Positions 1 to 64,000 of a stretch of 64,000 nt of DNA are shown one piece after another. Made by a program: the position numbers and the translations under genes. The DNA comes from Micromonospora tarapacensis (lineage in GTDB: Bacteria; Actinomycetota; Actinomycetes; Mycobacteriales; Micromonosporaceae), in contig NZ_JAHCDI010000004.1 of assembly GCF_019697375.1 (NCBI RefSeq), positions 4,017,324-4,081,323 of the forward strand. Direction: 5' to 3'. Numbering within the stretch: the stretch's first letter is position 1; each line of letters starts with the position of its first letter. The notes beneath the pieces are model-generated. The model searched no databases. It was given only the letters and a program-made list of their open reading frames with translations, and was not told the DNA's origin.

Positions 1-180
1 GGTCTGGTGGTCGTGGACATCACCGAGCGGGCGGCCGTGGTGTCCGGCCTGGAGACCGAGCAGCCGCGTTACTACCTGCAACACGCCCTCAGCTTCCAGG
101 TGCATGACGAGCGGCACCCGCACCATGAGCGGCGGCACGGGCGCGCCGACATCGGATGGAAGGGCGAGCAAGATGGCTGA
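1..180 (+). CDS. C-terminal end of an unidentified protein (partial)
   Basis: Reading frame 1 is open from the first base to a TGA at 178-180, giving about 59 residues with a hydrophilic, His/Arg-rich tail. The start lies outside the window. I do not recognise the family. The stop overlaps the ATG of the next gene (173), as expected for a translationally coupled operon. It could be the end of a regulator of the mobile element, but nothing visible proves that. Confidence 0.45.
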   Translation, partial: GLVVVDITERAAVVSGLETEQPRYYLQHALSFQVHDERHPHHERRHGRADIGWKGEQDG

Positions 181-757
181 CTGGACGGACCTCACCTACG
201 CGGTCGTGGATGTCGAGGGCAACGGCCAGCAGCCGCCCGACCTGGTGGAGTTGGCCGTCGTGCCGATCACTGGGGGCGTCATCGGGGAGCCGGTCAGTTG
301 GCTGGTGCGCCCTGCGGAGCCGATCAAGTATTACGCCACTCGCATCCACGGCCTGAGGAATCAAGACGTAGCCGACGCACCGGAGTTCGCAGCCATCGAG
401 GTTGAGGTTGCCCGTGCCCTGGGAACAGCCGTGCTCGTCGCGCATAACGCGCATGTGGACCTCGATGTCCTGGGGCGCAAGTTCGGTGATGGCTGGCAGC
501 GCCCCGAGGTGTTTGACACGCTCAAGCTGGCTCGTCGGCTGGTTCCCGGGCAGGACAGCTACCGGCTTGGTGCCCTGGTCGAGTACTTCAAGTTGACTGA
601 GGAGCTGCCCGAGGGCTTGACGCCGCACCGGGCCACCTACGACGCCTTGGTGACGGCCCGGCTGTTCGTCGAGCTGGCCACCCGCGCCCGCTCACTCGAA
701 GAACTGCGCGGTGATCCACCAGGAGGGGGCGAAGGTGAAACTCCGTCCCTTTTCTAG
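173..757 (+). CDS. DnaQ-like (DEDDh) 3'-5' exonuclease
   Basis: This 194-residue protein has the three exonuclease motifs of the DnaQ fold: Exo I VVDVEGNG near residue 12, Exo II around VAHNAHVDLD near residue 90, and Exo III PHRATYDAL near residue 155, with the HxxxxD of the DEDDh type. Such enzymes trim single-stranded 3' ends and act either as polymerase proofreading subunits or as free exonucleases. I chose ATG 173 because the motif starts soon after it and AAGG lies just upstream; a longer frame opens at 104. The end overlaps the next gene by 23 bases, so the two are co-transcribed. Its place on a mobile element suggests DNA processing during transfer or replication; that is inference. 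Confidence 0.85.
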   Translation: MADWTDLTYAVVDVEGNGQQPPDLVELAVVPITGGVIGEPVSWLVRPAEPIKYYATRIHGLRNQDVADAPEFAAIEVEVARALGTAVLVAHNAHVDLDVLGRKFGDGWQRPEVFDTLKLARRLVPGQDSYRLGALVEYFKLTEELPEGLTPHRATYDALVTARLFVELATRARSLEELRGDPPGGGEGETPSLF

Positions 758-1388
758 CCACGAGCGGGGCGTGTTCGTCAGCGTCGATGGCCCCAGCGGC
801 GCGGGTAAGTCAACAATCGTGCACCACCTCGCGCAGCTCCTCGTCGCCGCTGGCGAAGACGTCCACATCACGGCGGAACCGTCCACGGGGCCGATCGGCC
901 TCCTGTGCCGTGAGCTGACCGAGACAGTCACGGGTCATGCACTGGCCTGCCTGTACGCGGCTGACCGCTACCACCACATAGAGGCGGAAGTCCGACCGCA
1001 CACCGAGGCCGGCCAGACCGTGATCTCAGACCGCTACATCCCTTCGGGCCTGGTCATGCAGCGCTTTGACGGCATCGACCCGGCCTTCCTTTGGCAGATC
1101 AACGCCGAAGCTGAGCGCCCCGATCTGGCCGTCATCCTCGAAGCCGACCCCGAGGTCATCGCGGAGCGGCTGAGCGAACGCGGGCCACATAACCGCTTCC
1201 AGCTCTCACCGGGCAGCAGTCACGCCGAAGTGCACTTCTACCGGCAGGCAACCGATCGGCTGATCCAAGCGGGCTTTGACGTATTGCGCGTGGACTGCAA
1301 CCAACGACCGCCCGAGCAGTCCGCGGCTTTCATCCGTGATCGGCTCAAGAGCTTCTTCGGCCCGGCTGGAAGCAACCGACCAGCCTGA
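735..1388 (+). CDS. tmk: Thymidylate kinase-like protein
   Basis: The 217-residue protein has a P-loop DGPSGAGKST near residue 17 and the DRY motif SDRYIPSGLV near residue 105, followed by a LID-like region with ERLSERG. This matches the dTMP kinase family (dTMP + ATP to dTDP). GTG 735 is the preferred start because AGGAGG lies 8 bases upstream, inside the preceding exonuclease gene. A tmk copy beside a DnaQ-like exonuclease on an integrative element is an accessory nucleotide-supply gene and probably not the housekeeping copy. The last residues are unremarkable. Confidence 0.85.
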   Translation: MKLRPFSSHERGVFVSVDGPSGAGKSTIVHHLAQLLVAAGEDVHITAEPSTGPIGLLCRELTETVTGHALACLYAADRYHHIEAEVRPHTEAGQTVISDRYIPSGLVMQRFDGIDPAFLWQINAEAERPDLAVILEADPEVIAERLSERGPHNRFQLSPGSSHAEVHFYRQATDRLIQAGFDVLRVDCNQRPPEQSAAFIRDRLKSFFGPAGSNRPA

Positions 1389-1501
1389 CGCAACCCCGCG
1401 CACCGACGCGCCCCGAGCTGGGCCGGACCGGCGACGCCTGGACGCCTGGGTAGGTACGAACCCGTCGCCGGTCTGGCCCGTCAAGTGTACGGAGACTGAC
1501 C

Positions 1502-1813
1502 ATGAAACCGCTGATCTACGGCTATATGCGAGTGGGGGACGACGCATCCGACGACCAGATCGATCAGGCCGAGCGCACCTTGAGGGAGTACGCCGACGTT
1601 GAGGGCTTCTGCTACGCGACCACGTTCTACGACGACGATTCCGGCAGTCGCAGCGCGTTCTACGAACTGACGGCGGAACTACAGCGTGCCGAGGCCCGTC
1701 ACGTGATCGTGCCGTCCCTCGATCACCTTTCGCGGCACCCCATCTTGCTCAATCACATGATCGAGCGGCTTGAACATGAGGCGAGCGCTCGGATATGGGT
1801 GGCCGAGCAGTGA
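1502..1813 (+). CDS. Resolvase-N-terminal-like protein without the catalytic serine
   Basis: The 103-residue protein resembles the N-terminal catalytic domain of serine recombinases: it begins with a YGYMRVG strand and later has a VIVPSLDHLSRHP segment like the conserved DRLxR region. Active family members have serine right after the YxRV strand; here that position is glycine (YMRVGDD). There is no DNA-binding C-terminal domain. It is therefore probably not a recombinase, perhaps a regulator or a structural derivative. A 113-bp gap separates it from tmk. Its stop overlaps the GTG of the next gene (GTGA), indicating coupling. Confidence 0.7.
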   Translation: MKPLIYGYMRVGDDASDDQIDQAERTLREYADVEGFCYATTFYDDDSGSRSAFYELTAELQRAEARHVIVPSLDHLSRHPILLNHMIERLEHEASARIWVAEQ

Positions 1814-2091
1814 GCGGCCACGACGAAACGATGGCCATTCTCAGAGAACTGAAGGACATCAGTAATGCGAGCGGCGAGTTCGTCACCGGCATTCTCGAAG
1901 ACAGCCTCACCTACGACGAACAGATCAATTTCGCATTGCGACTCGTGAGGCTAGCCGAACAAATCAAAGCGCGAGCCGACCGGACACCAGTGGTCGTGGA
2001 CGGGGAGGTCATCAATGGCAACAGCAGTCGCGCGCTTCCCGGTAGAACAGATGGTCAAGCCGACTATCCCGACCCAATCGGCCGTGACTAG
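1810..2091 (+). CDS. Small hypothetical protein
   Basis: A 93-residue protein starting at a GTG whose last bases overlap the previous stop. It is acidic and probably helical (ILRELKDISNASGEF...), with no motif I recognise. Its last 77 bases overlap the next gene in another frame, which is unusual even for this compact operon, so the true end or start of one of the two may differ. The function is unknown. Confidence 0.5.
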   Translation: MSGHDETMAILRELKDISNASGEFVTGILEDSLTYDEQINFALRLVRLAEQIKARADRTPVVVDGEVINGNSSRALPGRTDGQADYPDPIGRD

Positions 2092-2611
2092 AGCACCGCA
2101 GGCGAGGGCGATTTCTGACCTCACCCTGGCGGCAACCCACGCGGCAATTAACGTCGCCAAGCTATTCGTCGCCTACGTGCTGCGCGAGTGGGAACACCCC
2201 GAGTTGGTACGTGACGGTGAAGACGTTATGGCCGAACTGGTTAAGAACGCCGTCGAGCTGACCGGCGTACCCGAGGAAAATCCCCGCTGGAACGATCTTG
2301 AGTACCTGGCGCTTCTTCGGGTGCGCTTGGTGCTGCTGGATGAGGGTATTGTTATCGAGGTTGCAGACGGCCATAACCAGCCGCCTGTGCCCTCCGAGCA
2401 GTTCCGCTCGATCAGCCGCCGCTGGAATTCTTATCCGACGAAGGTCGGCCGTGTGGTGTGGTGCGAGCTGGAGTTTCAGCCCTACCAGCTGACATCGAAC
2501 GGCTTGCCGAAGCGGAGGCCATCACCAGTAGCGGGGAATACGCGGCCTGCTCAGCACGTCACCGATCCCGACTTGTTGCGACGAGTGCGGGATGGGCTGG
2601 AAGCTCTGTAG
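2015..2611 (+). CDS. HATPase-type (anti-sigma-like) ATP-binding protein
   Basis: The 198-residue protein has features of the GHKL ATPase fold: an N-box-like ELVKNAVELTG near residue 72 and an acidic DGH segment (EVADGHNQPP) near residue 118. Actinomycetes have many short RsbW-like proteins of this kind, which act as anti-sigma or signalling kinases or bind ATP without a known target. ATG 2015 is preceded by GGGGAGG. It closes the plus-strand operon that begins before the window and faces the convergent gene at 2626. Confidence 0.65.
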   Translation: MATAVARFPVEQMVKPTIPTQSAVTRAPQARAISDLTLAATHAAINVAKLFVAYVLREWEHPELVRDGEDVMAELVKNAVELTGVPEENPRWNDLEYLALLRVRLVLLDEGIVIEVADGHNQPPVPSEQFRSISRRWNSYPTKVGRVVWCELEFQPYQLTSNGLPKRRPSPVAGNTRPAQHVTDPDLLRRVRDGLEAL

Positions 2612-2625
2612 CGTGCCGCCTTTCT

Positions 2626-3147
2626 CTAGTATCGCGCTCGGCAGCTATTCTCCTCTTCGCCCTTTATCTTGTAGTAGAGGTTGACGTAGTTTTGGGTATT
2701 CGCGGGGTCTCTTTGCGAGTCAGCCTGCACGCTCTGCCACGGATAACGTGAGTCTGCCTGTTGGAGGCAGGTCTCTAGAGCAGCTTGCTGGGTTTGTTCC
2801 TGTTGCCACTGGTCATAGAGCGTCTTCTGCTCAACTTCTACCGCTTGGGATTCCGCCTCTTTTCGCACTTGAGTCTCTGCCTCTTGAATCAAGAAGATTC
2901 CATAGACCATAAATGCCAATGACAAGACGACTATTGAGACGGACGTGGCGACGCTTGCCACTATCTTACTGTTAACGCTGCGCAGTTTTGCGACATCATT
3001 CTCTGATGTCGGCACTGGAAGGCGTTTGACTGTTGAATTGCTGAGTCCTGCCAACACCCACCCCACGATGGGCACGAGAATGCCAACGAAGCTCCAATTA
3101 GCTAAACTATCTGCACGCTCTAGCTCTCGGCGATCATGCTTGTCCAC
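2626..3147 (-). CDS. Two-helix membrane protein with a coiled-coil tail
   Basis: The 173-residue protein has two predicted transmembrane segments (about residues 19-36, VGILVPIVGWVLAGL, and 63-88, VASVATSVSIVVLSLAF). A Glu/Gln-rich, likely coiled-coil region follows (about 90-125), then a C-terminal part with two cysteines. No enzymatic motif is visible. It is the last gene of a minus-strand group with the genes at 3284 and 3833, and is AT-richer than the surroundings. Its job is unknown; a membrane-associated partner of the NTPase upstream is one possibility. Confidence 0.6.
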   Translation of the reverse strand: MDKHDRRELERADSLANWSFVGILVPIVGWVLAGLSNSTVKRLPVPTSENDVAKLRSVNSKIVASVATSVSIVVLSLAFMVYGIFLIQEAETQVRKEAESQAVEVEQKTLYDQWQQEQTQQAALETCLQQADSRYPWQSVQADSQRDPANTQNYVNLYYKIKGEEENSCRARY

Positions 3148-3283
3148 ATACGTATCCTCATTACCTGCAATTATGATTGCGGCGCGGAGTTTGTCAACCG
3201 CGACAATGCAAAACGCCCCGACTCAGTCACCTGAGCGCGGGGCGCTTTGCAGATGATAGGCGGGGCGGAGTGCCAGTGAAGCG

Positions 3284-3694
3284 TCAGACCGATTCGTCGA
3301 TGTACTGCAGCACGCCGTATTGACCTTCGTGCTCGAAGTAACACCTGACGGCACGTGCCTTGTTCGGCACGAATCGGACTTCATCCACCCACGCCTCAAA
3401 GTACCAGGATGGTAGACGGTGGGGGTGGCCATCGAAGAGTTCATGACGCCTGCGTAGTGCGTAGACCCGAAGGTAGAGCATGAACCTGTTAGCCCGATCA
3501 TCCGACTCTGCGTTGAGGCTGACGCGGACGATCGCCTCCGGCTCGTTACCTTCGCTATCGGCAACAAGACTCGCGGCGAGTCGCCGTCCAGTCAGCCCAT
3601 CGTCGACGGGCGTGAGGTCGTGAGCGTCCTTGTCGGGGGTGAACCCGAGGTCGCGCAGCGCCCTCAGATCGAGTTGGCTGTGATTCACTGGCAT
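3284..3694 (-). CDS. Hypothetical protein
   Basis: A 136-residue protein of unknown family. I chose ATG 3694 over a longer frame from 3724 because AAGGAGG lies 6 bases before it. The sequence is rich in charged residues and ends with aromatic-rich strands (WYFEAWVDEVRF), suggesting a compact alpha/beta domain. It lies between the STAND-type gene (3833) and the small membrane protein (2626) on the same strand, with about 140 bp on either side. Confidence 0.6.
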   Translation of the reverse strand: MPVNHSQLDLRALRDLGFTPDKDAHDLTPVDDGLTGRRLAASLVADSEGNEPEAIVRVSLNAESDDRANRFMLYLRVYALRRRHELFDGHPHRLPSWYFEAWVDEVRFVPNKARAVRCYFEHEGQYGVLQYIDESV

Positions 3695-3832
3695 GGTATG
3701 CCTCCTTGCTATCGGATAGGGCACACCAGCCGCTATTAAGCGAGTGAGTGACGAGAGTGCCGCATCCGAGAAGAGGCAAGAACGGCTATCGCACTGGATA
3801 GCATGAGATTAGTTATAACACATCAAGATCGT

Positions 3833-5983
3833 TTAGTCAATAGTTTCCTCGTCGCTACCAAGCTTCATGTAAGGGAAGATCTCTTGCAGAAACGCGCCGG
3901 ACTCGCCCGGCTTTCCTTCGGCTAGGTATGGCAGGAGAACGGACAAGTCGACTTGTCCATGTGGTGAATCGACGTAACGCTCAATGAGTCTTCTGAGACC
4001 CTGTGGGGCATCGGCCATAAAATGTGTTCGCAGTTCTTCCGGGGTCGCTTGAAGGACAGCGGGATTAGCCTGCTTGCCAAGCATCTCGCCAAATTTCATT
4101 GCCAGTTCGAAGTCTTCGCGTATGAGCCGAGGGGATCGTCGGATTGCACTGCGTGCCTCCTCGCGACCCTCCGACAGAAGCGCCCTGAGCACCAGAAAAT
4201 TCTTAGCTACTAGCGTCGAATCCTCGGGTTTCACCAGTGCGAGGTGAAGCATTTCAAGTCGTATGGTCCGATCCCACGCTTGGTTGGTAAGCCTCACCCA
4301 ACGTGCGCCGCCAAATTCACCTTCGAGGAATTCGCTAACTCTATTAGTGCTTCGATCTCCGACTCTTGCTTGCAGTACACGGTCACACATAATGCGCCCG
4401 GTGACTGTAAAGAGCGTCCAGCCCTCACCATAGAGCTCGTCTCTACTCGCCTTGAGGCAACGTGCCGCTTCGACCACTGGCTCAAGGCGATGACCCAAGA
4501 TACTCTGCATAACAGCCTGAACCGCGAGTGGCATAATTACCATACCTGGCGCAACTACAACTAGGCAATTCTCGGCCAGCGGGCGTAGCGCAGCATCAAG
4601 CCGTATTCCCGCCATGATGGAGTCAGCAGACTTCAGGAAAGGTTTCTCCAGCAGGAAAGAGCCTAGGTACTCTTTCGGCACAAATGCAGATGAGGCGAAG
4701 ATCAGCAGTTCAAGCAGCTTGAGGCTAGATGGGTGCCTAGCCTCAAGCTGCTCAATTAGCTCGCGGTAGCTGACTGTGAGTGCGTCAACAGTACGCGGGG
4801 CTATCGCATCGATTCCGGCCGCAGTATCTGCGGCGAGAACCGTAGATAGATCGGCGACAGTCAACTCGGGAGTCTTAGTCAAGAACTGACATGCGTTGGC
4901 GATGAGGTGGGGCCGATAGCCGAGGGCAATCGCCAAACCACTGGCCTCAACATCTCCCGCTTCGGGCAGCAACGATTTCACCATCGCTGTCGCTTCGCTC
5001 GGCTTCATGTCATCAACCAGCACATGCGGCTGGCTTGTGTCACTGGGCAGAAGGCGCGAGATCGCGATGACAGCGCACGGGGCACCGACTGGAACCAGCC
5101 CGTCAAGAAGGTCAGGATCGTCAAGGTTGTCAACCACGACGATCGTGTTGCCGTCTGTCCGCTCATGCAAGAGCCTTGCAAACTCATGCTTCAAGACGGC
5201 GTGATCCGATCCGATCGTCCGTATCCCGGAGGACTCAAGGATCTGCACAATGGATGAATGAAGCGCATCCTTCGTTGCTGCGTTGATCCAAATAACTCTC
5301 GGATTACGCTCTGAGTTTTGGATGACCTCTTGGACAAGCCGAGTCTTCCCTGTGCCGAAATCGCCAGCCACGAAGATTCGACGGTCTCCCTGGTCCGCTG
5401 TATTTGCAGCCGCTGCGAATGCGTTGTATATATTCGGGCGTTGGATATACGACGTGGCGGCAGGCGCAAAATTGGGTAGTGGGCGGCCGGTCAAGAGTAC
5501 GTCGCCTGAACCGTCACCTTTCACCTTGTACCTTACAAGCGCTTGGACCTCGGCTGCAATTAGACGAATGACTTTTGGCTCTGTCTCGTCCTCGTAGGTA
5601 TTAAGGCTGCTGTACGGATAGAGTGCACTCTTGACATCTCGACGCCAGGCTACTGAGTTTCCGTCTCCTGGATCACGATCTAGTGCATAGATACCCAGAG
5701 CCGTATCCTTCATTTTGCCACTTGGTAGGGCGGCTGCTGCCTCTCGGAGAAGAAGTTCGAGGGCCCCAGCTAGACTCTTTTCTTTCCCGGCGTACCCCAT
5801 CGCCATTCCAAAGAGCGGGGACAACTCCGGCTCGACTTCGGGACTCACGACGACGCCCCATATCGACCGTCGCCTGACGAGTTTTAGGGCCTTGACAAGC
5901 TCCTCAAGCTCTTTTCGATCTTCGTCGCCCACGCGCACCTCCGTATCCCCTCGATTCTCCCTCTGTTCGCCTGCTGAATCCAT
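3833..5983 (-). CDS. STAND/NB-ARC-like NTPase
   Basis: The 716-residue protein has a central P-loop NTPase: Walker A GDFGTGKTR near residue 207, Walker B VVVDNLDD near residue 270, and a sensor-like IAISR about 20 residues further on. A winged-helix-like region and an all-helical C-terminal half follow, the usual order in STAND ATPases. The N-terminal 190 residues, where such proteins carry an effector or sensor, are not recognisable. Many bacterial STAND proteins are phage sensors or regulators, so a defence role is plausible but not shown. The gene is clearly AT-richer than its neighbours, a sign of separate acquisition. ATG 5983 is given; GTG 5938 is an alternative. Confidence 0.7.
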   Translation of the reverse strand: MDSAGEQRENRGDTEVRVGDEDRKELEELVKALKLVRRRSIWGVVVSPEVEPELSPLFGMAMGYAGKEKSLAGALELLLREAAAALPSGKMKDTALGIYALDRDPGDGNSVAWRRDVKSALYPYSSLNTYEDETEPKVIRLIAAEVQALVRYKVKGDGSGDVLLTGRPLPNFAPAATSYIQRPNIYNAFAAAANTADQGDRRIFVAGDFGTGKTRLVQEVIQNSERNPRVIWINAATKDALHSSIVQILESSGIRTIGSDHAVLKHEFARLLHERTDGNTIVVVDNLDDPDLLDGLVPVGAPCAVIAISRLLPSDTSQPHVLVDDMKPSEATAMVKSLLPEAGDVEASGLAIALGYRPHLIANACQFLTKTPELTVADLSTVLAADTAAGIDAIAPRTVDALTVSYRELIEQLEARHPSSLKLLELLIFASSAFVPKEYLGSFLLEKPFLKSADSIMAGIRLDAALRPLAENCLVVVAPGMVIMPLAVQAVMQSILGHRLEPVVEAARCLKASRDELYGEGWTLFTVTGRIMCDRVLQARVGDRSTNRVSEFLEGEFGGARWVRLTNQAWDRTIRLEMLHLALVKPEDSTLVAKNFLVLRALLSEGREEARSAIRRSPRLIREDFELAMKFGEMLGKQANPAVLQATPEELRTHFMADAPQGLRRLIERYVDSPHGQVDLSVLLPYLAEGKPGESGAFLQEIFPYMKLGSDEETID

Positions 5984-6059
5984 CGGCCCTGGTCAAGCAA
6001 CCTTTTCTCGTCGGACGCGGAGGCCAACTTCCTCCGCCCCCACGAGCGAAGGAGCCCTC

Positions 6060-6353
6060 ATGACCCAACTCAACCCCTACGGCCACAGTCCGCCGTCCCT
6101 GCTCACCCCCGGCGGCCGGGCTCTGGCCCGCGACCTCCAGCGCACCCGCCGTGAGGCGGCCGTGGCGCTGGCTCAGGGTGACGGGCTGGCCGAGTTCACG
6201 GCGGCTGCCATGAACAACACGGCGGCGCTCGACCGGCACCGGCGGCTGCTGGCCCGGGGTGACGACTTCCTCAATGGCCTGTTGGCTGAGGAAGAAGTCG
6301 GCTTCGTGCTGGCCGCCATGACCATCCAGCGCGGCATGTACCGCCAGTACTGA
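6060..6353 (+). CDS. Small hypothetical protein
   Basis: A 97-residue helical protein starting at ATG 6060 with GAAGGAG upstream. It is the first of a run of tightly packed small plus-strand genes that lead to the conjugation ATPase. The middle is amphipathic helix (RRLLARGDDFLNGLLAEE) and no domain is recognised. It starts 76 bp after the divergent NTPase gene, so its promoter must lie in that short interval. Confidence 0.65.
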   Translation: MTQLNPYGHSPPSLLTPGGRALARDLQRTRREAAVALAQGDGLAEFTAAAMNNTAALDRHRRLLARGDDFLNGLLAEEEVGFVLAAMTIQRGMYRQY

Positions 6354-6363
6354 GGCGGCGGAC

Positions 6364-6639
6364 ATGGACCTCATCGCGCTGCTCGTGCTCGCTCTCGTTC
6401 TCTGTGGCCTGCTCATCTGGGTGCTCGTCACCTACTGGGCCTGGATCGTGCCGCTTGTCATCCTCGGCGTCGCTGTGCGCCTCGCCTGGATGTGGCTCCG
6501 GCACTGGCTCGCCATGCGGCAAATCCGCGTGCAGACGGCCAAAGCCAAACAGCAACTCGACGCCGCCTACCGCAGGTCACAGACGCGCATGGAGCAGCTC
6601 GCCCGCGAACACCACCTCCGAAAGGGGATCACCAAATGA
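6364..6639 (+). CDS. Small membrane protein
   Basis: A 91-residue protein with two hydrophobic segments in the first 45 residues (LIALLVLALVLCGLLIWVLV and WIVPLVILGVAVRLAW), then a basic, probably coiled-coil tail. It starts 10 bases after the previous stop and overlaps the next gene by ATGA. The arrangement is typical of transfer-region genes in actinomycete mobile elements. The function is unknown. Confidence 0.65.
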   Translation: MDLIALLVLALVLCGLLIWVLVTYWAWIVPLVILGVAVRLAWMWLRHWLAMRQIRVQTAKAKQQLDAAYRRSQTRMEQLAREHHLRKGITK

Positions 6640-6854
6640 CCGTTACCGATTACTACCTGTTGCTGGCCATCCACGGCGTGACGCTGGCGCTGCTCACCGC
6701 GGAGCCGTTCGTGGCGTTCCTGCGGGCTTGCGCTGTCGAGGGCCGCGCCATCCAGGCCGCGTTGCGGCGTGCCGAACAGCAGCCGACCAACCTCCCGGCC
6801 CTGGTGGGCGAACCACCCGACCTTGAGAGCGGTGATCCCGCATGGACGACCTGA
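6636..6854 (+). CDS. Small hypothetical protein with one hydrophobic segment
   Basis: A 72-residue protein starting at the ATG of an ATGA overlap. One hydrophobic stretch (YYLLLAIHGVTLALLTA) near the N-terminus may be a membrane anchor, and the rest is polar. GGGG occurs 6 bases before the ATG. It overlaps the next start at 6842. No family is recognised. Confidence 0.55.
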   Translation: MTVTDYYLLLAIHGVTLALLTAEPFVAFLRACAVEGRAIQAALRRAEQQPTNLPALVGEPPDLESGDPAWTT

Positions 6855-7036
6855 CCCAGATCACGGCCGACCAGCTCGAAACGCTGTACGCGCTCAACAT
6901 CGCCATGTTGGTGATGGTCGTGCTGCGGCTCGTCGGCCGGGCGGTGCTCGCTCGCCTGGAGCGAAACAAGCCCGAGCTGACCCCCGAGGAGCGCGACGCC
7001 CGGCGCGTTGCCCGAGCCAGAGCGACGCACAAATGA
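6842..7036 (+). CDS. Small hypothetical protein
   Basis: A 64-residue protein with a single hydrophobic helix in the middle (LYALNIAMLVMVVLRLV) and a strongly basic C-terminus. It overlaps both neighbours by a few bases, so translation is probably coupled along the chain. No domain is recognised. Confidence 0.55.
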   Translation: MDDLTQITADQLETLYALNIAMLVMVVLRLVGRAVLARLERNKPELTPEERDARRVARARATHK

Positions 7037-7224
7037 GCCGCTACCACCCAGCGCGGGCTTCTCAGCGGCGGCGTTACCAGTCGCTCATGAAGAACTGGCG
7101 GCGACTGCGCCAAGCCGACCCCGAGCAGCCGCAGAAGTGCCGGCATCAGCGGCGGCGGTTGCTGGAGGAGCTGCGGGCGCTGGACATGGAAGCCACCTCC
7201 CAGGAGTGGGCGTGCCGGAGGTGA
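7033..7224 (+). CDS. Small basic protein
   Basis: A 63-residue, very Arg-rich protein (MSRYHPARASQRRRY at the start) beginning in an ATGA overlap. Its charge suggests nucleic-acid contact, but no motif supports a specific role. Its last codons overlap the start region of the MT-A70 gene. Confidence 0.5.
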   Translation: MSRYHPARASQRRRYQSLMKNWRRLRQADPEQPQKCRHQRRRLLEELRALDMEATSQEWACRR

Positions 7225-7766
7225 GCAACGGGCCGGGCGCTCCGATCGAGCGCCCGGCCACGCCGAACCAGTACCGCACCATCCTTGCCGATCCGCCCTG
7301 GCAGACGAACCAGGTCGGCAAGCTCGGCGCGATCCGCCATTACCCGCTCATGTCGCTGGATGAGATCTGCGCCCTGCGTGTCGATCGGCTCGCCACGGAC
7401 GACGCACATCTGTGGTTGTGGGTGACCAACTCGAACTTTTTCGAGGGCATCGCGGTCATGGAGGCGTGGGACTTTGCGTACCGAAGCTGTCTGACGTGGA
7501 TCAAGCCGCGGTTCGGGCTCGGCAATTACCTGCGCAGCCAGACCGAGCACCTGCTATTCGGGATTCGTGGTCGCGCGCCGATCCAATTCCGCTCACAGGG
7601 CACGTGGTTCTACGCACCCGTCCAGGAACACAGCCACAAGCCGGAAGAACAGTACGCGATTATCGAGCGCTGCTCACCAGGGCCGTATCTCGAACTGTTC
7701 GCCCGTCGTCCGCGTCCTGGCTGGGACGTGTGGGGCAACGAGGTCACCTGCGACGTGGCGCTGTAG
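7212..7766 (+). CDS. MT-A70 family DNA adenine methyltransferase
   Basis: The 184-residue protein has the MT-A70/DPPW signature ILADPPWQ near residue 26 and conserved aromatic strands (HLWLWVTNSNF) typical of this N6-adenine methyltransferase family. The enzyme would methylate adenine in DNA (less likely RNA) using S-adenosylmethionine. GTG 7212 is chosen because AGGAG lies 5 bases before it; GTG 7221, overlapping the previous stop, is also possible. No restriction endonuclease lies next to it, so it is an orphan methylase, perhaps protecting the element on entry into a new host. Confidence 0.85.
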   Translation: MPEVSNGPGAPIERPATPNQYRTILADPPWQTNQVGKLGAIRHYPLMSLDEICALRVDRLATDDAHLWLWVTNSNFFEGIAVMEAWDFAYRSCLTWIKPRFGLGNYLRSQTEHLLFGIRGRAPIQFRSQGTWFYAPVQEHSHKPEEQYAIIERCSPGPYLELFARRPRPGWDVWGNEVTCDVAL

Positions 7767-7782
7767 TCAAAGGAGGTTAGTC

Positions 7783-7965
7783 ATGGACTCGGGCATGTTC
7801 GGCAAGGCGCTCGGCAGAGTCTTCGCCGCGCTGGTGCTCGTGCTCCTGGTGGCCGGAGTGGCGCGGGCAGCGTACATGCTGCTCGCGCCACTCGTCCCGG
7901 TGCTGGTAACGCTGGTTGTTCTGGGCGTCATTTACTGGGTGGTCTTCAGGGGTATTCGCAGGTAG
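7783..7965 (+). CDS. Small membrane protein
   Basis: A 60-residue protein with two closely spaced hydrophobic segments (LVLVLLVAGVARAAYMLL and VLVTLVVLGVIYWVVF) covering most of its length. A strong AAAGGAGG site lies 6 bases before ATG 7783. It is followed by a 160-bp non-coding stretch (7966-8125) in which I see no further gene. Confidence 0.6.
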   Translation: MDSGMFGKALGRVFAALVLVLLVAGVARAAYMLLAPLVPVLVTLVVLGVIYWVVFRGIRR

Positions 7966-8125
7966 CAAAAGTGCTGTTGTTTCTACGGCTTGACCACAGT
8001 CGTCAACGGCTCAATAAGTAAAAGAAGGGGAGCGTATCCGTGTTTCTGGTTTCTCTAGCTCGTGCCACTGGCTTCTCGCCACGCCCGAGCGACATTACTA
8101 CCTCTAGTCTTCAGAAAGGCTCCCT

Positions 8126-8302
8126 ATGGACAAACCTCGAAAGAAAATCCGCGTCGTCGGCCAAAGACGCACTGAATTGGATATCGAGCGCTTCGCCGAC
8201 GCCATCATCGCCTTTGCTCTGCATCAGATGTGTGCCGAGAGCGAGCCCGCCGACGGACCGGACGACGGCCAGGCGGCGCACGGTGAGGAGCGGTCGGCAT
8301 GA
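8126..8302 (+). CDS. Small hypothetical protein
   Basis: A 58-residue protein from ATG 8126 with AGAAAGG upstream. The N-terminus is basic (MDKPRKKIRVVGQRR), the C-terminus acidic. Its stop overlaps the ATG of the coupling ATPase (ATGA), which supports it as a real, coupled gene. It may be a small accessory of the transfer ATPase; no family is recognised. Confidence 0.55.
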   Translation: MDKPRKKIRVVGQRRTELDIERFADAIIAFALHQMCAESEPADGPDDGQAAHGEERSA

Positions 8303-10518
8303 TGCTCACGTTCCTCATCGCCCTCGGCGGCGCGGCCGTGTTCGGCCTGATTCTCGGCTCCCGCTGGATGGAGGCGCAGACATGGCGGCGTCAGCTCGTG
8401 GCCTACAGGCTTCGCCCGGCGCAGGGCCTCACCGCCGATCAGGTCAGCGCCTGGCTGGGCATGGTGGCCTCAGCCAGCCGACGACGCCCTGTTGCCTTTG
8501 AACTGGTCGCCACCCACAAGGGCATCGGCTACTACGTGCTGCTACCGGTCGGGCAGGAAGCGGGCTTCCTCGCGCAGATACGTTCCGCGCTGCCTGGCGT
8601 TCGCGTTGAGGAAGCACCCGAGCACTTCAGCGCAAGACCGGCTGTCCGCGCGGCAAGCGAGCTGCGGCTCACCAGTACAGCACGGCCCCTCGCCCACGAA
8701 CGCGCCGAGGCGGCCATTACCGCGCTGCTGTCCGGGCTCAACCCGTTTGCTCGCGGCGAAGTCGTGCGCGTGCAATGGATTCTGTCCGGCACGCGCGCCG
8801 TGCTCCCCAGTAGTGGGGATTCCGGCGACATCGCCCGCGCAATCCGCAACAAGCACGCCGCGCCGGTCTTCGCCGCAGTAGGCCGCGTCGCCGTAACCGC
8901 ACCGACGATGGCTCGCGCGGTCAGCCTCCTCAACCAAGTCACCAACGCTTTCCGTGTCCTTGATACGGCTGGCGTCTCCACGGTGCGCCGGTCACTGCCC
9001 ACGTCCATCGTGGCCTCGCGGGTCTATGCGCGAGCACTGCCGATCACGGTCTGGCCGGTCCGACTCAACGCCAAGGAAGCGGTGGGCGTACTGAGCTTCC
9101 CGCTCGGCAACACCCATATGCCCGGCCTGGATATCGGCCGGGCCCGCCAACTGCCACCGGCAGAGGGCATGGCGGCACGGGGCACCGCGTTGGCTGAGTC
9201 GAACTACCCCAGTAGTCAAGGCCGTCACCTTGTCCTGAAGCCCGACGACCGGCTGCGGCATCTGCACGTGCTTGGCCCGACCGGGGTCGGCAAGTCCACG
9301 CTGATCGCCAACGCCGTGCGGCAGGACATCGAGCGCGGCGACGGCCTGGTGCTCATCGACCCCAAGAGCGACCTCGTTGACGACGTACTGGCTCGCGTAC
9401 CGGACGGCAGGACGAAGGACATGCTCGTCCTCGATCCGTCCTCAACCGATTTCCCGGTCGGCTTCAACGTCCTGCAAGTCGGCAAGAACGAGCACGAGCG
9501 TGAGTTGGTCGTCGATCATGTCGTACACGTCTTCTCGGAGCTGTGGCGTTCGTCCTGGGGGCCGAGGACGAGTGACGTGCTGCGTACCGCGCTGTTGACG
9601 TTGACGCACACCACGGCGCTGGACGGCTCGGCCTTCACCTTGTGTGAGGTGCCCGAGCTGCTGATGAACCCCTCGTTCCGGCGTTACATCACCGCTCAGA
9701 CCAGCGTGCCGGACACCGTGCGCTCGTTCTGGAACGCCTATGAGCAGATGAGCGACGGAGAGAGAACCCAGGTCATCGGCCCGAGCCTGAACAAGCTGCG
9801 CGCCCTGACCACCCGCACCTCTTTGCGGCTGATGCTCGGCCAGAGCACCGGCATCGAAATGGCGGAGGTCTTCCGCTCCAAGCGCGTCATCCTCGTACCG
9901 CTCAGCAAGGGCACGGTCGGCACCGAGACGGCGCACCTGCTCGGCTCGCTGCTGATGGCTGCGCTCTGGCAATCCACGCTCGCCCGAGCCGCCATCCCAG
10001 CCGCCCGGCGGCGGCCGGTCTGGGCATACCTCGATGAGTTCCAGGACGTACTACGGCTCGGCAGCGGCAACGAGCTGGCTGACATGCTGGCGCAGGCCCG
10101 CGGGCTCGGTCTCGGGTTGGTGCTGGCCCACCAGTACCTTGACCAGCTCCCCAAGCAGGTTCAGGCGGCCGTGCTCGGCACGGCTCGCTCGCAGATCGTC
10201 TTCCAGTGCGAGTACGACGACGCCCGTGCGCTGGAGAAGCGCTACTCGCCCGCCCTCAGCGCGGCCGACCTGATGGGCTTGGACGCTTACGAGATCGCCA
10301 TGCGACCCTGCGTCGATGGGCAGACCCGCATCCCGGTCACGGGCAAGACGCTACCGCTCCCCGATGCGCTACGTGATCCGCGCGAGCTGGCGCGCGCCAG
10401 CCGGGAGCGTTTCGGTGTGCCTCGCGCGGACGTCGAGGCTGCGCTGCGCTCGCGCGTCGAGACCGGCAACACAAGCGGTGGGCGCATCGGCCGGACCCGG
10501 CGGGGAGGCTCGTCATGA
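8299..10518 (+). CDS. Conjugative coupling ATPase (VirD4/TraD-type)
   Basis: The 739-residue protein starts with one hydrophobic helix (about residues 3-20). Its Walker A is GPTGVGKST near residue 326 and its Walker B region YLDEFQD near residue 575, with the coupling-protein segment ADMLAQARGLGLGLVLAHQ after it. This matches type IV secretion conjugative transfer ATPases, membrane motors that pass DNA to the recipient, rather than the FtsK-like TraB of classical actinomycete elements. The region between helix and P-loop is family-specific and unrecognised. It is coupled to both neighbours by ATGA overlaps and is the main evidence that region 1 is conjugative. Confidence 0.85.
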   Translation: MMLTFLIALGGAAVFGLILGSRWMEAQTWRRQLVAYRLRPAQGLTADQVSAWLGMVASASRRRPVAFELVATHKGIGYYVLLPVGQEAGFLAQIRSALPGVRVEEAPEHFSARPAVRAASELRLTSTARPLAHERAEAAITALLSGLNPFARGEVVRVQWILSGTRAVLPSSGDSGDIARAIRNKHAAPVFAAVGRVAVTAPTMARAVSLLNQVTNAFRVLDTAGVSTVRRSLPTSIVASRVYARALPITVWPVRLNAKEAVGVLSFPLGNTHMPGLDIGRARQLPPAEGMAARGTALAESNYPSSQGRHLVLKPDDRLRHLHVLGPTGVGKSTLIANAVRQDIERGDGLVLIDPKSDLVDDVLARVPDGRTKDMLVLDPSSTDFPVGFNVLQVGKNEHERELVVDHVVHVFSELWRSSWGPRTSDVLRTALLTLTHTTALDGSAFTLCEVPELLMNPSFRRYITAQTSVPDTVRSFWNAYEQMSDGERTQVIGPSLNKLRALTTRTSLRLMLGQSTGIEMAEVFRSKRVILVPLSKGTVGTETAHLLGSLLMAALWQSTLARAAIPAARRRPVWAYLDEFQDVLRLGSGNELADMLAQARGLGLGLVLAHQYLDQLPKQVQAAVLGTARSQIVFQCEYDDARALEKRYSPALSAADLMGLDAYEIAMRPCVDGQTRIPVTGKTLPLPDALRDPRELARASRERFGVPRADVEAALRSRVETGNTSGGRIGRTRRGGSS

Positions 10519-10664
10519 TCCGTCTGACTGTTGGTCTCGCTATTGGCTTCGGCGTTGGCATCGCTCGGCACCTCGTCTCGCGTTCTCCGAAATCAGGACC
10601 CTCGTTCGGCTCGATAACGCCGACGGAATGCCTCGTCCTCATAACCCCGGAGGACTCGGCATGA
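10515..10664 (+). CDS. 49-residue hypothetical protein
   Basis: A small ORF filling the gap between the coupling ATPase and the replication-relaxation gene. It starts in an ATGA overlap (10515) and ends in another ATGA overlap (10661-10664). The N-terminal half is hydrophobic (MIRLTVGLAIGFGVGIA), possibly a membrane anchor. Double coupling is the evidence that it is translated. Confidence 0.5.
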   Translation: MIRLTVGLAIGFGVGIARHLVSRSPKSGPSFGSITPTECLVLITPEDSA

Positions 10665-11509
10665 CTCCTCGCGCCTCCCGGCCCACTCCGGCCTTCGGCC
10701 GTCGTGCCCGGTCAGGGCTCGTCGTCGCGCTGGCCGAACAACTGACCGAACGCGAGTGGAACGTCATGGAGACGGTCAACCGGCTTCGCTTGGTGACTGG
10801 TCTCCAGCTCGAACGACTGCACTTCGCCGAACTCACCGGCAAAAGCCGATCCGTCGTCCGCTGGCGGGTGCTCAAGCGGTTGGTGGACTGGCGCGTCCTA
10901 CTGCCGCTTCCCCGGCGCATCGGCGGCGGACTCCACGGTTCCGGCCAGCTCGCCTACGCCCTCGACACCGCAGGCGAACGGCTCCTGCGCCTGCGCCGCA
11001 ACCTCCGCCACGACGAAGAGCGCATCCGCCGCCCCGGTGAACCGGGTCAGCGGTTCGTCCAGCACACCTTGGCTGTCTCCGAGTTGTACGTCTCGCTGGT
11101 CGAACGCTCCCGCGTCGACGGCTTCACCGTCGGCGAGTTCCTTGCCGAGCCTGCCGCCTGGTGGCCCAACGGCTCGGGCGGTTGGATGAAACCCGACGCC
11201 TACGTCGCTCTCGCCAACGCGGACGTCACCGATCACTGGTGGATCGAGGTCGATCTCGCCACCGAAGCCGTTCCGACCCTGCGCGGCAAGTTCCTGGCCT
11301 ATACCGACTTCGCCCACCGGGGGCAGCTCGGCCCGGATGGCGTTCTGCCGCGCGTCCTGGTGACCGTGCCCAACGGCTACCGGCTCGACGTCATGTGCGG
11401 CCTCTTACCGAAGCTGCCGGAACCTGCCGACGAGCTGCTGACCATCACTCTCCACGAGACAGCCCCCGCTGCCCTCGTAAACGTGCTGTACGCCCCGGAC
11501 GAGGGGTGA
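10661..11509 (+). CDS. Replication-relaxation family protein
   Basis: The 282-residue protein begins with a winged-helix-like region (EREWNVMETVNRLRLVTG, about residues 30-47). An Arg-rich middle and a domain with HWWIEVDLATEAVPTL and KFLAYTDF follow, as in the replication-relaxation proteins common on actinomycete conjugative elements. The ATG lies 6 bases after GGAGG. Family members are thought to act in plasmid replication or relaxation together with a coupling ATPase, which matches its position here; the exact activity is not established. Confidence 0.75.
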   Translation: MTPRASRPTPAFGRRARSGLVVALAEQLTEREWNVMETVNRLRLVTGLQLERLHFAELTGKSRSVVRWRVLKRLVDWRVLLPLPRRIGGGLHGSGQLAYALDTAGERLLRLRRNLRHDEERIRRPGEPGQRFVQHTLAVSELYVSLVERSRVDGFTVGEFLAEPAAWWPNGSGGWMKPDAYVALANADVTDHWWIEVDLATEAVPTLRGKFLAYTDFAHRGQLGPDGVLPRVLVTVPNGYRLDVMCGLLPKLPEPADELLTITLHETAPAALVNVLYAPDEG

Positions 11510-11513
11510 GCGC

Positions 11514-12275
11514 ATGAGTAGGGCAGGGGCATCGCCCCGGCGTGACTGGTGGGTCATCCTCGGCATGACCGTCACGGCCATCTCGGCGGCCGTCAGCTCG
11601 TTCTCGGGGTTGCAGTCGCTGGCGGCGGCAACCGGCTGGCCCGAGGCGCTGTCGCCGCTGTTCCCGCTGACCGTGGACGCCTACGCCATGACCGCCACAA
11701 GGATCTGGCTGTCCGGCTCGACGGGTTCAGAGCGGGCGCGACGCTTCGCCCGCTGGAACGCAATCATGGCCATTGGGTTGTCGCTCATCGGCAACGCCGT
11801 CTGGCACCTGATCGCCGCCCAGGTGCTCACCATCTCGTGGGTGATCGTCGTCCTGGTCGGTGCCGTACCGCCCGCCGTACTCGGGCTGTTGTCACACCTG
11901 GCCGTCCTGCGGGGACAGGAGGAACCCGTACCAGTGTCCCCGGCTCGTCCTGGCGAGCCTGAGCAACTGCCGCCACCGGCCATCCCGGTCCCATCTGCCA
12001 CTCCAGCGGCAGAACAGCCTCGTCCTGTCGAGGACGATCACCAGGACGCCGCCAAAGACGAGAGCGGGCCTACCGGCCGACCGCAGGCCGAAGCAGTACC
12101 GCCGAACGAGGAAGACCGGCAGCTCGCAGCGGCACAGGCGGCCGACAACGCGTACCGCGCCGCGCATGGCAGACCGATTACCCGCGATGAGCTGCGGAAG
12201 GTGCTACGCGTCAGTACCGAGCGGGCTACGGCGCTCCTGCGCGAACTAAAAGAAGGCACAAGCACAAACAGATGA
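11514..12275 (+). CDS. DUF2637-type membrane protein (Spd-like)
   Basis: The 253-residue protein has four hydrophobic segments in its first 125 residues (starting WWVILGMTVTAISAAVSSF). A Pro/Glu-rich linker follows, then a C-terminal helix-turn-helix-like region (ITRDELRKVLRVSTERATALLRELK). This layout is that of DUF2637 proteins, found on actinomycete plasmids and integrative elements and often linked to intramycelial spread. It is the last gene of the transfer operon. Confidence 0.75.
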   Translation: MSRAGASPRRDWWVILGMTVTAISAAVSSFSGLQSLAAATGWPEALSPLFPLTVDAYAMTATRIWLSGSTGSERARRFARWNAIMAIGLSLIGNAVWHLIAAQVLTISWVIVVLVGAVPPAVLGLLSHLAVLRGQEEPVPVSPARPGEPEQLPPPAIPVPSATPAAEQPRPVEDDHQDAAKDESGPTGRPQAEAVPPNEEDRQLAAAQAADNAYRAAHGRPITRDELRKVLRVSTERATALLRELKEGTSTNR

Positions 12276-12360
12276 TTCCTGTTGTAAATTCTACCGTTCC
12301 CAAAAAGCGACAACTAGCTTAATAATCAAATTAGAACCAAGCAAAGAAAGGAGGGACATC
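12276..12360 (+). promoter_or_regulatory. AT-rich promoter/leader of the control module
   Basis: This 85-bp stretch is far AT-richer than its surroundings (for example CTTAATAATCAAATTAG) and ends with AAAGGAGGG before the GTG of the XRE gene. It separates the transfer operon from the repressor-ImmA-xis-int module and probably holds its promoter and operators. No clear dyad was found by eye. Confidence 0.45.
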
Positions 12361-12750
12361 GTGAGTAAATCCGAAAACAAAAACGACGCAGCCAACGCGA
12401 TACCCGTGACGCTTGGCGAGACAATTCGCCAGGCACGCGAGCGACATGGCATGTCGGTGCGCAAGCTAGCCGAGCAACTACACATGCACCAGTCTTATAT
12501 CTACCGAGTTGAACAAGGCCTTTTCAAGCAACCGTCGCCCGAGAAGCTGCAACGCATCGCCAAATACCTGGGCCTCGACTACAACGACCTTTGCGCCCTG
12601 GCTGGCTACCAAGCACCTGAACTGCCAGCCTACTTGCCTTATCTCCGCGCCAAGTACGACATGACCGACGAAGACGCCCGCCAGCTAAACGCACACTTCG
12701 AGCGACTCCGCCAGCAGCGCGGCATTGCTGAGAGAACGAATCAATCATAA
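12361..12750 (+). CDS. XRE-family repressor of the element
   Basis: The 129-residue protein has a Cro/CI-type helix-turn-helix (LGETIRQARERHGMSVRKLA ... QSYIYRVEQG, about residues 18-55). A short C-terminal helical part follows. GTG 12361 has AAAGGAGGG upstream. Its position directly before an ImmA-type peptidase mirrors the ImmR/ImmA pair of ICEBs1, where the peptidase destroys the repressor after DNA damage or a quorum signal and excision begins. A similar role is likely here. Confidence 0.8.
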   Translation: MSKSENKNDAANAIPVTLGETIRQARERHGMSVRKLAEQLHMHQSYIYRVEQGLFKQPSPEKLQRIAKYLGLDYNDLCALAGYQAPELPAYLPYLRAKYDMTDEDARQLNAHFERLRQQRGIAERTNQS

Positions 12751-12777
12751 CGCGGTGGGACCTACTAAGGAGGGTAA

Positions 12778-13542
12778 ATGCCAGAACTAGAATCAACCAT
12801 AACCGACGCCGTGAGGTCGCTCATACCAACAGCAACACTGAACCTGCTCGGCCGACCGCTCAGTGAGTCCGAAGCACGCACGGTAGCCGAGCGCCAAGCA
12901 GTCAAGCTACTCGAACTCTTAGGCATAACGAAACCGAGCGTGGAAGTTGAGCTGATCGCCGAGTTGCCCGACATTGAGGTTGAGGTACTACCAGAGTTGC
13001 CGCTCTCCGGGGCAACGGATTGGGTACGTGACCACTGGCACGTCCAGATCAACGCCGACGACAGTCTCTGGCGCTGTCGCTCGACCCTGGCCCACGAGTA
13101 CAAGCACATACTTGACGATCCATTCCGCGAGGAGTTATACCCAAGATGGCCCCGTGGAGCGGCAATGCCACCAGACCTAGCCGAACGCATTTGCGACTAC
13201 TTCGCGGGCTGCGTTCTCGTACCCCGTCAGTGGCTATACAAAGCCTGGGATGACGGGCTGCGCGACCCGGCCAAACTCGCGAGTCACTTCGACGTATCCG
13301 AGAGCCTTATCGAGGTTCGCATGGATCAAACGAAGGTGAGTACCCGGCCGATCAAGTATCGCTGGCAACGGGCATCGCGCAAGGCATACCAGCGCAGTGC
13401 GCGGCTCGTCAGGAACGCCACGCTGCACCTCGGCACCAAGCAAACACGCACGACAACCACACGCCCAGCGGCCACGAACAAACTAACAAAAGGAGAGAAG
13501 AATGACTTCCGCAACCTATGCTCATCCAGCGCTACGGCTTAG
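12778..13542 (+). CDS. immA: ImmA/IrrE-type metallopeptidase
   Basis: The 254-residue protein has the zinc motif HEYKH near residue 106 (TLAHEYKHILDD) and the downstream ICDYFAGCVLVPRQWL segment that contributes the third ligand region in this family. The C-terminal 70 residues are basic and low-complexity. Expected action: site-specific cleavage of the XRE repressor encoded just upstream. TAAGGAGGG precedes ATG 12778. Its last 41 bases overlap the excisionase gene. Confidence 0.8.
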   Translation: MPELESTITDAVRSLIPTATLNLLGRPLSESEARTVAERQAVKLLELLGITKPSVEVELIAELPDIEVEVLPELPLSGATDWVRDHWHVQINADDSLWRCRSTLAHEYKHILDDPFREELYPRWPRGAAMPPDLAERICDYFAGCVLVPRQWLYKAWDDGLRDPAKLASHFDVSESLIEVRMDQTKVSTRPIKYRWQRASRKAYQRSARLVRNATLHLGTKQTRTTTTRPAATNKLTKGEKNDFRNLCSSSATA

Positions 13543-13789
13543 GCCAGTCAAGCTGCCCGAGTACACACGCTTGAAACCGCGATCGGAATCCGACCAGAGC
13601 CAACAGGCTCCGATGCCCGCCGTGCTAACCATCCATGAGGCCTGTGCGATGCTGAAAATCAGCAAGTGGACGCTCTACCGCCTAATACACGCCCGTCAGC
13701 TCAAGACCATCAAAATCGGCAGTCGCCGCGTTGTACCCGTCGAGTCGGTACGTCTACTCATCGACCGCCTAAGCGAGGATAATGCGTGA
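13502..13789 (+). CDS. xis: Excisionase (AlpA/Xis-like HTH)
   Basis: The 95-residue protein has a MerR/AlpA-type winged helix-turn-helix in its C-terminal half (LTIHEACAMLKISKWTLYRL, then IGSRRVVPVESV). This is the standard excisionase form beside tyrosine integrases. AAAGGAGA precedes ATG 13502. The stop overlaps the ATG of the integrase (TGATG), so Xis and Int are translationally coupled. It would bend DNA at the att arms to favour excision. Confidence 0.8.
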   Translation: MTSATYAHPALRLRPVKLPEYTRLKPRSESDQSQQAPMPAVLTIHEACAMLKISKWTLYRLIHARQLKTIKIGSRRVVPVESVRLLIDRLSEDNA

Positions 13790-15216
13790 TGGCAGGCAGA
13801 CGAGCCAACGGTGAAGGCACCATCTACCGGCGCGGTGATGGCCGCTATGAGGGTGCCGTCTACCTCCCGACAACCAGCGGGAGAACCAAGCGCGTCCGCG
13901 TGTACGCCCGCACCAGGGCAGAGGCCAGAGACAAGCTGGCCGAGACCGTAGCCAAAACGCAGAGGGGCCTTCCCATGCCCGACAAGGTTTGGCGAGTAGG
14001 CGACTATCTTGAATACTGGCTTGAGAACGTCGTGTGTGCCAATCGACGCCTCACAACCTATAGCCGATATGAGGTGACGGTTCGTCTCCATCTCAAGCCC
14101 AGCCTCGGCGCCCAGATGCTAGAACGCCTATCAGTACCCGTTGTCCAATCTTTCTTTAACCAGAAGCTAGAGCAGGGGTGCTCAGTGCGGGCTGCACATA
14201 TCATGCGCGAGGTGTTGAGTGCCGCGCTTACAAACGCGCAGCGGGAAGAACTGACTAGCCGTAACGTAGCGCGACTCATCACACTGCCCACCTATGAAGC
14301 CGGGGAGATCAAACCGTGGACAGTCGATGAGGCCTCCAAGTTTCTCGAAGCAGTGACAGGCAGCGCGCATTATCCGATCTTCGCCTTCATGATGCTGTAC
14401 GGCCTACGCCGAGGCGAAGCTCTTGGGCTACGCTGGCAAGACATCGATTTTGACGCCAACGAAATACGCATACGGCAACAGCTGCAACGCGTCAAAGGCT
14501 TGCTATACCAAGCACCACTAAAAACGAAGGCTGGGAAGCGGGATCTGCCGCTTCTCGGCTTCACGCGACAACTGATCGTCGCCCATCGCGCCCAGCAAGA
14601 ACTCCATCGTCCAGGAATCGAAGCCCAGCTCGAACTTGTGTTCATGTCCGGGGCAGGAACACCGATCGAACCGCGAAACCTCAGCCGCTCTTTCGAACGC
14701 CTTTGCCAGCTACACGGTCTCCGCACGATCCGGCTACACGACCTTCGTCATACGACAGCGACGCTACTAAAGAACCTTGGAGTGCCAGCCCGTGACGCCC
14801 AACTCATCCTCGGCCACGCCGACATCTCAACAACGCAGAGCATCTACCAGCACGACGATATGGAGTCCCGACGCCAAAGTCTCGGGCGCATCGAAAAACT
14901 CCTGCTTTCGCAGCAGGAGTTCGTGGGTGACGGCAGTCGTAGCCGTCAGATTAGCCGTCAGCAACCACGCTACACGCGGAAGCTTGCTTCATTGACTACT
15001 GTTATTCATGGCAGGAGTGGAGGGATTCGAACCCCCGACCCTCGGTTTTGGAGCTCGAACAGCACCAGTCTTAAAGACCGGCTGACCTCTATAAATTTGG
15101 CTGTACGAGGCCGTAGACGTGCGTGGATTCTCGGCTGCGTTGCCGTCAAGTTAGCCGTCAAACCCGATGCCGACAACACAGACCCGATAGCTACCCGCGA
15201 AGGGAGCACCGGATGA
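13789..15216 (+). CDS. int: Tyrosine integrase; C-terminus read from the att site
   Basis: The 475-residue protein has an AP2-like N-terminal arm-binding region, a SAM-like core-binding domain and the catalytic domain. Active-site residues are visible in YGLRRGEALGLRW (Arg), HDLRHTTATL (HxxR), LGHADISTT (His) and SIYQHDD (Tyr nucleophile, about residue 360). The catalytic domain ends near residue 375. The last 100 residues are translated from arm repeats and from the tRNA-like att core (GGIRTPDPRFWSS is the usual readout of a tRNA 3' end). The real protein in another att context would therefore have a different tail. It catalyses integration and excision of the element. Confidence 0.9.
   Translation: MAGRRANGEGTIYRRGDGRYEGAVYLPTTSGRTKRVRVYARTRAEARDKLAETVAKTQRGLPMPDKVWRVGDYLEYWLENVVCANRRLTTYSRYEVTVRLHLKPSLGAQMLERLSVPVVQSFFNQKLEQGCSVRAAHIMREVLSAALTNAQREELTSRNVARLITLPTYEAGEIKPWTVDEASKFLEAVTGSAHYPIFAFMMLYGLRRGEALGLRWQDIDFDANEIRIRQQLQRVKGLLYQAPLKTKAGKRDLPLLGFTRQLIVAHRAQQELHRPGIEAQLELVFMSGAGTPIEPRNLSRSFERLCQLHGLRTIRLHDLRHTTATLLKNLGVPARDAQLILGHADISTTQSIYQHDDMESRRQSLGRIEKLLLSQQEFVGDGSRSRQISRQQPRYTRKLASLTTVIHGRSGGIRTPDPRFWSSNSTSLKDRLTSINLAVRGRRRAWILGCVAVKLAVKPDADNTDPIATREGSTG
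14941..14962 (+). repeat. Integrase arm-type direct repeats, left of the core
   Basis: The sequence GCCGTCAGATTAGCCGTCAG holds two direct GCCGTCA copies 11 bases apart, inside the integrase 3' end and about 50 bp before the att core. The same pair recurs at 15141-15163 on the other side of the core. Short direct repeats of this kind are arm-type binding sites of tyrosine integrases. Confidence 0.55.
15009..15081 (-). repeat. att core: 3' half of a class II-like tRNA gene
   Basis: Read on the minus strand, the segment ends in a T-arm (GGGGGTTCGAATCCCTC), an acceptor 3' strand and G73-CCA. Upstream are a long variable region and a 17-base stem-loop CCGGTCTTTAAGACTGG that looks like an anticodon arm. 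The long variable arm and discriminator G suggest serine- or selenocysteine-type tRNA. No matching 5' half (acceptor strand, D-arm) follows at 15082-15130, so this is a 3' fragment and not a functional tRNA. It lies inside the integrase reading frame. Confidence 0.6.
15141..15163 (+). repeat. Integrase arm-type direct repeats, right of the core
   Basis: TGCCGTCAAGTTAGCCGTCA repeats the pair seen at 14941 with the same 11-base spacing. Arm sites on both sides of a core are the layout of an unrecombined attP, not of a single attL or attR. Confidence 0.55.
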
Positions 15217-15302
15217 GTCCGTTACGAAACCACAAGGGACGCGGTCCTCCGGCGTACTCGGTGCGCTCCCTCTCCTTCCATCAACCTGAAAAGGAGGCGT
15301 GA
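15213..15302 (+). CDS. Possible 29-residue peptide
   Basis: ATG 15213 overlaps the integrase stop (ATGA), and the frame runs to TGA 15300-15302, encoding MSPLRNHKGRGPPAYSVRSL and 9 more residues. It contains its own possible downstream ribosome site (AAGGAGG near 15291). The protein looks plausible but has no recognised family and may be chance. Confidence 0.3.
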   Translation: MSPLRNHKGRGPPAYSVRSLSFHQPEKEA

Positions 15303-15353
15303 TGACCTTCATCCGCCGTACTCGCACATTCGCACACGAAGGAAGGGGTTGCG

Positions 15354-17177
15354 ATGCGCATACTCTTCGACGTCCTGCAAGGGCTCGACCTCGGGCAACC
15401 GCTGCCGGACGGCATGAAACTTGCCGTCAGCTATCTACGGGTGTCCACCAGAGCCCAGACCGAGACCGACTACAACGAAGACGGACTGTCCCTCGCGGCC
15501 CAACGCGAGGCCAATCAGCGGAAGGCTGACCAGCTCGGTGCAGTCATCGTGGCCGAGTTCATGGACAAAGCTGAGTCCGCCAAGGCCGCCGACCGCCCCG
15601 AACTGCAAGCCATGCTCCAGTTCGTCCGCGAACTGGGCAACATCTCCTACGTCATCGTCGACAAGGTAGACCGGCTCGCTCGTAACCGAGAAGACGACGT
15701 GCTCATCAACATTGCCGTCCGGCAAGCCGGAGCACAATTCGTCTCCTCCAAGGAGAACATCGACGAGACGCCTTCGGGCAGGCTCCTGCACGGCATCATG
15801 GCGACCATCGCCGAGTTCTATTCCGCCAACCTCGCAATGGAGGCCATGAAAGGTATGCGCCAAAAGGCCAAGTTCGGTGGCACACCAGGACTCGCCCCAC
15901 TCGGTTACCGCAACGTCCGCGAACACGTCGACGGACGCGAGATCCGCACCGTAGCCATCGATCCAGACCGAGCGCCGCTCATCCAGTGGATGTTCAGCGC
16001 CTACGCAACCGGCGAGTGGACCATGAGCCAGCTCAAAGACGAGCTGGAGCGTCGGGGACTCCGCATCCCGGCTAGCCGCAAGCGACCGGCCCGCCCAGTC
16101 AGCATCCAGCACATCGACAAGATGCTCGTTAACCGCTACTACCTCGGCTATGTGAAGTTCGAGGGCATCTGGTACGAGGGCCGCCACCCGGCGCTCGTCG
16201 ACACCGGAACCTTCGAGCAAGTACAAGCTGTAAGAACGGCGCGGTCAGCCGCCAGGGACAAGCCGCAACGGCACCCGCACTACCTCAAGGGGTCGATCTT
16301 CTGCGGACGATGCAGGGGTCGGCTCGGCGTCACCAACGCCAAGAACCGCTGGGGCACCGTGTATCCGTACTTCTACTGCATCGGTCGCGCCCGTCACCGT
16401 ACCTGTACCCAGCCCGCGGTGCTCATCGCGGACGTGGAGGCATCGGTCGCGGACTACTGGACCCGTGTCCAGCTCTCCGACGCCCGCGTTGCCGCCATCC
16501 GCGAAGAGGTCATGGCCGAGTTGGTACGCCGCCAGCAAGGCAACCGCTCCGAACTAGAAAGACAGGAGAAGCGCAAGAAGGATCTACAGAACGAACAGCT
16601 CAAGCTGATCGAGATGCGCTACGCCGAAGCCATCCCGCTCGACCTGCTCAAGTCCGAGCAAGAACGCATCGCGCGGGAACTGGCAGGTACACAGCAGATC
16701 ATCGAACGCTGCTCCACCGAGATTGACGCCGTTCTCAGGGTGATCGAGGAGGCACTGCTGCTCTGCGCCAACGCGCACCGGCTGTACCTCAGCGCCACCC
16801 CGGACGTCCGCCGACAACTCAATCAGGCCGTGTTCGTCCGCTTCTGGATCATCGACGACCAGGTGCACGGCGCGGACCTGACCGAGACGTTCGCTCAGCT
16901 CCTCGCACCCGACCTCACCGAACAACTGGCCGAGATCGACGACACGAACCAAAACACCCAGCAGGCAAGGCGTGGCCGCCAGCCACGCCGACACCCGGCG
17001 CAGAGCGCCAACCTGGCAGTGGTGCGGCCCTCGGACGCCATACAGCGCCCGAACGGCCCGCTACCTGCCGACATGCAGAACCCCGGTCACGTTGACCGTG
17101 GCCGGGGTTCGAACATCCATACTCTGGTGGAGCCGAGGGGACTCGAACCCCTAACCCCCACACTGCCAGTATCGTAA
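15354..17177 (+). CDS. Large serine recombinase; tail read from an att repeat
   Basis: The 607-residue protein has an N-terminal resolvase domain with the catalytic serine in SYLRVSTRAQ (about residue 29) and the arginine helix region DKVDRLARNRED. A recombinase domain comes next, then a zinc ribbon (CGRCRGRLG ... CIGRARHRTC, about residues 322-350) and a long coiled coil (about 390-460), the order of large serine integrases. GGAAGGGG precedes ATG 15354. The last 16 residues (VEPRGLEPLTPTLPVS) are a translation of the tRNA-like repeat at 17126, so the natural C-terminus lies upstream of it or varies with att context. It probably moves the region 2 element. Confidence 0.85.
   Translation: MRILFDVLQGLDLGQPLPDGMKLAVSYLRVSTRAQTETDYNEDGLSLAAQREANQRKADQLGAVIVAEFMDKAESAKAADRPELQAMLQFVRELGNISYVIVDKVDRLARNREDDVLINIAVRQAGAQFVSSKENIDETPSGRLLHGIMATIAEFYSANLAMEAMKGMRQKAKFGGTPGLAPLGYRNVREHVDGREIRTVAIDPDRAPLIQWMFSAYATGEWTMSQLKDELERRGLRIPASRKRPARPVSIQHIDKMLVNRYYLGYVKFEGIWYEGRHPALVDTGTFEQVQAVRTARSAARDKPQRHPHYLKGSIFCGRCRGRLGVTNAKNRWGTVYPYFYCIGRARHRTCTQPAVLIADVEASVADYWTRVQLSDARVAAIREEVMAELVRRQQGNRSELERQEKRKKDLQNEQLKLIEMRYAEAIPLDLLKSEQERIARELAGTQQIIERCSTEIDAVLRVIEEALLLCANAHRLYLSATPDVRRQLNQAVFVRFWIIDDQVHGADLTETFAQLLAPDLTEQLAEIDDTNQNTQQARRGRQPRRHPAQSANLAVVRPSDAIQRPNGPLPADMQNPGHVDRGRGSNIHTLVEPRGLEPLTPTLPVS
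17126..17170 (-). repeat. att copy 1: tRNA-Ala(GGC)-like 3' end
   Basis: This 45-bp repeat matches 30733-30777 with one mismatch. On the minus strand it reads ACTGGCAGTGTGG (right half of an anticodon arm with GGC), a perfect T-arm AGGGGTTCGAGTCCCCT and CGGCTCCACC, fitting an alanine tRNA 3' end. The 5' half of a tRNA is missing, so it is an attachment-site copy. It overlaps the end of the serine recombinase gene. Confidence 0.75.
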
Positions 17178-17303
17178 CAATTCTGTCACGCCGTACCGCC
17201 GAATGCCGGAACCCGCCCTGAGCAGGCACAACTTTCAATAGCCAAATGACGCCGCCTGTCGCTGAATACCGCGCCATCACGGCTCTTTGATCTTGGTGTG
17301 TGA
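17174..17303 (+). repeat. att arm sequence, copy 1
   Basis: Sequence beside att copy 1 that is related to 30781-30909. Identical or near-identical blocks include GTAACaATTCTGTCACGCC directly after the core and TTTGATCTTGGTGTGTGA 116 bp after it. The spacing is conserved to one base between copies. This marks the end of one element type present twice. Confidence 0.7.
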
Positions 17304-17382
17304 CCACCGACGTGACCACACTCAGTGTGGGAGGCTTCGTTCCACCCCGTCCGGGCTGCCGCCCGGAATGCGGCTCGGGCGA

Positions 17383-19542
17383 CTACCTGCCGTCGGATGA
17401 GCCCACCCCGGCACCGGCGGTGGAAGTGCTCGTCTGTGAGGTTTCGACGGGACCGCTCGCGGGTTCGACGGCGAATGCCAGAAAGCGTGAGAGAGGCCCG
17501 TTGTGGGTCAGGTGCAGCTCGTGCATGGCTCTGGTGCAGGCGATGTAGAGCATGCATCTGTCCATCTCGTTGGTGTAGTTCGTGTCGGTGACGTGCGGGA
17601 CGATCACGGTGTCGAACTCCAGGCCCTTGGAGATGTGTGCGGTGGTGATGATGACGCCGCCGGCGAATTCTGTGCTGTCGTAGTCGAGGAACGTCAGCTC
17701 GACGCCGGCCTCGGACAGGGCCCGATGAAGCGCTTGCGCCTGAGCCGTGGTCTTGCAGATGATTCCGAGTGAACGGTGGTCGCTGTGTTGGTGCTGCTCG
17801 ACGAGGTCCAGAATCTGTGCCTCCTGGTCCTTCTGGTCTGCGCAGGCCACGAGCTGGGGTGGTCGGCCGTGGCGCTCGATCGGGATGATCTTGTCGTTCC
17901 TTGAGATGCGCTGGGCGAATCCCGTGATCTCCGTGGTGGAACGGTAGCTCTTGCGCAGCTCCAGACGGTCGGCTGCCGGGAAGATGCTGTGGATAGTCGA
18001 CGGTGTCGAGGAGCTGAACGGGTTGACCGACTGGTTGGAGTCGCCCAGGATCGTCATCCGGCAGGAGAACAGCTCGCGTACCACGGCGTACTGGATGGGC
18101 GTGTAGTCCTGCATTTCATCGATAAGCAGATGCCGGATGTGGCCGTAGCTTTCCTGGCGAGCCGTTCTGATCATGGTGTAGATCAGCGGGAACACGTCGG
18201 CGTACTCGATCTTCTTCCGACCGAGCGGCTTGAACAGGCCGCGGCGGGCAGGGTCGGCGTAGAAGGCCTTGTACATGGCGAGCGCGTCCCTGTAGGGGAA
18301 CATGGACAGGATCTGCTTGCGGACACTGGCGGTGTCGCTGGCCGTCCATTTGCCACCACTGTCCAGTACCTGCTGCTTGAGCAGGTGGACAGCAGTGTTG
18401 GCCAGGAGGTCGAGCCGGGTGAAGATCGGCAGGGTCGGCGACTCTTCGAAGGTGGCCGCGACCCACCTGGCGGCGAGTCGTCGGTTCTTGTGCACGACCT
18501 CGACCGGTACGAATTCTTCGTCCGGTCGCGCGGTGATCCATGCGTCCAGAGTAGTGACGAATTCTGGCGTGGCTTTGTAGCGCATGCGCTTGACCGCCGC
18601 TTCATCGACGTGGTCGAGAAGCTTGGCCACCTGCTCGCTGAAGGTCTCGAACTCCGTGATCTTGGCTAGGAACCTCGCGGCGATCGTGTTGAAGTCGATT
18701 TCCGCGATCTGCTCCTCACCCAGCTCGGGCAGCACGTTGGCGATGTAGTCGCCGAAGACCTTGTTCGGCGAGAGGATCATCACGTTGTCGGACGACAGGG
18801 TGTCCTTGAACCGGTAGAGCAGAAACGCCACCCGGTGCAGGGCGATCGAGGTCTTCCCGGAGCCCGCCACCCCTTGCAGGATCAGCACCTGTGCTGTCTC
18901 GTTGCGAATCACCGCGTTCTGTTCCCGCTGGATCGTCGCCACGATGTTCTTCATCTTGTCGTCGGCCGAATGGCTCAGCTCCCGCTGCAGGACGTCGTCG
19001 CCGATGTTGAGCGCGCTTTCGAACATGTACTCCAGGCGCCCGTCCTGGATCTTGTACTGGCGCTTTGCGGTGATCTCGCCGTCGGTCACGCCCTGCGGAG
19101 CCTCGAAGGATGCTTTCCCCGACTCGAAGTCGTAGTAGAGGCTGGAGACAGGAGCGCGCCAGTCGTGTACCACGATCTCCCGCGTCTTCGGGTCGGAGAA
19201 GCTGTGTACGCCAATGTAGTGGGCCTTGGCGTCCGCCTCGCCGATCGCACGGAAGTCGACCCGGCCGAAGTAGGGCGAATTCAGCAGCCGTTGGATGCGC
19301 TTCTTGACTATCACCGCGTGCTCGGCCAGGGCGACCGACGTGTTGACCTCGACGCGGACGTTGGCCTTCTCGACACCGTCCATGTCACGCCAGTGCGCCC
19401 ACATGTGTTCCTTGTGCCCCTGGATGGCACTGGCTGAGCTGTCGATGGTGCTGGTAACCCGTTCCAGTTCCGTCGCCAGCAGACGTACGGTTTCGGCGAG
19501 ATGCTGACGCTCTGCTTCGTCTTGTGTCTGCACGTCTGTCAA
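17383..19542 (-). CDS. helD: HelD-type RNA polymerase recycling ATPase
   Basis: The 719-residue UvrD/Rep-like protein has the HelD layout: an N-terminal coiled-coil arm (about residues 10-100), a region with HDWRAPVSSLYYDF, Walker A QGVAGSGKTSIALHR near residue 225, and helicase motifs including LIDEMQDYTP, GDSNQSVNPF and YIACTRAMHEL. HelD pulls stalled RNA polymerase off DNA; in some actinobacteria a relative (HelR) gives rifamycin resistance. I prefer TTG 19542 with GGAG upstream, because GTG 19578 would overlap the promoter dyad. The last 35 residues are Ser/Thr/Gly-rich and lie against the att arm. A HelD on a mobile segment is likely accessory, not the chromosomal copy. Confidence 0.85.
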   Translation of the reverse strand: MTDVQTQDEAERQHLAETVRLLATELERVTSTIDSSASAIQGHKEHMWAHWRDMDGVEKANVRVEVNTSVALAEHAVIVKKRIQRLLNSPYFGRVDFRAIGEADAKAHYIGVHSFSDPKTREIVVHDWRAPVSSLYYDFESGKASFEAPQGVTDGEITAKRQYKIQDGRLEYMFESALNIGDDVLQRELSHSADDKMKNIVATIQREQNAVIRNETAQVLILQGVAGSGKTSIALHRVAFLLYRFKDTLSSDNVMILSPNKVFGDYIANVLPELGEEQIAEIDFNTIAARFLAKITEFETFSEQVAKLLDHVDEAAVKRMRYKATPEFVTTLDAWITARPDEEFVPVEVVHKNRRLAARWVAATFEESPTLPIFTRLDLLANTAVHLLKQQVLDSGGKWTASDTASVRKQILSMFPYRDALAMYKAFYADPARRGLFKPLGRKKIEYADVFPLIYTMIRTARQESYGHIRHLLIDEMQDYTPIQYAVVRELFSCRMTILGDSNQSVNPFSSSTPSTIHSIFPAADRLELRKSYRSTTEITGFAQRISRNDKIIPIERHGRPPQLVACADQKDQEAQILDLVEQHQHSDHRSLGIICKTTAQAQALHRALSEAGVELTFLDYDSTEFAGGVIITTAHISKGLEFDTVIVPHVTDTNYTNEMDRCMLYIACTRAMHELHLTHNGPLSRFLAFAVEPASGPVETSQTSTSTAGAGVGSSDGR

Positions 19543-19576
19543 GGCGCTCTCCGGTTCAGGTTCCTGGCGGTAAACC

Positions 19577-19592
19577 ACTCTAACGTAAGATA
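19577..19592 (-). promoter_or_regulatory. Degenerate copy of the MerR-type dyad before helD
   Basis: On the minus strand TATCTTACGTTAGAGT keeps the central ACGT and the right half of ACCCTnACGTnAGGGT, followed by TGGTTT at the position where other copies have a TAnnnT box. It is weaker than the other seven copies. Confidence 0.45.
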
Positions 19593-19635
19593 AGAGTTGG
19601 GTGGCACCGGCGGCGAAGAGTGGCGGGATGCGGGA

Positions 19636-21231
19636 CTACCCGGCGGCGGGTAGGGGGTCCAGGGCGAGGCCAGGTCGACTGTCACCGATGGACCGCATGC
19701 GCCAGCCACTGGTGAACAGGGCCAGCAAGGCACCGTCCCGGACCCGGGTGAGCACCTCGGCGTCGGGAACGGCGCGTAGCCGTTCCTCGCTGGCCGGGTC
19801 GGTGCGACGGGCCACCTGGTAGGGCAGGTGTTCCAGTCGGGTGGTGACACCGAACTCGGCGTCGAGGCGGGCGACGGCGACCTCGAACTGCATCGGTCCG
19901 ACCGCGGCGAGCACGGGAGCCTGCTCGCCGCGGCGGTCGGAGCGGAGGACCTGGACGACGCCTTCGGCGTCGAGCTGCTCGACGCCGCGACGGAAGCGTT
20001 TGAAGGTGGAGGAATCGGCGGCGCGCAGCACGGCGAAGTGCTCGGGGACGAACGACGGCAGCGGCGGGAACGTCACGGCCGGACCGTCGTGCAGGGTATC
20101 GCCGATGCCGAGGGCGGTGGCGTTGACCAGGCCGATCACGTCGCCTGGGTACGCCTCGTCGATGGTCTCCCGGTTGGCGCCGAACATCTGCTGGGCGTAC
20201 TTGGTGGCGAAGGAGCGACCGGTGGCGGCGTGGGTGACGGTCATGCCACGGGTGAACCGCCCGGAGCAGACCCGAATGAAGGCCAACTGGTCGCGGTGGG
20301 CCTTGTTCATGTTGGCTTGAATCTTGAAGACAAAGCCGGCGAAGGGTGCGTCGACGGGTCGCGGGGTGCCGGCCACGTCGGGACGAGGGCCCGGTGCGGG
20401 GGCATGGGCCGCGAGGACATCGAGCAGTTGCCGTACGCCGAAGTTGGCGACCGCGGCGCCGAACAGGACCGGGGTGCTGGTGGCGGCGGCGAAGGCCGCC
20501 TGGTCGTGGTCGGCCCCGGTAAGGGAGAGCAGATCGAGTTCCTCGACCGTGCGGCGCCAGTCGGGGCCGTACTGGCGGGCCGCCTGCTCCGGGCCGAGCT
20601 GTTCCTCGATGGCCGCGGTGGCGCCGCCGGGGGTGCGCCGGAAGGCGGTCATCTGACCGGTGCGGCGGTCAACGATGCCGTGGAACTGTCCGGCGATGCC
20701 GACCGGCCAGGTGACCGGCGTGGGTCGCAGCTTGATCCGTTGCTCGATCTCGTCGAGCAGAGCGAGGGGTTCGCGGCCGGGGCGGTCCCATTTGTTGATG
20801 AACGTGATGACGGGGATCCGGCGGGCGCGGCAGACCTCGAAAAGTTTCAGGGTTTGTGGTTCGAGGCCCTTGGCGGCGTCGAGGAGCATCACGGCACAGT
20901 CCACGGCGGTGAGGACGCGGTAGGTGTCCTCGGAGAAGTCGGCGTGGCCGGGGGTGTCGAGCAGGTTGACGACCAGGTCGCGGTAGGCGAACTGCAGGAC
21001 GGCGGAGGTGATCGAGATGCCGCGCTGCTGTTCCATCGCCATCCAGTCGGAGACCACGCCCTTACGGCCGGCCTTGCCGTGGACCGCGCCGGCCTCCCCG
21101 ATGACCTGGGCGTGCAGCGCGAGCGCCTCGGTGATCGTGGACTTGCCGGCATCAGGGTGCGAGATCACCGCGAAGGTGCGCCGTCGGGCCGCCTCGGCGG
21201 CGACGCCGGTGATGGTTGCCGCCGACGGCAC
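19636..21231 (-). CDS. prfC: Peptide chain release factor 3-like GTPase
   Basis: The 531-residue translational GTPase has G1 SHPDAGKST (near residue 24), G2/switch I with QQRGISITSAV, G3 DTPGHADFSEDTYR and G4 INKWDRPGREP. The DTPGHADFSEDTYR and GREP contexts are those of RF3 rather than EF-G or TetM; G4 is NKWD where NKLD/NKFD is usual. RF3 recycles RF1/RF2 and aborts faulty translation. GTG 21231 has AGGAGG 8 bases upstream. A perfect copy of the ACCCTnACGTnAGGGT dyad lies 39 bases before the start. Its place in a MerR-controlled mobile set points to a stress or antibiotic response role. Confidence 0.85.
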   Translation of the reverse strand: MPSAATITGVAAEAARRRTFAVISHPDAGKSTITEALALHAQVIGEAGAVHGKAGRKGVVSDWMAMEQQRGISITSAVLQFAYRDLVVNLLDTPGHADFSEDTYRVLTAVDCAVMLLDAAKGLEPQTLKLFEVCRARRIPVITFINKWDRPGREPLALLDEIEQRIKLRPTPVTWPVGIAGQFHGIVDRRTGQMTAFRRTPGGATAAIEEQLGPEQAARQYGPDWRRTVEELDLLSLTGADHDQAAFAAATSTPVLFGAAVANFGVRQLLDVLAAHAPAPGPRPDVAGTPRPVDAPFAGFVFKIQANMNKAHRDQLAFIRVCSGRFTRGMTVTHAATGRSFATKYAQQMFGANRETIDEAYPGDVIGLVNATALGIGDTLHDGPAVTFPPLPSFVPEHFAVLRAADSSTFKRFRRGVEQLDAEGVVQVLRSDRRGEQAPVLAAVGPMQFEVAVARLDAEFGVTTRLEHLPYQVARRTDPASEERLRAVPDAEVLTRVRDGALLALFTSGWRMRSIGDSRPGLALDPLPAAG

Positions 21232-21269
21232 TTACTCACCTCCTACTGCTCGATCCGATCCCGAACAAT

Positions 21270-21285
21270 ACCCTCACGTTAGGGT
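21270..21285 (-). promoter_or_regulatory. MerR-type dyad before prfC-like gene
   Basis: On the minus strand ACCCTAACGTGAGGGT, a perfect 5+5 dyad, is followed directly by ATTGT so that the last T starts a TATTGT box. Confidence 0.75.
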
Positions 21286-21309
21286 TGTCCGCTGGGGGTA
21301 GGTGGAAGG

Positions 21310-21744
21310 TCAGGTGCTGGTGGTGGCGCGGGACACGGTGGGCGATTGCAGCGTCTCCATGTGGCCGGTCAGGGTGGCAGCGAACCCCTCGGCGGTGGCG
21401 AGTTGCGACCGCAGCGCGGCGCAGCGCTCGTGGACAGCCTCGCGGTAGCCCGCGAGCGTGTCGAGCAGTCGCTCGCGTTCGGCCTTGGACAGGCGGGCGC
21501 CTGCGGAGAGTCGATCGACGATGGCCAGCAGGTCGCGCATCTGCTCCAGCGTGAACTCCAGTGGCTTCATCCGCTTGACCACCTGCAGCCGGTCCACGTC
21601 GGCGTCGGTGTAGAGGCGGAAGCCGCCCTGGCTGCGGGCGGAGGGGACGATCAGGCCCACCTCCTCGTAGTAGCGGATCGTGCGCAGGCTCAGCCCGGTC
21701 CGCTCGGCCACCTCGCCGATCTGCATCAGTGCACCGTCACCCAT
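21310..21744 (-). CDS. MerR-family regulator
   Basis: The 144-residue protein starts with a typical MerR winged helix (MQIGEVAERTGLSLRTIRYY from residue 7, then GGFRLYTDADVDRL) and a dimerisation coiled coil. The C-terminus is short and has no ligand-binding domain of the TipA/BmrR type. Only one cysteine is seen, so metal sensing is unlikely. ATG 21744 is chosen because the HTH begins at once; a GTG at 21852 would add 36 unrelated residues. A dyad copy at 21900 suggests autoregulation. It is the obvious candidate to act on the repeated dyads of region 2. Confidence 0.85.
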   Translation of the reverse strand: MGDGALMQIGEVAERTGLSLRTIRYYEEVGLIVPSARSQGGFRLYTDADVDRLQVVKRMKPLEFTLEQMRDLLAIVDRLSAGARLSKAERERLLDTLAGYREAVHERCAALRSQLATAEGFAATLTGHMETLQSPTVSRATTST

Positions 21745-21899
21745 CGCTTCCGTCCCGCCTCCCGATCGCGCTCGCAAGCCGGTGGCGCCCACCGGTCGAC
21801 TGCCGTTCAGGCTAGCCGGCACCACCGCGAGCGACAGCAACCTGCCGAGCACACGTCCTGGCCTGATGCGGGCGGGCCGCCAGCCTGAGCCACAACTCT

Positions 21900-21915
21900 A
21901 CCCTCACGGAAGGGT
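21900..21915 (-). promoter_or_regulatory. MerR-type dyad before the merR gene
   Basis: On the minus strand ACCCTTCCGTGAGGGT, followed by AGAGT so that TAGAGT forms the -10-like box. It lies 156 bases before ATG 21744, leaving a sizeable leader if the box is used. Confidence 0.7.
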
Positions 21916-21930
21916 CAGCAGGGGTGGGTG

Positions 21931-23052
21931 TCAACCGTCGTGCAGGAGACCGCCGGCCCGGCGTACCTCGCGGTCGGCCTCGTCGTGGGTCAGGCCGGTG
22001 GTGCCGAGCAGGTCCGTGGCGATCGCGCGGACCTGGGCGACCACGACGTTGCCGGAGAAACCCACGCCCTGCCGGTAGGCGGCACTCGCCTCGCGCACGG
22101 CCCGGCACAGCAGATCGACTGCCTCCTGAGGTGCCCGTCCACGACGAAGGTCACGGCGGATGACCTTGGCCGCCTCCGCCAGGGCCGCCACCGATTCCCC
22201 CAGTTGCGGCGGGCTGGGTTCCCCGTCGCGCAACAGCGTCACCGTTCGTCGGGCGAGCACCCGGGCGTTACGGATCGACCGTTCGATGTACTCGGCGGCG
22301 TCGAGGTACTGGCGCAGAGCGTTGCGCGCGTGCCAGCGCAGCGGAGTTATCGTCGCCGCCTCCTGCCCCTGCGGCAGGATCTCATGGAACGCGCCGAGCT
22401 TGTCCTCACCTTCACTGAGCAGCACCAGAGCGTCGTGGGCGGGGCCGTCGTCCTGCTCGCGCAGGCCGCGAGCGGCGCCGTGCAGACCGTCGATCAGCAC
22501 GCCGAGAGCGGGCTTGGCGACCCGGGACACCACGGTCAGCGGGTTGACCGGCAGCAGCACCGCCATCACCACCAGCGCGACCCCGCCACCGATCAGCGCG
22601 TCGACGACCCGGGAGAAGTAGATGCCTTCGGTGGGCGGGGTGAGGGTGGCGATCAGCACCGCCGAGGCTGCCGCCTGGCCGACCACGGCTGCCGTGCCGC
22701 CAGCTGCCACGGCCGCGCCCATCGCCAGTGCCACCGCCACCCCGATCTGCCAGCCGCCGGTGCCGACGAACCAGATGAGTCCATCGCCCACGGCGATGCC
22801 CAACGCCACTCCGAAGACCAACTCGACGGCGCGTCGGTATCGCTGCCCGGTGGATATTCCCAGCGTGATCACTGCGGAGATAGGGGCGAAGACCGGCTCC
22901 GGATTCCCGACGACGCGGCTGGCCACCGCCCAGGACACGGCGGCGGCCACCGAGGTCTGCACCACGACGACCGCCAGGGCACGCAGCCGCTGCCACCGTT
23001 CCCGCGCGATGTCGGCCGTCCGGGCTCGGAGCCGTACGGCGCTTCCGCTCAT
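21931..23052 (-). CDS. FUSC-type aromatic-acid-exporter-like membrane protein
   Basis: The 373-residue protein has about six hydrophobic segments in its first 190 residues (for example ALAVVVVQTSVAAAVSWAVA, ELVFGVALGIAVGDGLIWFV), with the FAPISAVITLG motif region of FUSC proteins. A cytoplasmic helical half follows. The family exports aromatic acids or similar small molecules, or acts in envelope stress. ATG 23052 has GGTGGAGAAA upstream. I see no clear dyad copy in front of this gene, unlike its neighbours, so its control is uncertain. Confidence 0.75.
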   Translation of the reverse strand: MSGSAVRLRARTADIARERWQRLRALAVVVVQTSVAAAVSWAVASRVVGNPEPVFAPISAVITLGISTGQRYRRAVELVFGVALGIAVGDGLIWFVGTGGWQIGVAVALAMGAAVAAGGTAAVVGQAAASAVLIATLTPPTEGIYFSRVVDALIGGGVALVVMAVLLPVNPLTVVSRVAKPALGVLIDGLHGAARGLREQDDGPAHDALVLLSEGEDKLGAFHEILPQGQEAATITPLRWHARNALRQYLDAAEYIERSIRNARVLARRTVTLLRDGEPSPPQLGESVAALAEAAKVIRRDLRRGRAPQEAVDLLCRAVREASAAYRQGVGFSGNVVVAQVRAIATDLLGTTGLTHDEADREVRRAGGLLHDG

Positions 23053-23162
23053 CCGAGTTTCTCCACCGCCGGCTCTGTCACGGCTCACACGCTAGGCATC
23101 GGGAGAGCCAGGATGGCACTGGATCGTCCCAGTTCGCTCCGATGAGCACTCACTTCATTTCG

Positions 23163-23178
23163 TCTCTCACGTGAGGAT
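23163..23178 (+). promoter_or_regulatory. MerR-type dyad before the first ARH-like gene
   Basis: TCTCTCACGTGAGGAT keeps the centre and most of both arms of the dyad. TAGGGT starts at its last base and ends 6 bases before GTG 23190, so the transcript would have practically no leader. Confidence 0.65.
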
Positions 23179-23189
23179 AGGGTTGTCAG

Positions 23190-24146
23190 GTGACGGACCT
23201 GTGGATCTCACCTGACCGGGCCCGGCTGCGGGTGCGCGGCTGCCTGCTCGCCGCCGCCTGTGGCTACGCGCTGGGCGTGCCGTTCGCGGGACAGGACCGG
23301 CCGGACGGTGACGATTTCGATGCGGCTGCCCGCGCCGGTGGCCCCCTTTACACCGGGCAACCTGTCGCCGTGATGCTTGAACATGCCCGGCACCTGGCCG
23401 GTGCCGACGGTCGGCCGGTCGATGCGGTGACCGCGATAGCCGAGCGGTGGGTGGACCGGTGGGAGCGGGACGACGCGCTCGGCGGCCAGCTGCGGCCGCA
23501 CGGCAGGCCGTGGCCGGGACCCGAAGGCATCCCGGCGGGCACGCCCGTTGCTGACATCTTGTTGGCGATGGTGCCCGTCGGGCTGCTACCGCTGTCGTCG
23601 GATCGGGTCGCCGCGATCGTCCGAACCGGGATTCCCGATGGGTACGGCCCGCTCGTCCGGGAGGCGGCGGTGGTGCTGGCGTGTGCAGTGGCAGCGGCCT
23701 ACACCAGCGACACGGCCACGCCGGTGGATCGGCTCGGTTTCGGCTCGCGACTGGCGCAGCTGGCCGCCGAGATCCGACTGGCCGAGCGCGTGACGGCGGT
23801 GGCCGCCCTCGGCAGCCTCACCGCCGAGGACCTCGCACGACGGATGGCGCCCACCCAGGATCCGGTGATGCCCCTGGTGCCGGCGGCCGTGGCGGCGTTC
23901 CTGCGCCATCCCGACAACCCCGCCGCCGTCGTTCGCTACGCCGTCAGCCTCAACGCCGGCAGCGCCGCCGTCGCGGGAATGGCCGGTGCGATCGCCGGAG
24001 CCCGGTGCGGCGGCACGCTGCTGCCCGCACCGTGGCTGCGTCGTCTGCAGGGCCGCGACCCGATCACCGAGGTCGCCGACGCCCTGACGCCAGCCCGGTC
24101 CAGAAACCTGGAGCTACGCCAGCACCGCGGTCCACACGCGTATTGA
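23190..24146 (+). CDS. ADP-ribosylglycohydrolase-family protein lacking metal motifs
   Basis: The 318-residue protein follows the DraG/ARH fold: RGCLLAAACGYALGVPFAG at the start, a middle with VPVGLLPL and a C-terminal LNAGSAAVAGMAGAIAGA. In active family members the N-terminal motif contains GDA, the next one TDDT and the C-terminal one GDTDT, which hold two magnesium ions. Here they read GYA, YTGQ and NAGSA, so hydrolysis by the usual mechanism is unlikely. It may bind ADP-ribose or a related ligand, or a partner protein. It is probably made from a leaderless mRNA driven by the dyad promoter at 23163. Confidence 0.75.
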   Translation: MTDLWISPDRARLRVRGCLLAAACGYALGVPFAGQDRPDGDDFDAAARAGGPLYTGQPVAVMLEHARHLAGADGRPVDAVTAIAERWVDRWERDDALGGQLRPHGRPWPGPEGIPAGTPVADILLAMVPVGLLPLSSDRVAAIVRTGIPDGYGPLVREAAVVLACAVAAAYTSDTATPVDRLGFGSRLAQLAAEIRLAERVTAVAALGSLTAEDLARRMAPTQDPVMPLVPAAVAAFLRHPDNPAAVVRYAVSLNAGSAAVAGMAGAIAGARCGGTLLPAPWLRRLQGRDPITEVADALTPARSRNLELRQHRGPHAY

Positions 24147-24478
24147 GCACCAGATCACACCGTCGCGTCGCCCCACCCAGACTACACTCGCACGTTAGAG
24201 TAGGGTCGCGGAGCGCTGATCGTACGGCCGGCGCTGCGACGCCTCGGGGTGACGGGTTTTGTCCTACCTTCCCGCCTCCCCGGGGCGACGTCGCCCGCCC
24301 GGCAGGGCAGGGTGGAAGCCGATCGGCAGGCAATGGTGACCCGGCGGTCCCACCGGTGGCGCGACCGTCCGCCGCTGACATGATCGTCCTACCGCAGTGA
24401 CAACCCATCCCCGCCCGACCCGTGCGACCGGGGCGGGACGCCCGCGCGTCGCGGCGCGCGCCGACCACAGTGAGGCTT
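24147..24478 (+). promoter_or_regulatory. Promoter and long leader of the MFS gene
   Basis: This 332-bp stretch contains the dyad at 24186 with its TAGGGT box, then about 270 bases of leader. The leader holds a 6-codon ORF (24380-24400, MIVLPQ) and a strong stem CCCGCCC/GGGCGGG between about 24411 and 24438, shortly before GTG 24479. Such a layout would suit attenuation control, but no experiment or comparison supports it yet. No other gene is visible. Confidence 0.4.
24186..24201 (+). promoter_or_regulatory. MerR-type dyad before the MFS gene
   Basis: ACTCGCACGTTAGAGT, followed by AGGGT so that TAGGGT forms the box, as before the gene at 23190. The sequence between this box and the MFS start is unusually long. 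Confidence 0.65.
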
Positions 24479-25771
24479 GTGACCACCACCTGGCGCTCCA
24501 CAACCGCACCCGAACCCACGAGCGGCTTCCACGGATGGCGGATCGTCGGCTACGCCGCAGTGGCGCTGGCGATGACCGCACCCGGCCAGACCGTGGCGGT
24601 GTCCGCCTTCGTCGACCCGCTCATCGCCGACCTCGGTATCAGCCGGTCGGCGATCTCCACCGCGTACCTCATCGGCACCCTGACCGGGGCGGCGGCCCTG
24701 CCCGCCATCGGCCGGATGATCGACCGCCACGGGGTACGTAGCTGCATGCTGATCATCGCGGCAGTGTTCGGCGCCGTGCTGATCGCACTGTCGACCGTGT
24801 CGGGAATCATCGGGCTGACCGCCGGATTCGTCGGTATCCGGATGGCCGGACAGGGCGCACTCGGTCTGGCCGCGACCACCGTCACCGCGCACTGGTTCCG
24901 GCGTCGGCGGGGTTTCGCGCTGGGGCTCGTCTCCGCCGTGGGCGCCGCAGGGATCTCACTCGCCCCGCTCCTGCTGGAACGGCTCATCGCCCATCACGGC
25001 TGGCGTACCGCCTGGTTTGTCGAAGGGCTTCTCGTGTGGGCGATCGTCATCCCGATCGCGCTGCTCGGCATCCGAAACCGTCCCGAGGACATCGGCCAAC
25101 AGGTCGACGGCGCGTCGGCGGACAGCCACCCGGCAGGCAGCCACGTCGCCGACCTCGACCACCGCCAGGCGCTGCGTACGCCGTACTTCTGGGTGCTCTG
25201 CGGCAGCGTCGCGACCTCCGGCCTGCTCACCACCGCCGTGGCGTTCCACCAGATCAGCCTGCTCACCGAACGAGGACTCACCACCGCGGCCGCAGCGGCA
25301 AATTTCCTGCCGCAGACCCTCGCGGGGCTCGCGATGACTCTGCTCGTCGGCGCCATTGTCGACCGCGCCAACCCTCGCGGCGTGCTCCTTGCCGCGATGG
25401 CCGGGCTGGCCGCAGCGCTGGTCTGGGCGACCCAGGTCACGCCGGGCTGGTCGGCACTCGGGTTCGGCATGGCCATCGGTGCCGCTTCCAGCGCCATCCG
25501 CACGGCCGAGGCGGCCCTGACTCCGCGCCTGTTCGGAGTCGCGCATCTGGGAGCCATCCGCGGGACGGTCACCGCCGTCAACGTCGGCTCGACCGCGTTC
25601 GGGCCCGTGTTGTTCGCCCTCGGACACGACCTGACCGGTAGCTACAACGGGGCCTTGCTGATCGGTACGGCGCTACCCCTGGCCGTGGGCGCCGCCGCGC
25701 TCCTGGCCCCACTGCCGGCCCACGAGCGCGGCCTCCCTCAGCGACCCCAGGGGTCGGCGGCGGCTCGATGA
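24479..25771 (+). CDS. MFS transporter
   Basis: The 430-residue protein has about twelve transmembrane segments in two halves, with the motif-A-like loop GRMIDRHGVR after the second segment and WFRRRRGFALGLVSAVGAAG in the middle of the first half. This is typical of the monocarboxylate/oxalate-formate-type MFS branch. It probably moves a small organic compound, by inference a drug or stress-related metabolite. GTG 24479 is chosen because the longer frame from 24422 has an Arg-rich, unlikely N-terminus. A dyad promoter lies about 280 bp upstream. Confidence 0.8.
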   Translation: MTTTWRSTTAPEPTSGFHGWRIVGYAAVALAMTAPGQTVAVSAFVDPLIADLGISRSAISTAYLIGTLTGAAALPAIGRMIDRHGVRSCMLIIAAVFGAVLIALSTVSGIIGLTAGFVGIRMAGQGALGLAATTVTAHWFRRRRGFALGLVSAVGAAGISLAPLLLERLIAHHGWRTAWFVEGLLVWAIVIPIALLGIRNRPEDIGQQVDGASADSHPAGSHVADLDHRQALRTPYFWVLCGSVATSGLLTTAVAFHQISLLTERGLTTAAAAANFLPQTLAGLAMTLLVGAIVDRANPRGVLLAAMAGLAAALVWATQVTPGWSALGFGMAIGAASSAIRTAEAALTPRLFGVAHLGAIRGTVTAVNVGSTAFGPVLFALGHDLTGSYNGALLIGTALPLAVGAAALLAPLPAHERGLPQRPQGSAAAR

Positions 25772-25812
25772 CCCCTGGCTGCCAGCCGCACCGGGGACAC
25801 CTCAGCAACTCT

Positions 25813-25828
25813 ACCCTTGCGTTAGGGT
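25813..25828 (+). promoter_or_regulatory. MerR-type dyad before the intact ARH gene
   Basis: ACCCTTGCGTTAGGGT with complete outer arms, followed by ATGGT so that TATGGT forms the box. The proposed start ATG 25861 is 32 bases further on. Confidence 0.75.
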
Positions 25829-25860
25829 ATGGTCTTCAGCGGCGGAAGGTGGTGAGCGGG

Positions 25861-26829
25861 ATGTTGCGAGCGCGGTTGAGCTGGTCGCACCGGGTACGCG
25901 GCTCGATGGTGCTGGCAGCCTGCGGTGACGCTCTCGGCGCGCCGTTCGAGGGTCGGGAACCGGCGGACCGGGCCGAGATCGACGACTGGATAAACCAGTC
26001 GACCCAGCTCGTGCGGTTCACCGACGACACCGCCTCAACCCTCGTCGTGGCGGATCACCTGACGCGCAGGCGAGGCACGGTGAATGAGGACGAACTCGCC
26101 GACGAACTCGCCCGGGAGTGGGCGCGCGACCCTGAGCGCGGCTACGGCCATGGTGCCGCCCAGCTCTACGCCGAGCTGGCCCGCGGCGTCCCGTGGCGGC
26201 GAGCCGCCGCAGAGCTGTTCGATGGGCAGGGCTCGTTCGGCAACGGTGCGGCGATGCGTGTCGCCCCGATCGGTCTGCTGCCCGGCCTGGCCCTCGACGC
26301 GGTGGCCGGACGCGCCCGCCGGACCGCGGCAGTCACCCACCAGCACCCCCAGGCCGTGGACGGCGCGGCGGCGCAGGCGGTCGCGACCGCCCTGGCCGCA
26401 CTCTCGGTTCAGGACACACCGCTGGACGCCGAATGGATGGTCGCGACGCTCTGCGAACATGTGCACACGGCCGAGTTTCGCAGCGCGCTGCGACGGGTGC
26501 CCGCGCTCGTCGCCCAAGGCGCCCACACCACCGACGTGGCCGGCGCGGTGGGCAACGGCGTCGCGGCGATTCAGGCCGTGCCCGCCGCGCTGGCTGCCTT
26601 CCTACGCCAACCCGACGACACCCCCGCTGCCGTCGGTTTCGCGATCGGCCTGGGCGGCGACACCGACACCATCGCCTCCATGACCGGCGCATTGTGCGGG
26701 GCCCGCCGCGCGGAGAAGGACCTCCCCGTCATGTGGGGTTTGAGGCTGGAGGGCGCAGCGCGGGTCTGGACGGCGGCCAGCGCCCTAGCCGAACTCGCCG
26801 CAACAGCTGCCGGGACGCGGCGGGGGTGA
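25861..26829 (+). CDS. ADP-ribosylglycohydrolase with intact metal motifs
   Basis: The 322-residue protein has all DraG/ARH signatures: AACGDALGAPFEG near residue 20, FTDDTAST near residue 55, GNGAAMRVAPIGLL near residue 125 and GLGGDTDTIASMTGALCGA near residue 260. Family enzymes remove ADP-ribose from arginine, serine or small molecules using two magnesium ions. ATG 25861 is preceded by GGAAGG; a GTG at 25852 is also possible. It is the only one of the three ARH-like proteins here likely to be catalytic. The substrate cannot be read from sequence. Confidence 0.85.
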   Translation: MLRARLSWSHRVRGSMVLAACGDALGAPFEGREPADRAEIDDWINQSTQLVRFTDDTASTLVVADHLTRRRGTVNEDELADELAREWARDPERGYGHGAAQLYAELARGVPWRRAAAELFDGQGSFGNGAAMRVAPIGLLPGLALDAVAGRARRTAAVTHQHPQAVDGAAAQAVATALAALSVQDTPLDAEWMVATLCEHVHTAEFRSALRRVPALVAQGAHTTDVAGAVGNGVAAIQAVPAALAAFLRQPDDTPAAVGFAIGLGGDTDTIASMTGALCGARRAEKDLPVMWGLRLEGAARVWTAASALAELAATAAGTRRG

Positions 26830-27080
26830 CCCGGACGGCGCCCCGCCGCCGGCCGCCCCGTGCCGTCGGCTGCCGGTACCTGCGTCGCTAAACGACGCCG
26901 CCGAGGCCGCGCGGCGTACGGTCGTCCGCTGCGACCGACCCCAGGCATACCGTCGCCGCGGCCATGGCAGCCATGCGGGAGCCGGGCCGGGCACACCCGG
27001 CAGCGACCGATGCCACGGCCGTGAGTCATCGCCTCGCCGAGTCATGGGCTGATCCACCGTCGACGGCGCAGCAGCGGCCG

Positions 27081-27269
27081 TCATCGACTCTCGAACCGCT
27101 CGACCCGCTGCACGTCCTCCCACCGCAACACCGACACCTCCCGCCAGTGGGTCGCACAGGCGGAGCCGCTGCGGCGCTCGAAGGTCACGACCCTCCGGTC
27201 GTGTCGGCACCGGTCAGCCGGCACAGTCAGCAGGCTGCCGTCGGTCAGCCACACGAAGAACTGAGTCAT
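27081..27269 (-). CDS. Small hypothetical protein under a dyad promoter
   Basis: A 62-residue protein (MTQFFVWLTDGSLLTVPADR at the start) with several predicted beta strands and one Cys. ATG 27269 has GGGGAGG 4 bases upstream. The dyad at 27314 lies 45 bases before it, with TAGATT as its box on this strand. It is transcribed away from the third ARH-like gene. The function is unknown; its promoter makes it a member of the proposed regulon. Confidence 0.6.
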   Translation of the reverse strand: MTQFFVWLTDGSLLTVPADRCRHDRRVVTFERRSGSACATHWREVSVLRWEDVQRVERFESR

Positions 27270-27313
27270 GACGCCTCCCCTGCTCTGCGGGCACCCACCC
27301 ACCCGACAAATCT

Positions 27314-27329
27314 ACCCTGACGTAAGGGT
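27314..27329 (-). promoter_or_regulatory. MerR-type dyad before the 62-residue protein
   Basis: A perfect copy; on the minus strand ACCCTTACGTCAGGGT followed by AGATT (TAGATT box). It lies 30 bp from the next dyad, giving a divergent pair. Confidence 0.75.
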
Positions 27330-27359
27330 TCGCCGATAGTACGGCACCTCAGGCCAGCA

Positions 27360-27375
27360 ACCCTCACGTCAAGGT
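27360..27375 (+). promoter_or_regulatory. MerR-type dyad before the third ARH-like gene
   Basis: ACCCTCACGTCAAGGT with one arm mismatch. TAGAGT begins at its last base and ends 8 bases before ATG 27389, again predicting a leaderless or near-leaderless mRNA. Confidence 0.7.
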
Positions 27376-27388
27376 AGAGTGTCGACCG

Positions 27389-28246
27389 ATGACATCCACT
27401 GGCCTGCCGATGGCACAGCTGCGCGACCGCAGCCGCGGCTGCCTGATCGCGGCCGTCCACCGCCCGCCCACAACACCCACTGCCCGCCTGCCCGCCACCT
27501 GGCCCACGGGGCCGCTCGACCAGCCTGCCGCCCGCGTCGTCGCCCATGCACGGCACCTCGCCGCCTATCCCGACACCTGCGACGAGCCGCCGAGCTATGT
27601 CGAGGGGCTGATGGCCGCACTGACCGTGGCGTGGGGGTGGAACGACGCGGCGGCGCGGGGCATCATCAGGGACGGCGTCCACCTGCTGTGCGCCGTGCCG
27701 GCCGGGCTGCTGCCCGGACCACTCGGAGACCTCGGCCGACGCGCTCGGCTGGCCTGCGCCGTGCTAGGTGGGGATGCCACGGCCCAGCAAGCCAGCATGG
27801 TCGTCGCCTACGCCGTGGCGATGGCCTACCGCGCCGCGAGCACCCGCAAGGTGGACCGCTTCGACTTCTGCTACCGCCTGGCACACCTGGCCGCCGACGA
27901 CCGCCTGGCCGAACGCCTCGCCCGCGTCGCCGCCCTCGGCGACCGCGACCCCGACCAGGCTGCCGCCCACCTACTGGCTGACGGCAGCGACCGCGACCGC
28001 GTCAGCATCGGCGTGGCCGCGTTCCTGAGACACCCGGCGGCGCCTGACGCAGCGGCCCCGTTCGCCGCCACCGTCGCCGACCCGCCCAGCGCTGGCATCG
28101 CCGCCGCACTGGCCGGCGCGTACGCCGGAACAGCCGCGCTCCCCCACACCTGGCTGCGCGACACCACCCGCACCGCAGCGATCAGCGACGCCTCGGACGC
28201 ACTGGTCGCGCTCGCCTCTCGCCGGCAAACGCTGCGCTCCTGCTGA
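27389..28246 (+). CDS. Degenerate ADP-ribosylglycohydrolase-like protein
   Basis: The 285-residue protein is related to the gene at 23190 (shared pieces include the RGCL start, a VVAHARHLAAY segment, CAVPAGLLPG and KVDRFDFCYRLAHLA versus PVDRLGFGSRLAQLA). It lacks the GDA, TDDT and GDTDT metal motifs of the family. The start is shortened and the segment between residues 20 and 45 is Pro/Thr-rich. It is probably a binding or regulatory paralogue rather than an enzyme. ATG 27389 lies almost at the predicted transcription start. Confidence 0.65.
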   Translation: MTSTGLPMAQLRDRSRGCLIAAVHRPPTTPTARLPATWPTGPLDQPAARVVAHARHLAAYPDTCDEPPSYVEGLMAALTVAWGWNDAAARGIIRDGVHLLCAVPAGLLPGPLGDLGRRARLACAVLGGDATAQQASMVVAYAVAMAYRAASTRKVDRFDFCYRLAHLAADDRLAERLARVAALGDRDPDQAAAHLLADGSDRDRVSIGVAAFLRHPAAPDAAAPFAATVADPPSAGIAAALAGAYAGTAALPHTWLRDTTRTAAISDASDALVALASRRQTLRSC

Positions 28247-28327
28247 CCGAGCCCGCCGCCGTGTGTCTCGCCTACGCCGCCAGCGAGGTGCTGAAGGTGC
28301 TGGTATCCGCCGAACGTCCCTGTCGGG

Positions 28328-28708
28328 TCACCAATGATAGACAGCCGACGCCACCCCCTGCACCGCACGGGCAACGAGGAGCACCCAGAACGCCGGCGCG
28401 AGCGCCGCCAGCACGCTGGCCAGCCCCAGCGCCACCAAGGTGAAGACGAAGACGCGGCGCAGGTCGGCGGCGTCGATCCACCGGCCGGCAGGCAACGCCA
28501 GCGCGGCCAGCGGCAGAGCGTACGCCAGCACGACCCAGGTCGTCGCCGACGCGGAGACGTCCATCTCGGCGGCCACCGACGGCAGCACGAACGCTGCCAT
28601 GCTCGACTCGGACGCCACGACAAGGGTGGCCGTCCCGAACGTCACCACCGCCGCCCAACGGGTCCGGTCGGTCCGGACGGGTGCGGTGATGCCGCCGGTG
28701 CCGGTCAC
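28328..28708 (-). pseudogene. Truncated MFS transporter (N-terminal part)
   Basis: The reading frame encodes about 126 residues matching the start of a 12-14-helix MFS protein: the first helix (VVTFGTATLVVASESSMAAF), DVSASATTWVVLAYALPLAAL, GRWIDAADLRRVFV and LLVARAVQGVASAVYHW. A TGA follows at once. Full-length proteins have over 400 residues, so two thirds are missing, and no continuation is found downstream. GTG 28708 is the likely start. It is divergent from the TetR gene, the usual efflux-pump arrangement, so the pump was probably the regulator's target before truncation. Confidence 0.7.
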
Positions 28709-28831
28709 TGCCGCGACCGGCAGGTCGGGCCCAGCCAGCAGGCGACAGGAGCAGCAGGACTGAGGATGGTCACGACCCGCATGACCGCTAAAGTACAACG
28801 GTCGTGGCAGATTGGATAGGGAGGGCCTACC

Positions 28832-29506
28832 GTGCGGTCCGAAGCAACAGACACGACCAAGCCGCAGATGCGCCGAGGCCGGCCCGGCAAGCGCGCGGCG
28901 ATCCTCGCCGCCGCAGGACGAGTCTTCGGCCGCGACGGATACGCCCGGGCCGGTATCGACGCGATCGCCGCCGAGGCCGGAGTGTCGACCCGGACCATCT
29001 ACCACCACTTCGACGGCAAGGACGACCTGTTCTCCGTCGTGGTCACCGCCAGCACGACCCGGGTCGCCGACACCCTCACCGAACTCATCGCCGCTCACCT
29101 CAACGACCCGGCCGCACCACCACATCGGGGCCTCGTCGCGCTGGCCCACGACTGGGTCGCCGCGCAGGCCGAGTTCGCCGACCACTTCGCCATGGTCCGA
29201 CAGATCAACATCGAAGCGAACCACGTACCCGCAGCGACCCTCCACACATGGCACGAAACAGGGCCGGCCCGAGTGGTGGCAGCGCTCACCGAGCGCCTCG
29301 CCGCCATGGCACGACAGGGCACGCTGAGGGTCTCCGACTCCGAGCGAGCGGCGAGCCACTATCTGCTGCTCACCGTCGCCGCCATCGACACCGCCTCCTA
29401 CCACGGGGCTGTCCCGCTACCCCCAGCCGAGACCACGGTCATCATCACCACCGGCGTGACCGCCTTCCTCGACGGCTACCGGCCACGAGCCCAGGACACG
29501 GCATGA
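28832..29506 (+). CDS. TetR/AcrR-family regulator
   Basis: The 224-residue protein has the N-terminal TetR helix-turn-helix (RAAILAAAGRVFGRDGYARA, then AGVSTRTIYHHFDGKDDL, about residues 20-60) and an all-helical ligand-binding domain. AGGGAGG precedes GTG 28832. It is divergent from the truncated MFS gene, 123 bp away. The intergenic region contains ACCG(n)12CGGT, a candidate operator. Confidence 0.85.
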   Translation: MRSEATDTTKPQMRRGRPGKRAAILAAAGRVFGRDGYARAGIDAIAAEAGVSTRTIYHHFDGKDDLFSVVVTASTTRVADTLTELIAAHLNDPAAPPHRGLVALAHDWVAAQAEFADHFAMVRQINIEANHVPAATLHTWHETGPARVVAALTERLAAMARQGTLRVSDSERAASHYLLLTVAAIDTASYHGAVPLPPAETTVIITTGVTAFLDGYRPRAQDTA

Positions 29507-29598
29507 CCTCACGGCAGCAGCCCATGTCACCTCCGCCGCAACTGCGGCGCAGACACACCACCAGCCACCTCGACACGACCTCCGGGTCGGGAAAATGG

Positions 29599-30372
29599 TC
29601 AGGCCCTTCTAGCGAGTGCCGCTGCGGCTCGACTCGCGGGCGGGGGGGCCACGTAGACACTGAGGCCCTCATCGGTCGACACCCGCAGTGCCCCCAGCTG
29701 CGGATCCATCGATAGTTCCCGAGCGTTGTCGCTGAACCGAGCGAACCGATCCGCGATGGCGGCGAGGTCGGGGACAGGTATGACGAGTTGCCACTGTCCA
29801 GGAGAGGTAGCGCCGTCAGGCATCGGGACGAAGTCGGCGTGTTGCAGGTCGGCGCCAAGCGACGCCCGATAGAAGCGACGGACCAACCCCGGACGCGGAC
29901 AACTGAGCACCATCCGGTGCGGGGCCATCGGCAGGGCCACCGGATGCCGCCATCCAACGGCCGGAGTCGGACGCCAGATGGAAACGGCCGCACCGAAAGG
30001 GTCGATCAAGGTGGCGAGACGTCCCTGCCCCGGCACATCGAAGGGAGCGACAACAACGTCCGCGCCACCGGCCTCCGCTGCCGCCACTCGTTCATCGACA
30101 TCATCAACGTGAAGGTAGAAGGCCAGGTGAGCCGGGGTCCCCGGTGGGTAGATCGGCGCCGCCAGGTCACTGACCGTACCGATCGGGAATTCGCCAACCG
30201 TGATGACCGTGGCACGACGCCAGTCGGACTCATCCACGGCGAAACGCCAACCGAGCAACGCCGAGAAGAACGTCGCCGTGCCGGGAGTGTCCCTGGTCTT
30301 CACATCCATCCAGCAGAACTCACCGCCAGCACCAATAGAGACCACCTTGGCCGCCGAGCGCCGAGTCCTCAC
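29599..30372 (-). CDS. Two-domain VOC family protein
   Basis: The 257-residue protein has two vicinal-oxygen-chelate domains, about residues 17-130 (with FFSALLGWRFAVDE and HLAFYLHVDDVD) and 140-250 (MVLSCPRPGLVRRFYRASLG). Such glyoxalase/dioxygenase/resistance-fold proteins bind small molecules or metals; the exact role cannot be told. It converges with the TetR gene over 93 bp and is the last gene before att copy 2. Confidence 0.75.
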   Translation of the reverse strand: MRTRRSAAKVVSIGAGGEFCWMDVKTRDTPGTATFFSALLGWRFAVDESDWRRATVITVGEFPIGTVSDLAAPIYPPGTPAHLAFYLHVDDVDERVAAAEAGGADVVVAPFDVPGQGRLATLIDPFGAAVSIWRPTPAVGWRHPVALPMAPHRMVLSCPRPGLVRRFYRASLGADLQHADFVPMPDGATSPGQWQLVIPVPDLAAIADRFARFSDNARELSMDPQLGALRVSTDEGLSVYVAPPPASRAAAALARRA

Positions 30373-30732
30373 AGGTCCACCCTGTCTCCGGTGGCGAACA
30401 GGTGCGACCTTATTCCCGTAAGCCCATGACCATCGGCTGCGGGCCAGAGCTCAGCCGACGAAGCTCGGGTACGCCAGCGCCCGGCCAGGCCGCATCTGAC
30501 GGTACGGGCCGGCACCCGGGTACCACACAATTCTGCGTGCCACATTTCGCCCCAACAAGGGTCCGGGCAGCCAAACAGTAGTAGATCCCTGCTCAGAGGC
30601 GGTTTCTGACGAAGTCTCAACACGAGTCGTCGAAGTGCAGTGTGGGGCGCTATGTGACCAGGGCTGTGACCACGAGATCACAAACAATCGGCATTGGTCG
30701 ATAACCAATGCCGATTGACCTGCGTAAACAAG
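30373..30732 (+). other. Gene-free segment before att copy 2
   Basis: About 360 bp between the VOC gene and att copy 2. Minus-strand frames here are broken or only continue a tRNA readout. The single clear structure is the perfect hairpin at 30685-30717. Confidence 0.5.
30685..30717. terminator. Perfect 14-bp hairpin beside att copy 2
   Basis: CAATCGGCATTGGT and its exact complement flank a 5-base loop (CGATA). It has no T-run in either direction. It could terminate transcription at the element boundary or be a recombinase/regulator site; it lies only 15 bp from the att core. Confidence 0.55.
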
Positions 30733-30777
30733 GGTGGAGCCGAGGGGACTCGAACCCCTGACCCCCACACTGCCAGT
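30733..30777 (-). repeat. att copy 2: tRNA-Ala(GGC)-like 3' end
   Basis: Same 45-bp repeat as 17126-17170, here with the unmutated GGTCAGGGG reading. Again only the 3' half of a tRNA is present. With copy 1 it brackets 13.6 kb. Confidence 0.75.
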
Positions 30778-30780
30778 AAG

Positions 30781-30909
30781 GTAACGATTCTGTCACGCCC
30801 TACCAGCCCGTACCGCCATGTACGCTGAGCAGCCAAAACTCTTCGCACCGAGTGCCGTCCCATGCCGCCACATACCGACTGGTCAGGGTCATTTGATCTT
30901 GGTGTGTGA
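30781..30909 (+). repeat. att arm sequence, copy 2
   Basis: Related to 17174-17303: GTAACgATTCTGTCACGCC next to the core and TTTGATCTTGGTGTGTGA 115 bp on. A shared block then runs on as TGTGGGA..CTTC in both copies. Confidence 0.7.
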
Positions 30910-31118
30910 GCGCACGCGTGAGCACAAAAAATGTGGGAACCTTCATGCCAGGCTGTCCACCGCTCCCAATGGCGCGAGTTAAGCACCGCTCGGGCAGGTC
31001 CTTCAGGCAGCAATTGTCGCGACGAGTCATCAACGAATGCTGGTCGTCGGCATCTTTGGGCACCGGACGGCGCCCGCTACCCTGCAAGCAGGCCGGTGGG
31101 CACCCCTGGTCGATCCGT

Positions 31119-31313
31119 TTACTCGATGTAGTCGTTGTAGTCGTATGGATCTTCGGCATCGTTCCTCCTGCTGACGTCGCACCCACACAAGCTTCCTAAC
31201 CCGGAAGCGGAAGCAGATGCCGATGGGGTCGCAGCAGTCGGCAACGGGGGCGGAAACGGAAGCGGAACCTTGCCAAACTGTACGGCGGTCCGGCTTCCGC
31301 CGTTGAGTCGCCA
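31119..31313 (-). pseudogene. Possible C-terminal remnant of an unknown gene
   Basis: One minus-strand frame is open for about 64 codons to TAA 31119. It has a protein-like composition: a Pro/Ser/Ala-rich stretch (PLPFPPPLPTAATPSASAS) and an acidic, Tyr-rich end (NDAEDPYDYNDYIE). An in-frame TAG precedes it and no good start exists. It may be the tail of a gene cut by rearrangement near att copy 2. The surrounding bases from 30910 to 31455 show no convincing intact gene. Confidence 0.3.
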
Positions 31314-31455
31314 ACCATCCTAGAAAGGAGCGGCATCCTCGGAGAAGAAAGCGATTCCGCTTGCGCTCGGCGACGAACCGATAGTTGTTATTCGTAGACG
31401 GGTGCAGGACCTATCCCCGGACACGATCACACCGCACTGGGCGCGAGGTCCGGAC

Positions 31456-31644
31456 TCAACCAGGAACTACGTCGTGACGCCGCGCTCGCACCCGCTCTCC
31501 GTCGGTTAGGACCACCTCGACCCGCCCACTCTCATCCACTAACGCGCCGACCGAGTGGACCCGCTTGCCGGCGTGCTCTGCGGCAGCGTCGTGGCGATCA
31601 GGGCGGAAGACCCAGGCAAGGTCCACAGGTTCAGGGTTGCGCAT
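31456..31644 (-). CDS. Small hypothetical protein
   Basis: A 62-residue protein from ATG 31644 (MRNPEPVDLAWVFRPDRHDA...) with GGGGG 7 bases upstream. It is charged, with no recognised domain. The longer frame from 31839 has an improbable Arg/Ser-rich N-terminus. Confidence 0.45.
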   Translation of the reverse strand: MRNPEPVDLAWVFRPDRHDAAAEHAGKRVHSVGALVDESGRVEVVLTDGERVRARRHDVVPG

Positions 31645-31960
31645 TGATGACCCCCAGATGGCACACGCGTTCGAAGCTGAAAGTCTACTCATTCCACCGG
31701 CTCCGGCCGGGCAGACACGGAACCCGAGCACAGATTTGCGGACAGCCCGGCGGAACTGTCGGCGTACGCACAAGTACAGGCAGCTACGCCTCGAAGGCAG
31801 GTCCCGAACAGAGTCGGCCCACCTCCAGCGATCGACCACCTGACGAGTGCGGAGTCAGGAGGCACGCCGCCTAGCGACGGTTCGCAGCGGAGGTCTTCGG
31901 TGCGGCGGGCGGTGAGCGCCGGGAAGGGGGCAGATCCGGTTCACGCGGCCGGGAGGCTGC
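31645..31960. other. Gene-free interval
   Basis: About 316 bp between two minus-strand genes. I see no convincing gene, repeat or hairpin here. Confidence 0.5.
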
Positions 31961-33007
31961 TCAGGACTTCTCCTGCTCCGGGACGGTCCCGGCCACGATC
32001 GGTGGGAACTGCCGGTCCCGTTTCATCGCCTCCCAGTACGCCTTTCCGGCCATCTCACGGGCACGGTCGTGTGCGCGCGTGGTCCCGCCCTGCCGCAGTC
32101 GTTCGGCCAGCGGCGTTCCGGTGTCGCTTAGGTCCACCTGCGCGGGTAGTCCACCTGGCAGGGACATGCCGGTGATCAGCGTGGGCACCACGATGTCGGC
32201 GACGTGCCGCGAGAGGCAGTCCAGTTCGTAGCCGGGGCCGACCCATACGCCGCCGTCCGGACGCTGCACGTGTAGCGCGGGCGAGGTATCTACGGGCGTG
32301 ACCACGCCCTTTTGGACGACCTCAAGCACGGTGCCGACCTCGATGTGCCGCATCCCGAGCTGGCGGGTCCGTGGCACGTCGTCCAGCCGCTGGACCAGCG
32401 ACCGGCCGGCGGCGAGGCGGATGGTGCGGTGCTTGTCGTCGTTGGAGTAGTCGCGGAGCAGTACCAGCGGATGCTCATTGGCCACGTCGGGGCCGGCGCC
32501 CATCAGCATCGACAAGGCTGGCGAGATCGCCGGGACGGATGTTTTGTCGGCGAAGGGCTGGAGTGCTGCGGTGCGCTTACCCAAGGTGGCGGTGGTCGCG
32601 AACTCAGTGAGACCCTGCTTTACGAGGCCCTTCACCTTGTCCTCGAACTTCTTCGGGTCCTCGTAGATCAGCATGCTTACGGCCCGAGCCTGCGAGTCGG
32701 TCAGCGGCGCATCGCGATTCCTCTCCACCAGGTAAAACACCACGTTATCGATCGCCGACCGGAGATGGTGAACAACCTCGCTGAACAACATGGCGGCGAT
32801 GGGTGGCACGGGCCTGATCGTGGATACCTCGACGTCCAGATAGCCGGGCGTCCGCTCCACCTGCCTCAGCGTCAGCGGTCCCCGGTCATCAGATCCTCGC
32901 GACCATGCCAGCGCGATCTCGGCCAGTTCGAAGGCGAGTTGGTCGGCGCGCGCCAAGCGCATCGCTACCGGGTGCAGTGCCTCGGGCAGCCAGTCCACCG
33001 CTCTCAC
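31961..33007 (-). CDS. Uncharacterised HEPN-like protein
   Basis: The 348-residue protein has two spaced segments, HLRSAIDNVVFYLVER (about residue 80) and DYSNDDKHRTIRLAAG (about residue 185), that resemble the helical pair of HEPN-like domains seen in many uncharacterised bacterial proteins. The catalytic RxxxxH of HEPN RNases is not obvious. GTG 33007 with GGGGGTGGG upstream is preferred to a longer frame. It ends well after the methyltransferase upstream (33 bp gap). Function unknown. Confidence 0.55.
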   Translation of the reverse strand: MRAVDWLPEALHPVAMRLARADQLAFELAEIALAWSRGSDDRGPLTLRQVERTPGYLDVEVSTIRPVPPIAAMLFSEVVHHLRSAIDNVVFYLVERNRDAPLTDSQARAVSMLIYEDPKKFEDKVKGLVKQGLTEFATTATLGKRTAALQPFADKTSVPAISPALSMLMGAGPDVANEHPLVLLRDYSNDDKHRTIRLAAGRSLVQRLDDVPRTRQLGMRHIEVGTVLEVVQKGVVTPVDTSPALHVQRPDGGVWVGPGYELDCLSRHVADIVVPTLITGMSLPGGLPAQVDLSDTGTPLAERLRQGGTTRAHDRAREMAGKAYWEAMKRDRQFPPIVAGTVPEQEKS

Positions 33008-33039
33008 AGATTGCCCACCCCCGCGAGTCCGAGCGCGCT

Positions 33040-33852
33040 CTACGGCTTGCGTCCGAGGGCGCAGTACTGGTCGATAATTCCTGACGGGGTGGACGGGTCC
33101 GGCTTCCACTCGTTGACCGACACCACGCCGGGCTTGACCAGTTCTAGGCCCTGGAACAGGCTGGCTATCCGTTCCGGGCTACGCAGGTGGTACTGCGGGT
33201 TCGCGGAGATGTTCCAGATTCGTGCGGCTTCGTTGACTGCCTCGCTGGTGTCGCTACCGTCGTACATCGCGAGGTAGCTGCCGGAGGGCAGGGCGTCCAT
33301 GATTCTGTTGATGATGGACTTGGCTTCTTCGTCACTCTCGATGTGACCGAGGATCCCCATCAGGAACAGCGCCACCGGCTGACCCAGGTCGAGTGTCCTG
33401 GCCGCCTCGTGCAGGATGGTCTCGGTGTCCCGCAGGTCGGCGTCGATGTAGTCGGTGGCACCTTCCGGGCTGCTGGTGAGCAGAGCCCGCGCGTGCGCCA
33501 GCACAAGGGGATCGTTGTCGACGTAGACGATGCGGGCGTCTGGCGCTATCGACTGGGCGACCTGGTGTGTGTTGTCGGCGGTGGGCAGGCCGGTTCCGAT
33601 GTCGAGGAACTGGCCTATGCCGGCCTCGCCGACGAGGTAACGTACCGCGCGCGTCAGGTAGGCCCGGGAGAGACGCGCGTTCTCAGCGAGTTGTGGGAGA
33701 GACTGGATGATCTGATTGCCAACCGCGCGGTCGGAGGCGAAGTTGTCCTTGCCACCTAACAGATAGTTCCAGATCCGGGCCGTCTGCGGCACAGTGGTGT
33801 CCACCTTGACGATCTCCTGCTCGTTGCCGGCGGTGGCCGAACTCTCTGTCAC
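33040..33852 (-). CDS. SAM-dependent methyltransferase (DUF574 type)
   Basis: The 270-residue protein matches the actinomycete DUF574 family. Its signatures are the start TARIWNYLLGGKDNFASDR (about residue 25), the SAM site QFLDIGTGLPTADNTHQVA (about residue 80), VYVDNDPLVLAHARALL, and FLMGILGHI. Members are very numerous in streptomycetes and micromonosporas and their substrates are unknown. ATG 33852 has AAGGATGCGC upstream. Confidence 0.85.
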   Translation of the reverse strand: MTESSATAGNEQEIVKVDTTVPQTARIWNYLLGGKDNFASDRAVGNQIIQSLPQLAENARLSRAYLTRAVRYLVGEAGIGQFLDIGTGLPTADNTHQVAQSIAPDARIVYVDNDPLVLAHARALLTSSPEGATDYIDADLRDTETILHEAARTLDLGQPVALFLMGILGHIESDEEAKSIINRIMDALPSGSYLAMYDGSDTSEAVNEAARIWNISANPQYHLRSPERIASLFQGLELVKPGVVSVNEWKPDPSTPSGIIDQYCALGRKP

Positions 33853-34002
33853 GTGCGCATCCTTCGATCAGGCGGGAAACGACGCTGTTGGATCGGCGCC
33901 AGCATAGCCGGGGACCGTCCGCGGCGGTCAGCCTGGCGAGCGCTACCGGCCTCACCGAGTGAGCGAGTCGACCGAACTGGCGTACCTCACCCAGGAGCGC
34001 CC

Positions 34003-34257
34003 GTGACAACGCCTGGCGATAACGCGGACCTGCCTCACGGCCTGCCAGCACCGACACGTCGCACTCTGGCCGCGGCCGGCCACGAGACGTTGGCTGGACT
34101 CGCCGCCGTCACCGACCAGGAACTCCTGCGACACGGCATGGGACCCAGCAGCGTGCGCTCATGTACCCGGAGCGGCTGCGGGGTCCGCAGCGCTGCTACG
34201 CGGGGTAAGGTTTGTCGACCGTCTGATGGCGGGTACGGTCACGACGTCGTTAGCTAG
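34003..34257 (+). CDS. Helix-hairpin-helix protein, C-terminus probably disrupted
   Basis: The 84-residue frame has a DNA-binding helix-hairpin-helix (LPAPTRRTLAAAGHETLAGL ... HGMGPSSVR, about residues 14-50), as in RNA polymerase alpha-CTD-like small actinomycete proteins. After SSVR the sequence becomes Cys/Arg-rich and unlike the family, where a short helix normally ends the protein, so a frameshift near 34155 is likely. CCAGGAG precedes GTG 34003. Confidence 0.55.
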   Translation: MTTPGDNADLPHGLPAPTRRTLAAAGHETLAGLAAVTDQELLRHGMGPSSVRSCTRSGCGVRSAATRGKVCRPSDGGYGHDVVS

Positions 34258-34341
34258 AGGGCACGGCGCCGACGCTGCTGACGACCTGCTCGGCGGGCAG
34301 CGGCGTCGCTGCGGACAGCTTGCGCACCACCCGCCCGCAGA

Positions 34342-34519
34342 TCATGGAGCGACACCATCCGAACCGGTTCCGAGCGCCGTGGGGTCAAGGTTGATCCGGA
34401 TGGGAAGGTGGTCGGACAGCAGGCGTGCCGCCGGCGTGTCGATGACCTGATAGCCGCGCAGCGCCTGTGGCCGGGTGGTCCAGAACGCATCCAACCGCCG
34501 GGACAGGTCGGCACCTGAG
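34342..34519 (-). pseudogene. C-terminal piece of an EEP-family gene
   Basis: The minus frame entering from the IS end encodes about 50 residues, including SRRLDAFWTTRPQALRGYQV and LLSDHLPIRINLDP. SDHLP with its histidine is the last active-site motif of the endonuclease/exonuclease/phosphatase superfamily. The matching N-terminal part is at 35794-36231. The gene was cut by the IS3-type element. Confidence 0.75.
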
Positions 34520-34582
34520 GTGCCCCGAGGACTCCGGACACGTCCCCAAGTAGGGTGACGGGGAGTCCGGAAGGAACGGTAC

Positions 34583-34876
34583 GTGGCAAAGAAACCAGCA
34601 AGATACTCGCCGGAACTGCGGGCCGAAGCGGTCAAAGCAGTGATCGAGGGCAAGCGTAGTTACGCGGATGTCGCACGTGACTTCGGCTTGGTCGCCGAGA
34701 CCGTTCGTAACTGGGTCATCGCGGAGAAGAAAAAGAGTCCCGGCACGAGCGGCGACGCTCGGGACGCGATTGACCGGGCCCGCACGGCCGAACTGGAACG
34801 ACGAATTCGTGAACTCGAGCAAGAAAACCTGTTCTTAAAAAAAGCGGCAGCCTACTTCGCGAAAGAACAACGGTGA
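34583..34876 (+). CDS. IS3-family OrfA
   Basis: The 97-residue protein has a helix-turn-helix (RAEAVKAVIEGKRSYADVAR, then GLVAETVRNWV) and a C-terminal leucine-zipper-like helix (LERRIRELEQENLFLKKAA). It binds the inverted repeats. GTG 34583 is the start. Seven A residues at 34837-34843 near the end form a slippery site for -1 frameshifting into OrfB. Confidence 0.9.
   Translation: MAKKPARYSPELRAEAVKAVIEGKRSYADVARDFGLVAETVRNWVIAEKKKSPGTSGDARDAIDRARTAELERRIRELEQENLFLKKAAAYFAKEQR
34837..34843 (+). other. Slippery A7 site for -1 frameshift
   Basis: TTA AAA AAA G in the OrfA frame. The -1 frame from here is open without a stop up to and through OrfB, so slippage would give the OrfAB transposase, as is known for IS3 elements. 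OrfB also has its own GTG at 34873. Confidence 0.6.
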
Positions 34877-35754
34877 GCGAACGGTACGCGTTCATCGCTG
34901 CGAAGAAGGCCGACTTCGAAGTTGCCATGATGTGCCGATTGCTGGAGGTCTCCCGATCCGGTTTTTACGACTGGTTGGATCGGCCTGTCTCGAGGCAGGC
35001 GGCGCGTCGCGCGGAACTGACCGGGCAGATCCGGACTGTCTTCGTGGCATCCAGTCGCACCTATGGATACCGGCCGGTCCACGCCGAGCTCGTGCGCGCT
35101 GGCGTGGACATCGACGATGAGCTCGTGCGCCGGCTCATGGGAGCGACCGGGCTGGTGCCGGTGCAGGTCAAACGTCGCCGGGGGCTCACCGTGGCCGATC
35201 GGGCCGCGGGGCCGATCCCGGACCTGGTCGGCCGGGACTTCACGGCGGAGGAGCCGGGGGCGAAGATGGTCGGTGACATCACCCAGATTGATACCGGCGA
35301 AGGTCCGTTGTTCTTAGCTTCGGTGATCGACTGCTTTTCGAAAAGCGTGATCGGTTGGGCAGTCGATACTCGCTATCCGGCGTCGCTCGTCTGCGCCGCG
35401 TTGGAGATGGCGGCACAGCGTTTTCCGTTGCCCGACGGGGCGATATTTCATTCCGACCGCGGCAGCCAGTACACGTCCCATGATTTCGCGCTCGCGCTGG
35501 GCGGGCATGAGGTTCGGCAATCGGTCGGGCGGACCGGGATCTGTTTCGATAATGCGATGGCCGAATCGTTCTTCGGGAAGCTGAAGACGGAGTGGGTGCA
35601 TCACCGAACATTCGATACCCGCGCCGAGGCGCGACGAGAGATCATCAGATTTATCGAAGGCTTCTACAATCGGCGTCGCCTGCATTCCGGGCTCGGCTAT
35701 CGGCCGCCGTCGGAAGTCCTCGAAGAATGGTTTGCCAATCGCACGGCAGCTTGA
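34873..35754 (+). CDS. IS3-family transposase OrfB
   Basis: The 293-residue protein has an HTH_21-like segment (IRTVFVASSRTYGYRPVHAE) and the rve integrase core with the DDE residues in GDITQIDTG, HSDRGSQYTS and NAMAESFFGKLKTE. D to E spacing is 35, as in this family. The start GTG overlaps the OrfA stop (GTGA). It looks complete and could be active. Confidence 0.9.
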   Translation: MSERYAFIAAKKADFEVAMMCRLLEVSRSGFYDWLDRPVSRQAARRAELTGQIRTVFVASSRTYGYRPVHAELVRAGVDIDDELVRRLMGATGLVPVQVKRRRGLTVADRAAGPIPDLVGRDFTAEEPGAKMVGDITQIDTGEGPLFLASVIDCFSKSVIGWAVDTRYPASLVCAALEMAAQRFPLPDGAIFHSDRGSQYTSHDFALALGGHEVRQSVGRTGICFDNAMAESFFGKLKTEWVHHRTFDTRAEARREIIRFIEGFYNRRRLHSGLGYRPPSEVLEEWFANRTAA

Positions 35755-35793
35755 TAGGGTGCATTTAGTTCGAGTCCGGATTTTTCGGGGCAC

Positions 35794-36231
35794 GTCACTC
35801 AGCAACCCGGTGATGGTGCGGACATCTGCGAGCCGTTGTTCGGGATCCCAGGGAGCCAGATGGGTGACCGCTACGCGCAGCGGGACGGCGGCGCCGATGT
35901 CGAGTTGGACCACGCCCAGGCCATGCCAGAGGGTCAGGCCGTGGCTGCGCTGGGACAGTGCCGCGAACTCAGGACGCCACAGGATCGCCATATGGCAGTG
36001 CGACCGCCGTGCGGGTACCGCCATCGCACGCATCCCGACGGCCTCGGCGATCGTGGCCATGTGCCGCCGGAGGGTGGACAGGTCGTCGTTGTCGTCCCAG
36101 ACCTCCTGCAAGCACAGCACATCCGGGCGTTCGAAACGCAGCAACTCGTGCTGCTGCCGACGCGTGGCCACCGCGGACTTGCCATAGTCCTTCAGGTTGT
36201 AGCTGACGACGCTCACGACTTCCGCGGTCAC
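35794..36231 (-). pseudogene. N-terminal piece of an EEP-family gene
   Basis: From GTG 36231 (GGAGG 4 bases upstream) the frame reads VVSVVSYNLKDYG, then RPDVLCLQEVW with the metal-binding Glu, and VAVTHLAPWDPEQR, all typical of endonuclease/exonuclease/phosphatase proteins. It runs into the IS end after ITGLLSD. The segment expected between this piece and the one at 34342 (about 50 residues with the ADFN motif) is missing, so the insertion was accompanied by a deletion. Confidence 0.8.
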
Positions 36232-36386
36232 TTCGCCTCCCACATCGCGCGAGTCCGGCAATCCGGCGCCGCCGAAGGCAGGCGCCGTACCTCGAAGTTG
36301 AATATGGGCACGGATAAACGCCTCATTCCAGCAATCTCCTCTGCGAGGGGTTCAGCGGTTGGCTGTGGGTTCTGGAAGACGGTTGG

Positions 36387-36575
36387 CTATGGTTGGTCGA
36401 TTTCGTCTGCCAGGTGGATCAAGAGTGCGGAAACGAAAAGCAGGACTAGGCAGGCCGTGAGCACACGCGTGAGGCGAAGCCGGAACAGCAACCACGTGAT
36501 GGTCGAGGTTCCGCCCTTGACTAATGCTGCGATCAGCAGTAGCGAGCCAACGGCTACGGCGATCAGCTCACCCAT
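36387..36575 (-). CDS. Small two-helix membrane protein
   Basis: A 62-residue protein with two hydrophobic segments (LIAVAVGSLLLIAALV and VLTACLVLLFVSALLIHLA) joined by a basic loop. GAGAAGG precedes ATG 36575, and the start overlaps the end of the methyltransferase gene. Function unknown. Confidence 0.55.
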   Translation of the reverse strand: MGELIAVAVGSLLLIAALVKGGTSTITWLLFRLRLTRVLTACLVLLFVSALLIHLADEIDQP

Positions 36576-37461
36576 GGCCGTACCTTCTCGTTCCGAGATA
36601 TGCGGTGAGGTAGACGACGGGATTGGTGAAGGTGATGCCACCACGGTCGACGGCTTTGTCGAGCGCGCGGTACCACGCGGTGACGTATCGAGCGGTGGTA
36701 TCGGCGCCCAGATGTCGGGTGATGAGGTCGACCGGGCTGGCGGCGCCCGGGTGGGGCCGCCGGCTCAGGTGGGCGTCGACGTGGGCGCGGGTGCTGAGCC
36801 GCTCGGTCACGGTGGTCTCGCCCACGGTGGGGGTGCTGAAGCCGGCATGTAGGGCGGCATCGACGAACGGCGCCACGTCGAACGCCATCATCGGTCCGGC
36901 GCTGGGACTACTGAGGCGGCGGAGCCGGTCAATCGCCTCAATCTCGTCGGGGGTGACGCCGTCCAGGTTGGCGTCATGACGACGGCCGGCGTTGACCGGC
37001 TCGAACGCCGACAGCAGTCCTTCCGGTCGGAGAACGCGGGCGACCTCGCGCAGCGCGGCGCGTAGGTCGGGCAGGTAGATCAGGACGCTACGAGCGACGA
37101 CGCGGTCGAAGGTGGCGTCAGCGATCGGGAGGTGACAGGCATCGCCGACCACGGGGCGGATCCGCGCCTCGTTCGTCCGGATCTCCGCTAGAGCGGCAGC
37201 GGACCGGTCGACCGCGATAACCGATCCAGCCGGCGCGACCACCCGCGCGGCGGCGTGGGTGAGCAGGCCCGTGCCGGCACCGAGATCGAGAACATCGTGG
37301 CCGGGCCGCAGCCGAGCCGCGTTCAGCACCCGATCGCGGATGTCCGCGAGCAGCCCGGTGAGGACCGCGCGGTCAGCGCTGTCTCGACCGGCGTCGCGGT
37401 CTCGGGCTAGCCATCGCCCCGCCGAGTCGGCGGATGTCACGTTTTCGGCCTGCTCACCCAC
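36568..37461 (-). CDS. Class I SAM-dependent methyltransferase
   Basis: The 297-residue protein has the Rossmann SAM motif HDVLDLGAGTGLLTHAAAR near residue 55, an acidic strand VIAVDRS and DRVVARSVLIYLPDLRAAL, all usual for class I methyltransferases. The C-terminal half is a helical cap that should bind the substrate. GGAGG precedes GTG 37461. It follows the gene at 37474 by 12 bases and is probably co-transcribed. The substrate is unknown. Confidence 0.8.
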   Translation of the reverse strand: MGEQAENVTSADSAGRWLARDRDAGRDSADRAVLTGLLADIRDRVLNAARLRPGHDVLDLGAGTGLLTHAAARVVAPAGSVIAVDRSAAALAEIRTNEARIRPVVGDACHLPIADATFDRVVARSVLIYLPDLRAALREVARVLRPEGLLSAFEPVNAGRRHDANLDGVTPDEIEAIDRLRRLSSPSAGPMMAFDVAPFVDAALHAGFSTPTVGETTVTERLSTRAHVDAHLSRRPHPGAASPVDLITRHLGADTTARYVTAWYRALDKAVDRGGITFTNPVVYLTAYLGTRRYGHG

Positions 37462-37473
37462 GATGGGCCTCCG

Positions 37474-37956
37474 TTACGCCGTCGCGGTCGTGAACTGGAA
37501 CTGTGGCGCGACCGCGCTGTTCAGTGATGGAAGAAGCTCGGCGAGCCGGGCGTCCTTCTCCGCGTGGTAGATCTGGTCGATGCGCGCGATCTGCGCGTCG
37601 GTGAGGATTTCGTGGCCGTGGGCCCCGTAGCTGAAGAACAGATCTTCCTCGGCGCGGAACAGTTCGGCGTGGCGGTCGAGTAGTTCCTTGCGGGCGACCA
37701 GGGCGTCGTTGTCCAGACGTCCCCGCTTGTGTTCCAGTTGCTCCGTGACCTGGGCGAACTGCACCCGAATAGCGATCAGCGACGCCTGGTACTCGGCGTT
37801 GAGGTCGATGAGTCGGGTGATCTGCTCGGGCGTGAGGCCGATCTCGGCATGGTGAGACAGCATTCTGGTGAACAAGACTTTCGCCGCGATGCTCTCGCAG
37901 GTGATGTCGATGAGGTATCCGGGTCGGGGAAAGAGGTTGTGGTTCACGCCGCACAT
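37474..37956 (-). CDS. LTxxQ-motif helical protein
   Basis: The 160-residue protein is mainly helical and has two LTxxQ motifs, LTPEQITRLIDLNAEYQ near residue 47 and LTDAQIARIDQIYHAEK near residue 123, as in Spy/CpxP-like and related heavy-metal-response proteins. No signal peptide is seen, so a cytoplasmic position is likely, unlike Spy. GGAGGA lies 10 bases before ATG 37956; a longer frame from 38013 has no such site. It is probably in an operon with the methyltransferase downstream. Confidence 0.55.
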   Translation of the reverse strand: MCGVNHNLFPRPGYLIDITCESIAAKVLFTRMLSHHAEIGLTPEQITRLIDLNAEYQASLIAIRVQFAQVTEQLEHKRGRLDNDALVARKELLDRHAELFRAEEDLFFSYGAHGHEILTDAQIARIDQIYHAEKDARLAELLPSLNSAVAPQFQFTTATA

Positions 37957-38291
37957 GTCAGGTAGATCCTCCAAAGTCGTCTGCTGGAATCCGGTCCGGG
38001 GGGCTTCGGTCATGCGCCCGGGTGGCGCTCGTGCACCACCGGCCCTCACCGTCGGTGTCGTCGAAGGCGGCGCCGATGGGAAACGTGGCCCGCTCGCACC
38101 GATGGCGCGGGGCGTGAGTACCGGGACATGCCCGTGGGCGGTTACTAGACAGGCTGGTTGGTCCTTAGCCGGGACCTGTGCCAGACACGGCCCCAACGCG
38201 GTGACACGTCCTGGCAATTGGAGAGAGCCGCCGGCGGTCGTGTCATTCGAGGCACGCCTTGGCGACTGGCGGGCGGGAATAGGCTGATGGG

Positions 38292-39191
38292 TCATGGTTT
38301 GGCGGCCGGGTGCTTGCAGCCAGCCGCCGGTGTGTGGGTGTCCGGGGTGCGTCGGCTGTCGACGTAGAGCCGGTAGCTGTCTGCCTCGGCGAGGATCGCC
38401 TCCCTGGCATCGAGCCCCAGACTCGGATCCTGGGGTGGGATGGGGCCGGCGATGGTGCTGAACGCGGCGAGGAGGACGCCCGTGGTGGCGTCGATCGTGA
38501 GGATGTCGCGGCGAGGCACACCGCTCCGGTCGGTGTACGCGACGATGACGTCCATACCTGGCCGTTGAACGCGGTCGGCGACGCCGGTCCGCACGAGCAG
38601 GCCAGGCTGCCCCGCAAGCAGGCGCAGGACCGCGGCACGGACCGGGCGGGCGAGCGCCTGGCGCTCGTAGAGCATCGCGACGCCGCCGACTATGTGCTGC
38701 TCGGGCCTGTGCTCTCCGGGTCCGGCCGCGCTGAGCAGATGTGCGCGTAGCTCGGCCGGCTTGTTCGGTGGTGGCTGGTCGAACGGGTCACTGGCCCGCC
38801 CGGTCCAACTGGCCTCCCCGCCGTCCGGGGTACAGCCGTCGGCGGCGACGTGCACGCTGACCTGTCGGCCCCTGGCGGCATCGTCGGTACGCCATAGCTG
38901 GTCGATGCGGACCCGTTCGGGCCATCCGCTGGGTCCGGGCGGACCGATGATGTCGCGGTACCAAGTGCGACGCTCAAGGTACTGGTATGCGCCGCTGGTG
39001 GTGTCGGCGGGCGCGTCGGCAAGGGTGTCGACAAGGTGGGTCAGGACCGGGCCGGCCGCGATCGGCGGTGCGCTGTTCGGAGTCGTCTTCGGAACCGACG
39101 GATCAGCGTTCACACCGGAGGTGGGTTCGGCGCAGGCGGCCAAAAGGAGCAGCGCGCTGAGCAGCAGCGCACCGGTTCGGGTTCGGGTCAC
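38292..39191 (-). CDS. Secreted lipoprotein (CU044_5270-like)
   Basis: The 299-residue protein has a lipoprotein signal peptide with the lipobox LAAC near residue 20, then a Thr/Pro-rich linker and a domain with TSGAYQYLERRTWYRDI and IVAYTDRSGVPRRDILTID, resembling actinomycete CU044_5270-type proteins of unknown function. It would sit on the outer face of the membrane. The GTG start overlaps the stop of the small gene upstream (GTGA). Confidence 0.65.
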   Translation of the reverse strand: MTRTRTGALLLSALLLLAACAEPTSGVNADPSVPKTTPNSAPPIAAGPVLTHLVDTLADAPADTTSGAYQYLERRTWYRDIIGPPGPSGWPERVRIDQLWRTDDAARGRQVSVHVAADGCTPDGGEASWTGRASDPFDQPPPNKPAELRAHLLSAAGPGEHRPEQHIVGGVAMLYERQALARPVRAAVLRLLAGQPGLLVRTGVADRVQRPGMDVIVAYTDRSGVPRRDILTIDATTGVLLAAFSTIAGPIPPQDPSLGLDAREAILAEADSYRLYVDSRRTPDTHTPAAGCKHPAAKP

Positions 39192-39352
39192 CGCGTGGCC
39201 TCCTGCGGGCCGATCGTGGATCCGTGGGAGCGGTGGACGGGGTTGTGCGAACGCAGGTGTGGTGCGGCCTTGCCCATGACGGGCGGGGAGCTGAGGTCGG
39301 TGGTTTCGTGGGCGAGGACCGAGCCGTCGATTACGTGTTCTTCATGCTTCAT
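39188..39352 (-). CDS. 54-residue hypothetical protein
   Basis: Starts at ATG 39352 (MKHEEHVIDGSVLAHETTDL at the start) and ends in a GTGA overlap with the lipoprotein start, which suggests coupled translation. It is His-rich and has no recognised family. Confidence 0.45.
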   Translation of the reverse strand: MKHEEHVIDGSVLAHETTDLSSPPVMGKAAPHLRSHNPVHRSHGSTIGPQEATR

Positions 39353-39488
39353 GGAGCGGGGCCTTTGGGTGAGTTGTCGGTCGCAGTGGCTCGATGCACC
39401 GCTGGCGAGGGGAAGCCGGCCCGGCCTGTGCGCTGGCGGCACGCCACTGGCATGTGCGTGACCGGGCCGGGTTCCCGCTACTCCGGTG

Positions 39489-40399
39489 TTACTGGGTGAA
39501 GTCGAGCTTGAGGCGGTCCATCAGCTCCCTGGTCGTGGCCGTGAGCGTCCTCGGTGCCCAGACGGGCGGCTGCACCTTCCGCGTGCGGATCGTGTTGTAG
39601 GTCCAGATGCGGTGCTGGGGGTACGTCGCGTCGGTGTAGACCGTCGGCCCGCCGCACGGGTCCTCCGCACTGGTCTCCCGGCTGGCGGCACCGACCGATA
39701 CCCATGCCGGGCGTGCGCCGATCCTGTGCCCGGGGGCCTTGCGCAGGAGCGGGTTGCCGGAGTCACCGAAGCACGGGGCAGCGCTGACGCAGATGTCGCC
39801 GACCCCGATGAATCCGCCTTCGCAGGCCGCGTCGGGCAGCCGGGTGAGGTCCCGCTCCTGGAGCAGCGCGGGCGGCGTCACGCCCGGCGGGGGCGGGAAC
39901 TCGGTGAGACCCCACCCGACCGCCCGAACAGGACCGCCGACGGGTGCCTGCCGCAGCGCGGTCGGCAGCAGGTCCGCCCGTACCGGACGGGTCAGCTCGA
40001 CGAGGGCGTAGTCGGAGACCGGCTCGACCGGGTAGTTGACACCCCACATCCACTGGTGGTGCAGGTACACCTGCTTGCCGGTGACGACCTGGCCGCCGGT
40101 GGTGCGGTCGAGGCTGCCGATACGCGCGGTGACGTTCTCGCCGGGCACGGCGACCGGGGTGGGCGCGACGTCCTGGCGGCTGACGCAGTGCGCCGCCGTA
40201 CGGATCCACCGTCGGTGGACCAGCTCGCCGCCGCACAGCGCGGTGCCGAGCCCCGGGTGCAGGATCTGGACGGAGACCACGCCGTCGTGCTGCGTGGCGT
40301 TCCGTCCGCCGACTATCGCGGCGGCGGGGTGGCTGTGCCGGCGAGGACGCCGGCGAGCGCGACCGCCGCCACGATGGTCGACCGCTTGAGGAGTTTCAT
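39489..40399 (-). pseudogene. Secreted trypsin-like serine protease with a frameshift
   Basis: From ATG 40399 a clean signal peptide is encoded (MKLLKRSTIVAAVALAGVLA). The frame then stops about 28 codons in. The mature protease begins in a different frame with AAAIVGGRNATQHDG and contains the complete triad: AAHC (His), SDYALVEL (Asp) and CFGDSGNP (Ser). The shift falls in a GC-rich run near 40315-40330. It is either an inactivating mutation or a sequencing error; all else in the roughly 300-residue protease looks intact, which favours a recent event or an error. Confidence 0.75.
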
Positions 40400-40475
40400 C
40401 GATACCTTTCGTTGATCGGTGTGCGGGGCCCGGCACGGTGTGCCGGGTTGTCTTGGGATGCGGCGATGGCTTCGC

Positions 40476-40928
40476 CTACTGGTCAGCAGGACGTTGCGCC
40501 CCGGCTTGGGGGCGAAGCCTGCTCAAGGAGCTGCTTCTGCCACCGCGCAATATGGCGGTGAGCGTCTGCCGGCCCTGCTCGGTCAGCTCGACGGTGAGTG
40601 CGCGCTGGTGCGGGACTTGCTTCACGATCCGCTCCGCGAGTAGCAGGTTCAGGTGGTCTCGCAGGGTGTGCGCCGTGATGTCGGGAAGGGTCTCGGCGAG
40701 TGCTCGTACGGTCCAGTGGCGCTCTGTGGTGGTGAGTAGGGCCTCGTAGATGCGCCGTCGGGTGCGGGTGAGGTGTCGGACGAGTGGCCCGACGGTCTGC
40801 CCGCTCGGGGAGCCGGGCTCGCTGGTGAGGGCTGGGCCGCTCGTGCCAGGGGGTGTGCCGGTCCGGGGTTCGCCAGTACCGCTGGCCGGAGGAGCGTTGT
40901 GCGGTCGGCGGTTGGGCCTCTCGCTCAT
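40476..40928 (-). CDS. Winged-helix regulator
   Basis: The 150-residue protein has a disordered Pro/Gly/Thr-rich first third, then a winged helix (RRRIYEALLTTTERHWTVRA, then ITAHTLRDHLNLLLAERIVK, about residues 58-105), and a basic tail. ATG 40928 overlaps the stop of the upstream gene (ATGA), so it is the last gene of a coupled set of three. It is likely a DNA-binding regulator; the target is unknown. Confidence 0.65.
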   Translation of the reverse strand: MSERPNRRPHNAPPASGTGEPRTGTPPGTSGPALTSEPGSPSGQTVGPLVRHLTRTRRRIYEALLTTTERHWTVRALAETLPDITAHTLRDHLNLLLAERIVKQVPHQRALTVELTEQGRQTLTAILRGGRSSSLSRLRPQAGAQRPADQ

Positions 40929-42067
40929 CGGCGTGACCGGCATGTGTGGCCGGTGATCGTGGGTACGAGCGCCTGGCGACCGGCGCCGTTGAGGACGTCG
41001 TTGGTCTTCTGGTCTTGCGCGGTCCCGGCTTGTCCGCAGGCGTGTTGCATGGCGGTGAGGTGGGCAAGCATCCGTCCGGCTGCGCTGGTCTCGTCCGGGT
41101 GCGCCCGCTGGAGGGTCGTGACGGCGTCGACGAGCATGGTGTGGGCACGGGTGCATTGACCTTTGGCGTGGAGGACGAGAGCGAGATTCGCTTGTGCGCG
41201 TAGGGTCCGCAGCGCATCGCGGCCGTCGAGAGCCGTCAACTCGGCGGTGAGCCGGCGGTAGAGGCGGTAGGCGTCCTCGACGTTGCCGGCGTGCCGGTGA
41301 GCGGTGGCGAGCAGATGAGTGGCGGACAGCGTGACGTCCGCGTCGTCGCCGTGGAGGAACCGGTGGGCACGGCGGGCGTAGTCGGCGAACCGAAGCGCGA
41401 GGTTCGGTTGGCCCGTCTGGACGAGGATCTGCGCGAGTAGGCGGGCCGCCTGCGCTCGATCGCTGTCCGGTGCAGTCGTCGAGGTGATGACCGGGGATAG
41501 CGCGCCATACAGCACATCCGCAGCGGCTGCCAGCTGGCCGCGATCGATCAGCTGGCGGACTCGTTCGGTCAGGTCGGCCAACGGCAGACCGGCGACGACG
41601 TCAGGTACCCGGCCGAGTGACCAGATGAGTCGAATGTCCTCCTCGGTCTCGCCGACATTGACACGTTGGAGGACCTGTTCTACCCGGGCGATCACAGCAT
41701 CCGGCGATGGCGGGGCGCTGGCGTGTCGGGACAGCCCGTTGGAGGTGTGGCGCAGTACCGCCCGCCCAACGGCGTCGGTGAGGAGGTAGGCGTCGAGCGG
41801 TCGACGGCGGCGCCCGGGCCGGCACAGGTACAGGATGCGATCCTGGGAGCCGATTTTGACCGGTTGCCGCGCGCAGCGGCGACAGCTGAGCAAAACGACC
41901 GGCAGCAACGCGTGCGAACACGCCTGCGGGACGACGGCGAGAGCGCAGCCGACGGAGGTGGGGTTGTGCGGCACCAAGGCGGGGCGCACGCCGGGCCGTG
42001 CTGCCACAGCTGACGCTCGGGTAGCGGCTGCTTGCGCGCGGACGGGTGCCGCGTGTTTCGTCGTCAT
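40925..42067 (-). CDS. Zinc-ribbon plus TPR-like protein
   Basis: The 380-residue protein has near residue 60 a C-C zinc-ribbon-like segment (LLSCRRCARQPVKIGSQ, then ILYLC) resembling the zinc ribbon of large serine recombinases. About 240 residues of helical repeats follow (LLAQILVQTGQPNLALRFAD and similar), like TPRs in actinomycete regulators. No recombinase catalytic domain is present. ATG 42067 overlaps the stop of the upstream gene. It may be a signalling or scaffold protein. Confidence 0.55.
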   Translation of the reverse strand: MTTKHAAPVRAQAAATRASAVAARPGVRPALVPHNPTSVGCALAVVPQACSHALLPVVLLSCRRCARQPVKIGSQDRILYLCRPGRRRRPLDAYLLTDAVGRAVLRHTSNGLSRHASAPPSPDAVIARVEQVLQRVNVGETEEDIRLIWSLGRVPDVVAGLPLADLTERVRQLIDRGQLAAAADVLYGALSPVITSTTAPDSDRAQAARLLAQILVQTGQPNLALRFADYARRAHRFLHGDDADVTLSATHLLATAHRHAGNVEDAYRLYRRLTAELTALDGRDALRTLRAQANLALVLHAKGQCTRAHTMLVDAVTTLQRAHPDETSAAGRMLAHLTAMQHACGQAGTAQDQKTNDVLNGAGRQALVPTITGHTCRSRR

Positions 42068-42495
42068 CGGGGCCTCGGGGGCCGCAGGTTCGTGCGGCAG
42101 ACCGGGCGACGGTGAGGCGGTGCTGTCTCGTCGCTTGGCTCGGTCGGGACGGGTGACGGTCGTGGGTTGCGCCAGCGCGGGTCAAGGGTCGGGGTTGGGG
42201 TTGGCGCGACGGCGATGTGGTGGATAAGGCGGAGGAGGTGGTGGCGCAGGTCGGCCCGGCTGGATTGTTGCCAGGTGCGGTATGTCACCAGGGGCCGGGC
42301 GGTGGCGGTGCGGCGGTCGTGGCTGGCGGCGGTGCCGACAGCAAGCGCTTCGAGGAGATCCGCGTCGTAGAGACCGCAGGGACAGTGGTAGAAGCGGCGT
42401 GTCCGGCCGGCGGAGTACGGCAGCAGTGGGTGTCCGTGGTGGGCGCAGTGGGCGAGGTCGGCGAGGAGCCACACGCTGGTGTCGAGTCCGATCAC
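42064..42495 (-). CDS. Recombinase-zinc-ribbon-like small protein
   Basis: The 143-residue protein has a C(n)CPCG-type ribbon (CAHHGHPLLPYSAGRTRRFY, then HCPCGLYDADLLEALAVG, about residues 16-55) like the zinc ribbon that follows the catalytic part of large serine recombinases, here without that part. The C-terminal third is Pro/Arg-rich. GGGAGG lies 9 bases before GTG 42495. It is coupled to the next gene, which also carries a ribbon-like segment. Confidence 0.55.
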   Translation of the reverse strand: MIGLDTSVWLLADLAHCAHHGHPLLPYSAGRTRRFYHCPCGLYDADLLEALAVGTAASHDRRTATARPLVTYRTWQQSSRADLRHHLLRLIHHIAVAPTPTPTLDPRWRNPRPSPVPTEPSDETAPPHRRPVCRTNLRPPRPR

Positions 42496-42533
42496 GGTGT
42501 TGTCCTCCCGGTCTTGTCTCGTTCCTGGAGGGT

Positions 42534-42578
42534 CTGGGTGGCGGCAGGCTCCGGGGGGTGGAGACTGCCGCCACCCAG
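42534..42578. other. Perfect 14-bp hairpin in the leader of the 42495 gene
   Basis: CTGGGTGGCGGCAG and its exact complement with a 17-base loop, about 40 bases before GTG 42495 on the minus strand. It could attenuate transcription or protect an mRNA end. Confidence 0.55.
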
Positions 42579-42626
42579 GTGCCGCCCGTCTCCCGGTGCT
42601 GGTGGGCCTTTCGGGGTGGGCGGCGT

Positions 42627-42659
42627 TCGTCCCGGGGTGGTTCGGACACCCCGGGACGA
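42627..42659. terminator. Perfect 13-bp hairpin after the ABC operon
   Basis: TCGTCCCGGGGTG and its complement with a 7-base loop, about 70 bp after the stop of the ABC ATPase gene on the minus strand. A T-run is absent, as is common for actinomycete terminators. Confidence 0.6.
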
Positions 42660-42728
42660 CTGGCGAGGAGGAGGTTCCTCGCCGGGAGGGAACGTCGTTG
42701 GTGCCCGTCGGGCCCTGTCGGATGTCGG

Positions 42729-44243
42729 TCATGGTGTGTGTCCGGTGGGGATGACGAGCAGGTCGTGCAGGCGGGTGGAGTCGGTGCGGGCTTCGTCGGC
42801 GGGCAGGTACACAGCGAAGGCACCGCGGTCGAGTACGGCGATGTCGTCGGCGACCCGCAGTGCCAGGTGGAGGTTCTGCTCGGCCAGCAGCACTCCCGTC
42901 CCGGCGGTGGCGAGGGTGCGGATGGTCAGGGCGAGGGTGTCGATGACGGCGGGGGCGAGTCCTTCGGACGGCTCGTCGAGAAGGAGAACGGTGGGCGCGG
43001 CGAGCAGCGCGCGGGCGAGTGCGAGCATCTGTTGTTCCCCGCCGGAGAGCTGGTGGGGCCGGTGGCGGCGGCGGTCGGCGAGTCCGGGGAACAGGTCGAG
43101 GGCGTCCGCTGGTGTCGGGCCCTGCCGACGGGTGCGATGCGGTCGGGGTAGAGCGAGATGCTCGTCGACGGTGAGGCCGGCGAAGAGGCGTCGGCCCTGG
43201 GGTACCAGGCCGATCCCGGCGTGGGCGCGGTGGCGGGCCGACAAGCCGGTGATCTGCTGGTCGTGCAGGAGGATGTCGGTGGGGGCCATGGCCGGGTGTA
43301 GGCCGGCAAGTGTGTTGATCAGGGTGGTCTTACCGGCGCCGTTGCGCCCGACGACGGCGGTCACCCGGCCCGGGTGCAAGTCGAGGGTGATGTCGGCGAG
43401 CGTGATCGCGCCGTGGTGGCCGGCGTGCAGATGCCGTACGCGCAGCACCGGCTTTGTTGGCGCCGCCGGCCCGGGGTTGAGAGAGGCGGTCGGGTTCGCA
43501 GGCTCGCCATCGCCGCCGGGTTCGGACAGGTAGATGCGGCGGACCTCGGGGTCGGCCTGGACGTGGGCGGGGGTTCCGGTGGCAATTTGCGCGCCGTGGT
43601 GCAGCACGGTGACGGTGTCGCAGGCGGCGGTAACGAGGTCCAAGTTGTGGTCGACGAGGAGCACCGCCATCGCGGACGGTAGGTCGCGGATCAGCTCGAC
43701 CAGGTGGTCGACCGCGGGCCGGGTCAGCCCGGCGGACGGTTCGTCGAGCAGGAGCAACGTCGGTCCGGCGGCGATGGCGACGGCGATTTCCAGGTGGCGT
43801 TGGTCGCCGTAGGCGAGTTGGCCGGCAGGCGTGTCGGCGTGCGCGGTGAGTCCGACCTGCGCCAACGCCGTGTGCGCGGCTACCACCGCCCGGGGGCGGG
43901 GACGGACAGTGGCCGGGTGCTGTCCGGGAACGGCGAGCAGCACGTTCTGTAGGGCGGTAAGCGGATACGCGAGGGCGGGGTGTTGCCAGGTGCGGGCGAT
44001 GCCGGCGCGGGCCCGCCGGTGCGGAGGCCAGCGGTGAATGTCGTGTCCGGCGTAGTGGATGCGGCCGGAGGTGGGGCGCAGGGTGCCGGCGACGAGGTTG
44101 ATCAGGGTGGACTTGCCGGCGCCGTTGGGGCCGATCAGCGCATGCCGGGCACCGGGGTGGATGTCGATGCTGACCTGGTCGACCGCGCGGCGGGTGCCGA
44201 AGGCGCGGCTGACGGTGTCCAGCCGCAGCAGAGGTTCGGTCAT
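42729..44243 (-). CDS. Fused LivG-LivF ABC transporter ATPase
   Basis: The 504-residue protein has two complete ABC ATPase domains in one chain. The first has Walker A GPNGAGKST (near residue 37), a degenerate signature (AYGDQRHLEIA) and Walker B LLLLDEPSAGL. The second has Walker A GRNGAGKTT (near residue 307), signature LSGGEQQMLALARAL and Walker B LLLDEPSEGL. The order matches LivG then LivF of branched-chain amino acid transporters, usually separate proteins. ATG 44243 is chosen over an upstream frame start; it overlaps the permease stop (ATGA). It powers the LivH/LivM pore. Confidence 0.9.
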   Translation of the reverse strand: MTEPLLRLDTVSRAFGTRRAVDQVSIDIHPGARHALIGPNGAGKSTLINLVAGTLRPTSGRIHYAGHDIHRWPPHRRARAGIARTWQHPALAYPLTALQNVLLAVPGQHPATVRPRPRAVVAAHTALAQVGLTAHADTPAGQLAYGDQRHLEIAVAIAAGPTLLLLDEPSAGLTRPAVDHLVELIRDLPSAMAVLLVDHNLDLVTAACDTVTVLHHGAQIATGTPAHVQADPEVRRIYLSEPGGDGEPANPTASLNPGPAAPTKPVLRVRHLHAGHHGAITLADITLDLHPGRVTAVVGRNGAGKTTLINTLAGLHPAMAPTDILLHDQQITGLSARHRAHAGIGLVPQGRRLFAGLTVDEHLALPRPHRTRRQGPTPADALDLFPGLADRRRHRPHQLSGGEQQMLALARALLAAPTVLLLDEPSEGLAPAVIDTLALTIRTLATAGTGVLLAEQNLHLALRVADDIAVLDRGAFAVYLPADEARTDSTRLHDLLVIPTGHTP

Positions 44244-45235
44244 CGTCGCCTCCCGGTCAGCAGGCTGGCCAGGCCGGTCATCCGGTGTCGGGGTAGGTAG
44301 GCGACGAGGAGGAAACACAGTCCGAGCAGGGTGGGTCCGTGGCCGCCGAGGAAGCCGCCGGCCCAGTCTCGGGCGGCGACGAGCAGGACGGCGCCGGTGC
44401 AGGCGCCGGTCATGCTGCCGGCCCCGATCAGCGCGGCGGCGAGGGCGAGAGCGGAGATGCCCATCGCCGCGTCGGCCGGTGAGATGTAGCGGGTGACGGT
44501 GATGGTGAGGGCTCCGGCCGCCCCGGCGATGCCGCCGGCGATGGTGTAGGCGGCCAGCAGCAGCCGGTCGGTGTGGTGCCCGGAGGCTCGCATGCGGGGT
44601 TCATGGGAGGCGATTCCCCGCAGCAGCAGGGCGAACCGGGTCCGGACGAGGACCGCGACGGCGGCGGCGATGAGCAGGGTGCAGACCAGCACGTACAGAT
44701 ATGCCCAGCCGTCGAGGACCATCGGTGGCAGGCCGGGCAGCGGCACGACCGCCGGGGTGTGGGTTCCGTCGCTGCCGCCGGGCGCCCACGCGTTCGCCGC
44801 CGCGTGCAGCAGCTCCCCGACGGCGAAGGTGATCATCAGGAAGGTCGTGCCGCGGGCCCGGACCGCGAGCAGGCCGGTGATCGCAGCGGCTATCGCCCCG
44901 GCGGCGGCTGCGGCGGCGAGCTGGATCGGGCCGAGGCTGGTCAGCGTGGCGAGGCTGGCGGCGGTGTAGGCGCCGACGGTGAGGTAAGCGGCTTGGCCCA
45001 GTGGCGGCTGCCCGGTCAGCCCGGCCGGTAGCTGCGCGCTCATCGCCAGCACTGCCATTACCAGTGCGGTGGATGCCAAGGAGACGAGGTAGGCGTTGAC
45101 CAGCCACGGCAGCGCCACTGCCACGCTGGCAACACCAGCAACGGCGATCACGGTGAAGACGACCGGGACGCGTCGATGGCCGGTGCGGGGCCGGGTGAGG
45201 TCGTCGGTGTCGACGGGGGCGAGGGTGGCGGTCAT
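44240..45235 (-). CDS. livM: Branched-chain amino acid-type ABC permease (LivM)
   Basis: The 331-residue protein has about nine hydrophobic segments and the LivM-type middle motif GQAAYLTVGAYTAA, with RGTTFLMITFAVGELLHAAAN as in the family. It pairs with the LivH-like protein encoded next to it to form the pore. Its start overlaps the end of the livH gene and its end overlaps the ATPase start. Confidence 0.85.
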   Translation of the reverse strand: MTATLAPVDTDDLTRPRTGHRRVPVVFTVIAVAGVASVAVALPWLVNAYLVSLASTALVMAVLAMSAQLPAGLTGQPPLGQAAYLTVGAYTAASLATLTSLGPIQLAAAAAAGAIAAAITGLLAVRARGTTFLMITFAVGELLHAAANAWAPGGSDGTHTPAVVPLPGLPPMVLDGWAYLYVLVCTLLIAAAVAVLVRTRFALLLRGIASHEPRMRASGHHTDRLLLAAYTIAGGIAGAAGALTITVTRYISPADAAMGISALALAAALIGAGSMTGACTGAVLLVAARDWAGGFLGGHGPTLLGLCFLLVAYLPRHRMTGLASLLTGRRR

Positions 45236-46104
45236 GCCGGCCCCCGCAGGTGCGCGAACTCGTCGCGCTGCCGGACGGCGAGAGCGGCCAGCATCATGGC
45301 GGCGAGGACGAAACTCGCGGCGGCGGGGGCGAGCGCGACGCCGAGGGTGAGGGTCTGCCCGACGCCGAGCGCGGTGAGCAGCGCGCCGCGGATGCTGCCC
45401 AGCCCGCCGACGACGCAGATGATCAGCGAGTAGACCAGGATCGTGGTGTCCACCCCGGGCGCGGGGCCGATGACCGGGGCGCCGAGCACCCCGCCGACGA
45501 CCGCGAGTCCACCTCCGCCGGCCAGCACGGCGGTACGGACGGTGCCGGTGCGGATGCCGGTCGCGGCGGCCATCTGCGGGTCCGCGACCACCGCTCGGAC
45601 TACCGCGCCCGCGCGGGACCGCTCGACCAGCCAGAACAGCACACCGGCGACGACGGCGGCGAGAGCGATGAAGGACAGCCGGTAGATCGGGTAGGCGTGA
45701 CCGGCCACGGTTATGGAGCCGGCCAACGCGCCGGGCGGGTCCACCGACCGTGGCTCGGCACCGAACACCGCACTGAACTGATCCCCGGCGATGTAGGCGA
45801 TTCCCAGCGTCGCGAGCACCTGGTCCAGGGGCCGGCCGGCCAAAGGCTGTACGACAGCGGCCAGCGCGGTTCCCCCGACGGTCCCGACCACAGCGCCGAC
45901 AGCCAGAGCCAGTCCGAACCCGATCCAGCCGCCGTCGACCAGCAGCCAGGCGGTGTAGGCACCGGCGAGATAGAGCGTGCCGTGAGCCATCGAGAACACT
46001 CCGGCCACGCCGAAGATCAACGTAAGGCCGGCCGCCACGGTGAACAGCAGCAGCCCGTAGGCGACGCCGTTCAACGCGATGATCGCGTAGCCGGTCAGTC
46101 CCAC
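45232..46104 (-). CDS. livH: Branched-chain amino acid-type ABC permease (LivH)
   Basis: The 290-residue protein has about eight hydrophobic segments and the LivH signature FGVAGVFSMAHGTLYLAGAY near residue 32, plus DQVLATLGIAYIAGDQF. It forms the second pore subunit. Its GTG start is 25 bp from the end of the methyltransferase gene upstream; the stop overlaps the livM start. Confidence 0.85.
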   Translation of the reverse strand: MGLTGYAIIALNGVAYGLLLFTVAAGLTLIFGVAGVFSMAHGTLYLAGAYTAWLLVDGGWIGFGLALAVGAVVGTVGGTALAAVVQPLAGRPLDQVLATLGIAYIAGDQFSAVFGAEPRSVDPPGALAGSITVAGHAYPIYRLSFIALAAVVAGVLFWLVERSRAGAVVRAVVADPQMAAATGIRTGTVRTAVLAGGGGLAVVGGVLGAPVIGPAPGVDTTILVYSLIICVVGGLGSIRGALLTALGVGQTLTLGVALAPAAASFVLAAMMLAALAVRQRDEFAHLRGPA

Positions 46105-46129
46105 GACACGCCCTTCCCCTTCGAGTTGG

Positions 46130-46954
46130 TCAGGCCGCTGGGCGGCGGCCGACGGTGGTGTGCATCAGGTAGGCCGACACCATCAGCTCCGGATCCATCA
46201 ACGCCTCACGGAGCTCGACCAGGTCGTCGAGGCTCATCCCCGCCGCCACCAGCTCGGCCTCCTTCTGGATCGAGTTGGAGTGGTGCAGCAGGCAGATCCC
46301 AGTGCCGCCGCGCCACGAGCGGGAGTCGATGTGGCTGGTCACGTCGACCAGGCCGAGCCCGTCCATCACCTCCGGCGCCCGCTTGGCCCAGCCCATGTCG
46401 GCCCCACGGCTCTCGCCGAACGCCAGCAGCGTGTCCTGGAAGCGTTCGAACAGCTGGCTGGCCCGCTGGCTGGGGCTGCGGCGGAGCAGGTCCCGCCAGG
46501 TGCAGTCCCAGTCCGCTACCACGATCACCCCGCCGGGGACTAGCGCCCGCACGAGACTGGCGAGGACCTGCTCACGATCCGGCAGGTGCATCAGCACCAG
46601 TCGGACCACGATCGCGTCCTGGCTGGCTTCCGGCGGGATCAGATTTCTGATGTCACCGGCGCAGACGGTCAGGTTCGGCCCGGACGGGATGTGGCGGGGG
46701 TCGAGGTCCACGGCGGTGACCCGACCGGAGGGCGCCACCTGGTCGCAGATCCAGGTGGTGAGGGTGCCCGCGCCCGCGCCGACATCGGTGACGTTCCAGC
46801 CGGTGGCCAGGCCCGCTTGGGACAGGACACGCCGGGTGCCGAAGTCCAAGATGGCACCGAGGTACTGCAACTGGTTACGGGCCTCTGTGGTGGCGTTGTC
46901 GAACATGTAGCGCCCGGTCGTGCCGCCGGCCGGCTCGACTGTGGTTGTGGTCAT
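46130..46954 (-). CDS. SAM-dependent methyltransferase inside the transporter operon
   Basis: The 274-residue protein has NVTDVGAGAGTLTTWI near residue 53 and VTAVDLDPRHI, class I methyltransferase SAM motifs. QDAIVVRLVLMHLPDREQVLASLV and GGVIVVADWDCTW complete the core. It sits between the substrate-binding gene and livH with short gaps, so it belongs to the operon. An enzyme here may modify the imported compound or a product of it; that is inference. Confidence 0.8.
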   Translation of the reverse strand: MTTTTVEPAGGTTGRYMFDNATTEARNQLQYLGAILDFGTRRVLSQAGLATGWNVTDVGAGAGTLTTWICDQVAPSGRVTAVDLDPRHIPSGPNLTVCAGDIRNLIPPEASQDAIVVRLVLMHLPDREQVLASLVRALVPGGVIVVADWDCTWRDLLRRSPSQRASQLFERFQDTLLAFGESRGADMGWAKRAPEVMDGLGLVDVTSHIDSRSWRGGTGICLLHHSNSIQKEAELVAAGMSLDDLVELREALMDPELMVSAYLMHTTVGRRPAA

Positions 46955-46963
46955 CGTGCTCTC

Positions 46964-48301
46964 CTACGAGCCGAGGGTGGTCAGCGTCTGGAGGGTGCGG
47001 TTGACCCACACCTGCCCGTCCTGGGCGACTTCGCGCAGGTAGTACGCCTGCACCGGGGTGTGGTTCACGGGCCCGAACTGCCACTGCCCACGCGGGCTGT
47101 CGATCGCACCGACCCGGGCGAGCGCCGCGGTCAGCGTCTGCGACGACAGTCCGTTCCCTGCCGTCGTCACGGCGGCGGTGGGTGTGGGCGTGGTGGTCGG
47201 GGACGCGGCGGGCGTCGCGGTGGCAGAGGATGCGGTAGCGGATGGGGTCGGCGGCGGGGCGTCGGGGTGGTTCAGCGCCTCGGCGATCGCCTTGTCCAGC
47301 ACCAACGCGGCGTCCCAGGCGCAAACGTGGTACAGGTTCGGCAGTTTCCCGTCGTTCGCGGCGCTGAAGCGCCGGACGAAGTCGCGGTTGGCGGCGTTGT
47401 CGAGCGTGGAGGAGTAGTTCAGGCTGGTAAGGATGCCCTTGGCCTGCTCTTTCAGCGCGTCGAGCGTGGCGCCCTCGGTGACGAAGCCAGAGGCGTACAA
47501 CGGCAGGTCGACACCGTACTGCCGGTACTGCTTGACGAACTCCACCGCGCTGGTGCCACCGTAGAAGGCGTAGACCGCGGCGGCATCCGACGCCTTGATC
47601 TTCGCCAGGAACGGCGCGAACTCGGTCGTCGGGGTCGGCACCCACGGGGTCCACTGCGGTTCCCCGTCCGGGTTGGCCAACACACCACCAGCGGCCTTGA
47701 ACGCGGTGACGAACCCGCCGATCTGGTCGTGCCCGCCGATGTAGTCCGGACCGATCACCCACACCGGCCCCTTGACCGCCGTACGCATGTAGCCCGCGAT
47801 CGCGGCACCGGTCTCCTCGCTCAGCCACGAGGTCGACCACAGATAGGTCGGATCCTCAACCGTGGACGGCCGACCACCGATGCCGATCAACGGCACCCGG
47901 GACTCGGTCAACAACGGATACAAGGTCTGTACCGTGTCGGCCGTAGCCCCACCGACCAACGCCAGGACCTTGTCCTGCTCGATAAGTTTGCGTGCCGACG
48001 CGAGGGCGGTGGCCTTGCCGTCACCCTCGTCCGCCTCGATCACCTTGACCGGCCGGCCCCCGAGCTTGCCGCCCAGCTTCTCCAGCGCGAGGCGCCAACC
48101 GGCGGCCTGATCGTCACCGATCGCCTTGTACGGTCCGGTCTTCGGAACGATCAAACCAATACGGATTTCACCACCGTCAGCGTCGTCGGCCCGGCCGCCG
48201 AGGCTCGATCCAGAACAACCGGCCGTGGCGAGTAACGCGGCCAGGGCGAGCGCAGTCAGGACGCGCCGCCGACGCTGGCGGACATGGCGTTGAGGGGTCA
48301 C
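46964..48301 (-). CDS. livK: LivK-like solute-binding lipoprotein
   Basis: The 445-residue protein has a lipoprotein signal (LAALLATAGC near residue 28) and the type I periplasmic-binding fold of branched-chain amino acid/amide receptors (EIRIGLIVPKTGPYKAIGDD, LALVGGATADTVQTLYPLL, DAAAVYAFYGGTSAVEFVK). Near residues 350-390 there is a Pro/Thr/Ala-rich insertion unusual in this fold, probably a surface linker. It delivers the ligand to LivH/LivM. The ligand is unknown; the family binds amino acids, amides and aromatic acids. Confidence 0.85.
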   Translation of the reverse strand: MTPQRHVRQRRRRVLTALALAALLATAGCSGSSLGGRADDADGGEIRIGLIVPKTGPYKAIGDDQAAGWRLALEKLGGKLGGRPVKVIEADEGDGKATALASARKLIEQDKVLALVGGATADTVQTLYPLLTESRVPLIGIGGRPSTVEDPTYLWSTSWLSEETGAAIAGYMRTAVKGPVWVIGPDYIGGHDQIGGFVTAFKAAGGVLANPDGEPQWTPWVPTPTTEFAPFLAKIKASDAAAVYAFYGGTSAVEFVKQYRQYGVDLPLYASGFVTEGATLDALKEQAKGILTSLNYSSTLDNAANRDFVRRFSAANDGKLPNLYHVCAWDAALVLDKAIAEALNHPDAPPPTPSATASSATATPAASPTTTPTPTAAVTTAGNGLSSQTLTAALARVGAIDSPRGQWQFGPVNHTPVQAYYLREVAQDGQVWVNRTLQTLTTLGS

Positions 48302-48426
48302 AGGATTCCTTCCGTATTCACGCCCATCGGCAAGGAGATGGGATGGACGTACGAGGGATGGGTCGTATCGGTTTCGGGAGTTGGGCAGGCTTCCAGGAAC
48401 GCCTTCAGCAGCGGCGGTGTACTGGA

Positions 48427-48837
48427 TCAGTCGGCCTGCGGCCGGGGTCCGGGCCCGACCGCGTCGCCAATTCGGACCGCCAGGTTCGCCAGTTCAAAGG
48501 CGACGAGCGACGGGTCGCAGTCGGCACGTGCCAGCGCGGCCAGCGACGACCCGTCCGGTACCTGCTGCACGACGAGGACACCGTCCTGCGTCATCAGCAG
48601 TTGGAACTGCACGGTGCCGGTCTGGAGTAGTTCGCTGGCGCCGCGGCCCAGGCTGACCAGCCCCGAGACGATCGCGGCGAGTTGATCTCCTCGGTCGACA
48701 TTCAGGGCCGCCGTGCGGGCCAGTAGCAGCCCATCGGCGGACACGGCGACCACGTGGGCCACGGCGGGCATCCGCTCGGCCAAGCCGTCCAGAACTGCAT
48801 TGAGTTGAGGGCGGCGGACAGAGGTGGGGGCGGTCAT
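48427..48837 (-). CDS. Roadblock/LC7 protein (CvnB/MglB-like)
   Basis: The 136-residue protein is a roadblock-fold subunit: LDGLAERMPAVAHVVAVSAD at the start, LLLARTAALNVDRGDQLAAI, then a C-terminal helix. In actinomycete conservons CvnB sits with a sensor kinase (CvnA), a DUF742 protein (CvnC) and a small GTPase (CvnD). Here the kinase gene is directly upstream with a 4-base overlap, but CvnC and CvnD are absent. Confidence 0.85.
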   Translation of the reverse strand: MTAPTSVRRPQLNAVLDGLAERMPAVAHVVAVSADGLLLARTAALNVDRGDQLAAIVSGLVSLGRGASELLQTGTVQFQLLMTQDGVLVVQQVPDGSSLAALARADCDPSLVAFELANLAVRIGDAVGPGPRPQAD

Positions 48838-51416
48838 GAGGGTGCTCCTGTCGATGTAGCAGCGTGAGGGGGGTGATGAGCCACGGCGGCTCGCAGGCCA
48901 CGCATGGTCCCGGCGACCTGCGCCCGGATTGCCGCCGGATCGATACGAGTAACCGCCTCGCCCGATCGGCGCTGCCCGAGAAGTCCGGCGCCGCCGGGAA
49001 CGACGTGCGCCTGTGGCCGTCGCCGAGGCAGACCCGAGACCGTGTGCCCATCCGTTGCCGGCTCGGCGGCGGTAGCCGCCGCCTGCCATCCCGCGTCCGC
49101 CGCGGTGGAGAACGTTCCCGGCTCGCTCGCCTGCGCCGTGGGCGGCCACAGCCACGGTGATGCCTCGGCCATCTGTCGGAACAGCGGCGGTTCCGGCGCT
49201 GGGCCACCGGCCGGTACCGCGCGGGACGCGTGGTTGTCCGTGAGGCGGGGTAATTCCAACGTCACGTCCGCGCTGGGCATCCGGGGCAACACCTGCGTGC
49301 GGTCCGACGTGCCGGATTCCTGTGCTGATGGCCCAGTCCAGCCGGTGCCGGTGGCAGGAGCTTCACCCACGTAGGGGTGTGCGGGCGGAGCCGGAATATC
49401 AGCGGCGAGCCGGCGGGCAGGGCCGGGCACCATGATTTCTCTGACGTGAACGCGGGTGACGTAGTCCGCGGGCACCAGCACTTCGGCGACCACGCCGACC
49501 TGCTCGCCCGGCTGAAGGTGGACCCGTACTCCAAACTCGGCCGCGAGACGGGAGATCACCACCAGGCCCATCTGGTCGGTGACGCCCACCTCCGCCGCCG
49601 AACTGGCCAGCAGTACATTCGCCCGCTGTAGGTGTTCCGCCCGCATTCCAATGCCTGCGTCGACCACACTGATCCGCAGGTCGCGGCCCTGCCATACCGC
49701 CGTGACCAACACCTGCTCGTCGGCCGAGAACCGGGTGGCGTTGTCGAGCAGTTCGGCGGTGATCTGCTTGACCGCGTCGATGGCGCGGGCGTCGACCTCC
49801 GCGTCGACCAGCTTGCCGACGTTGATTCGCGCGAAGCCTTCCACCTCCGACAGCGCCGCGTTGACCAGATCCGCGAGTACCACCGGCTCCCGCTGTGACT
49901 GACCGGGACCCCCGCCGGCAGCGATAAGCAGGCTGTTCGCGTACCGGCGCAGTCGGGTCGCCTGCTGGTCCACCGCGAACACCCTCGCCAGCCGGTCCGG
50001 GTCCTCCTCATCGCGTTCCAGCCGGTCGATACTGCCCAGCAACAGCTCAGTGAGGCCCTGCACACGCCGACCCACCGACATGATCATCGCGCTGACCTGG
50101 GTACGTGCTCGCGCTTGACCGACCGTTGCGTCAACCGCTGCCCCCAGCACGGCGTTGAAGGCGTGTGCGACCCGGCCGACTTCGTCGCGGCCCACCACCG
50201 GCACCGCGACCCCGCCGGCCCCCTTGGCCATGCTCTGCGCCTTCGCCGGATCCGTGACTGCCCGCAGCCGGGAGACCAGGCTCGGCAGCTCCACGTCCGC
50301 TACCCGCCGTGCACCCGACTCCAGCAGGGACAATTGGGTGATCAGTGACCGCGCCACCTGCAACGCGGTCAACATCGCGACCAACAGCATCGCCAGCAGG
50401 ACAGCGCCCTGTGCAAGCGCCGCGCGCAGCTGATCCGCCCGCACCTCAGCGGCAGCAGCCGCGATATCCGCGTCGACATCGGCCTGCACTTGCGCCAGCA
50501 GGTTCGCCCGTGCGGTCATCACGCGGCTCCACTGCTCGGCACCCCCCGGCAGTCGGACCGGCTGGTACACGGGGGTGCTCGCGACGGCCCCATCGAGCCG
50601 AGCCACAGCCAACACGTCCGGGCCCGTCAATGTCCGACCGAGCAGTGCCTGCCACTGCGTCCGTGCCAACGCCTGAAACTCCCGCAGCGCCTCTTCCTGC
50701 GTGGCCCGCGCGGCGACGACCTCCGCGTGCAGCGCTGGCGTCAACCGCCGCGCCGCCAACGCTTGGACCACCGCCACCTGTTGCAGACCCACTGCCTCGC
50801 GGGCCCTCGACAGTGCTGCGGATGCCCGCATCTCATCTGCAAGCTGCGGGTCAACACCGCTCTGTGCCACTGCCACCAGCAGTTCGTCCAGGTCCGCAAT
50901 CACGATCCGGTACCCGAACGCCACCGCCGACAGGGCCACCTGCCCCTCGCCGCGTACCCGCTGCCGCTGCGACTCGACGTCGGCCAGACCGGCGTCCACG
51001 CGATCAAGCACCGCCCGCACGCCAGCGGGCGGGTCAACCAAACCAGGCCGCTGCGCCTCAAAATCCGCGATCGCCGCGTCCGTCGCCTGCGCCGCACGCT
51101 CGAAGTCGGCCGCCGTCGCCGTCGAGCTCGGCAGCAACAAGCTGACGGCGGCGCTCCGCTCGACCTGCAACCGCTGCGTCGCCTGCCCAGCCGCCGACGC
51201 CACGTCGAACAGAACTCGGCTACGTCCGGCCTCCTGGGCCTCCATGACCGTGGACCACAGTCCGACGCCGGCCGAGACCACAGCGACCAGAAGCGTCGGC
51301 ACCACGATCAACGCTGCCTTCGCCCGGACCGACACGTCCGCCAAGCGTCGTCGCAGCCCGGGACGAGCACCGTGTGTCATCGAACTCCTCGCCGCCACCG
51401 ACGTTTGCGCACTCAT
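48834..51416 (-). CDS. Nitrate/nitrite-sensing-type sensor kinase (CvnA-like)
   Basis: The 860-residue protein has a transmembrane helix (about 33-52), a long extracellular helical NIT-type sensor domain (with QRLQVERSAAVSLLLPSS) and a second helix near residue 340. A HAMP-like region follows, then a HATPase domain with LLDNATRFSADEQV (N box) and VVDAGIGMRAEHLQRAN (G1). The C-terminal 170 residues are Pro/Ala-rich and disordered. It is the CvnA type of conservon kinases; the autophosphorylated histidine is not obvious. It is the first gene of the minus-strand series and lies under the iteron promoter at 51530. Confidence 0.85.
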   Translation of the reverse strand: MSAQTSVAARSSMTHGARPGLRRRLADVSVRAKAALIVVPTLLVAVVSAGVGLWSTVMEAQEAGRSRVLFDVASAAGQATQRLQVERSAAVSLLLPSSTATAADFERAAQATDAAIADFEAQRPGLVDPPAGVRAVLDRVDAGLADVESQRQRVRGEGQVALSAVAFGYRIVIADLDELLVAVAQSGVDPQLADEMRASAALSRAREAVGLQQVAVVQALAARRLTPALHAEVVAARATQEEALREFQALARTQWQALLGRTLTGPDVLAVARLDGAVASTPVYQPVRLPGGAEQWSRVMTARANLLAQVQADVDADIAAAAAEVRADQLRAALAQGAVLLAMLLVAMLTALQVARSLITQLSLLESGARRVADVELPSLVSRLRAVTDPAKAQSMAKGAGGVAVPVVGRDEVGRVAHAFNAVLGAAVDATVGQARARTQVSAMIMSVGRRVQGLTELLLGSIDRLERDEEDPDRLARVFAVDQQATRLRRYANSLLIAAGGGPGQSQREPVVLADLVNAALSEVEGFARINVGKLVDAEVDARAIDAVKQITAELLDNATRFSADEQVLVTAVWQGRDLRISVVDAGIGMRAEHLQRANVLLASSAAEVGVTDQMGLVVISRLAAEFGVRVHLQPGEQVGVVAEVLVPADYVTRVHVREIMVPGPARRLAADIPAPPAHPYVGEAPATGTGWTGPSAQESGTSDRTQVLPRMPSADVTLELPRLTDNHASRAVPAGGPAPEPPLFRQMAEASPWLWPPTAQASEPGTFSTAADAGWQAAATAAEPATDGHTVSGLPRRRPQAHVVPGGAGLLGQRRSGEAVTRIDPAAIRAQVAGTMRGLRAAVAHHPPHAATSTGAPS

Positions 51417-51529
51417 CGCGCTCGGCCTCCTTGCACGCGCCGGCTCCCTTGTGCTCGGACGTGAGCGATGTTGCGTGACCTACCGGGGCATAGCTCGTTA
51501 CGAATAAACGATCACTGAATCGCGCACTG

Positions 51530-51582
51530 CTGGGAATACCCACCTTCGGTCCGACCTTGTCTACCGACCTACGGTCCGACCG
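51530..51582 (-). promoter_or_regulatory. 12-bp iteron promoter of the kinase-transporter operon
   Basis: On the minus strand three 12-bp units (CGGTCGGACCGT, AGGTCGGTAGAC, AGGTCGGACCGA; one extra base before the third) lead into AGGTG and GGTATTCCCAG at 51540-51530, then TGCGCGAT. The same layout is found at 61652-61703. Repeated units at one face of the helix just before a promoter suggest an oligomeric activator. Confidence 0.7.
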
Positions 51583-51715
51583 CCGCCTGAGCTGCGCGTC
51601 CGCGCCGATCCAACAACGACATCAAGATCATTTGTTCGGCTTCCCGGGTTACATTTGAATGCGCCTGGTCGGCCGTGATCGCCGACCGGGCTCGAATTGA
51701 GCCTGGAGGCCGCCG

Positions 51716-52600
51716 TTGACCCGCCCCAGTCCCTATGTCCGTAGACGGTGGCTCGGATGCGAGATTCGGCGCCTACGGGAGGAGCACGGCATGCAGGGCG
51801 ATCGGCTCGCAAGCGCCGTCGGATTCTCCAGGCAGCAGCTCAGCGCCCTTGAAAATGGCCACCTCGGCCCCGACATCGATTTGGTCAGTGGCATCTGCGA
51901 CTACCTGGCCGTCGGCGCGAAGCGGCGGACAGCGATCATGGACGCAGCGGCGGACGGCTGGGCACGTGGGTGGTGGATGGAGCATGCCGACCAGATGGGA
52001 GTCCGGCAGGCGACATACGCCGACCTGGAGAGCGGCGCCAAGGTCATCACCGAATACACCCTGCTCGTTCCGGGGCTCTTGCAGACGGCGGAGTTCAGCA
52101 ACGCGCGGTTGCGCAGCGATCCTGGCCGCCACAACGACAAGTTCGACCCTGACGCCGCAGTCGCCGCTCGCGCCTACCGCCAGAAACTGCTACTCGCTGT
52201 CGGCGGTCCCGAGTATGAGGCCATCATCGATGAAGTCGCGATCCGACGCTGTGCCGCCGATCCCACGATCGTCGCCGACCAGTTTCGACACATCGTCACC
52301 GTATGCGAGAAGCATCGATCCGTAACCGTGCGGGTACTTTCCATGCACGCGGCTATCAGGGATCACAGCTCCCCCAAATCGGCGTACTCGATCTACCGCT
52401 ATGGCGATCCGCAACGCTCCCGAGCCGTCGCGGTCGACACCCTCACCCGAGATCTGATTTTTACCGACCCTGACGAGGTGGACCAGTACGTGAGCCTCCA
52501 GGGCCGACTCAAATCCAAAGCCTTGTCACGCGAGTCGAGCATGCGTCTTCTGCGTGAAACCGCAGAGCACCTGTCACCAGTTAAGGGAGCCCCGTCATGA
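51716..52600 (+). CDS. XRE-DUF5753 regulator
   Basis: The 294-residue protein has an N-terminal helix-turn-helix (GCEIRRLREEHGMQGDRLAS, then FSRQQLSALENG, about residues 14-50) and the DUF5753 domain with ITEYTLLVPGLLQTAEFSNA near residue 105. With the DUF397 gene just downstream this is the standard actinomycete regulator pair, thought to work in development, antibiotic control or as a toxin-antitoxin-like unit. TTG 51716 has CTGGAGG upstream. Confidence 0.85.
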   Translation: MTRPSPYVRRRWLGCEIRRLREEHGMQGDRLASAVGFSRQQLSALENGHLGPDIDLVSGICDYLAVGAKRRTAIMDAAADGWARGWWMEHADQMGVRQATYADLESGAKVITEYTLLVPGLLQTAEFSNARLRSDPGRHNDKFDPDAAVAARAYRQKLLLAVGGPEYEAIIDEVAIRRCAADPTIVADQFRHIVTVCEKHRSVTVRVLSMHAAIRDHSSPKSAYSIYRYGDPQRSRAVAVDTLTRDLIFTDPDEVDQYVSLQGRLKSKALSRESSMRLLRETAEHLSPVKGAPS

Positions 52601-52803
52601 CCGCACCGCAGTACGTGTGGCGTAAGTCCACTCGTAGCGACGATGGCAATTGCGTTGAAGTTGCCCGCGCTGCCGAATCCGTTCTCGTGCGCGACTCCAA
52701 GAGCAACGGCGGCCCGGTTCTGCGATTCGACTCAACACAATGGCATGCCTTCATCAGCGAAATTCATGCCGACGGGTTCACGCCCCCGGATCCTTCAGCA
52801 TGA
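52597..52803 (+). CDS. DUF397 protein
   Basis: The 68-residue protein has the DUF397 signature YVWRKSTRSDDGNCVEVA and VLVRDSKSNGGPVL. It overlaps the DUF5753 gene by ATGA and is its usual partner. Confidence 0.9.
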   Translation: MTAPQYVWRKSTRSDDGNCVEVARAAESVLVRDSKSNGGPVLRFDSTQWHAFISEIHADGFTPPDPSA

Positions 52804-52989
52804 GCTGACGCGACAATAGCCCGTCGCGCCCCGACAGAGGATCGCGCGAGTCTCGCTGCCCAAACCGGCGGAACGCACAGCGGGGTGGCGCGATGCCAGT
52901 CCGGCCTGCGATGCTACGCCTCGACCCGCATACTCCATGTCTTCACCTGGTCACACTGCGGCAGAGGTTCGCGTTTGTGGAGGTGGCCT

Positions 52990-54243
52990 GTGCCACGTCA
53001 CCCCGAGGCGGTCATCGCGCCGAACAAGCTGCTCCGTGATGCCCGCAGGGCGCTCGCCTCGCCAAACCGACACGGCCAGTGCATGTCCCGGCCCGAGCTG
53101 GCCGACGCCGTCAACGCGGCGCTCGATCTCCTCTACCCCAAGCGCGACCTCACCACCCAGTACGTCGACCACCGTTGGGTGGGCAAGCTAGAGCGCGGAG
53201 AGCACCGTTGGCCCAGCGAGGAACGGCGTGCAGCATTACGACGCGTCCTGGGCGCCAGCACCGACATCGGACTCGGCCTCTATAGTCCGCGACGCACACC
53301 TGACGCTCCGCCCCAGCACCCCATCTCCCCGTCCGGGCTGCCGACATCGCACTTGGTTCTCAGCCACGTCGACGACGAACTCCTTTCCGGCCAGCCGCAG
53401 CCGTGGCTGCGCGCGCTCAACCGCGTCACCGCGCAGCCTTCCCGCACGTGGCCTGAGCTCGGCCCGCGGGTACGCGAGCACCTCGACGTCCTCGATCGCT
53501 TGCAACGCCATCTCGGTCGGTCGCACCTAGCGGGTGTTGACGCTCGCTGGTCCGAGTTCATGAGCTGGATAGCCGACAACACCTCCTCCGATGGCGGTGT
53601 GTGGTTAGAGCGTTCCCACCTGCGCGCGAACGAGGCCGGTGACCGCCCGCTCGTCGCGTACACCCTCATGCGGCAAAGCCAGCGTGCCCTCGACAGCGGC
53701 GATGTCCGGGCCGCGATCGCACTCTCCCGCCGGTCGCTGGTTCACGGCCCGGTGCCAGCGCGCACGCGCGCCCTGTGCCTGACCCGGCTGGCCGAGGCGC
53801 TCGCGGCCGGTGGCGATGACGACATGAGCACCGCCATCACCGCAGCCCGCCGGGAACTGCGGAATACCGGCGGGGACGAAGATGAGTTCGCGCGACACTG
53901 CGACCCGCGGTATGTCGCCGGGGTCGAGGCCCGCTGTCGACAGTTACTCGGTGATCCGGCCTCCGCCAAGGCGATCTTCGAGGAACTCCTCGACGACCAA
54001 CCCGCCAGTGCGTCGATCGACAGTGGGATGTGGCACGCTCACCTCGCCGACTGCTTCCTCCACCATGATCCCGAACGCGCCGCCGGCCACGGATTGAGGG
54101 CGCTGCGACTAGCCCAGGAGACCAGCTCGTACCGCATCGTCCGGGCAACTCAGCCGCTCGCGATCGTGCTACGCCCACACGGCACCCTCGACGCGGTACG
54201 CGCGTTCGTTGAGGCGCACCGCGTCGCCGTGACTCGCCAGTGA
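52990..54243 (+). CDS. HTH-TPR regulator, array copy A
   Basis: The 417-residue protein has an N-terminal HTH-like region (MSRPELADAVNAALDLLYPK, then YVDHRWVGKLERGEHRWP) and a long helical TPR-like half (LSRRSLVHGPVPARTRALCL, LTRLAEALAAGGDD). GGAGGTGG precedes GTG 52990. The N-terminal part is shared with the genes at 55000, 57117, 57618 and 58532. The C-terminal part is nearly identical to 57707-58291. Such proteins sense a peptide or small ligand through the TPRs and bind DNA; the ligand is unknown. Confidence 0.75.
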   Translation: MPRHPEAVIAPNKLLRDARRALASPNRHGQCMSRPELADAVNAALDLLYPKRDLTTQYVDHRWVGKLERGEHRWPSEERRAALRRVLGASTDIGLGLYSPRRTPDAPPQHPISPSGLPTSHLVLSHVDDELLSGQPQPWLRALNRVTAQPSRTWPELGPRVREHLDVLDRLQRHLGRSHLAGVDARWSEFMSWIADNTSSDGGVWLERSHLRANEAGDRPLVAYTLMRQSQRALDSGDVRAAIALSRRSLVHGPVPARTRALCLTRLAEALAAGGDDDMSTAITAARRELRNTGGDEDEFARHCDPRYVAGVEARCRQLLGDPASAKAIFEELLDDQPASASIDSGMWHAHLADCFLHHDPERAAGHGLRALRLAQETSSYRIVRATQPLAIVLRPHGTLDAVRAFVEAHRVAVTRQ

Positions 54244-54255
54244 CAGAATGGCCGG

Positions 54256-54969
54256 GTGGACGTGTTCCTGACCACCAGCACCGACGTCGCCGCCCGCAGG
54301 CCGAGCATCGCGGTGCTGCCCGTTGGCAGCTTCGAGCAGCACGGCTCGTTCCTGCCGCTGGCCACGGACTCCATCGTCGCCGCGGCGATCGCCGAGTCCA
54401 TCGCGCAGCGGCACAACGTCCTGGTCCTGCCGCCGATCACGCTGTCCTGCTCACACGAGCACGCCGGCTGGCCGGGCACCGTCAGTATCAGCCATCAGAC
54501 CCTCTCGGCCATGGTCGAGGACATCCGGGCGTCGCTCGTCGCAAGTGGGATCACCCGGCTGGCCATCGTCTCCGGTCACGGCGGCAACTACGTTCTCTCC
54601 AATGTCGTGCAGACGGCCAACGCCGCAGCGCCGAGGTCGATGACGTTGTTTCCCACCAGGACAGACTGGACGAGGGCCAGAGACGCCGCACGGCTGGACA
54701 GCGACGTACACCAGGACATGCATGCTGGCGAACTGGAAGTGTCCATCCTGCTGCACGTGTGCCCCCAAGCGGTTGGCGCCGACTTTGTCAATGGAGACCA
54801 CATCGCGGATGAACGACCGATGCTGTTGGTCCATGGAATGGCTGGGTACACGAAGACCGGCATCATCGGCCGCCCCTCGGCCGGCACCGCCGACAAGGGC
54901 CGAGCCCTACTGGCAAGCCTGGCAGAATCGTTCGACGATCATCTGTCCAGCCTGCTAGACGAGCGGTAA
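54256..54969 (+). CDS. Creatininase-family amidohydrolase
   Basis: The 237-residue protein has the family's metal-site motifs: PVGSFEQHGSFLPLATDS (E, H, D; near residue 23), SGHGGNY (H; near residue 110) and QDMHAGELEVS (E; near residue 155). The family includes creatininase, MftE and the archaeal deformylase ArfB of riboflavin/F420 synthesis. Beside a RibD-like deaminase, a step on a pyrimidine or purine-derived compound is likely but unproven. GTG 54256 follows the copy A stop by 12 bases. Confidence 0.85.
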   Translation: MDVFLTTSTDVAARRPSIAVLPVGSFEQHGSFLPLATDSIVAAAIAESIAQRHNVLVLPPITLSCSHEHAGWPGTVSISHQTLSAMVEDIRASLVASGITRLAIVSGHGGNYVLSNVVQTANAAAPRSMTLFPTRTDWTRARDAARLDSDVHQDMHAGELEVSILLHVCPQAVGADFVNGDHIADERPMLLVHGMAGYTKTGIIGRPSAGTADKGRALLASLAESFDDHLSSLLDER

Positions 54970-54999
54970 CCGCCGCAGAGTCAGTGGAAGGAGGTGCAA

Positions 55000-56244
55000 G
55001 TGCCCCGCCATCCGGAGACAATGGTCACGCCCAACCATGTGCTCGCCGAGACACGTCAGCGAATGCCATCACCCCGACGCCTTGGGCAGTGCATGTCCCG
55101 GTCCGAACTGGCCGACGCCGTCAACACGGCGCTCAATCTGCTCTATCCGAAGCGGGACCTCACCACCCAGTACGTCGACCACCGTTGGGTAGGCAAGCTA
55201 GAGCGCGGAGAACACCGTTGGCCCAGCGAGGAACGGCGCGCAGCCTTACGACACGTCCTCGGCACCAGCACCGATGCCGAACTCGACCTCTACAGTCCAC
55301 GACGCACAGAAACCAGCAACAATTTCCCGGGCAACGAGATACAGCCACCAGCTGGCAGTTGGGACGAAACGTTCTACCAACTGCGAGCACAGTGGCATCT
55401 ACTGGTCCAGAACGACAAACTGTTCGGACCAGAATACGCCCTCATCGGCGTCACCAATCAGCTCACGCTAATCGACCAACTCCTCAGCGACGTGCCCACC
55501 CAACTTCGACGCAACCTCATCCGACTCGCCGCTCAGTACGCTGAATCCGCAGCATGGCTGAACCAATCACTCAATAAGCACTCGGCCGGTCACGTTTGGA
55601 CGGAGAAGGCTCTTAGCTGGGCAACCCAGATCGCGGATCCAACAATGACGGCTTGGGCCATGTACCGAAGTAGCCAGCATTGGCTGATGGCCGGCCAACC
55701 GAAGCGGTCTGTTGAGCGCGTCGAAGCGGCAATGGCCTACGACCGCCAGGTATCTGCACCCATGCGCGCGGCCATCCGTGTGCAACACGCACACGCGCTC
55801 GCCGCGAGCGGCAGAGACCGCGAGGCCATGAACCTACTCGACGACGCTCACCGCTGGGCGGCGGATCGCCGACCTGGCAAACCTGAAGGCGAGCACGGCT
55901 CCTACTGCACAAGCGGATACATCGAGGTCCACCGCGGAACCTGTCTTCGGCTCAGTCGACGCCCGAACGAGGCCATCGCGGTGCTCACCGAGGCCCTTCC
56001 TTCGATACCACCACTGCACCGCCAGGACTTCGCCCTAGCGCTGGCAAGCAAGGCCGCAGCTCACGTGGCCGCCGGGCAGCCTGAACTGGCCGCCACCACT
56101 GCTCACACCGCACTTCCGATCGCTCGGCGCGCAGGATCCCGCCGCGTCCTCCACCAACTCGCACAGGTCGGCACCTCAGTCGGCGCCCACGGAGACCTCG
56201 CCGGCGTACGTGCGTTCCTCGACGACCTGGCGGAGGTTGCCTGA
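55000..56244 (+). CDS. HTH-TPR regulator, array copy B
   Basis: The 414-residue protein shares its first 90 residues with copy A (ELADAV.. AL.LLYPKRDLTTQYVDHR, GEHRWPSEERRAALR). Its TPR-like half is different, with LNQSLNKHSAGHVWTEKALS, MAYDRQVSAPMRAAIRVQHA and related repeats. A strong AAGGAGG site lies 5 bases before GTG 55000. Its stop overlaps the ATG of the deaminase gene, so regulator and enzyme are coupled. Confidence 0.8.
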   Translation: MPRHPETMVTPNHVLAETRQRMPSPRRLGQCMSRSELADAVNTALNLLYPKRDLTTQYVDHRWVGKLERGEHRWPSEERRAALRHVLGTSTDAELDLYSPRRTETSNNFPGNEIQPPAGSWDETFYQLRAQWHLLVQNDKLFGPEYALIGVTNQLTLIDQLLSDVPTQLRRNLIRLAAQYAESAAWLNQSLNKHSAGHVWTEKALSWATQIADPTMTAWAMYRSSQHWLMAGQPKRSVERVEAAMAYDRQVSAPMRAAIRVQHAHALAASGRDREAMNLLDDAHRWAADRRPGKPEGEHGSYCTSGYIEVHRGTCLRLSRRPNEAIAVLTEALPSIPPLHRQDFALALASKAAAHVAAGQPELAATTAHTALPIARRAGSRRVLHQLAQVGTSVGAHGDLAGVRAFLDDLAEVA

Positions 56245-57116
56245 TGGCATCCGACGTCGAACTTGCCGCGATGCGACACGCCATCGCACTATCAGCTATG
56301 GGCATCGGCACCACGAGCCCGAATCCGCCCGTCGGATGCGTCATCTTGAACCGACAGAACGCCATCGTGGGTAGAGGCTTCCACCGCCGCAAAGGAGAAG
56401 CGCACGCCGAGGTAAATGCTCTCGCGGAAGCTGGACCGGCGGCACGCGGTGGTACCGCTGTGGTCACCCTCGAACCCTGCAACCACGTAGGGGTTACGCC
56501 GGCCTGCCGACAGGAATTGATCGACGCCGGCATCGCCAGAGTCGTCATCAGCGTCAGCGACCCGACATCGAGAGGTGAGGGAGGCGCATCGATGCTCGCC
56601 GCAGCGGGCATCGAGGTCGAAACCGACGTGCTCCGCAATGAGACCCTCGCGGTCCTCGGACCCTGGCTCACCGCAACCCTACGACGCAGGCCATACCTGA
56701 TCTGGGCCTACGCACTGGATGACGATCACGACAACTCCATGACCCAACAGCTCGTACGCGACCTACGCGCCAGAGCGGACGTGGTAGGAGCGCAAAGGTC
56801 ACCCGACGAGGGCATTCCCGGTGGGCACGCAGTAGCCCACTTCACGCTTCCAGAGCACGCCGATCTCGACACCGGTCTGATGCCGTGGCTAACAGCGGCC
56901 TACGCGGCAGGTGCCCGAAGCATCCTGCTCGCAGGATGCGAATATGCCGGCATGCTTCGACACGAGATGAACGCCGTCGATGAACTCATCATCACAGTGC
57001 GGCGGACTTCCCCGTCACCAATGCCGGACGTGGCTGGTTTCGAGATTGTCGATGTCTGGCCCGGACGCGACTCGGTGACGGTTCGTTTCCGGCAACGCGA
57101 ACCAAAGGAGACGTAA
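56244..57116 (+). CDS. RibD-like deaminase with a degenerate reductase part
   Basis: The 290-residue protein has the cytidine-deaminase zinc motif of RibD: HAEVNAL near residue 53 and EPCNHVGVTPAC near residue 75, after the substrate loop TTSPNPPVGCV. RibD acts on the diaminopyrimidine precursor of riboflavin. The C-terminal part is shorter than RibD's reductase domain and lacks a clear NADPH motif. A deaminase acting on a riboflavin-like intermediate or nucleotide is likely. The next gene starts directly after its stop. Confidence 0.8.
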   Translation: MASDVELAAMRHAIALSAMGIGTTSPNPPVGCVILNRQNAIVGRGFHRRKGEAHAEVNALAEAGPAARGGTAVVTLEPCNHVGVTPACRQELIDAGIARVVISVSDPTSRGEGGASMLAAAGIEVETDVLRNETLAVLGPWLTATLRRRPYLIWAYALDDDHDNSMTQQLVRDLRARADVVGAQRSPDEGIPGGHAVAHFTLPEHADLDTGLMPWLTAAYAAGARSILLAGCEYAGMLRHEMNAVDELIITVRRTSPSPMPDVAGFEIVDVWPGRDSVTVRFRQREPKET

Positions 57117-57440
57117 ATGCCCAGTCGCCCGGAAGTGGTAAGCACGTCCAACTCGGCGCTCGTAGGCGCACGCCGACGTCAGGCTTCGCCGCAGCGACCG
57201 GGACAGCACATGTCCCGGTCCGAACTTGCCGATGCGGTCAACGCCGCCCTCGACCGCCTGTACCCGAACCGCAGCTGCGGCAACCTCGACGTTGACCACC
57301 GATGGGTCGACAAGCTGGAGCGCGGTGAACATCGCTGGCCCAACTCCGAGCGCCGTGCCGCTCTGCGATTCGTTCTGAGCGCTGCCGAGGATGCCGAACT
57401 CGGTTTCCGTAGCCCAAGACGAACGACGGATACGAACTAA
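57117..57440 (+). CDS. HTH-only member of the regulator array
   Basis: The 107-residue protein contains only the HTH module of the array (MSRSELADAVNAALDRLYPN, VDHRWVDKLERGEHRWP) and stops after the SPRR motif at the point where the TPR half begins in the others. Either it is a natural DNA-binding-only form or a truncated copy. No remnant of a TPR half follows. Confidence 0.7.
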   Translation: MPSRPEVVSTSNSALVGARRRQASPQRPGQHMSRSELADAVNAALDRLYPNRSCGNLDVDHRWVDKLERGEHRWPNSERRAALRFVLSAAEDAELGFRSPRRTTDTN

Positions 57441-57617
57441 ATCGCCCAGGCAACGACTCGACATGGCCGTGCGCTCGGGACGCCGTTCCTCCCCGGCAGT
57501 TCTTCGGCAGCGTCACAGGCGCCTCGCGGCCGGACCGTTGTCAGGGTTACTGCCGTATTACCGATAGGCTGAGATGCCCCACGCTCTGGAACTCCGTCCG
57601 GTCCAAGGAAAGCGTCG

Positions 57618-58291
57618 GTGCCTCGTCACCCGGAAACCATGGTCACCCCGAATACGCTGCTCGCGGGAGCACGTACGCAGCTTCGTCGCGCAGCGGGCCG
57701 GGCAGTATGCGGCAAAGCCAGCGTGCCCTGGACAACGGCGACGTCCGGGCCGCGATCGCACTCTCACGCCGATCGCTGGTGCACGGCCCGGTGCCAGCGC
57801 GCACGCGCGCCCTGTGCCTGACCCGGCTAGCCGAGGCGCTGGCGGCCGGCGGCGATGACGACACGAGCACCGCCATCACCGCCGCCCGCCGGGAGCTGCG
57901 GAATGCCGGCGCTGATGGCGGGGACGAAGACAAGTTCGCGCGACACTGCGAACCGCGGTACGTGGCCGCCGTTGAGGCCCGCCGTCGGCAACTCCTCGGT
58001 GATCCGGCTTCCGCCAAGTCGATTTTCGAGGAACTCCTCGACGACCGACCCGCCAGTGCGTCGATCGACAGCGGGATGTGGCACGCTCACCTTGCCGACT
58101 GCTTCCTCCACCATGATCCCGAACGTGCCGCCGGCCACGGAATGAGCGCGCTGCGGCTGGCCCAGGAGACCGGCTCGTACCGCATCATCCGGGCGACTCA
58201 GCCGCTCGCGATCGCGTTACGCCCGCACGGCACCCTCGCCTCGGTACGCGCGTTCGTTGAGGCGCACCGCGTCGCCGTGACCCGCCAGTGA
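57618..58291 (+). pseudogene. Decayed duplicate of copy A
   Basis: From GTG 57618 the start of the array module is encoded (MPRHPETMVTPNTLLAGART). After about 30 codons the sequence jumps to the copy A segment MRQSQRALDNGDVRAAIALS, but in another frame (57707 onward). From there to 58291 it is nearly identical to 53669-54243. About 190 codons including the HTH are therefore deleted and the frame is lost. The downstream frame might still be translated from ATG 57707 as a TPR-only protein of 194 residues. Confidence 0.8.
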
Positions 58292-58303
58292 CAGAATGAC
58301 CGA

Positions 58304-58495
58304 GTGGACTTGATCCTCACCACCACCAGCACCGACGTCGCCGCCCGCACACCGAGCATCGCGGTGCTGCCCATCGGCAGCTTCGAGCAGCACAGCTCGT
58401 TCCTACCACTGGCCACGGACAAGGGCCGAGCCCTACTGGCAAGCCTGGCAGAATCGTTCGACAATCATCTGTCCAGCCTGCTGGACGAGCAGTAA
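58304..58495 (+). pseudogene. Internally deleted creatininase-family copy
   Basis: A 63-residue in-frame fusion of the first 37 residues of the creatininase-like protein (PIGSFEQHSSFLPLATD) to its last 26 (KGRALLASLAESFDNHLSSL). The deletion joins at a GAC shared by both ends. The SGHGGN and DMHAGELE metal motifs are gone, so it cannot be an enzyme. It follows the decayed regulator copy by the same 12-base gap as in the intact pair. Confidence 0.85.
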
Positions 58496-58531
58496 CCGAG
58501 CGCAGTCCTAGCCCATGCAGAGGAGGTCTAG

Positions 58532-59959
58532 ATGCCTCGTCACCCAGAGACGGTAATCACACCCAACACACTGCTCGCGGGGAGGCGCGCCCATATGCCA
58601 TCGCCCTGTCGCACTGGACAGGGTATGTCCCGGTCCGAGCTGGCCGACGCCGTCAACGCCGCCCTCAACCAGCTCTACCCCAAACGGGACCTCACCAGCC
58701 AGTATGTCGACCACCGCTGGGTAGGCAAGCTCGAACGCGGAGAGCACCGCTGGCCCAGCGAGGAACGTCGCGCAGCCTTGCGACATGTCTTTGGCGTCCC
58801 CACCGACATCGAACTGGACCTCTACAGCCCACGACGCACCGACAGCGTCAGCGCTCGCCGCGCCGAATCCGAGATCGTCACCCACGACATCGGACTGCCG
58901 TCCGAGGCTCTACGGCGGCTGCTCCACAGCGGAGCGACGGGCACAGTCCGCGATGTCACCACGGTTGTCGCCGCAACCGACAACATCCGACACATCATTG
59001 ATGAGGCGCTCGACGATGGGTTCCCGCTTAGCGCCAAAATGCAGCAGCTCGAATCGGCAGTGACCAGTCATGCCCGAGATGCGCTGACCGTAGCCCCGTT
59101 CGAGATGATCTCACGAATGGCCCTCGACTTCCTTGCCACGATACACCTGATCCGTCACGGCCCAACGATATCCTCTCTCCAACGACTGCGGATGATCCTG
59201 GCCAAGCTGGCCGTGCTGACCGCTGATGAGATGAACGTAGTCGGACAGACCGATGCTGCCCGTGCCTGGTACGCCACCGCCACCGTTGCCGCAGACAAGT
59301 CCGAAGTTCCGGAGCTTCGCGCAGACATCCGCGCACTCGCTGCGATGTTGCCTCTCTATCACGGACATCCAGCGGCTGCCATCCATCTCGCTCAACAGGC
59401 GCGCAGGCTCGCAGGAAAAGACCGCAATTGCATGGCCAGAGCATTGGCACCGATGCTGGAGGCACTCGGATGGGCGCACCTGGGCAGCCAGCACCGGGAC
59501 CGCGCTCAAGCGGCGCTGTCCCATGCCAAACGAGCCTACGACGCAACCACTGAGGAAGTTCGCGCCGAGACGGTGTTTGGATTCTCTCCACGACGACGGC
59601 TGTTCTACGAGGGACGACTCTTGACCAAACTCGCCGAATATCCCGCCGCCTGGATCGCTCATCGGCAGGCGCTGGAACTCTACCCGCACGACGTCGTCGG
59701 CGATAGGGCCATCATCAGCCTGGATAGGGCCGCCGGGCTCATCGCCAGCGACCAGCCGGGCTCAGGGTCAGATCTAATCCTGACGACGTTGGGTACGCTT
59801 CCCCGCGAACACTGCGCACCGATATTTACCGCCACCGCATCGAAGATAATCATCTCTGCGCCGCAGAAGATGCGGATGCTACCCACGATGCGGGCCTGCT
59901 CGGACCTGCTCGCCGACCTACACCAGGGCGACGCTATCGGTCCGAACCGCGTAAGGTGA
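58532..59959 (+). CDS. HTH-TPR regulator, array copy C
   Basis: The 475-residue protein has the array's HTH module (MPRHPETVITPNTLLAGRRA, then ELADAVNAALNQLYPKRDLT and GEHRWPSEERRAALR) and a third, distinct helical C-terminal half (with YHGHPAAAIHLAQQARRLAG and LLTKLAEYPAAWIAHRQALE). GAGGAGG precedes ATG 58532. The conserved DNA-binding part with varying sensor parts suggests that the array members answer different signals at related DNA sites. Confidence 0.8.
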   Translation: MPRHPETVITPNTLLAGRRAHMPSPCRTGQGMSRSELADAVNAALNQLYPKRDLTSQYVDHRWVGKLERGEHRWPSEERRAALRHVFGVPTDIELDLYSPRRTDSVSARRAESEIVTHDIGLPSEALRRLLHSGATGTVRDVTTVVAATDNIRHIIDEALDDGFPLSAKMQQLESAVTSHARDALTVAPFEMISRMALDFLATIHLIRHGPTISSLQRLRMILAKLAVLTADEMNVVGQTDAARAWYATATVAADKSEVPELRADIRALAAMLPLYHGHPAAAIHLAQQARRLAGKDRNCMARALAPMLEALGWAHLGSQHRDRAQAALSHAKRAYDATTEEVRAETVFGFSPRRRLFYEGRLLTKLAEYPAAWIAHRQALELYPHDVVGDRAIISLDRAAGLIASDQPGSGSDLILTTLGTLPREHCAPIFTATASKIIISAPQKMRMLPTMRACSDLLADLHQGDAIGPNRVR

Positions 59960-59963
59960 TCAC

Positions 59964-60275
59964 CTAGCCGTTGTCGGCAGCGATGTACCGTTCTACCGCC
60001 TCCACCTTGCCCGTTAGCGCGCCGGACGCTGATGGTCGGTAGTCCACCTTGATGACCGTGCTGACCCTCGGCGCCCGGCCTGCTACCGCTTCGACCGCTT
60101 GCTTAATGACGTCAAGTACCTCGTCCCAGGAATCGCCCTCAATCAGCGTGAACATCGCATCGGTCTGGTTGGGTAGGCCGGACGCGCGGACCACCCGTAT
60201 CGCCTCCGCCACAACCTCCCCCACATCCTCGCCGACTCCGAGTGGGGTAACCGAGAACGCGGCCAAAACCGACAT
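59964..60275 (-). CDS. Thiamine-binding (MTH1187/YqgV-like) protein
   Basis: The 103-residue protein has the MTH1187/UPF0045 ferredoxin-like fold pattern: [20 protein letters not shown] at the start, [20 protein letters not shown], then [10 protein letters not shown]. Family members bind thiamine or related pyrimidines. GGAGGAG lies 7 bases before ATG 60275; a longer frame from 60365 lacks such a site. It converges with array copy C. Confidence 0.75.
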
Positions 60276-60397
60276 GACGGACTCCTCCGACTTGGATACA
60301 GTAGCGGACCCGAGCCTACCCGCCTTGATCGAACAACTCAGTGCCGCTCGGCATCCCTGCACCAAATCCTAAGCAGCGGGAGATTCCACAGCGGAAC

Positions 60398-60610
60398 GTG
60401 GACGGGCCCGGTCGACCATCGCGTGAACCAACGCCACCGGCAGCCCGCCGTCGCGATCGGGGCCAGGCACTGGACGACGCAGACACACTCACCTCGCCTC
60501 GGGCACTGGACCGCCTTCGCACGCTGAGAACGCTCACCGGGCCGCATGCGGCCATACCCGCAGTGGCGCAGTTCCAACGTCGTATCGAGAGCGTCCTCAC
60601 CGATGCCTGA
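60398..60610 (+). CDS. Small hypothetical protein
   Basis: A 70-residue frame whose C-terminal half (RALDRLRTLRTLTGPHAAIP) looks like a structured helix pair. The start is uncertain (GTG 60398 or 60341). It overlaps the ATG of the APH-fold gene by 8 bases. Unknown function. Confidence 0.4.
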   Translation: MDGPGRPSREPTPPAARRRDRGQALDDADTLTSPRALDRLRTLRTLTGPHAAIPAVAQFQRRIESVLTDA

Positions 60611-61517
60611 TCTCCTCCCACAGCCCATCACGAGCGCTACGCACGCGGTGGCGCGACGGCTCGGACTCGACGCCGGCCAGGCCCGCCCCCTTCGGGTGCA
60701 CGATGCGGCGACGGTCGCACTACCGCAGGACCATGTGGTGATCCGGCTAGTCCCGCAGTCGCAAGACGCCGAGGCGCGAGCCCGCCGCGCGGTCCGGCTC
60801 ACCGGATGGCTGGCAACGCAGAGCTTTCCGACGATCCGCCCCGCCGTACCGGAACCCATCGAGGCCGAAGGATACGTGGCCACCGTCTGGCAAGAGGTCG
60901 CCCCACATCCGCTGGACACGCCGGTCACGGTCAACAGGGCGCTCGGACGGGTCCTGCGCACGCTGCACACAATGCCTCCTCCGCCGGTGGACCTGCCGAC
61001 CGCAGACCCCCTCGGGCGGCTACGCGCCGCGCTGCGCTTGGACGCGGCCCGACCCGAGCCAGCCCTGCGTCCTGACGAGGCCACCTTCCTGCAAACCCGT
61101 ATCGATGATCTGGCTACGCAGTACGCGGCTATGGGATTCCCGCTCGGGTCGGGACTCATTCACAACGACGTCCACCCCGGCAACCTCTTACCCGACCCAA
61201 CCAATTCGTACGGTTACCTCCTGACCGACTGGGAAGGCGCTTGTATCGGTCCACGCGAATTGGATGTAGTGCTCGTCGGCGCTCCCGGCAGTCGATTCGG
61301 CGATCCCGACGACGAACGCATCGCCTTCACCAATGCCTACGGATACGACGTTGCCGCCTGGCCCTCTTACCAGACGCTTCGCGATATCCGCGATCTCCAC
61401 TCGCTCGCGGCATACGTCCGAACTGGGCCTCGCAAACCCGCCGCGCTGGCCGAACTCCGACGCCGACTCAGCTCGCTACGCGACAACGACCGCACCGTTC
61501 GCTGGACAGCAGTCTGA
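60603..61517 (+). CDS. Aminoglycoside-phosphotransferase-fold kinase
   Basis: The 304-residue protein has the APH-type catalytic loop IHNDVHPGNLL near residue 187 and the metal-binding LLTDWEGACIG about 20 residues later. The N-lobe carries VVIRLVPQ (likely nucleotide-lysine region, here Arg). Family members phosphorylate small molecules such as antibiotics, choline or thiamine. A role on a thiamine-related compound is suggested only by the neighbour at 59964. ATG 60603 overlaps the preceding frame. Confidence 0.75.
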   Translation: MPDLLPQPITSATHAVARRLGLDAGQARPLRVHDAATVALPQDHVVIRLVPQSQDAEARARRAVRLTGWLATQSFPTIRPAVPEPIEAEGYVATVWQEVAPHPLDTPVTVNRALGRVLRTLHTMPPPPVDLPTADPLGRLRAALRLDAARPEPALRPDEATFLQTRIDDLATQYAAMGFPLGSGLIHNDVHPGNLLPDPTNSYGYLLTDWEGACIGPRELDVVLVGAPGSRFGDPDDERIAFTNAYGYDVAAWPSYQTLRDIRDLHSLAAYVRTGPRKPAALAELRRRLSSLRDNDRTVRWTAV

Positions 61518-61842
61518 TGCAATGTTGGTCGGCAGATCGGACCGGCACCTCGCCGACTGCACCCTGATCAAGGCGGGCATCTCAATCTAGAGGCTCGGCC
61601 GTCTTCCGCGTTGATCCTGGGCGTGCGCGCATGTGTAGGCAGCTCAAGGCCATGTCGGACCGAAGGTCGGACGCGAGGTCGGACCACAGGTAGGTATTCC
61701 CAGTGCACAATGCGCTCTGTGATGGTTGGTGGTGCAGTCGGTTACATCAAGCGTCGTAATCGCATGGTCCCGAGGAAGCCGCCAGGGCTGCGACGTAATT
61801 GTGGCGGCTTTTGTCGAGGCGAATTCGGAAGGCAGGACAAGA
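61518..61842 (+). promoter_or_regulatory. Promoter region of the TauD-type operon
   Basis: A 325-bp stretch without a convincing gene. It holds the iteron promoter (61652-61703) and about 140 bp of leader before ATG 61843, with AGGA as ribosome site. Nothing else is recognised. Confidence 0.5.
61652..61703 (+). promoter_or_regulatory. 12-bp iteron promoter of the TauD-type operon
   Basis: Three 12-bp units in strict register (ATGTCGGACCGA, AGGTCGGACGCG, AGGTCGGACCAC) lead into AGGTA and GGTATTCCCAG (61693-61703), then TGCACAAT. This is the same layout as before the kinase gene (51530-51582), including the distance from last unit to GGTATTCCCAG. Confidence 0.75.
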
Positions 61843-62826
61843 ATGTCGACGCAAGCTTCCGTCAACACCCCAACCGCAGGGCAGCTTGATGTCCGCCCGG
61901 TCGCCGGCCACATCGGTGCCGAGGTCGTGGGATTGGATTTGGCAGAGTCGTTGACCGATGGCGCCGTGGCGGAGATCCGCAGGGCGTTGTTGGCCCACAA
62001 GGTGCTGTTCTTCCGCGGGCAAACGCTCACCCACGCCCAGCACGTCGCGCTCGGGCAGCGGTTCGGCGAACTCACGCGTCGTTCTCGTACGCAGAGTAAC
62101 GCGGCTTTGGACGAGTACCCCCAGATCCTGACGATCTCGCCTCAGATCGATGAGGAGCGTTACGGCCGGGACTACGAGGCTCACTACCGGACGCGGTGGG
62201 CAACGACGATCACGGGTTGGCATTCGGACATGACCCATGCCGTCAACCCTCCAGCCGCCTCGATCCTGCGCGCGGAGGTGGCCCCGTCGGTGGGTGGGGA
62301 CACTCAGTGGACGAACCTGGTCGCGGCCTACGAAGGGCTTTCAGCGCCGCTGCGCGCCTTCGTCGACTCCCTGCGGGCCGAGCACAGTTTCTTCGCCGGA
62401 TACCGAATGGTCGACCACGACCCGATCGATCGGGAAATCATCGACATGATCGACGGCGACCCGCTGGTCGCCGTCCACCCGGTTGTTCGGGTCCATCCGG
62501 AAACCCGCGAGCGGGCACTGTTCGTCAATCCCTCGCGTACGGGCAGGATCCTCGGGCTGTCGCCCGCCGAAAGCGGGCACATCCTCGACCTGCTGTTCGC
62601 TCAGATCACGAGGCCGGAGTACACGGTCCGCTTCCGCTGGGAGGAGGGTTCGGTGGCGATGTGGGACAACCGGTCGACGGCTCATATCGCGGCAACGGAC
62701 CTGAAGCCGGGGACGAGACGAACGCTGCACCGCGTGACGATCGTCGGGGACAAGCCGATCGGCCCCGACGGTTTCGTCTCCGAGTTGGTCAGCGGGAGGC
62801 CGTTCGGTACCGAGCCCGGCGCCTAG
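61843..62826 (+). CDS. TauD/TfdA-type 2-oxoglutarate dioxygenase
   Basis: The 327-residue protein has the iron-binding HxD in TGWHSDMTH near residue 128 and the distal His with the 2-oxoglutarate Arg in TRRTLHRVTIVG near residue 300. The early FRGQTLTHAQHVALGQRFGE is also typical. It would hydroxylate or desaturate a substrate with iron and 2-oxoglutarate. As first gene of an operon with a DUF6875-like protein and an AMP-binding ligase it probably tailors a natural product. Confidence 0.9.
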   Translation: MSTQASVNTPTAGQLDVRPVAGHIGAEVVGLDLAESLTDGAVAEIRRALLAHKVLFFRGQTLTHAQHVALGQRFGELTRRSRTQSNAALDEYPQILTISPQIDEERYGRDYEAHYRTRWATTITGWHSDMTHAVNPPAASILRAEVAPSVGGDTQWTNLVAAYEGLSAPLRAFVDSLRAEHSFFAGYRMVDHDPIDREIIDMIDGDPLVAVHPVVRVHPETRERALFVNPSRTGRILGLSPAESGHILDLLFAQITRPEYTVRFRWEEGSVAMWDNRSTAHIAATDLKPGTRRTLHRVTIVGDKPIGPDGFVSELVSGRPFGTEPGA

Positions 62827-63008
62827 ACCTCGTCGAAGCGCCGAAGCAGCAGCAGCCCTGCACACCGGTGATTCTCGCCCCCACGCTCGGCACCCCATCG
62901 AGCGATCCCCTGAGTGATCCGCCTCAGTACCCCCGCGGCCACACAAGCCCCGTCCGTGCTCCTCGTCCGTGCCCAGCAGTGCCGCCCAAGCGATCATGGA
63001 GGAAGACG

Positions 63009-63743
63009 ATGGTAAGCCCGCCAACCGGCATGGCGCAGGTGGCCCATGCCGTGGTTGAGCGCTATCCCTTCGAGAACGGGTCACTCACCGACATCAACAA
63101 CGCTTCGGCGCTGTTCCCGCAGTACCCCACGTACCGGTCCTGTCTGCGTTGGCTCGACGAGTTCGTGGCGGCTCCGCATCCCGACATCAAGCGGCCGGGC
63201 GACGTGTGCACGAGGCTCAGATACGCCATGGACCGCGATCTCGTCTGGCTCGTGACGATCCGTACCCAGCGTTCGGACAGGGGCGAGGCCGTGGAAAAGG
63301 GCCTGTACCTGCCGGCGCTGTTCCGCGAGATCTTCAATGAGCAGACGGACTTCCGTTCGGGAGCACTGCTGGCCTTCTTCCCCGACGTTCAGCCGGCCGC
63401 GACGGCCGCCTTCATCGACGGCGGGCACCAGGTGTTGCGGATGGAGTTCGTGAGGCGAGGTCTCATGCTCGGCGAGTTCCATCCGTCCAGCACCGTCGCC
63501 AGCGTCCGTAACCCCAACTTCCAGGTCATGCGAGCGCCTGCACCGATGTACGCCGTCAGGGCGATGACCCCACATGACCTGATGTTCCTCGATCGGCCGG
63601 AGACGCCACCGGCCGAGCGGGTCCAGTACCTGCGGCACTTCCTGGAGCACCTCGGAGGACAGGTCAACCCCACGCTCCACGCTCGGGTCACCCGCAGCAT
63701 CGCCGATGCCGAGACCAGCGCGACCGGGAGGATCCCATGCTGA
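63009..63743 (+). CDS. DUF6875-like protein
   Basis: The 244-residue protein has APHPDIKRPGDVCTRLRYAM near residue 53, a pattern of DUF6875 proteins of biosynthetic clusters, and a C-terminal part with LGEFHPSSTVASVRNPNFQV and MTPHDLMFLDRPE. Family activity is not established. ATG 63009 has GGAGGAAG upstream. Its stop overlaps the start of the ligase gene. Confidence 0.65.
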   Translation: MVSPPTGMAQVAHAVVERYPFENGSLTDINNASALFPQYPTYRSCLRWLDEFVAAPHPDIKRPGDVCTRLRYAMDRDLVWLVTIRTQRSDRGEAVEKGLYLPALFREIFNEQTDFRSGALLAFFPDVQPAATAAFIDGGHQVLRMEFVRRGLMLGEFHPSSTVASVRNPNFQVMRAPAPMYAVRAMTPHDLMFLDRPETPPAERVQYLRHFLEHLGGQVNPTLHARVTRSIADAETSATGRIPC

Positions 63744-64000
63744 TCGACCTGGGTGGGCACCTCGGCAGCGCGTGGCGGGCGATAGCGGTGTCTCACGCGG
63801 ATCGTCCGGCGCTGCGGTACAAGGGGCGGACGACCACATACTCCGAGGTTGACGAGGCATCACGAGCGGTGGCCGCAGCACTGGTGACGCCGCTCGGCGA
63901 GACGACCGGGCCGATGCCGCTGGTCGCCGTGGTGCTGGAGGCGTCGGTCGAGTTCGTCTGCACGGTGCTCGGCGTGGTGCGGTCCGGCGCCGTCTACCTG
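63737..64000 (+). CDS. AMP-binding (adenylation) enzyme, start only
   Basis: The first 88 residues run to the window end. They show the N-terminal pattern of acyl-CoA synthetases and NRPS adenylation domains: PALRYKGRTTTYSEVDEASR, then VAVVLEASVEFVCTVLGVVR and SGAVYL. The core motifs lie beyond the window. It would activate a carboxylic acid as the AMP ester. ATG 63737 overlaps the DUF6875 stop. Confidence 0.8.
   Translation, partial: MLIDLGGHLGSAWRAIAVSHADRPALRYKGRTTTYSEVDEASRAVAAALVTPLGETTGPMPLVAVVLEASVEFVCTVLGVVRSGAVYL

Follow-up and report, generated by a model that had tools for sequence, protein, structure and literature searches.

A 16-bp dyad abutting −10 boxes marks candidate operators of a small MerR regulator in Micromonospora and other actinobacteria

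The window analyzed here, a 64-kb stretch of Micromonospora tarapacensis DNA, includes a cluster of genes interspersed with copies of a 16-bp dyad, which an original prediction had joined into one apparent MerR regulon. The genes are as follows:

17383..19578, minus strand: HelD1, a Bacillus-type (Class I-like) RNA polymerase recycling ATPase (ORF limits)
19636..21231, minus strand: peptide chain release factor 3 (RF3), copy a (prfC equivalogs over cut-off, RF3_C domain)
21310..21852, minus strand: MerR1 regulator (ORF limits; Pfam MerR_1, E=3.4e-19)
21931..23088, minus strand: FUSC-type membrane protein, encoded on the merR strand and upstream of that gene (FUSC_2, E=3.6e-18)
23190..24146, plus strand: ARHa, an ARH-family protein without the metal-binding residues (PF03747, E=1.5e-14; NAGSAA instead of GGDTDT)
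24422..25771, plus strand: MFS transporter of the lactate/oxalate-formate-like branch (MFS_1, E=1.7e-31; best NCBIfam model SfMCT, below cut-off)
25849..26829, plus strand: ARHb, an ARH3-like hydrolase with catalytic residues TDDTA and GGDTDT kept (PF03747, E=1.5e-55, measured on the longer ORF 25768-26829)
27081..27269, minus strand: small conserved protein of 62 aa, absent from the earlier gene list
27389..28246, plus strand: ARHc, a degenerate ARH-family protein without catalytic motifs (PF03747, E=1.4e-5, just below cut-off)

HelD1 and a second HelD copy outside the window score 535 and 546 bits against the NCBIfam equivalog HelD_BACSU (cut-off 419), which places both in Class I by profile score, whereas HelD1 reaches only 115 bits with HelD_MYCSM (cut-off 1051) and matches PDB 6wvk far better than 6yxu (E=1.8e-103 vs 6.8e-23). 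Translation of HelD1 must actually begin slightly downstream of the dyad at 19577, and the conserved part of MerR1 begins at MQIGE, near 21726. The label “ADP-ribose-related” given to the ARH proteins has to be used with care, as among the three in the window the catalytic residues are retained only by ARHb, which also matches ARH3-type structures (E=1.8e-35); across this and a second cluster, the TDDTA/GGDTDT metal-binding motifs are found only in ARHb and ARH2c and are absent in five of seven ARH homologues. Relatives of the 62-aa protein adjoin a dyad at loci L002, L006, L009, and L147. No known RNA element was detected in the window at gathering scores.

Searching the whole window for ACCCTnACGTnAGGGT with at most three mismatches returned nine matches, compared to a mean of 2.16 and a maximum of 8 across 100 dinucleotide shuffles, none of which yielded nine. 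Two of these matches (27623 and 57170) look like chance, while the other seven correspond to predicted dyads, and a weak eighth copy was picked up with a position-specific scoring matrix (PSSM), so that all eight sites originally claimed are present, beyond chance:

19577..19592, no strand assigned: weak dyad before helD1 (PSSM), with TGGTTT and no TAnnnT on the helD side
21270..21285, minus strand: dyad and −10 box TATTGT before RF3 (motif scan; 0 mismatches)
21900..21915, minus strand: dyad and −10 box TAGAGT before merR1 (motif scan; 1 mismatch)
23163..23178, plus strand: dyad and −10 box TAGGGT before ARHa, with the start codon at dyad position 28 (motif scan; 3 mismatches)
24186..24201, plus strand: dyad and −10 box TAGGGT, ~220 bp upstream of the MFS ORF (3 mismatches)
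25813..25828, plus strand: dyad before ARHb, box TATGGT, with TAnnnT on both sides (1 mismatch)
27314..27329, minus strand: dyad and −10 box TAGATT facing the 62-aa protein (motif scan; 0 mismatches)
27360..27375, plus strand: dyad and −10 box TAGAGT before ARHc (motif scan; 1 mismatch)

The TAnnnT box expected at every copy thus accompanies seven of them and is missing on the helD side at 19577. Two gene assignments also have to be revised, as site 27314 faces the small minus-strand ORF and not ARHc, and no TAnnnT-bearing site faces the FUSC gene. Otherwise, the grouping of the named genes into one apparent regulon, including a merR preceded by its own dyad, is supported.

The sites extend beyond the window. 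Across 144 kb (the window and 80 kb of adjoining sequence), 20 sites scored at least 17 vs 0–1 in each of eight Markov simulations, a contrast that reflects clustering and not independent significance since the matrix was trained on the same 20 sites. Twelve of these lie in a second cluster (C4:4107955-4130541), 27–49 kb past the window end, where they precede a second RF3 and HelD, additional ARH-family genes, RNase J-UppP, and a UDP-sugar dehydrogenase. RF3, HelD, FUSC, MFS, and ARH genes occur in both clusters.

We next considered how these sites are built, using a larger collection of 109 distinct sites. Of these, 96 have TAnnnT next to the dyad, 30 of them on both sides, and 13 have none; in an earlier site set, TAnnnT occurred at 87 of 99 sites, compared to 16 of 987 T's nearby. 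The final base of the dyad is also the first of the −10 box, and the dyad center lies 7.5 bp from this box. As originally noted, there is no good −35: among 59 oriented sites, neither a conserved element or enrichment upstream nor an extended −10 was seen. ATG or GTG falls at dyad positions 28, 29, and 30 in 9, 5, and 6 of these 59 sites, against ~2.4 per position over positions 31–80. This lends modest support to leaderless transcripts, including that of ARHa if the −10 of its site is right, and only modest because a spike of 10 start codons at dyad position 23 has no leaderless meaning.

The dyad, described as 16 bp long, does form a core of that length, but it is surrounded by a longer palindrome, AACTCT-ACCCTnACGTnAGGGT-AGAGTT. 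The core equals two TipA-type half-sites (ACCCTnACG) overlapping by 2 bp, and together with flanking ACYCT/AGRGT repeats it makes up a palindrome of 26–28 bp. Judging from these repeats, the palindrome may be better read as two MerR operators of 21 bp each that overlap, one displaced from the other by 5 bp, with the outer half-site of one coinciding with the −10 box. The 21-bp register, ACYCT-N11-AGRGT, is matched without deviation by 40 of 96 sites, and the mirror flank keeps its preference where no back TAnnnT is present (C at −1 in 41 of 66, p=1e-5; A at −5 in 25 of 66, p=6e-6).

Our favored interpretation, which we consider probable, is that a small MerR regulator without a sensor domain uses the sites as operators and runs a rescue-type stress regulon from double-operator promoters. 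Such promoters, lacking both a −35 and an extended −10, would probably require MerR to supply RNA polymerase recruitment. The same register could instead mean that MerR is a plain repressor whose operator covers the −10, the genes being freed on its release, since the second half-site of ACYCT-N11-AGRGT contains the −10; HspR and CarH are MerR relatives that act only as repressors. A repressor, however, usually guards a good promoter, whereas the unregulated activity of promoters without −35 and extended −10 should be very low, and we regard repression as possible but the less likely option.

In a blind scan, the exact motif with TAnnnT was found in 13 of 396 phylum genomes, compared to one of 396 for the reversed pattern, and in 11 of the 12 motif genomes other than the window's own, MerR, SulP, or RF3 was found alongside it. 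A one-mismatch scan within the family was noisy (22 of 200 genomes vs 12 of 200 for the reversed pattern). The co-occurrence of motif and MerR proposed as a check is borne out: 12 genomes carry both, one the motif only, 19 MerR only, and 364 neither (Fisher p=6.7e-14, ignoring the kinship of genomes). Nor is the motif absent from orthologous loci, as 20 of 23 loci chosen by MerR alone (at least 50% identity) had a site scoring at least 13.5 within the retrieved sequence, which spanned at most 10 kb on each side. Within the phylum sample, 19 of 30 MerR loci had a site of at least 15 within ~1.5 kb and three more had one just outside. For close MerR genes, a site was found within 2.5 kb in 53 of 66 cases, a partly preselected figure since the matrix was built from G000 sites and some loci were fetched on account of the motif. 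Among distant MerR genes, mostly from non-actinobacterial genomes, 3 of 61 had a site, one of which (L172) adjoins a real site.

Across 32 neighborhoods, the gene families recurring in at least four were MerR (25), SulP (24), RF3 (9), MFS (5), SpeE-like (4), ARH (4), and FUSC (4). The phylum-wide core is merR and a SulP transporter, sometimes with RF3 and MFS genes. At every one of the 12 plasmid loci examined, out of 44 plasmid records with a match, a site of at least 15 accompanied MerR, with SulP no more than four genes away. RF3 was rejected as an obligate partner: a site of at least 15 was found at only 10 of 30 family RF3 loci, five of these below 16, and not at the other 20, which makes RF3 a part-time member. 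The third RF3 of the source genome (L204) has no site even at a threshold of 9, and the sites before the RF3 genes of L178 and L181 and before RF3b lack TAnnnT. HelD, UppP, and UDP-sugar dehydrogenase genes with sites were seen only within Micromonosporaceae, where another genus (G515) has its own, differently arranged expanded regulon.

These data bear on whether the motif is instead recognized by a different protein, for instance an unlinked global regulator of which MerR is merely a target. For a canonical MerR dimer, a core of 16 bp is short. In the phylum sample, 8 of 30 loci with MerR have neither a site of at least 15 nor an exact-scan match, and one genome (G237) carries the motif without MerR. 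Against this, the length discrepancy disappears in the 21-bp register, the half-sites match MerR operators, and MerR is the sole regulator travelling with the motif in the loci examined, plasmids included, no other being shared by at least four of the 32 neighborhoods; an owner other than MerR is therefore improbable. MerR as likely regulator, as originally proposed, agrees with this co-occurrence, with the sites before merR, and with the half-site of known operators: ACCCTnACG is contained in the mta probe ACCCTAACG and the skgA probe ACCCTCACG (PMC7762955), which makes binding of the sites by MerR very likely from sequence.

The regulator itself has the canonical predicted fold of its family. 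MerR1 combines a winged helix-turn-helix with a long dimerization helix (Pfam over cut-off; AlphaFold pLDDT 93.9, helix 81-127), and its model lies nearest to MerR-family structures, many of them DNA-bound, including CadR, CueR, sensor-less NmlR, MtaN, and TipAN. It ends soon after this helix, at ~140 aa, and lacks the antibiotic-binding TipAS domain. Metal sensors such as CueR, ZntR, and CadR have conserved C-terminal metal-binding cysteines, whereas here no cysteine is among the invariant columns of alignment A1; one column is Cys in 26 of 52 sequences, with no other column reaching five, and all NCBIfam metal-sensor models scored below cut-off. The system resembles the TipA class (TipAL, Mta, SkgA) in its half-site, its winged-helix fold, and the predicted autoregulation of merR. 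In contrast to this class, it has no TipAS, its half-sites overlap by 2 bp where those of the TipA class stand 3 bp apart, no TTG −35 is fused to the operator, and its targets are many. It differs from short CueR/CadR/NmlR-type regulators in having no invariant cysteine, and the 16-bp core without a −35 differs from their operators, which are 21–22 bp (PMC5045206) with a −35.

MerR-family promoters are described with −35 and −10 elements 19–20 bp apart and the operator between them (PMC9909328), and the dyad had initially been placed in the spacer of a poor promoter; in the classical mechanism, this spacer is over-long and untwisted on activation. The canonical predicted fold, the TipA-type half-sites, and the poor promoter would fit this mechanism, but the sites do not have this arrangement: there is no −35 enrichment, and the dyad, 5 bp shorter than TipA-class operators, abuts the −10 with its center 7.5 bp away instead of the ~12 bp reckoned from TipA-class probes with a 19-bp spacer. 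The ordinary architecture is thus not supported, and we consider the classical mechanism quite improbable. The idea that the sites arose by chance or from repeats and regulate nothing is hardly credible: the clusters may come from duplication of their shared genes, but the same motif and TAnnnT occur next to the same genes in many genera despite otherwise diverged flanks, and the back-flank preference persists.

Under the favored model of a MerR-run rescue regulon, MerR1 and its paralogues would control their own gene and the SulP anion transporter. In some actinobacteria, including the source strain, the regulon would be enlarged by RF3, Class I-like HelD, RNase J, UppP, UDP-sugar dehydrogenase, MFS exporters, an ARH3-like hydrolase, several pseudo-ARHs, and the 62-aa protein. 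One outer half-site of each operator pair would coincide with the −10 box (TAGRGT), and the flank bearing TAnnnT would set the direction in which MerR recruits RNA polymerase. The resulting response might clear stalled polymerase, ribosomes, and RNA, and move anions and drugs. A more elaborate version, which we regard as speculative and rather doubtful, has the two operators on opposite DNA faces, half a helical turn apart, with MerR replacing the −35; register choice or double filling would then act as an off/on switch in either direction, and the promoters would coordinate the joint rescue of stalled RNA polymerase, ribosomes, and RNA without WhiB7.

The WhiB7/WblC antibiotic-stress regulon of actinobacteria, of which HelR is a member, similarly places many resistance and protection genes under one regulator. 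It belongs to another regulator family, however, and the AT-rich element next to the −35 described for WhiB7 (PMC4921905) has no counterpart here, with no AT-rich stretch at −34 to −6 in the 59 oriented sites. The rifampicin alarm on Bacillus subtilis helD makes a Class I HelD on demand, as may be the case here, but is described with two convergent promoters (PMC12802891), as opposed to a shared candidate operator with back-to-back TAnnnT in 30 of 109 sites. In line with the original view that no described system has this membership, literature searches found no description, and exact motif fragments retrieved only the TipA paper, via the tipA fragment.

Neighboring genes offer some leads on the signal. 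The fluoride-linked gene crcB adjoins merR-SulP in 2 of 12 plasmid loci; fluoride was rejected as signal as no site lies just before crcB genes, and the Gordonia crcB carries its own fluoride riboswitch. At the crcB of Streptomyces F8, no such riboswitch was found at gathering score, which leaves the lead weak there but not closed. Two of the 12 plasmids (F12 and KTR9) have arsenic resistance genes close to merR, and two more (L236 and L238) have other metal-linked genes; for a MerR without an invariant cysteine, a metal signal is not supported.

Overall, MerR-SulP appears to represent a widespread actinobacterial regulatory module of chromosomes and plasmids, with a predicted operator precise enough to search for and test. 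A dyad set against the −10 without a −35 departs from the textbook MerR mechanism and raises a mechanistic question testable in vitro. The apparent uptake of exporters and of the rescue factors RF3, HelD, and RNase J into this module in some strains may, in turn, provide a handle on when these are needed.

Pattern search and PSSM scoring recovered all eight dyad sites that the original prediction had read as one MerR regulon, and at up to 3 mismatches the dyad pattern matched nine times in the window vs a shuffle mean of 2.16, with 0 of 100 shuffles reaching nine. The -10-like TAnnnT box said to start at the last T of each dyad is present at seven of the eight sites and missing at the weak site 19577. 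These seven sites each lie before a gene on their TAnnnT side, as had been claimed, although the gene faced by 27314 is a 62-aa minus-strand ORF and not ARHc.

A small conserved protein (about 60-90 aa; VWLTDGTLL...ADRCR...RW.DV.RVER) was found in five copies. Each has a dyad no more than about 160 bp upstream, and in four of them a TAnnnT faces the gene.

Small-protein copies (L, fetched loci)
window 27081-27269
L002:16230-16502
L006:1033
L009:929
L147:5108

Searching the window's own genome at 2 mismatches gave 22 forward-strand matches vs 9 for the reversed pattern. The AT-type copies beyond the window group together again on the same contig, 27-49 kb past the right end of the window; PSSM scans placed 12 sites in this second cluster (contig positions 4107955-4130541), those at 4118072 and 4130541 being without a clear gene.

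Genes of the second cluster
weakly Wzz-like protein
ARH2a/ARH2b
ARH2c, then merR3 and RF3b
small protein
UDP-sugar dehydrogenase, then ARH2d
RNase J, then UppP
HelD2 (two sites), then MFS2

RF3, HelD, MFS, FUSC and ARH genes are common to both clusters. Farther along, past the second cluster, only a poor site (PSSM 12.6) accompanies SulP and the merR2 that follows it. A third RF3 at 2581854 (L204:9831-11602), 92% identical to RF3a, has no recognisable site even at a score of at least 9; a merR relic adjoins it upstream, and a SulP-merR pair lies 4 kb off. A large serine recombinase near helD1 (window 15354-17177) and a Tn3-type transposase piece adjoining RF3b (L002:14184-15065) hint that both clusters are mobile islands.

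Among 23 loci of relatives picked solely by an encoded MerR of at least 50% identity, the motif scored at least 13.5 in 20, including Micromonospora, Nocardiopsis, Myceligenerans, Demequina, Nocardioides and Jonesia, and was missing at that score from L017, L020 and L028. A blind scan of 396 Actinomycetota genomes for the motif with its TAnnnT gave exact matches in 13 vs 1 for the reversed pattern; MerR, SulP or RF3 stood beside the motif in 11 of the 12 genomes other than the window's own, and G237 had none of the three. The MerR search found 31 genomes in the same sample, such that motif and MerR co-occurred in 12, with motif only in 1, MerR only in 19 and neither in 364. Of the 30 MerR loci given there, 19 had a site of at least 15 within about 1.5 kb, and three more genomes (G102, G278, G294) carried a site just outside the locus, leaving eight with no site by either that measure or the exact genome scan. 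When up to one mismatch was allowed, 22 of 200 Micromonosporaceae genomes matched the motif and 12 of 200 the reversed pattern, so that single-site matches in the family are not all real. Surroundings were fetched for 15 of the 21 matching family genomes besides the window's own, six chance-looking ones being left out (one of which, G435, has RF3 beside its site, L176); MerR, SulP or RF3 was present at 13 of the 15, and L161 and L162 held no member of the gene set. A gene resembling spermidine synthase is found repeatedly next to the merR locus (L149, L150, L157, L010, L011); in two of these, L149 and L150, the gene faces a two-sided site that it shares with merR.

This MerR is also plasmid-borne, encoded at E<=1e-18 by 44 of 72,556 plasmid records. 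In all 12 loci inspected, several from similar Streptomyces plasmids, SulP lay no more than four genes from merR and a site of at least 15 was present. A Cellulosimicrobium plasmid carries merR-RF3-MFS-SulP followed by RNase J, with sites upstream of merR (without TAnnnT) and of SulP, a gene order that extends the link of RNase J and RF3 with the set beyond Micromonosporaceae. The same plasmid has a c-di-AMP riboswitch (L236:491-649). On Gordonia plasmid pGKT1, a fluoride riboswitch precedes crcB next to the SulP-merR pair (L245:8620-8706), and on a Pseudonocardia plasmid, an ARH gene and a dTDP-rhamnose epimerase gene (L244:2435-3409, 7139-7714) are each faced by the TAnnnT of a motif copy, scoring 16.4 and 17.1.

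Another expanded set was found in G515, a genome of another genus, with 14 sites of at least 16 in two regions, neighboured by two SulP, two MerR, RF3, UDP-sugar dehydrogenase matches, five ARH matches, MFS genes, RNase J, two HelD and UppP. Such a set in a second genus argues against the arrangement being unique; gene transfer between the two genera may have taken place. A site also lies just upstream of the separate RF3 of G515 (22.0) and of the RF3 of G499 (21.5) and G487 (15.8), TAnnnT being missing at the first two.

MerR is the candidate binding protein: the site often lies upstream of merR itself, and no other regulator family recurred in at least four loci among ORFs within 5 kb of the site in 32 neighbourhoods. 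The predicted fold of MerR1 is that of an ordinary MerR, near CadR, CueR, HiNmlR, MtaN and TipAN, with a dimerisation helix and no sensor domain. In PMC7762955, the mta and skgA probes are operators of TipA-class MerR proteins, and their half-site, ACCCTnACG, is the one seen here. The layout differs: those probes have two 9-bp half-sites 3 bp apart and a -10 starting about 12 bp from the centre (reckoned with a 19-bp spacer), whereas in the present sites there is a 2-bp overlap between the halves, with the -10 starting 7.5 bp from the centre. No good -35 was found at the sites, in agreement with the original prediction. Across 66 sites with a one-sided TAnnnT, from which sites with a full back TAnnnT had already been sorted out, the opposite flank still favours mirror bases (p from 6e-6 to 0.04).

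Mirror bases on the opposite flank (66 sites)
T at 0: 23
C at -1: 41
Y at -2: 46
C at -3: 31
A at -4: 17
A at -5: 25

The A at -5 is the mirror base of T at 22, a position outside the -10; a preference reaching past the -10 makes a protein footprint of 26-28 bp likely. Within this footprint, the spacing of ACYCT and AGRGT, with 11 bp between them, is that of the TipA class and occurs in two registers offset by 5 bp. For a canonical MerR dimer, this geometry suggests a model in which two dimers would occupy opposite DNA faces.

RF3 acts on ribosomes, HelD on RNA polymerase and RNase J on RNA; UppP recycles a cell-wall lipid, SulP moves anions, and MFS and FUSC are exporter-like. Both HelD copies match the Bacillus-type, Class I-like model (window 17383-19578; L003:5383-7680), contrary to the class distribution in PMC8655204, where actinobacterial HelD is Class II, Coriobacteria excepted. 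In B. subtilis, resistance to rifampicin is increased by Class I HelD, according to PMC12802891. Catalytic residues are kept in two of the seven ARH-family proteins of both clusters and absent in five, a predicted set of pseudo-hydrolases beside two intact enzymes.

ARH-family proteins without catalytic residues
window 23190-24146
window 27389-28246
L002:8784-9701
L002:9853-10803
L002:16945-17901

Leads on fluoride and metal as the inducing signal yielded no support. Literature searches, mostly at the level of titles and abstract openings and covering few subscription papers, returned no description of the motif, the regulator or the gene set. MerR regulation is already known, and we rate the operator layout and the target set as what is new here. 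In our reading, the gene set would constitute a stress regulon for releasing machinery that has become blocked.
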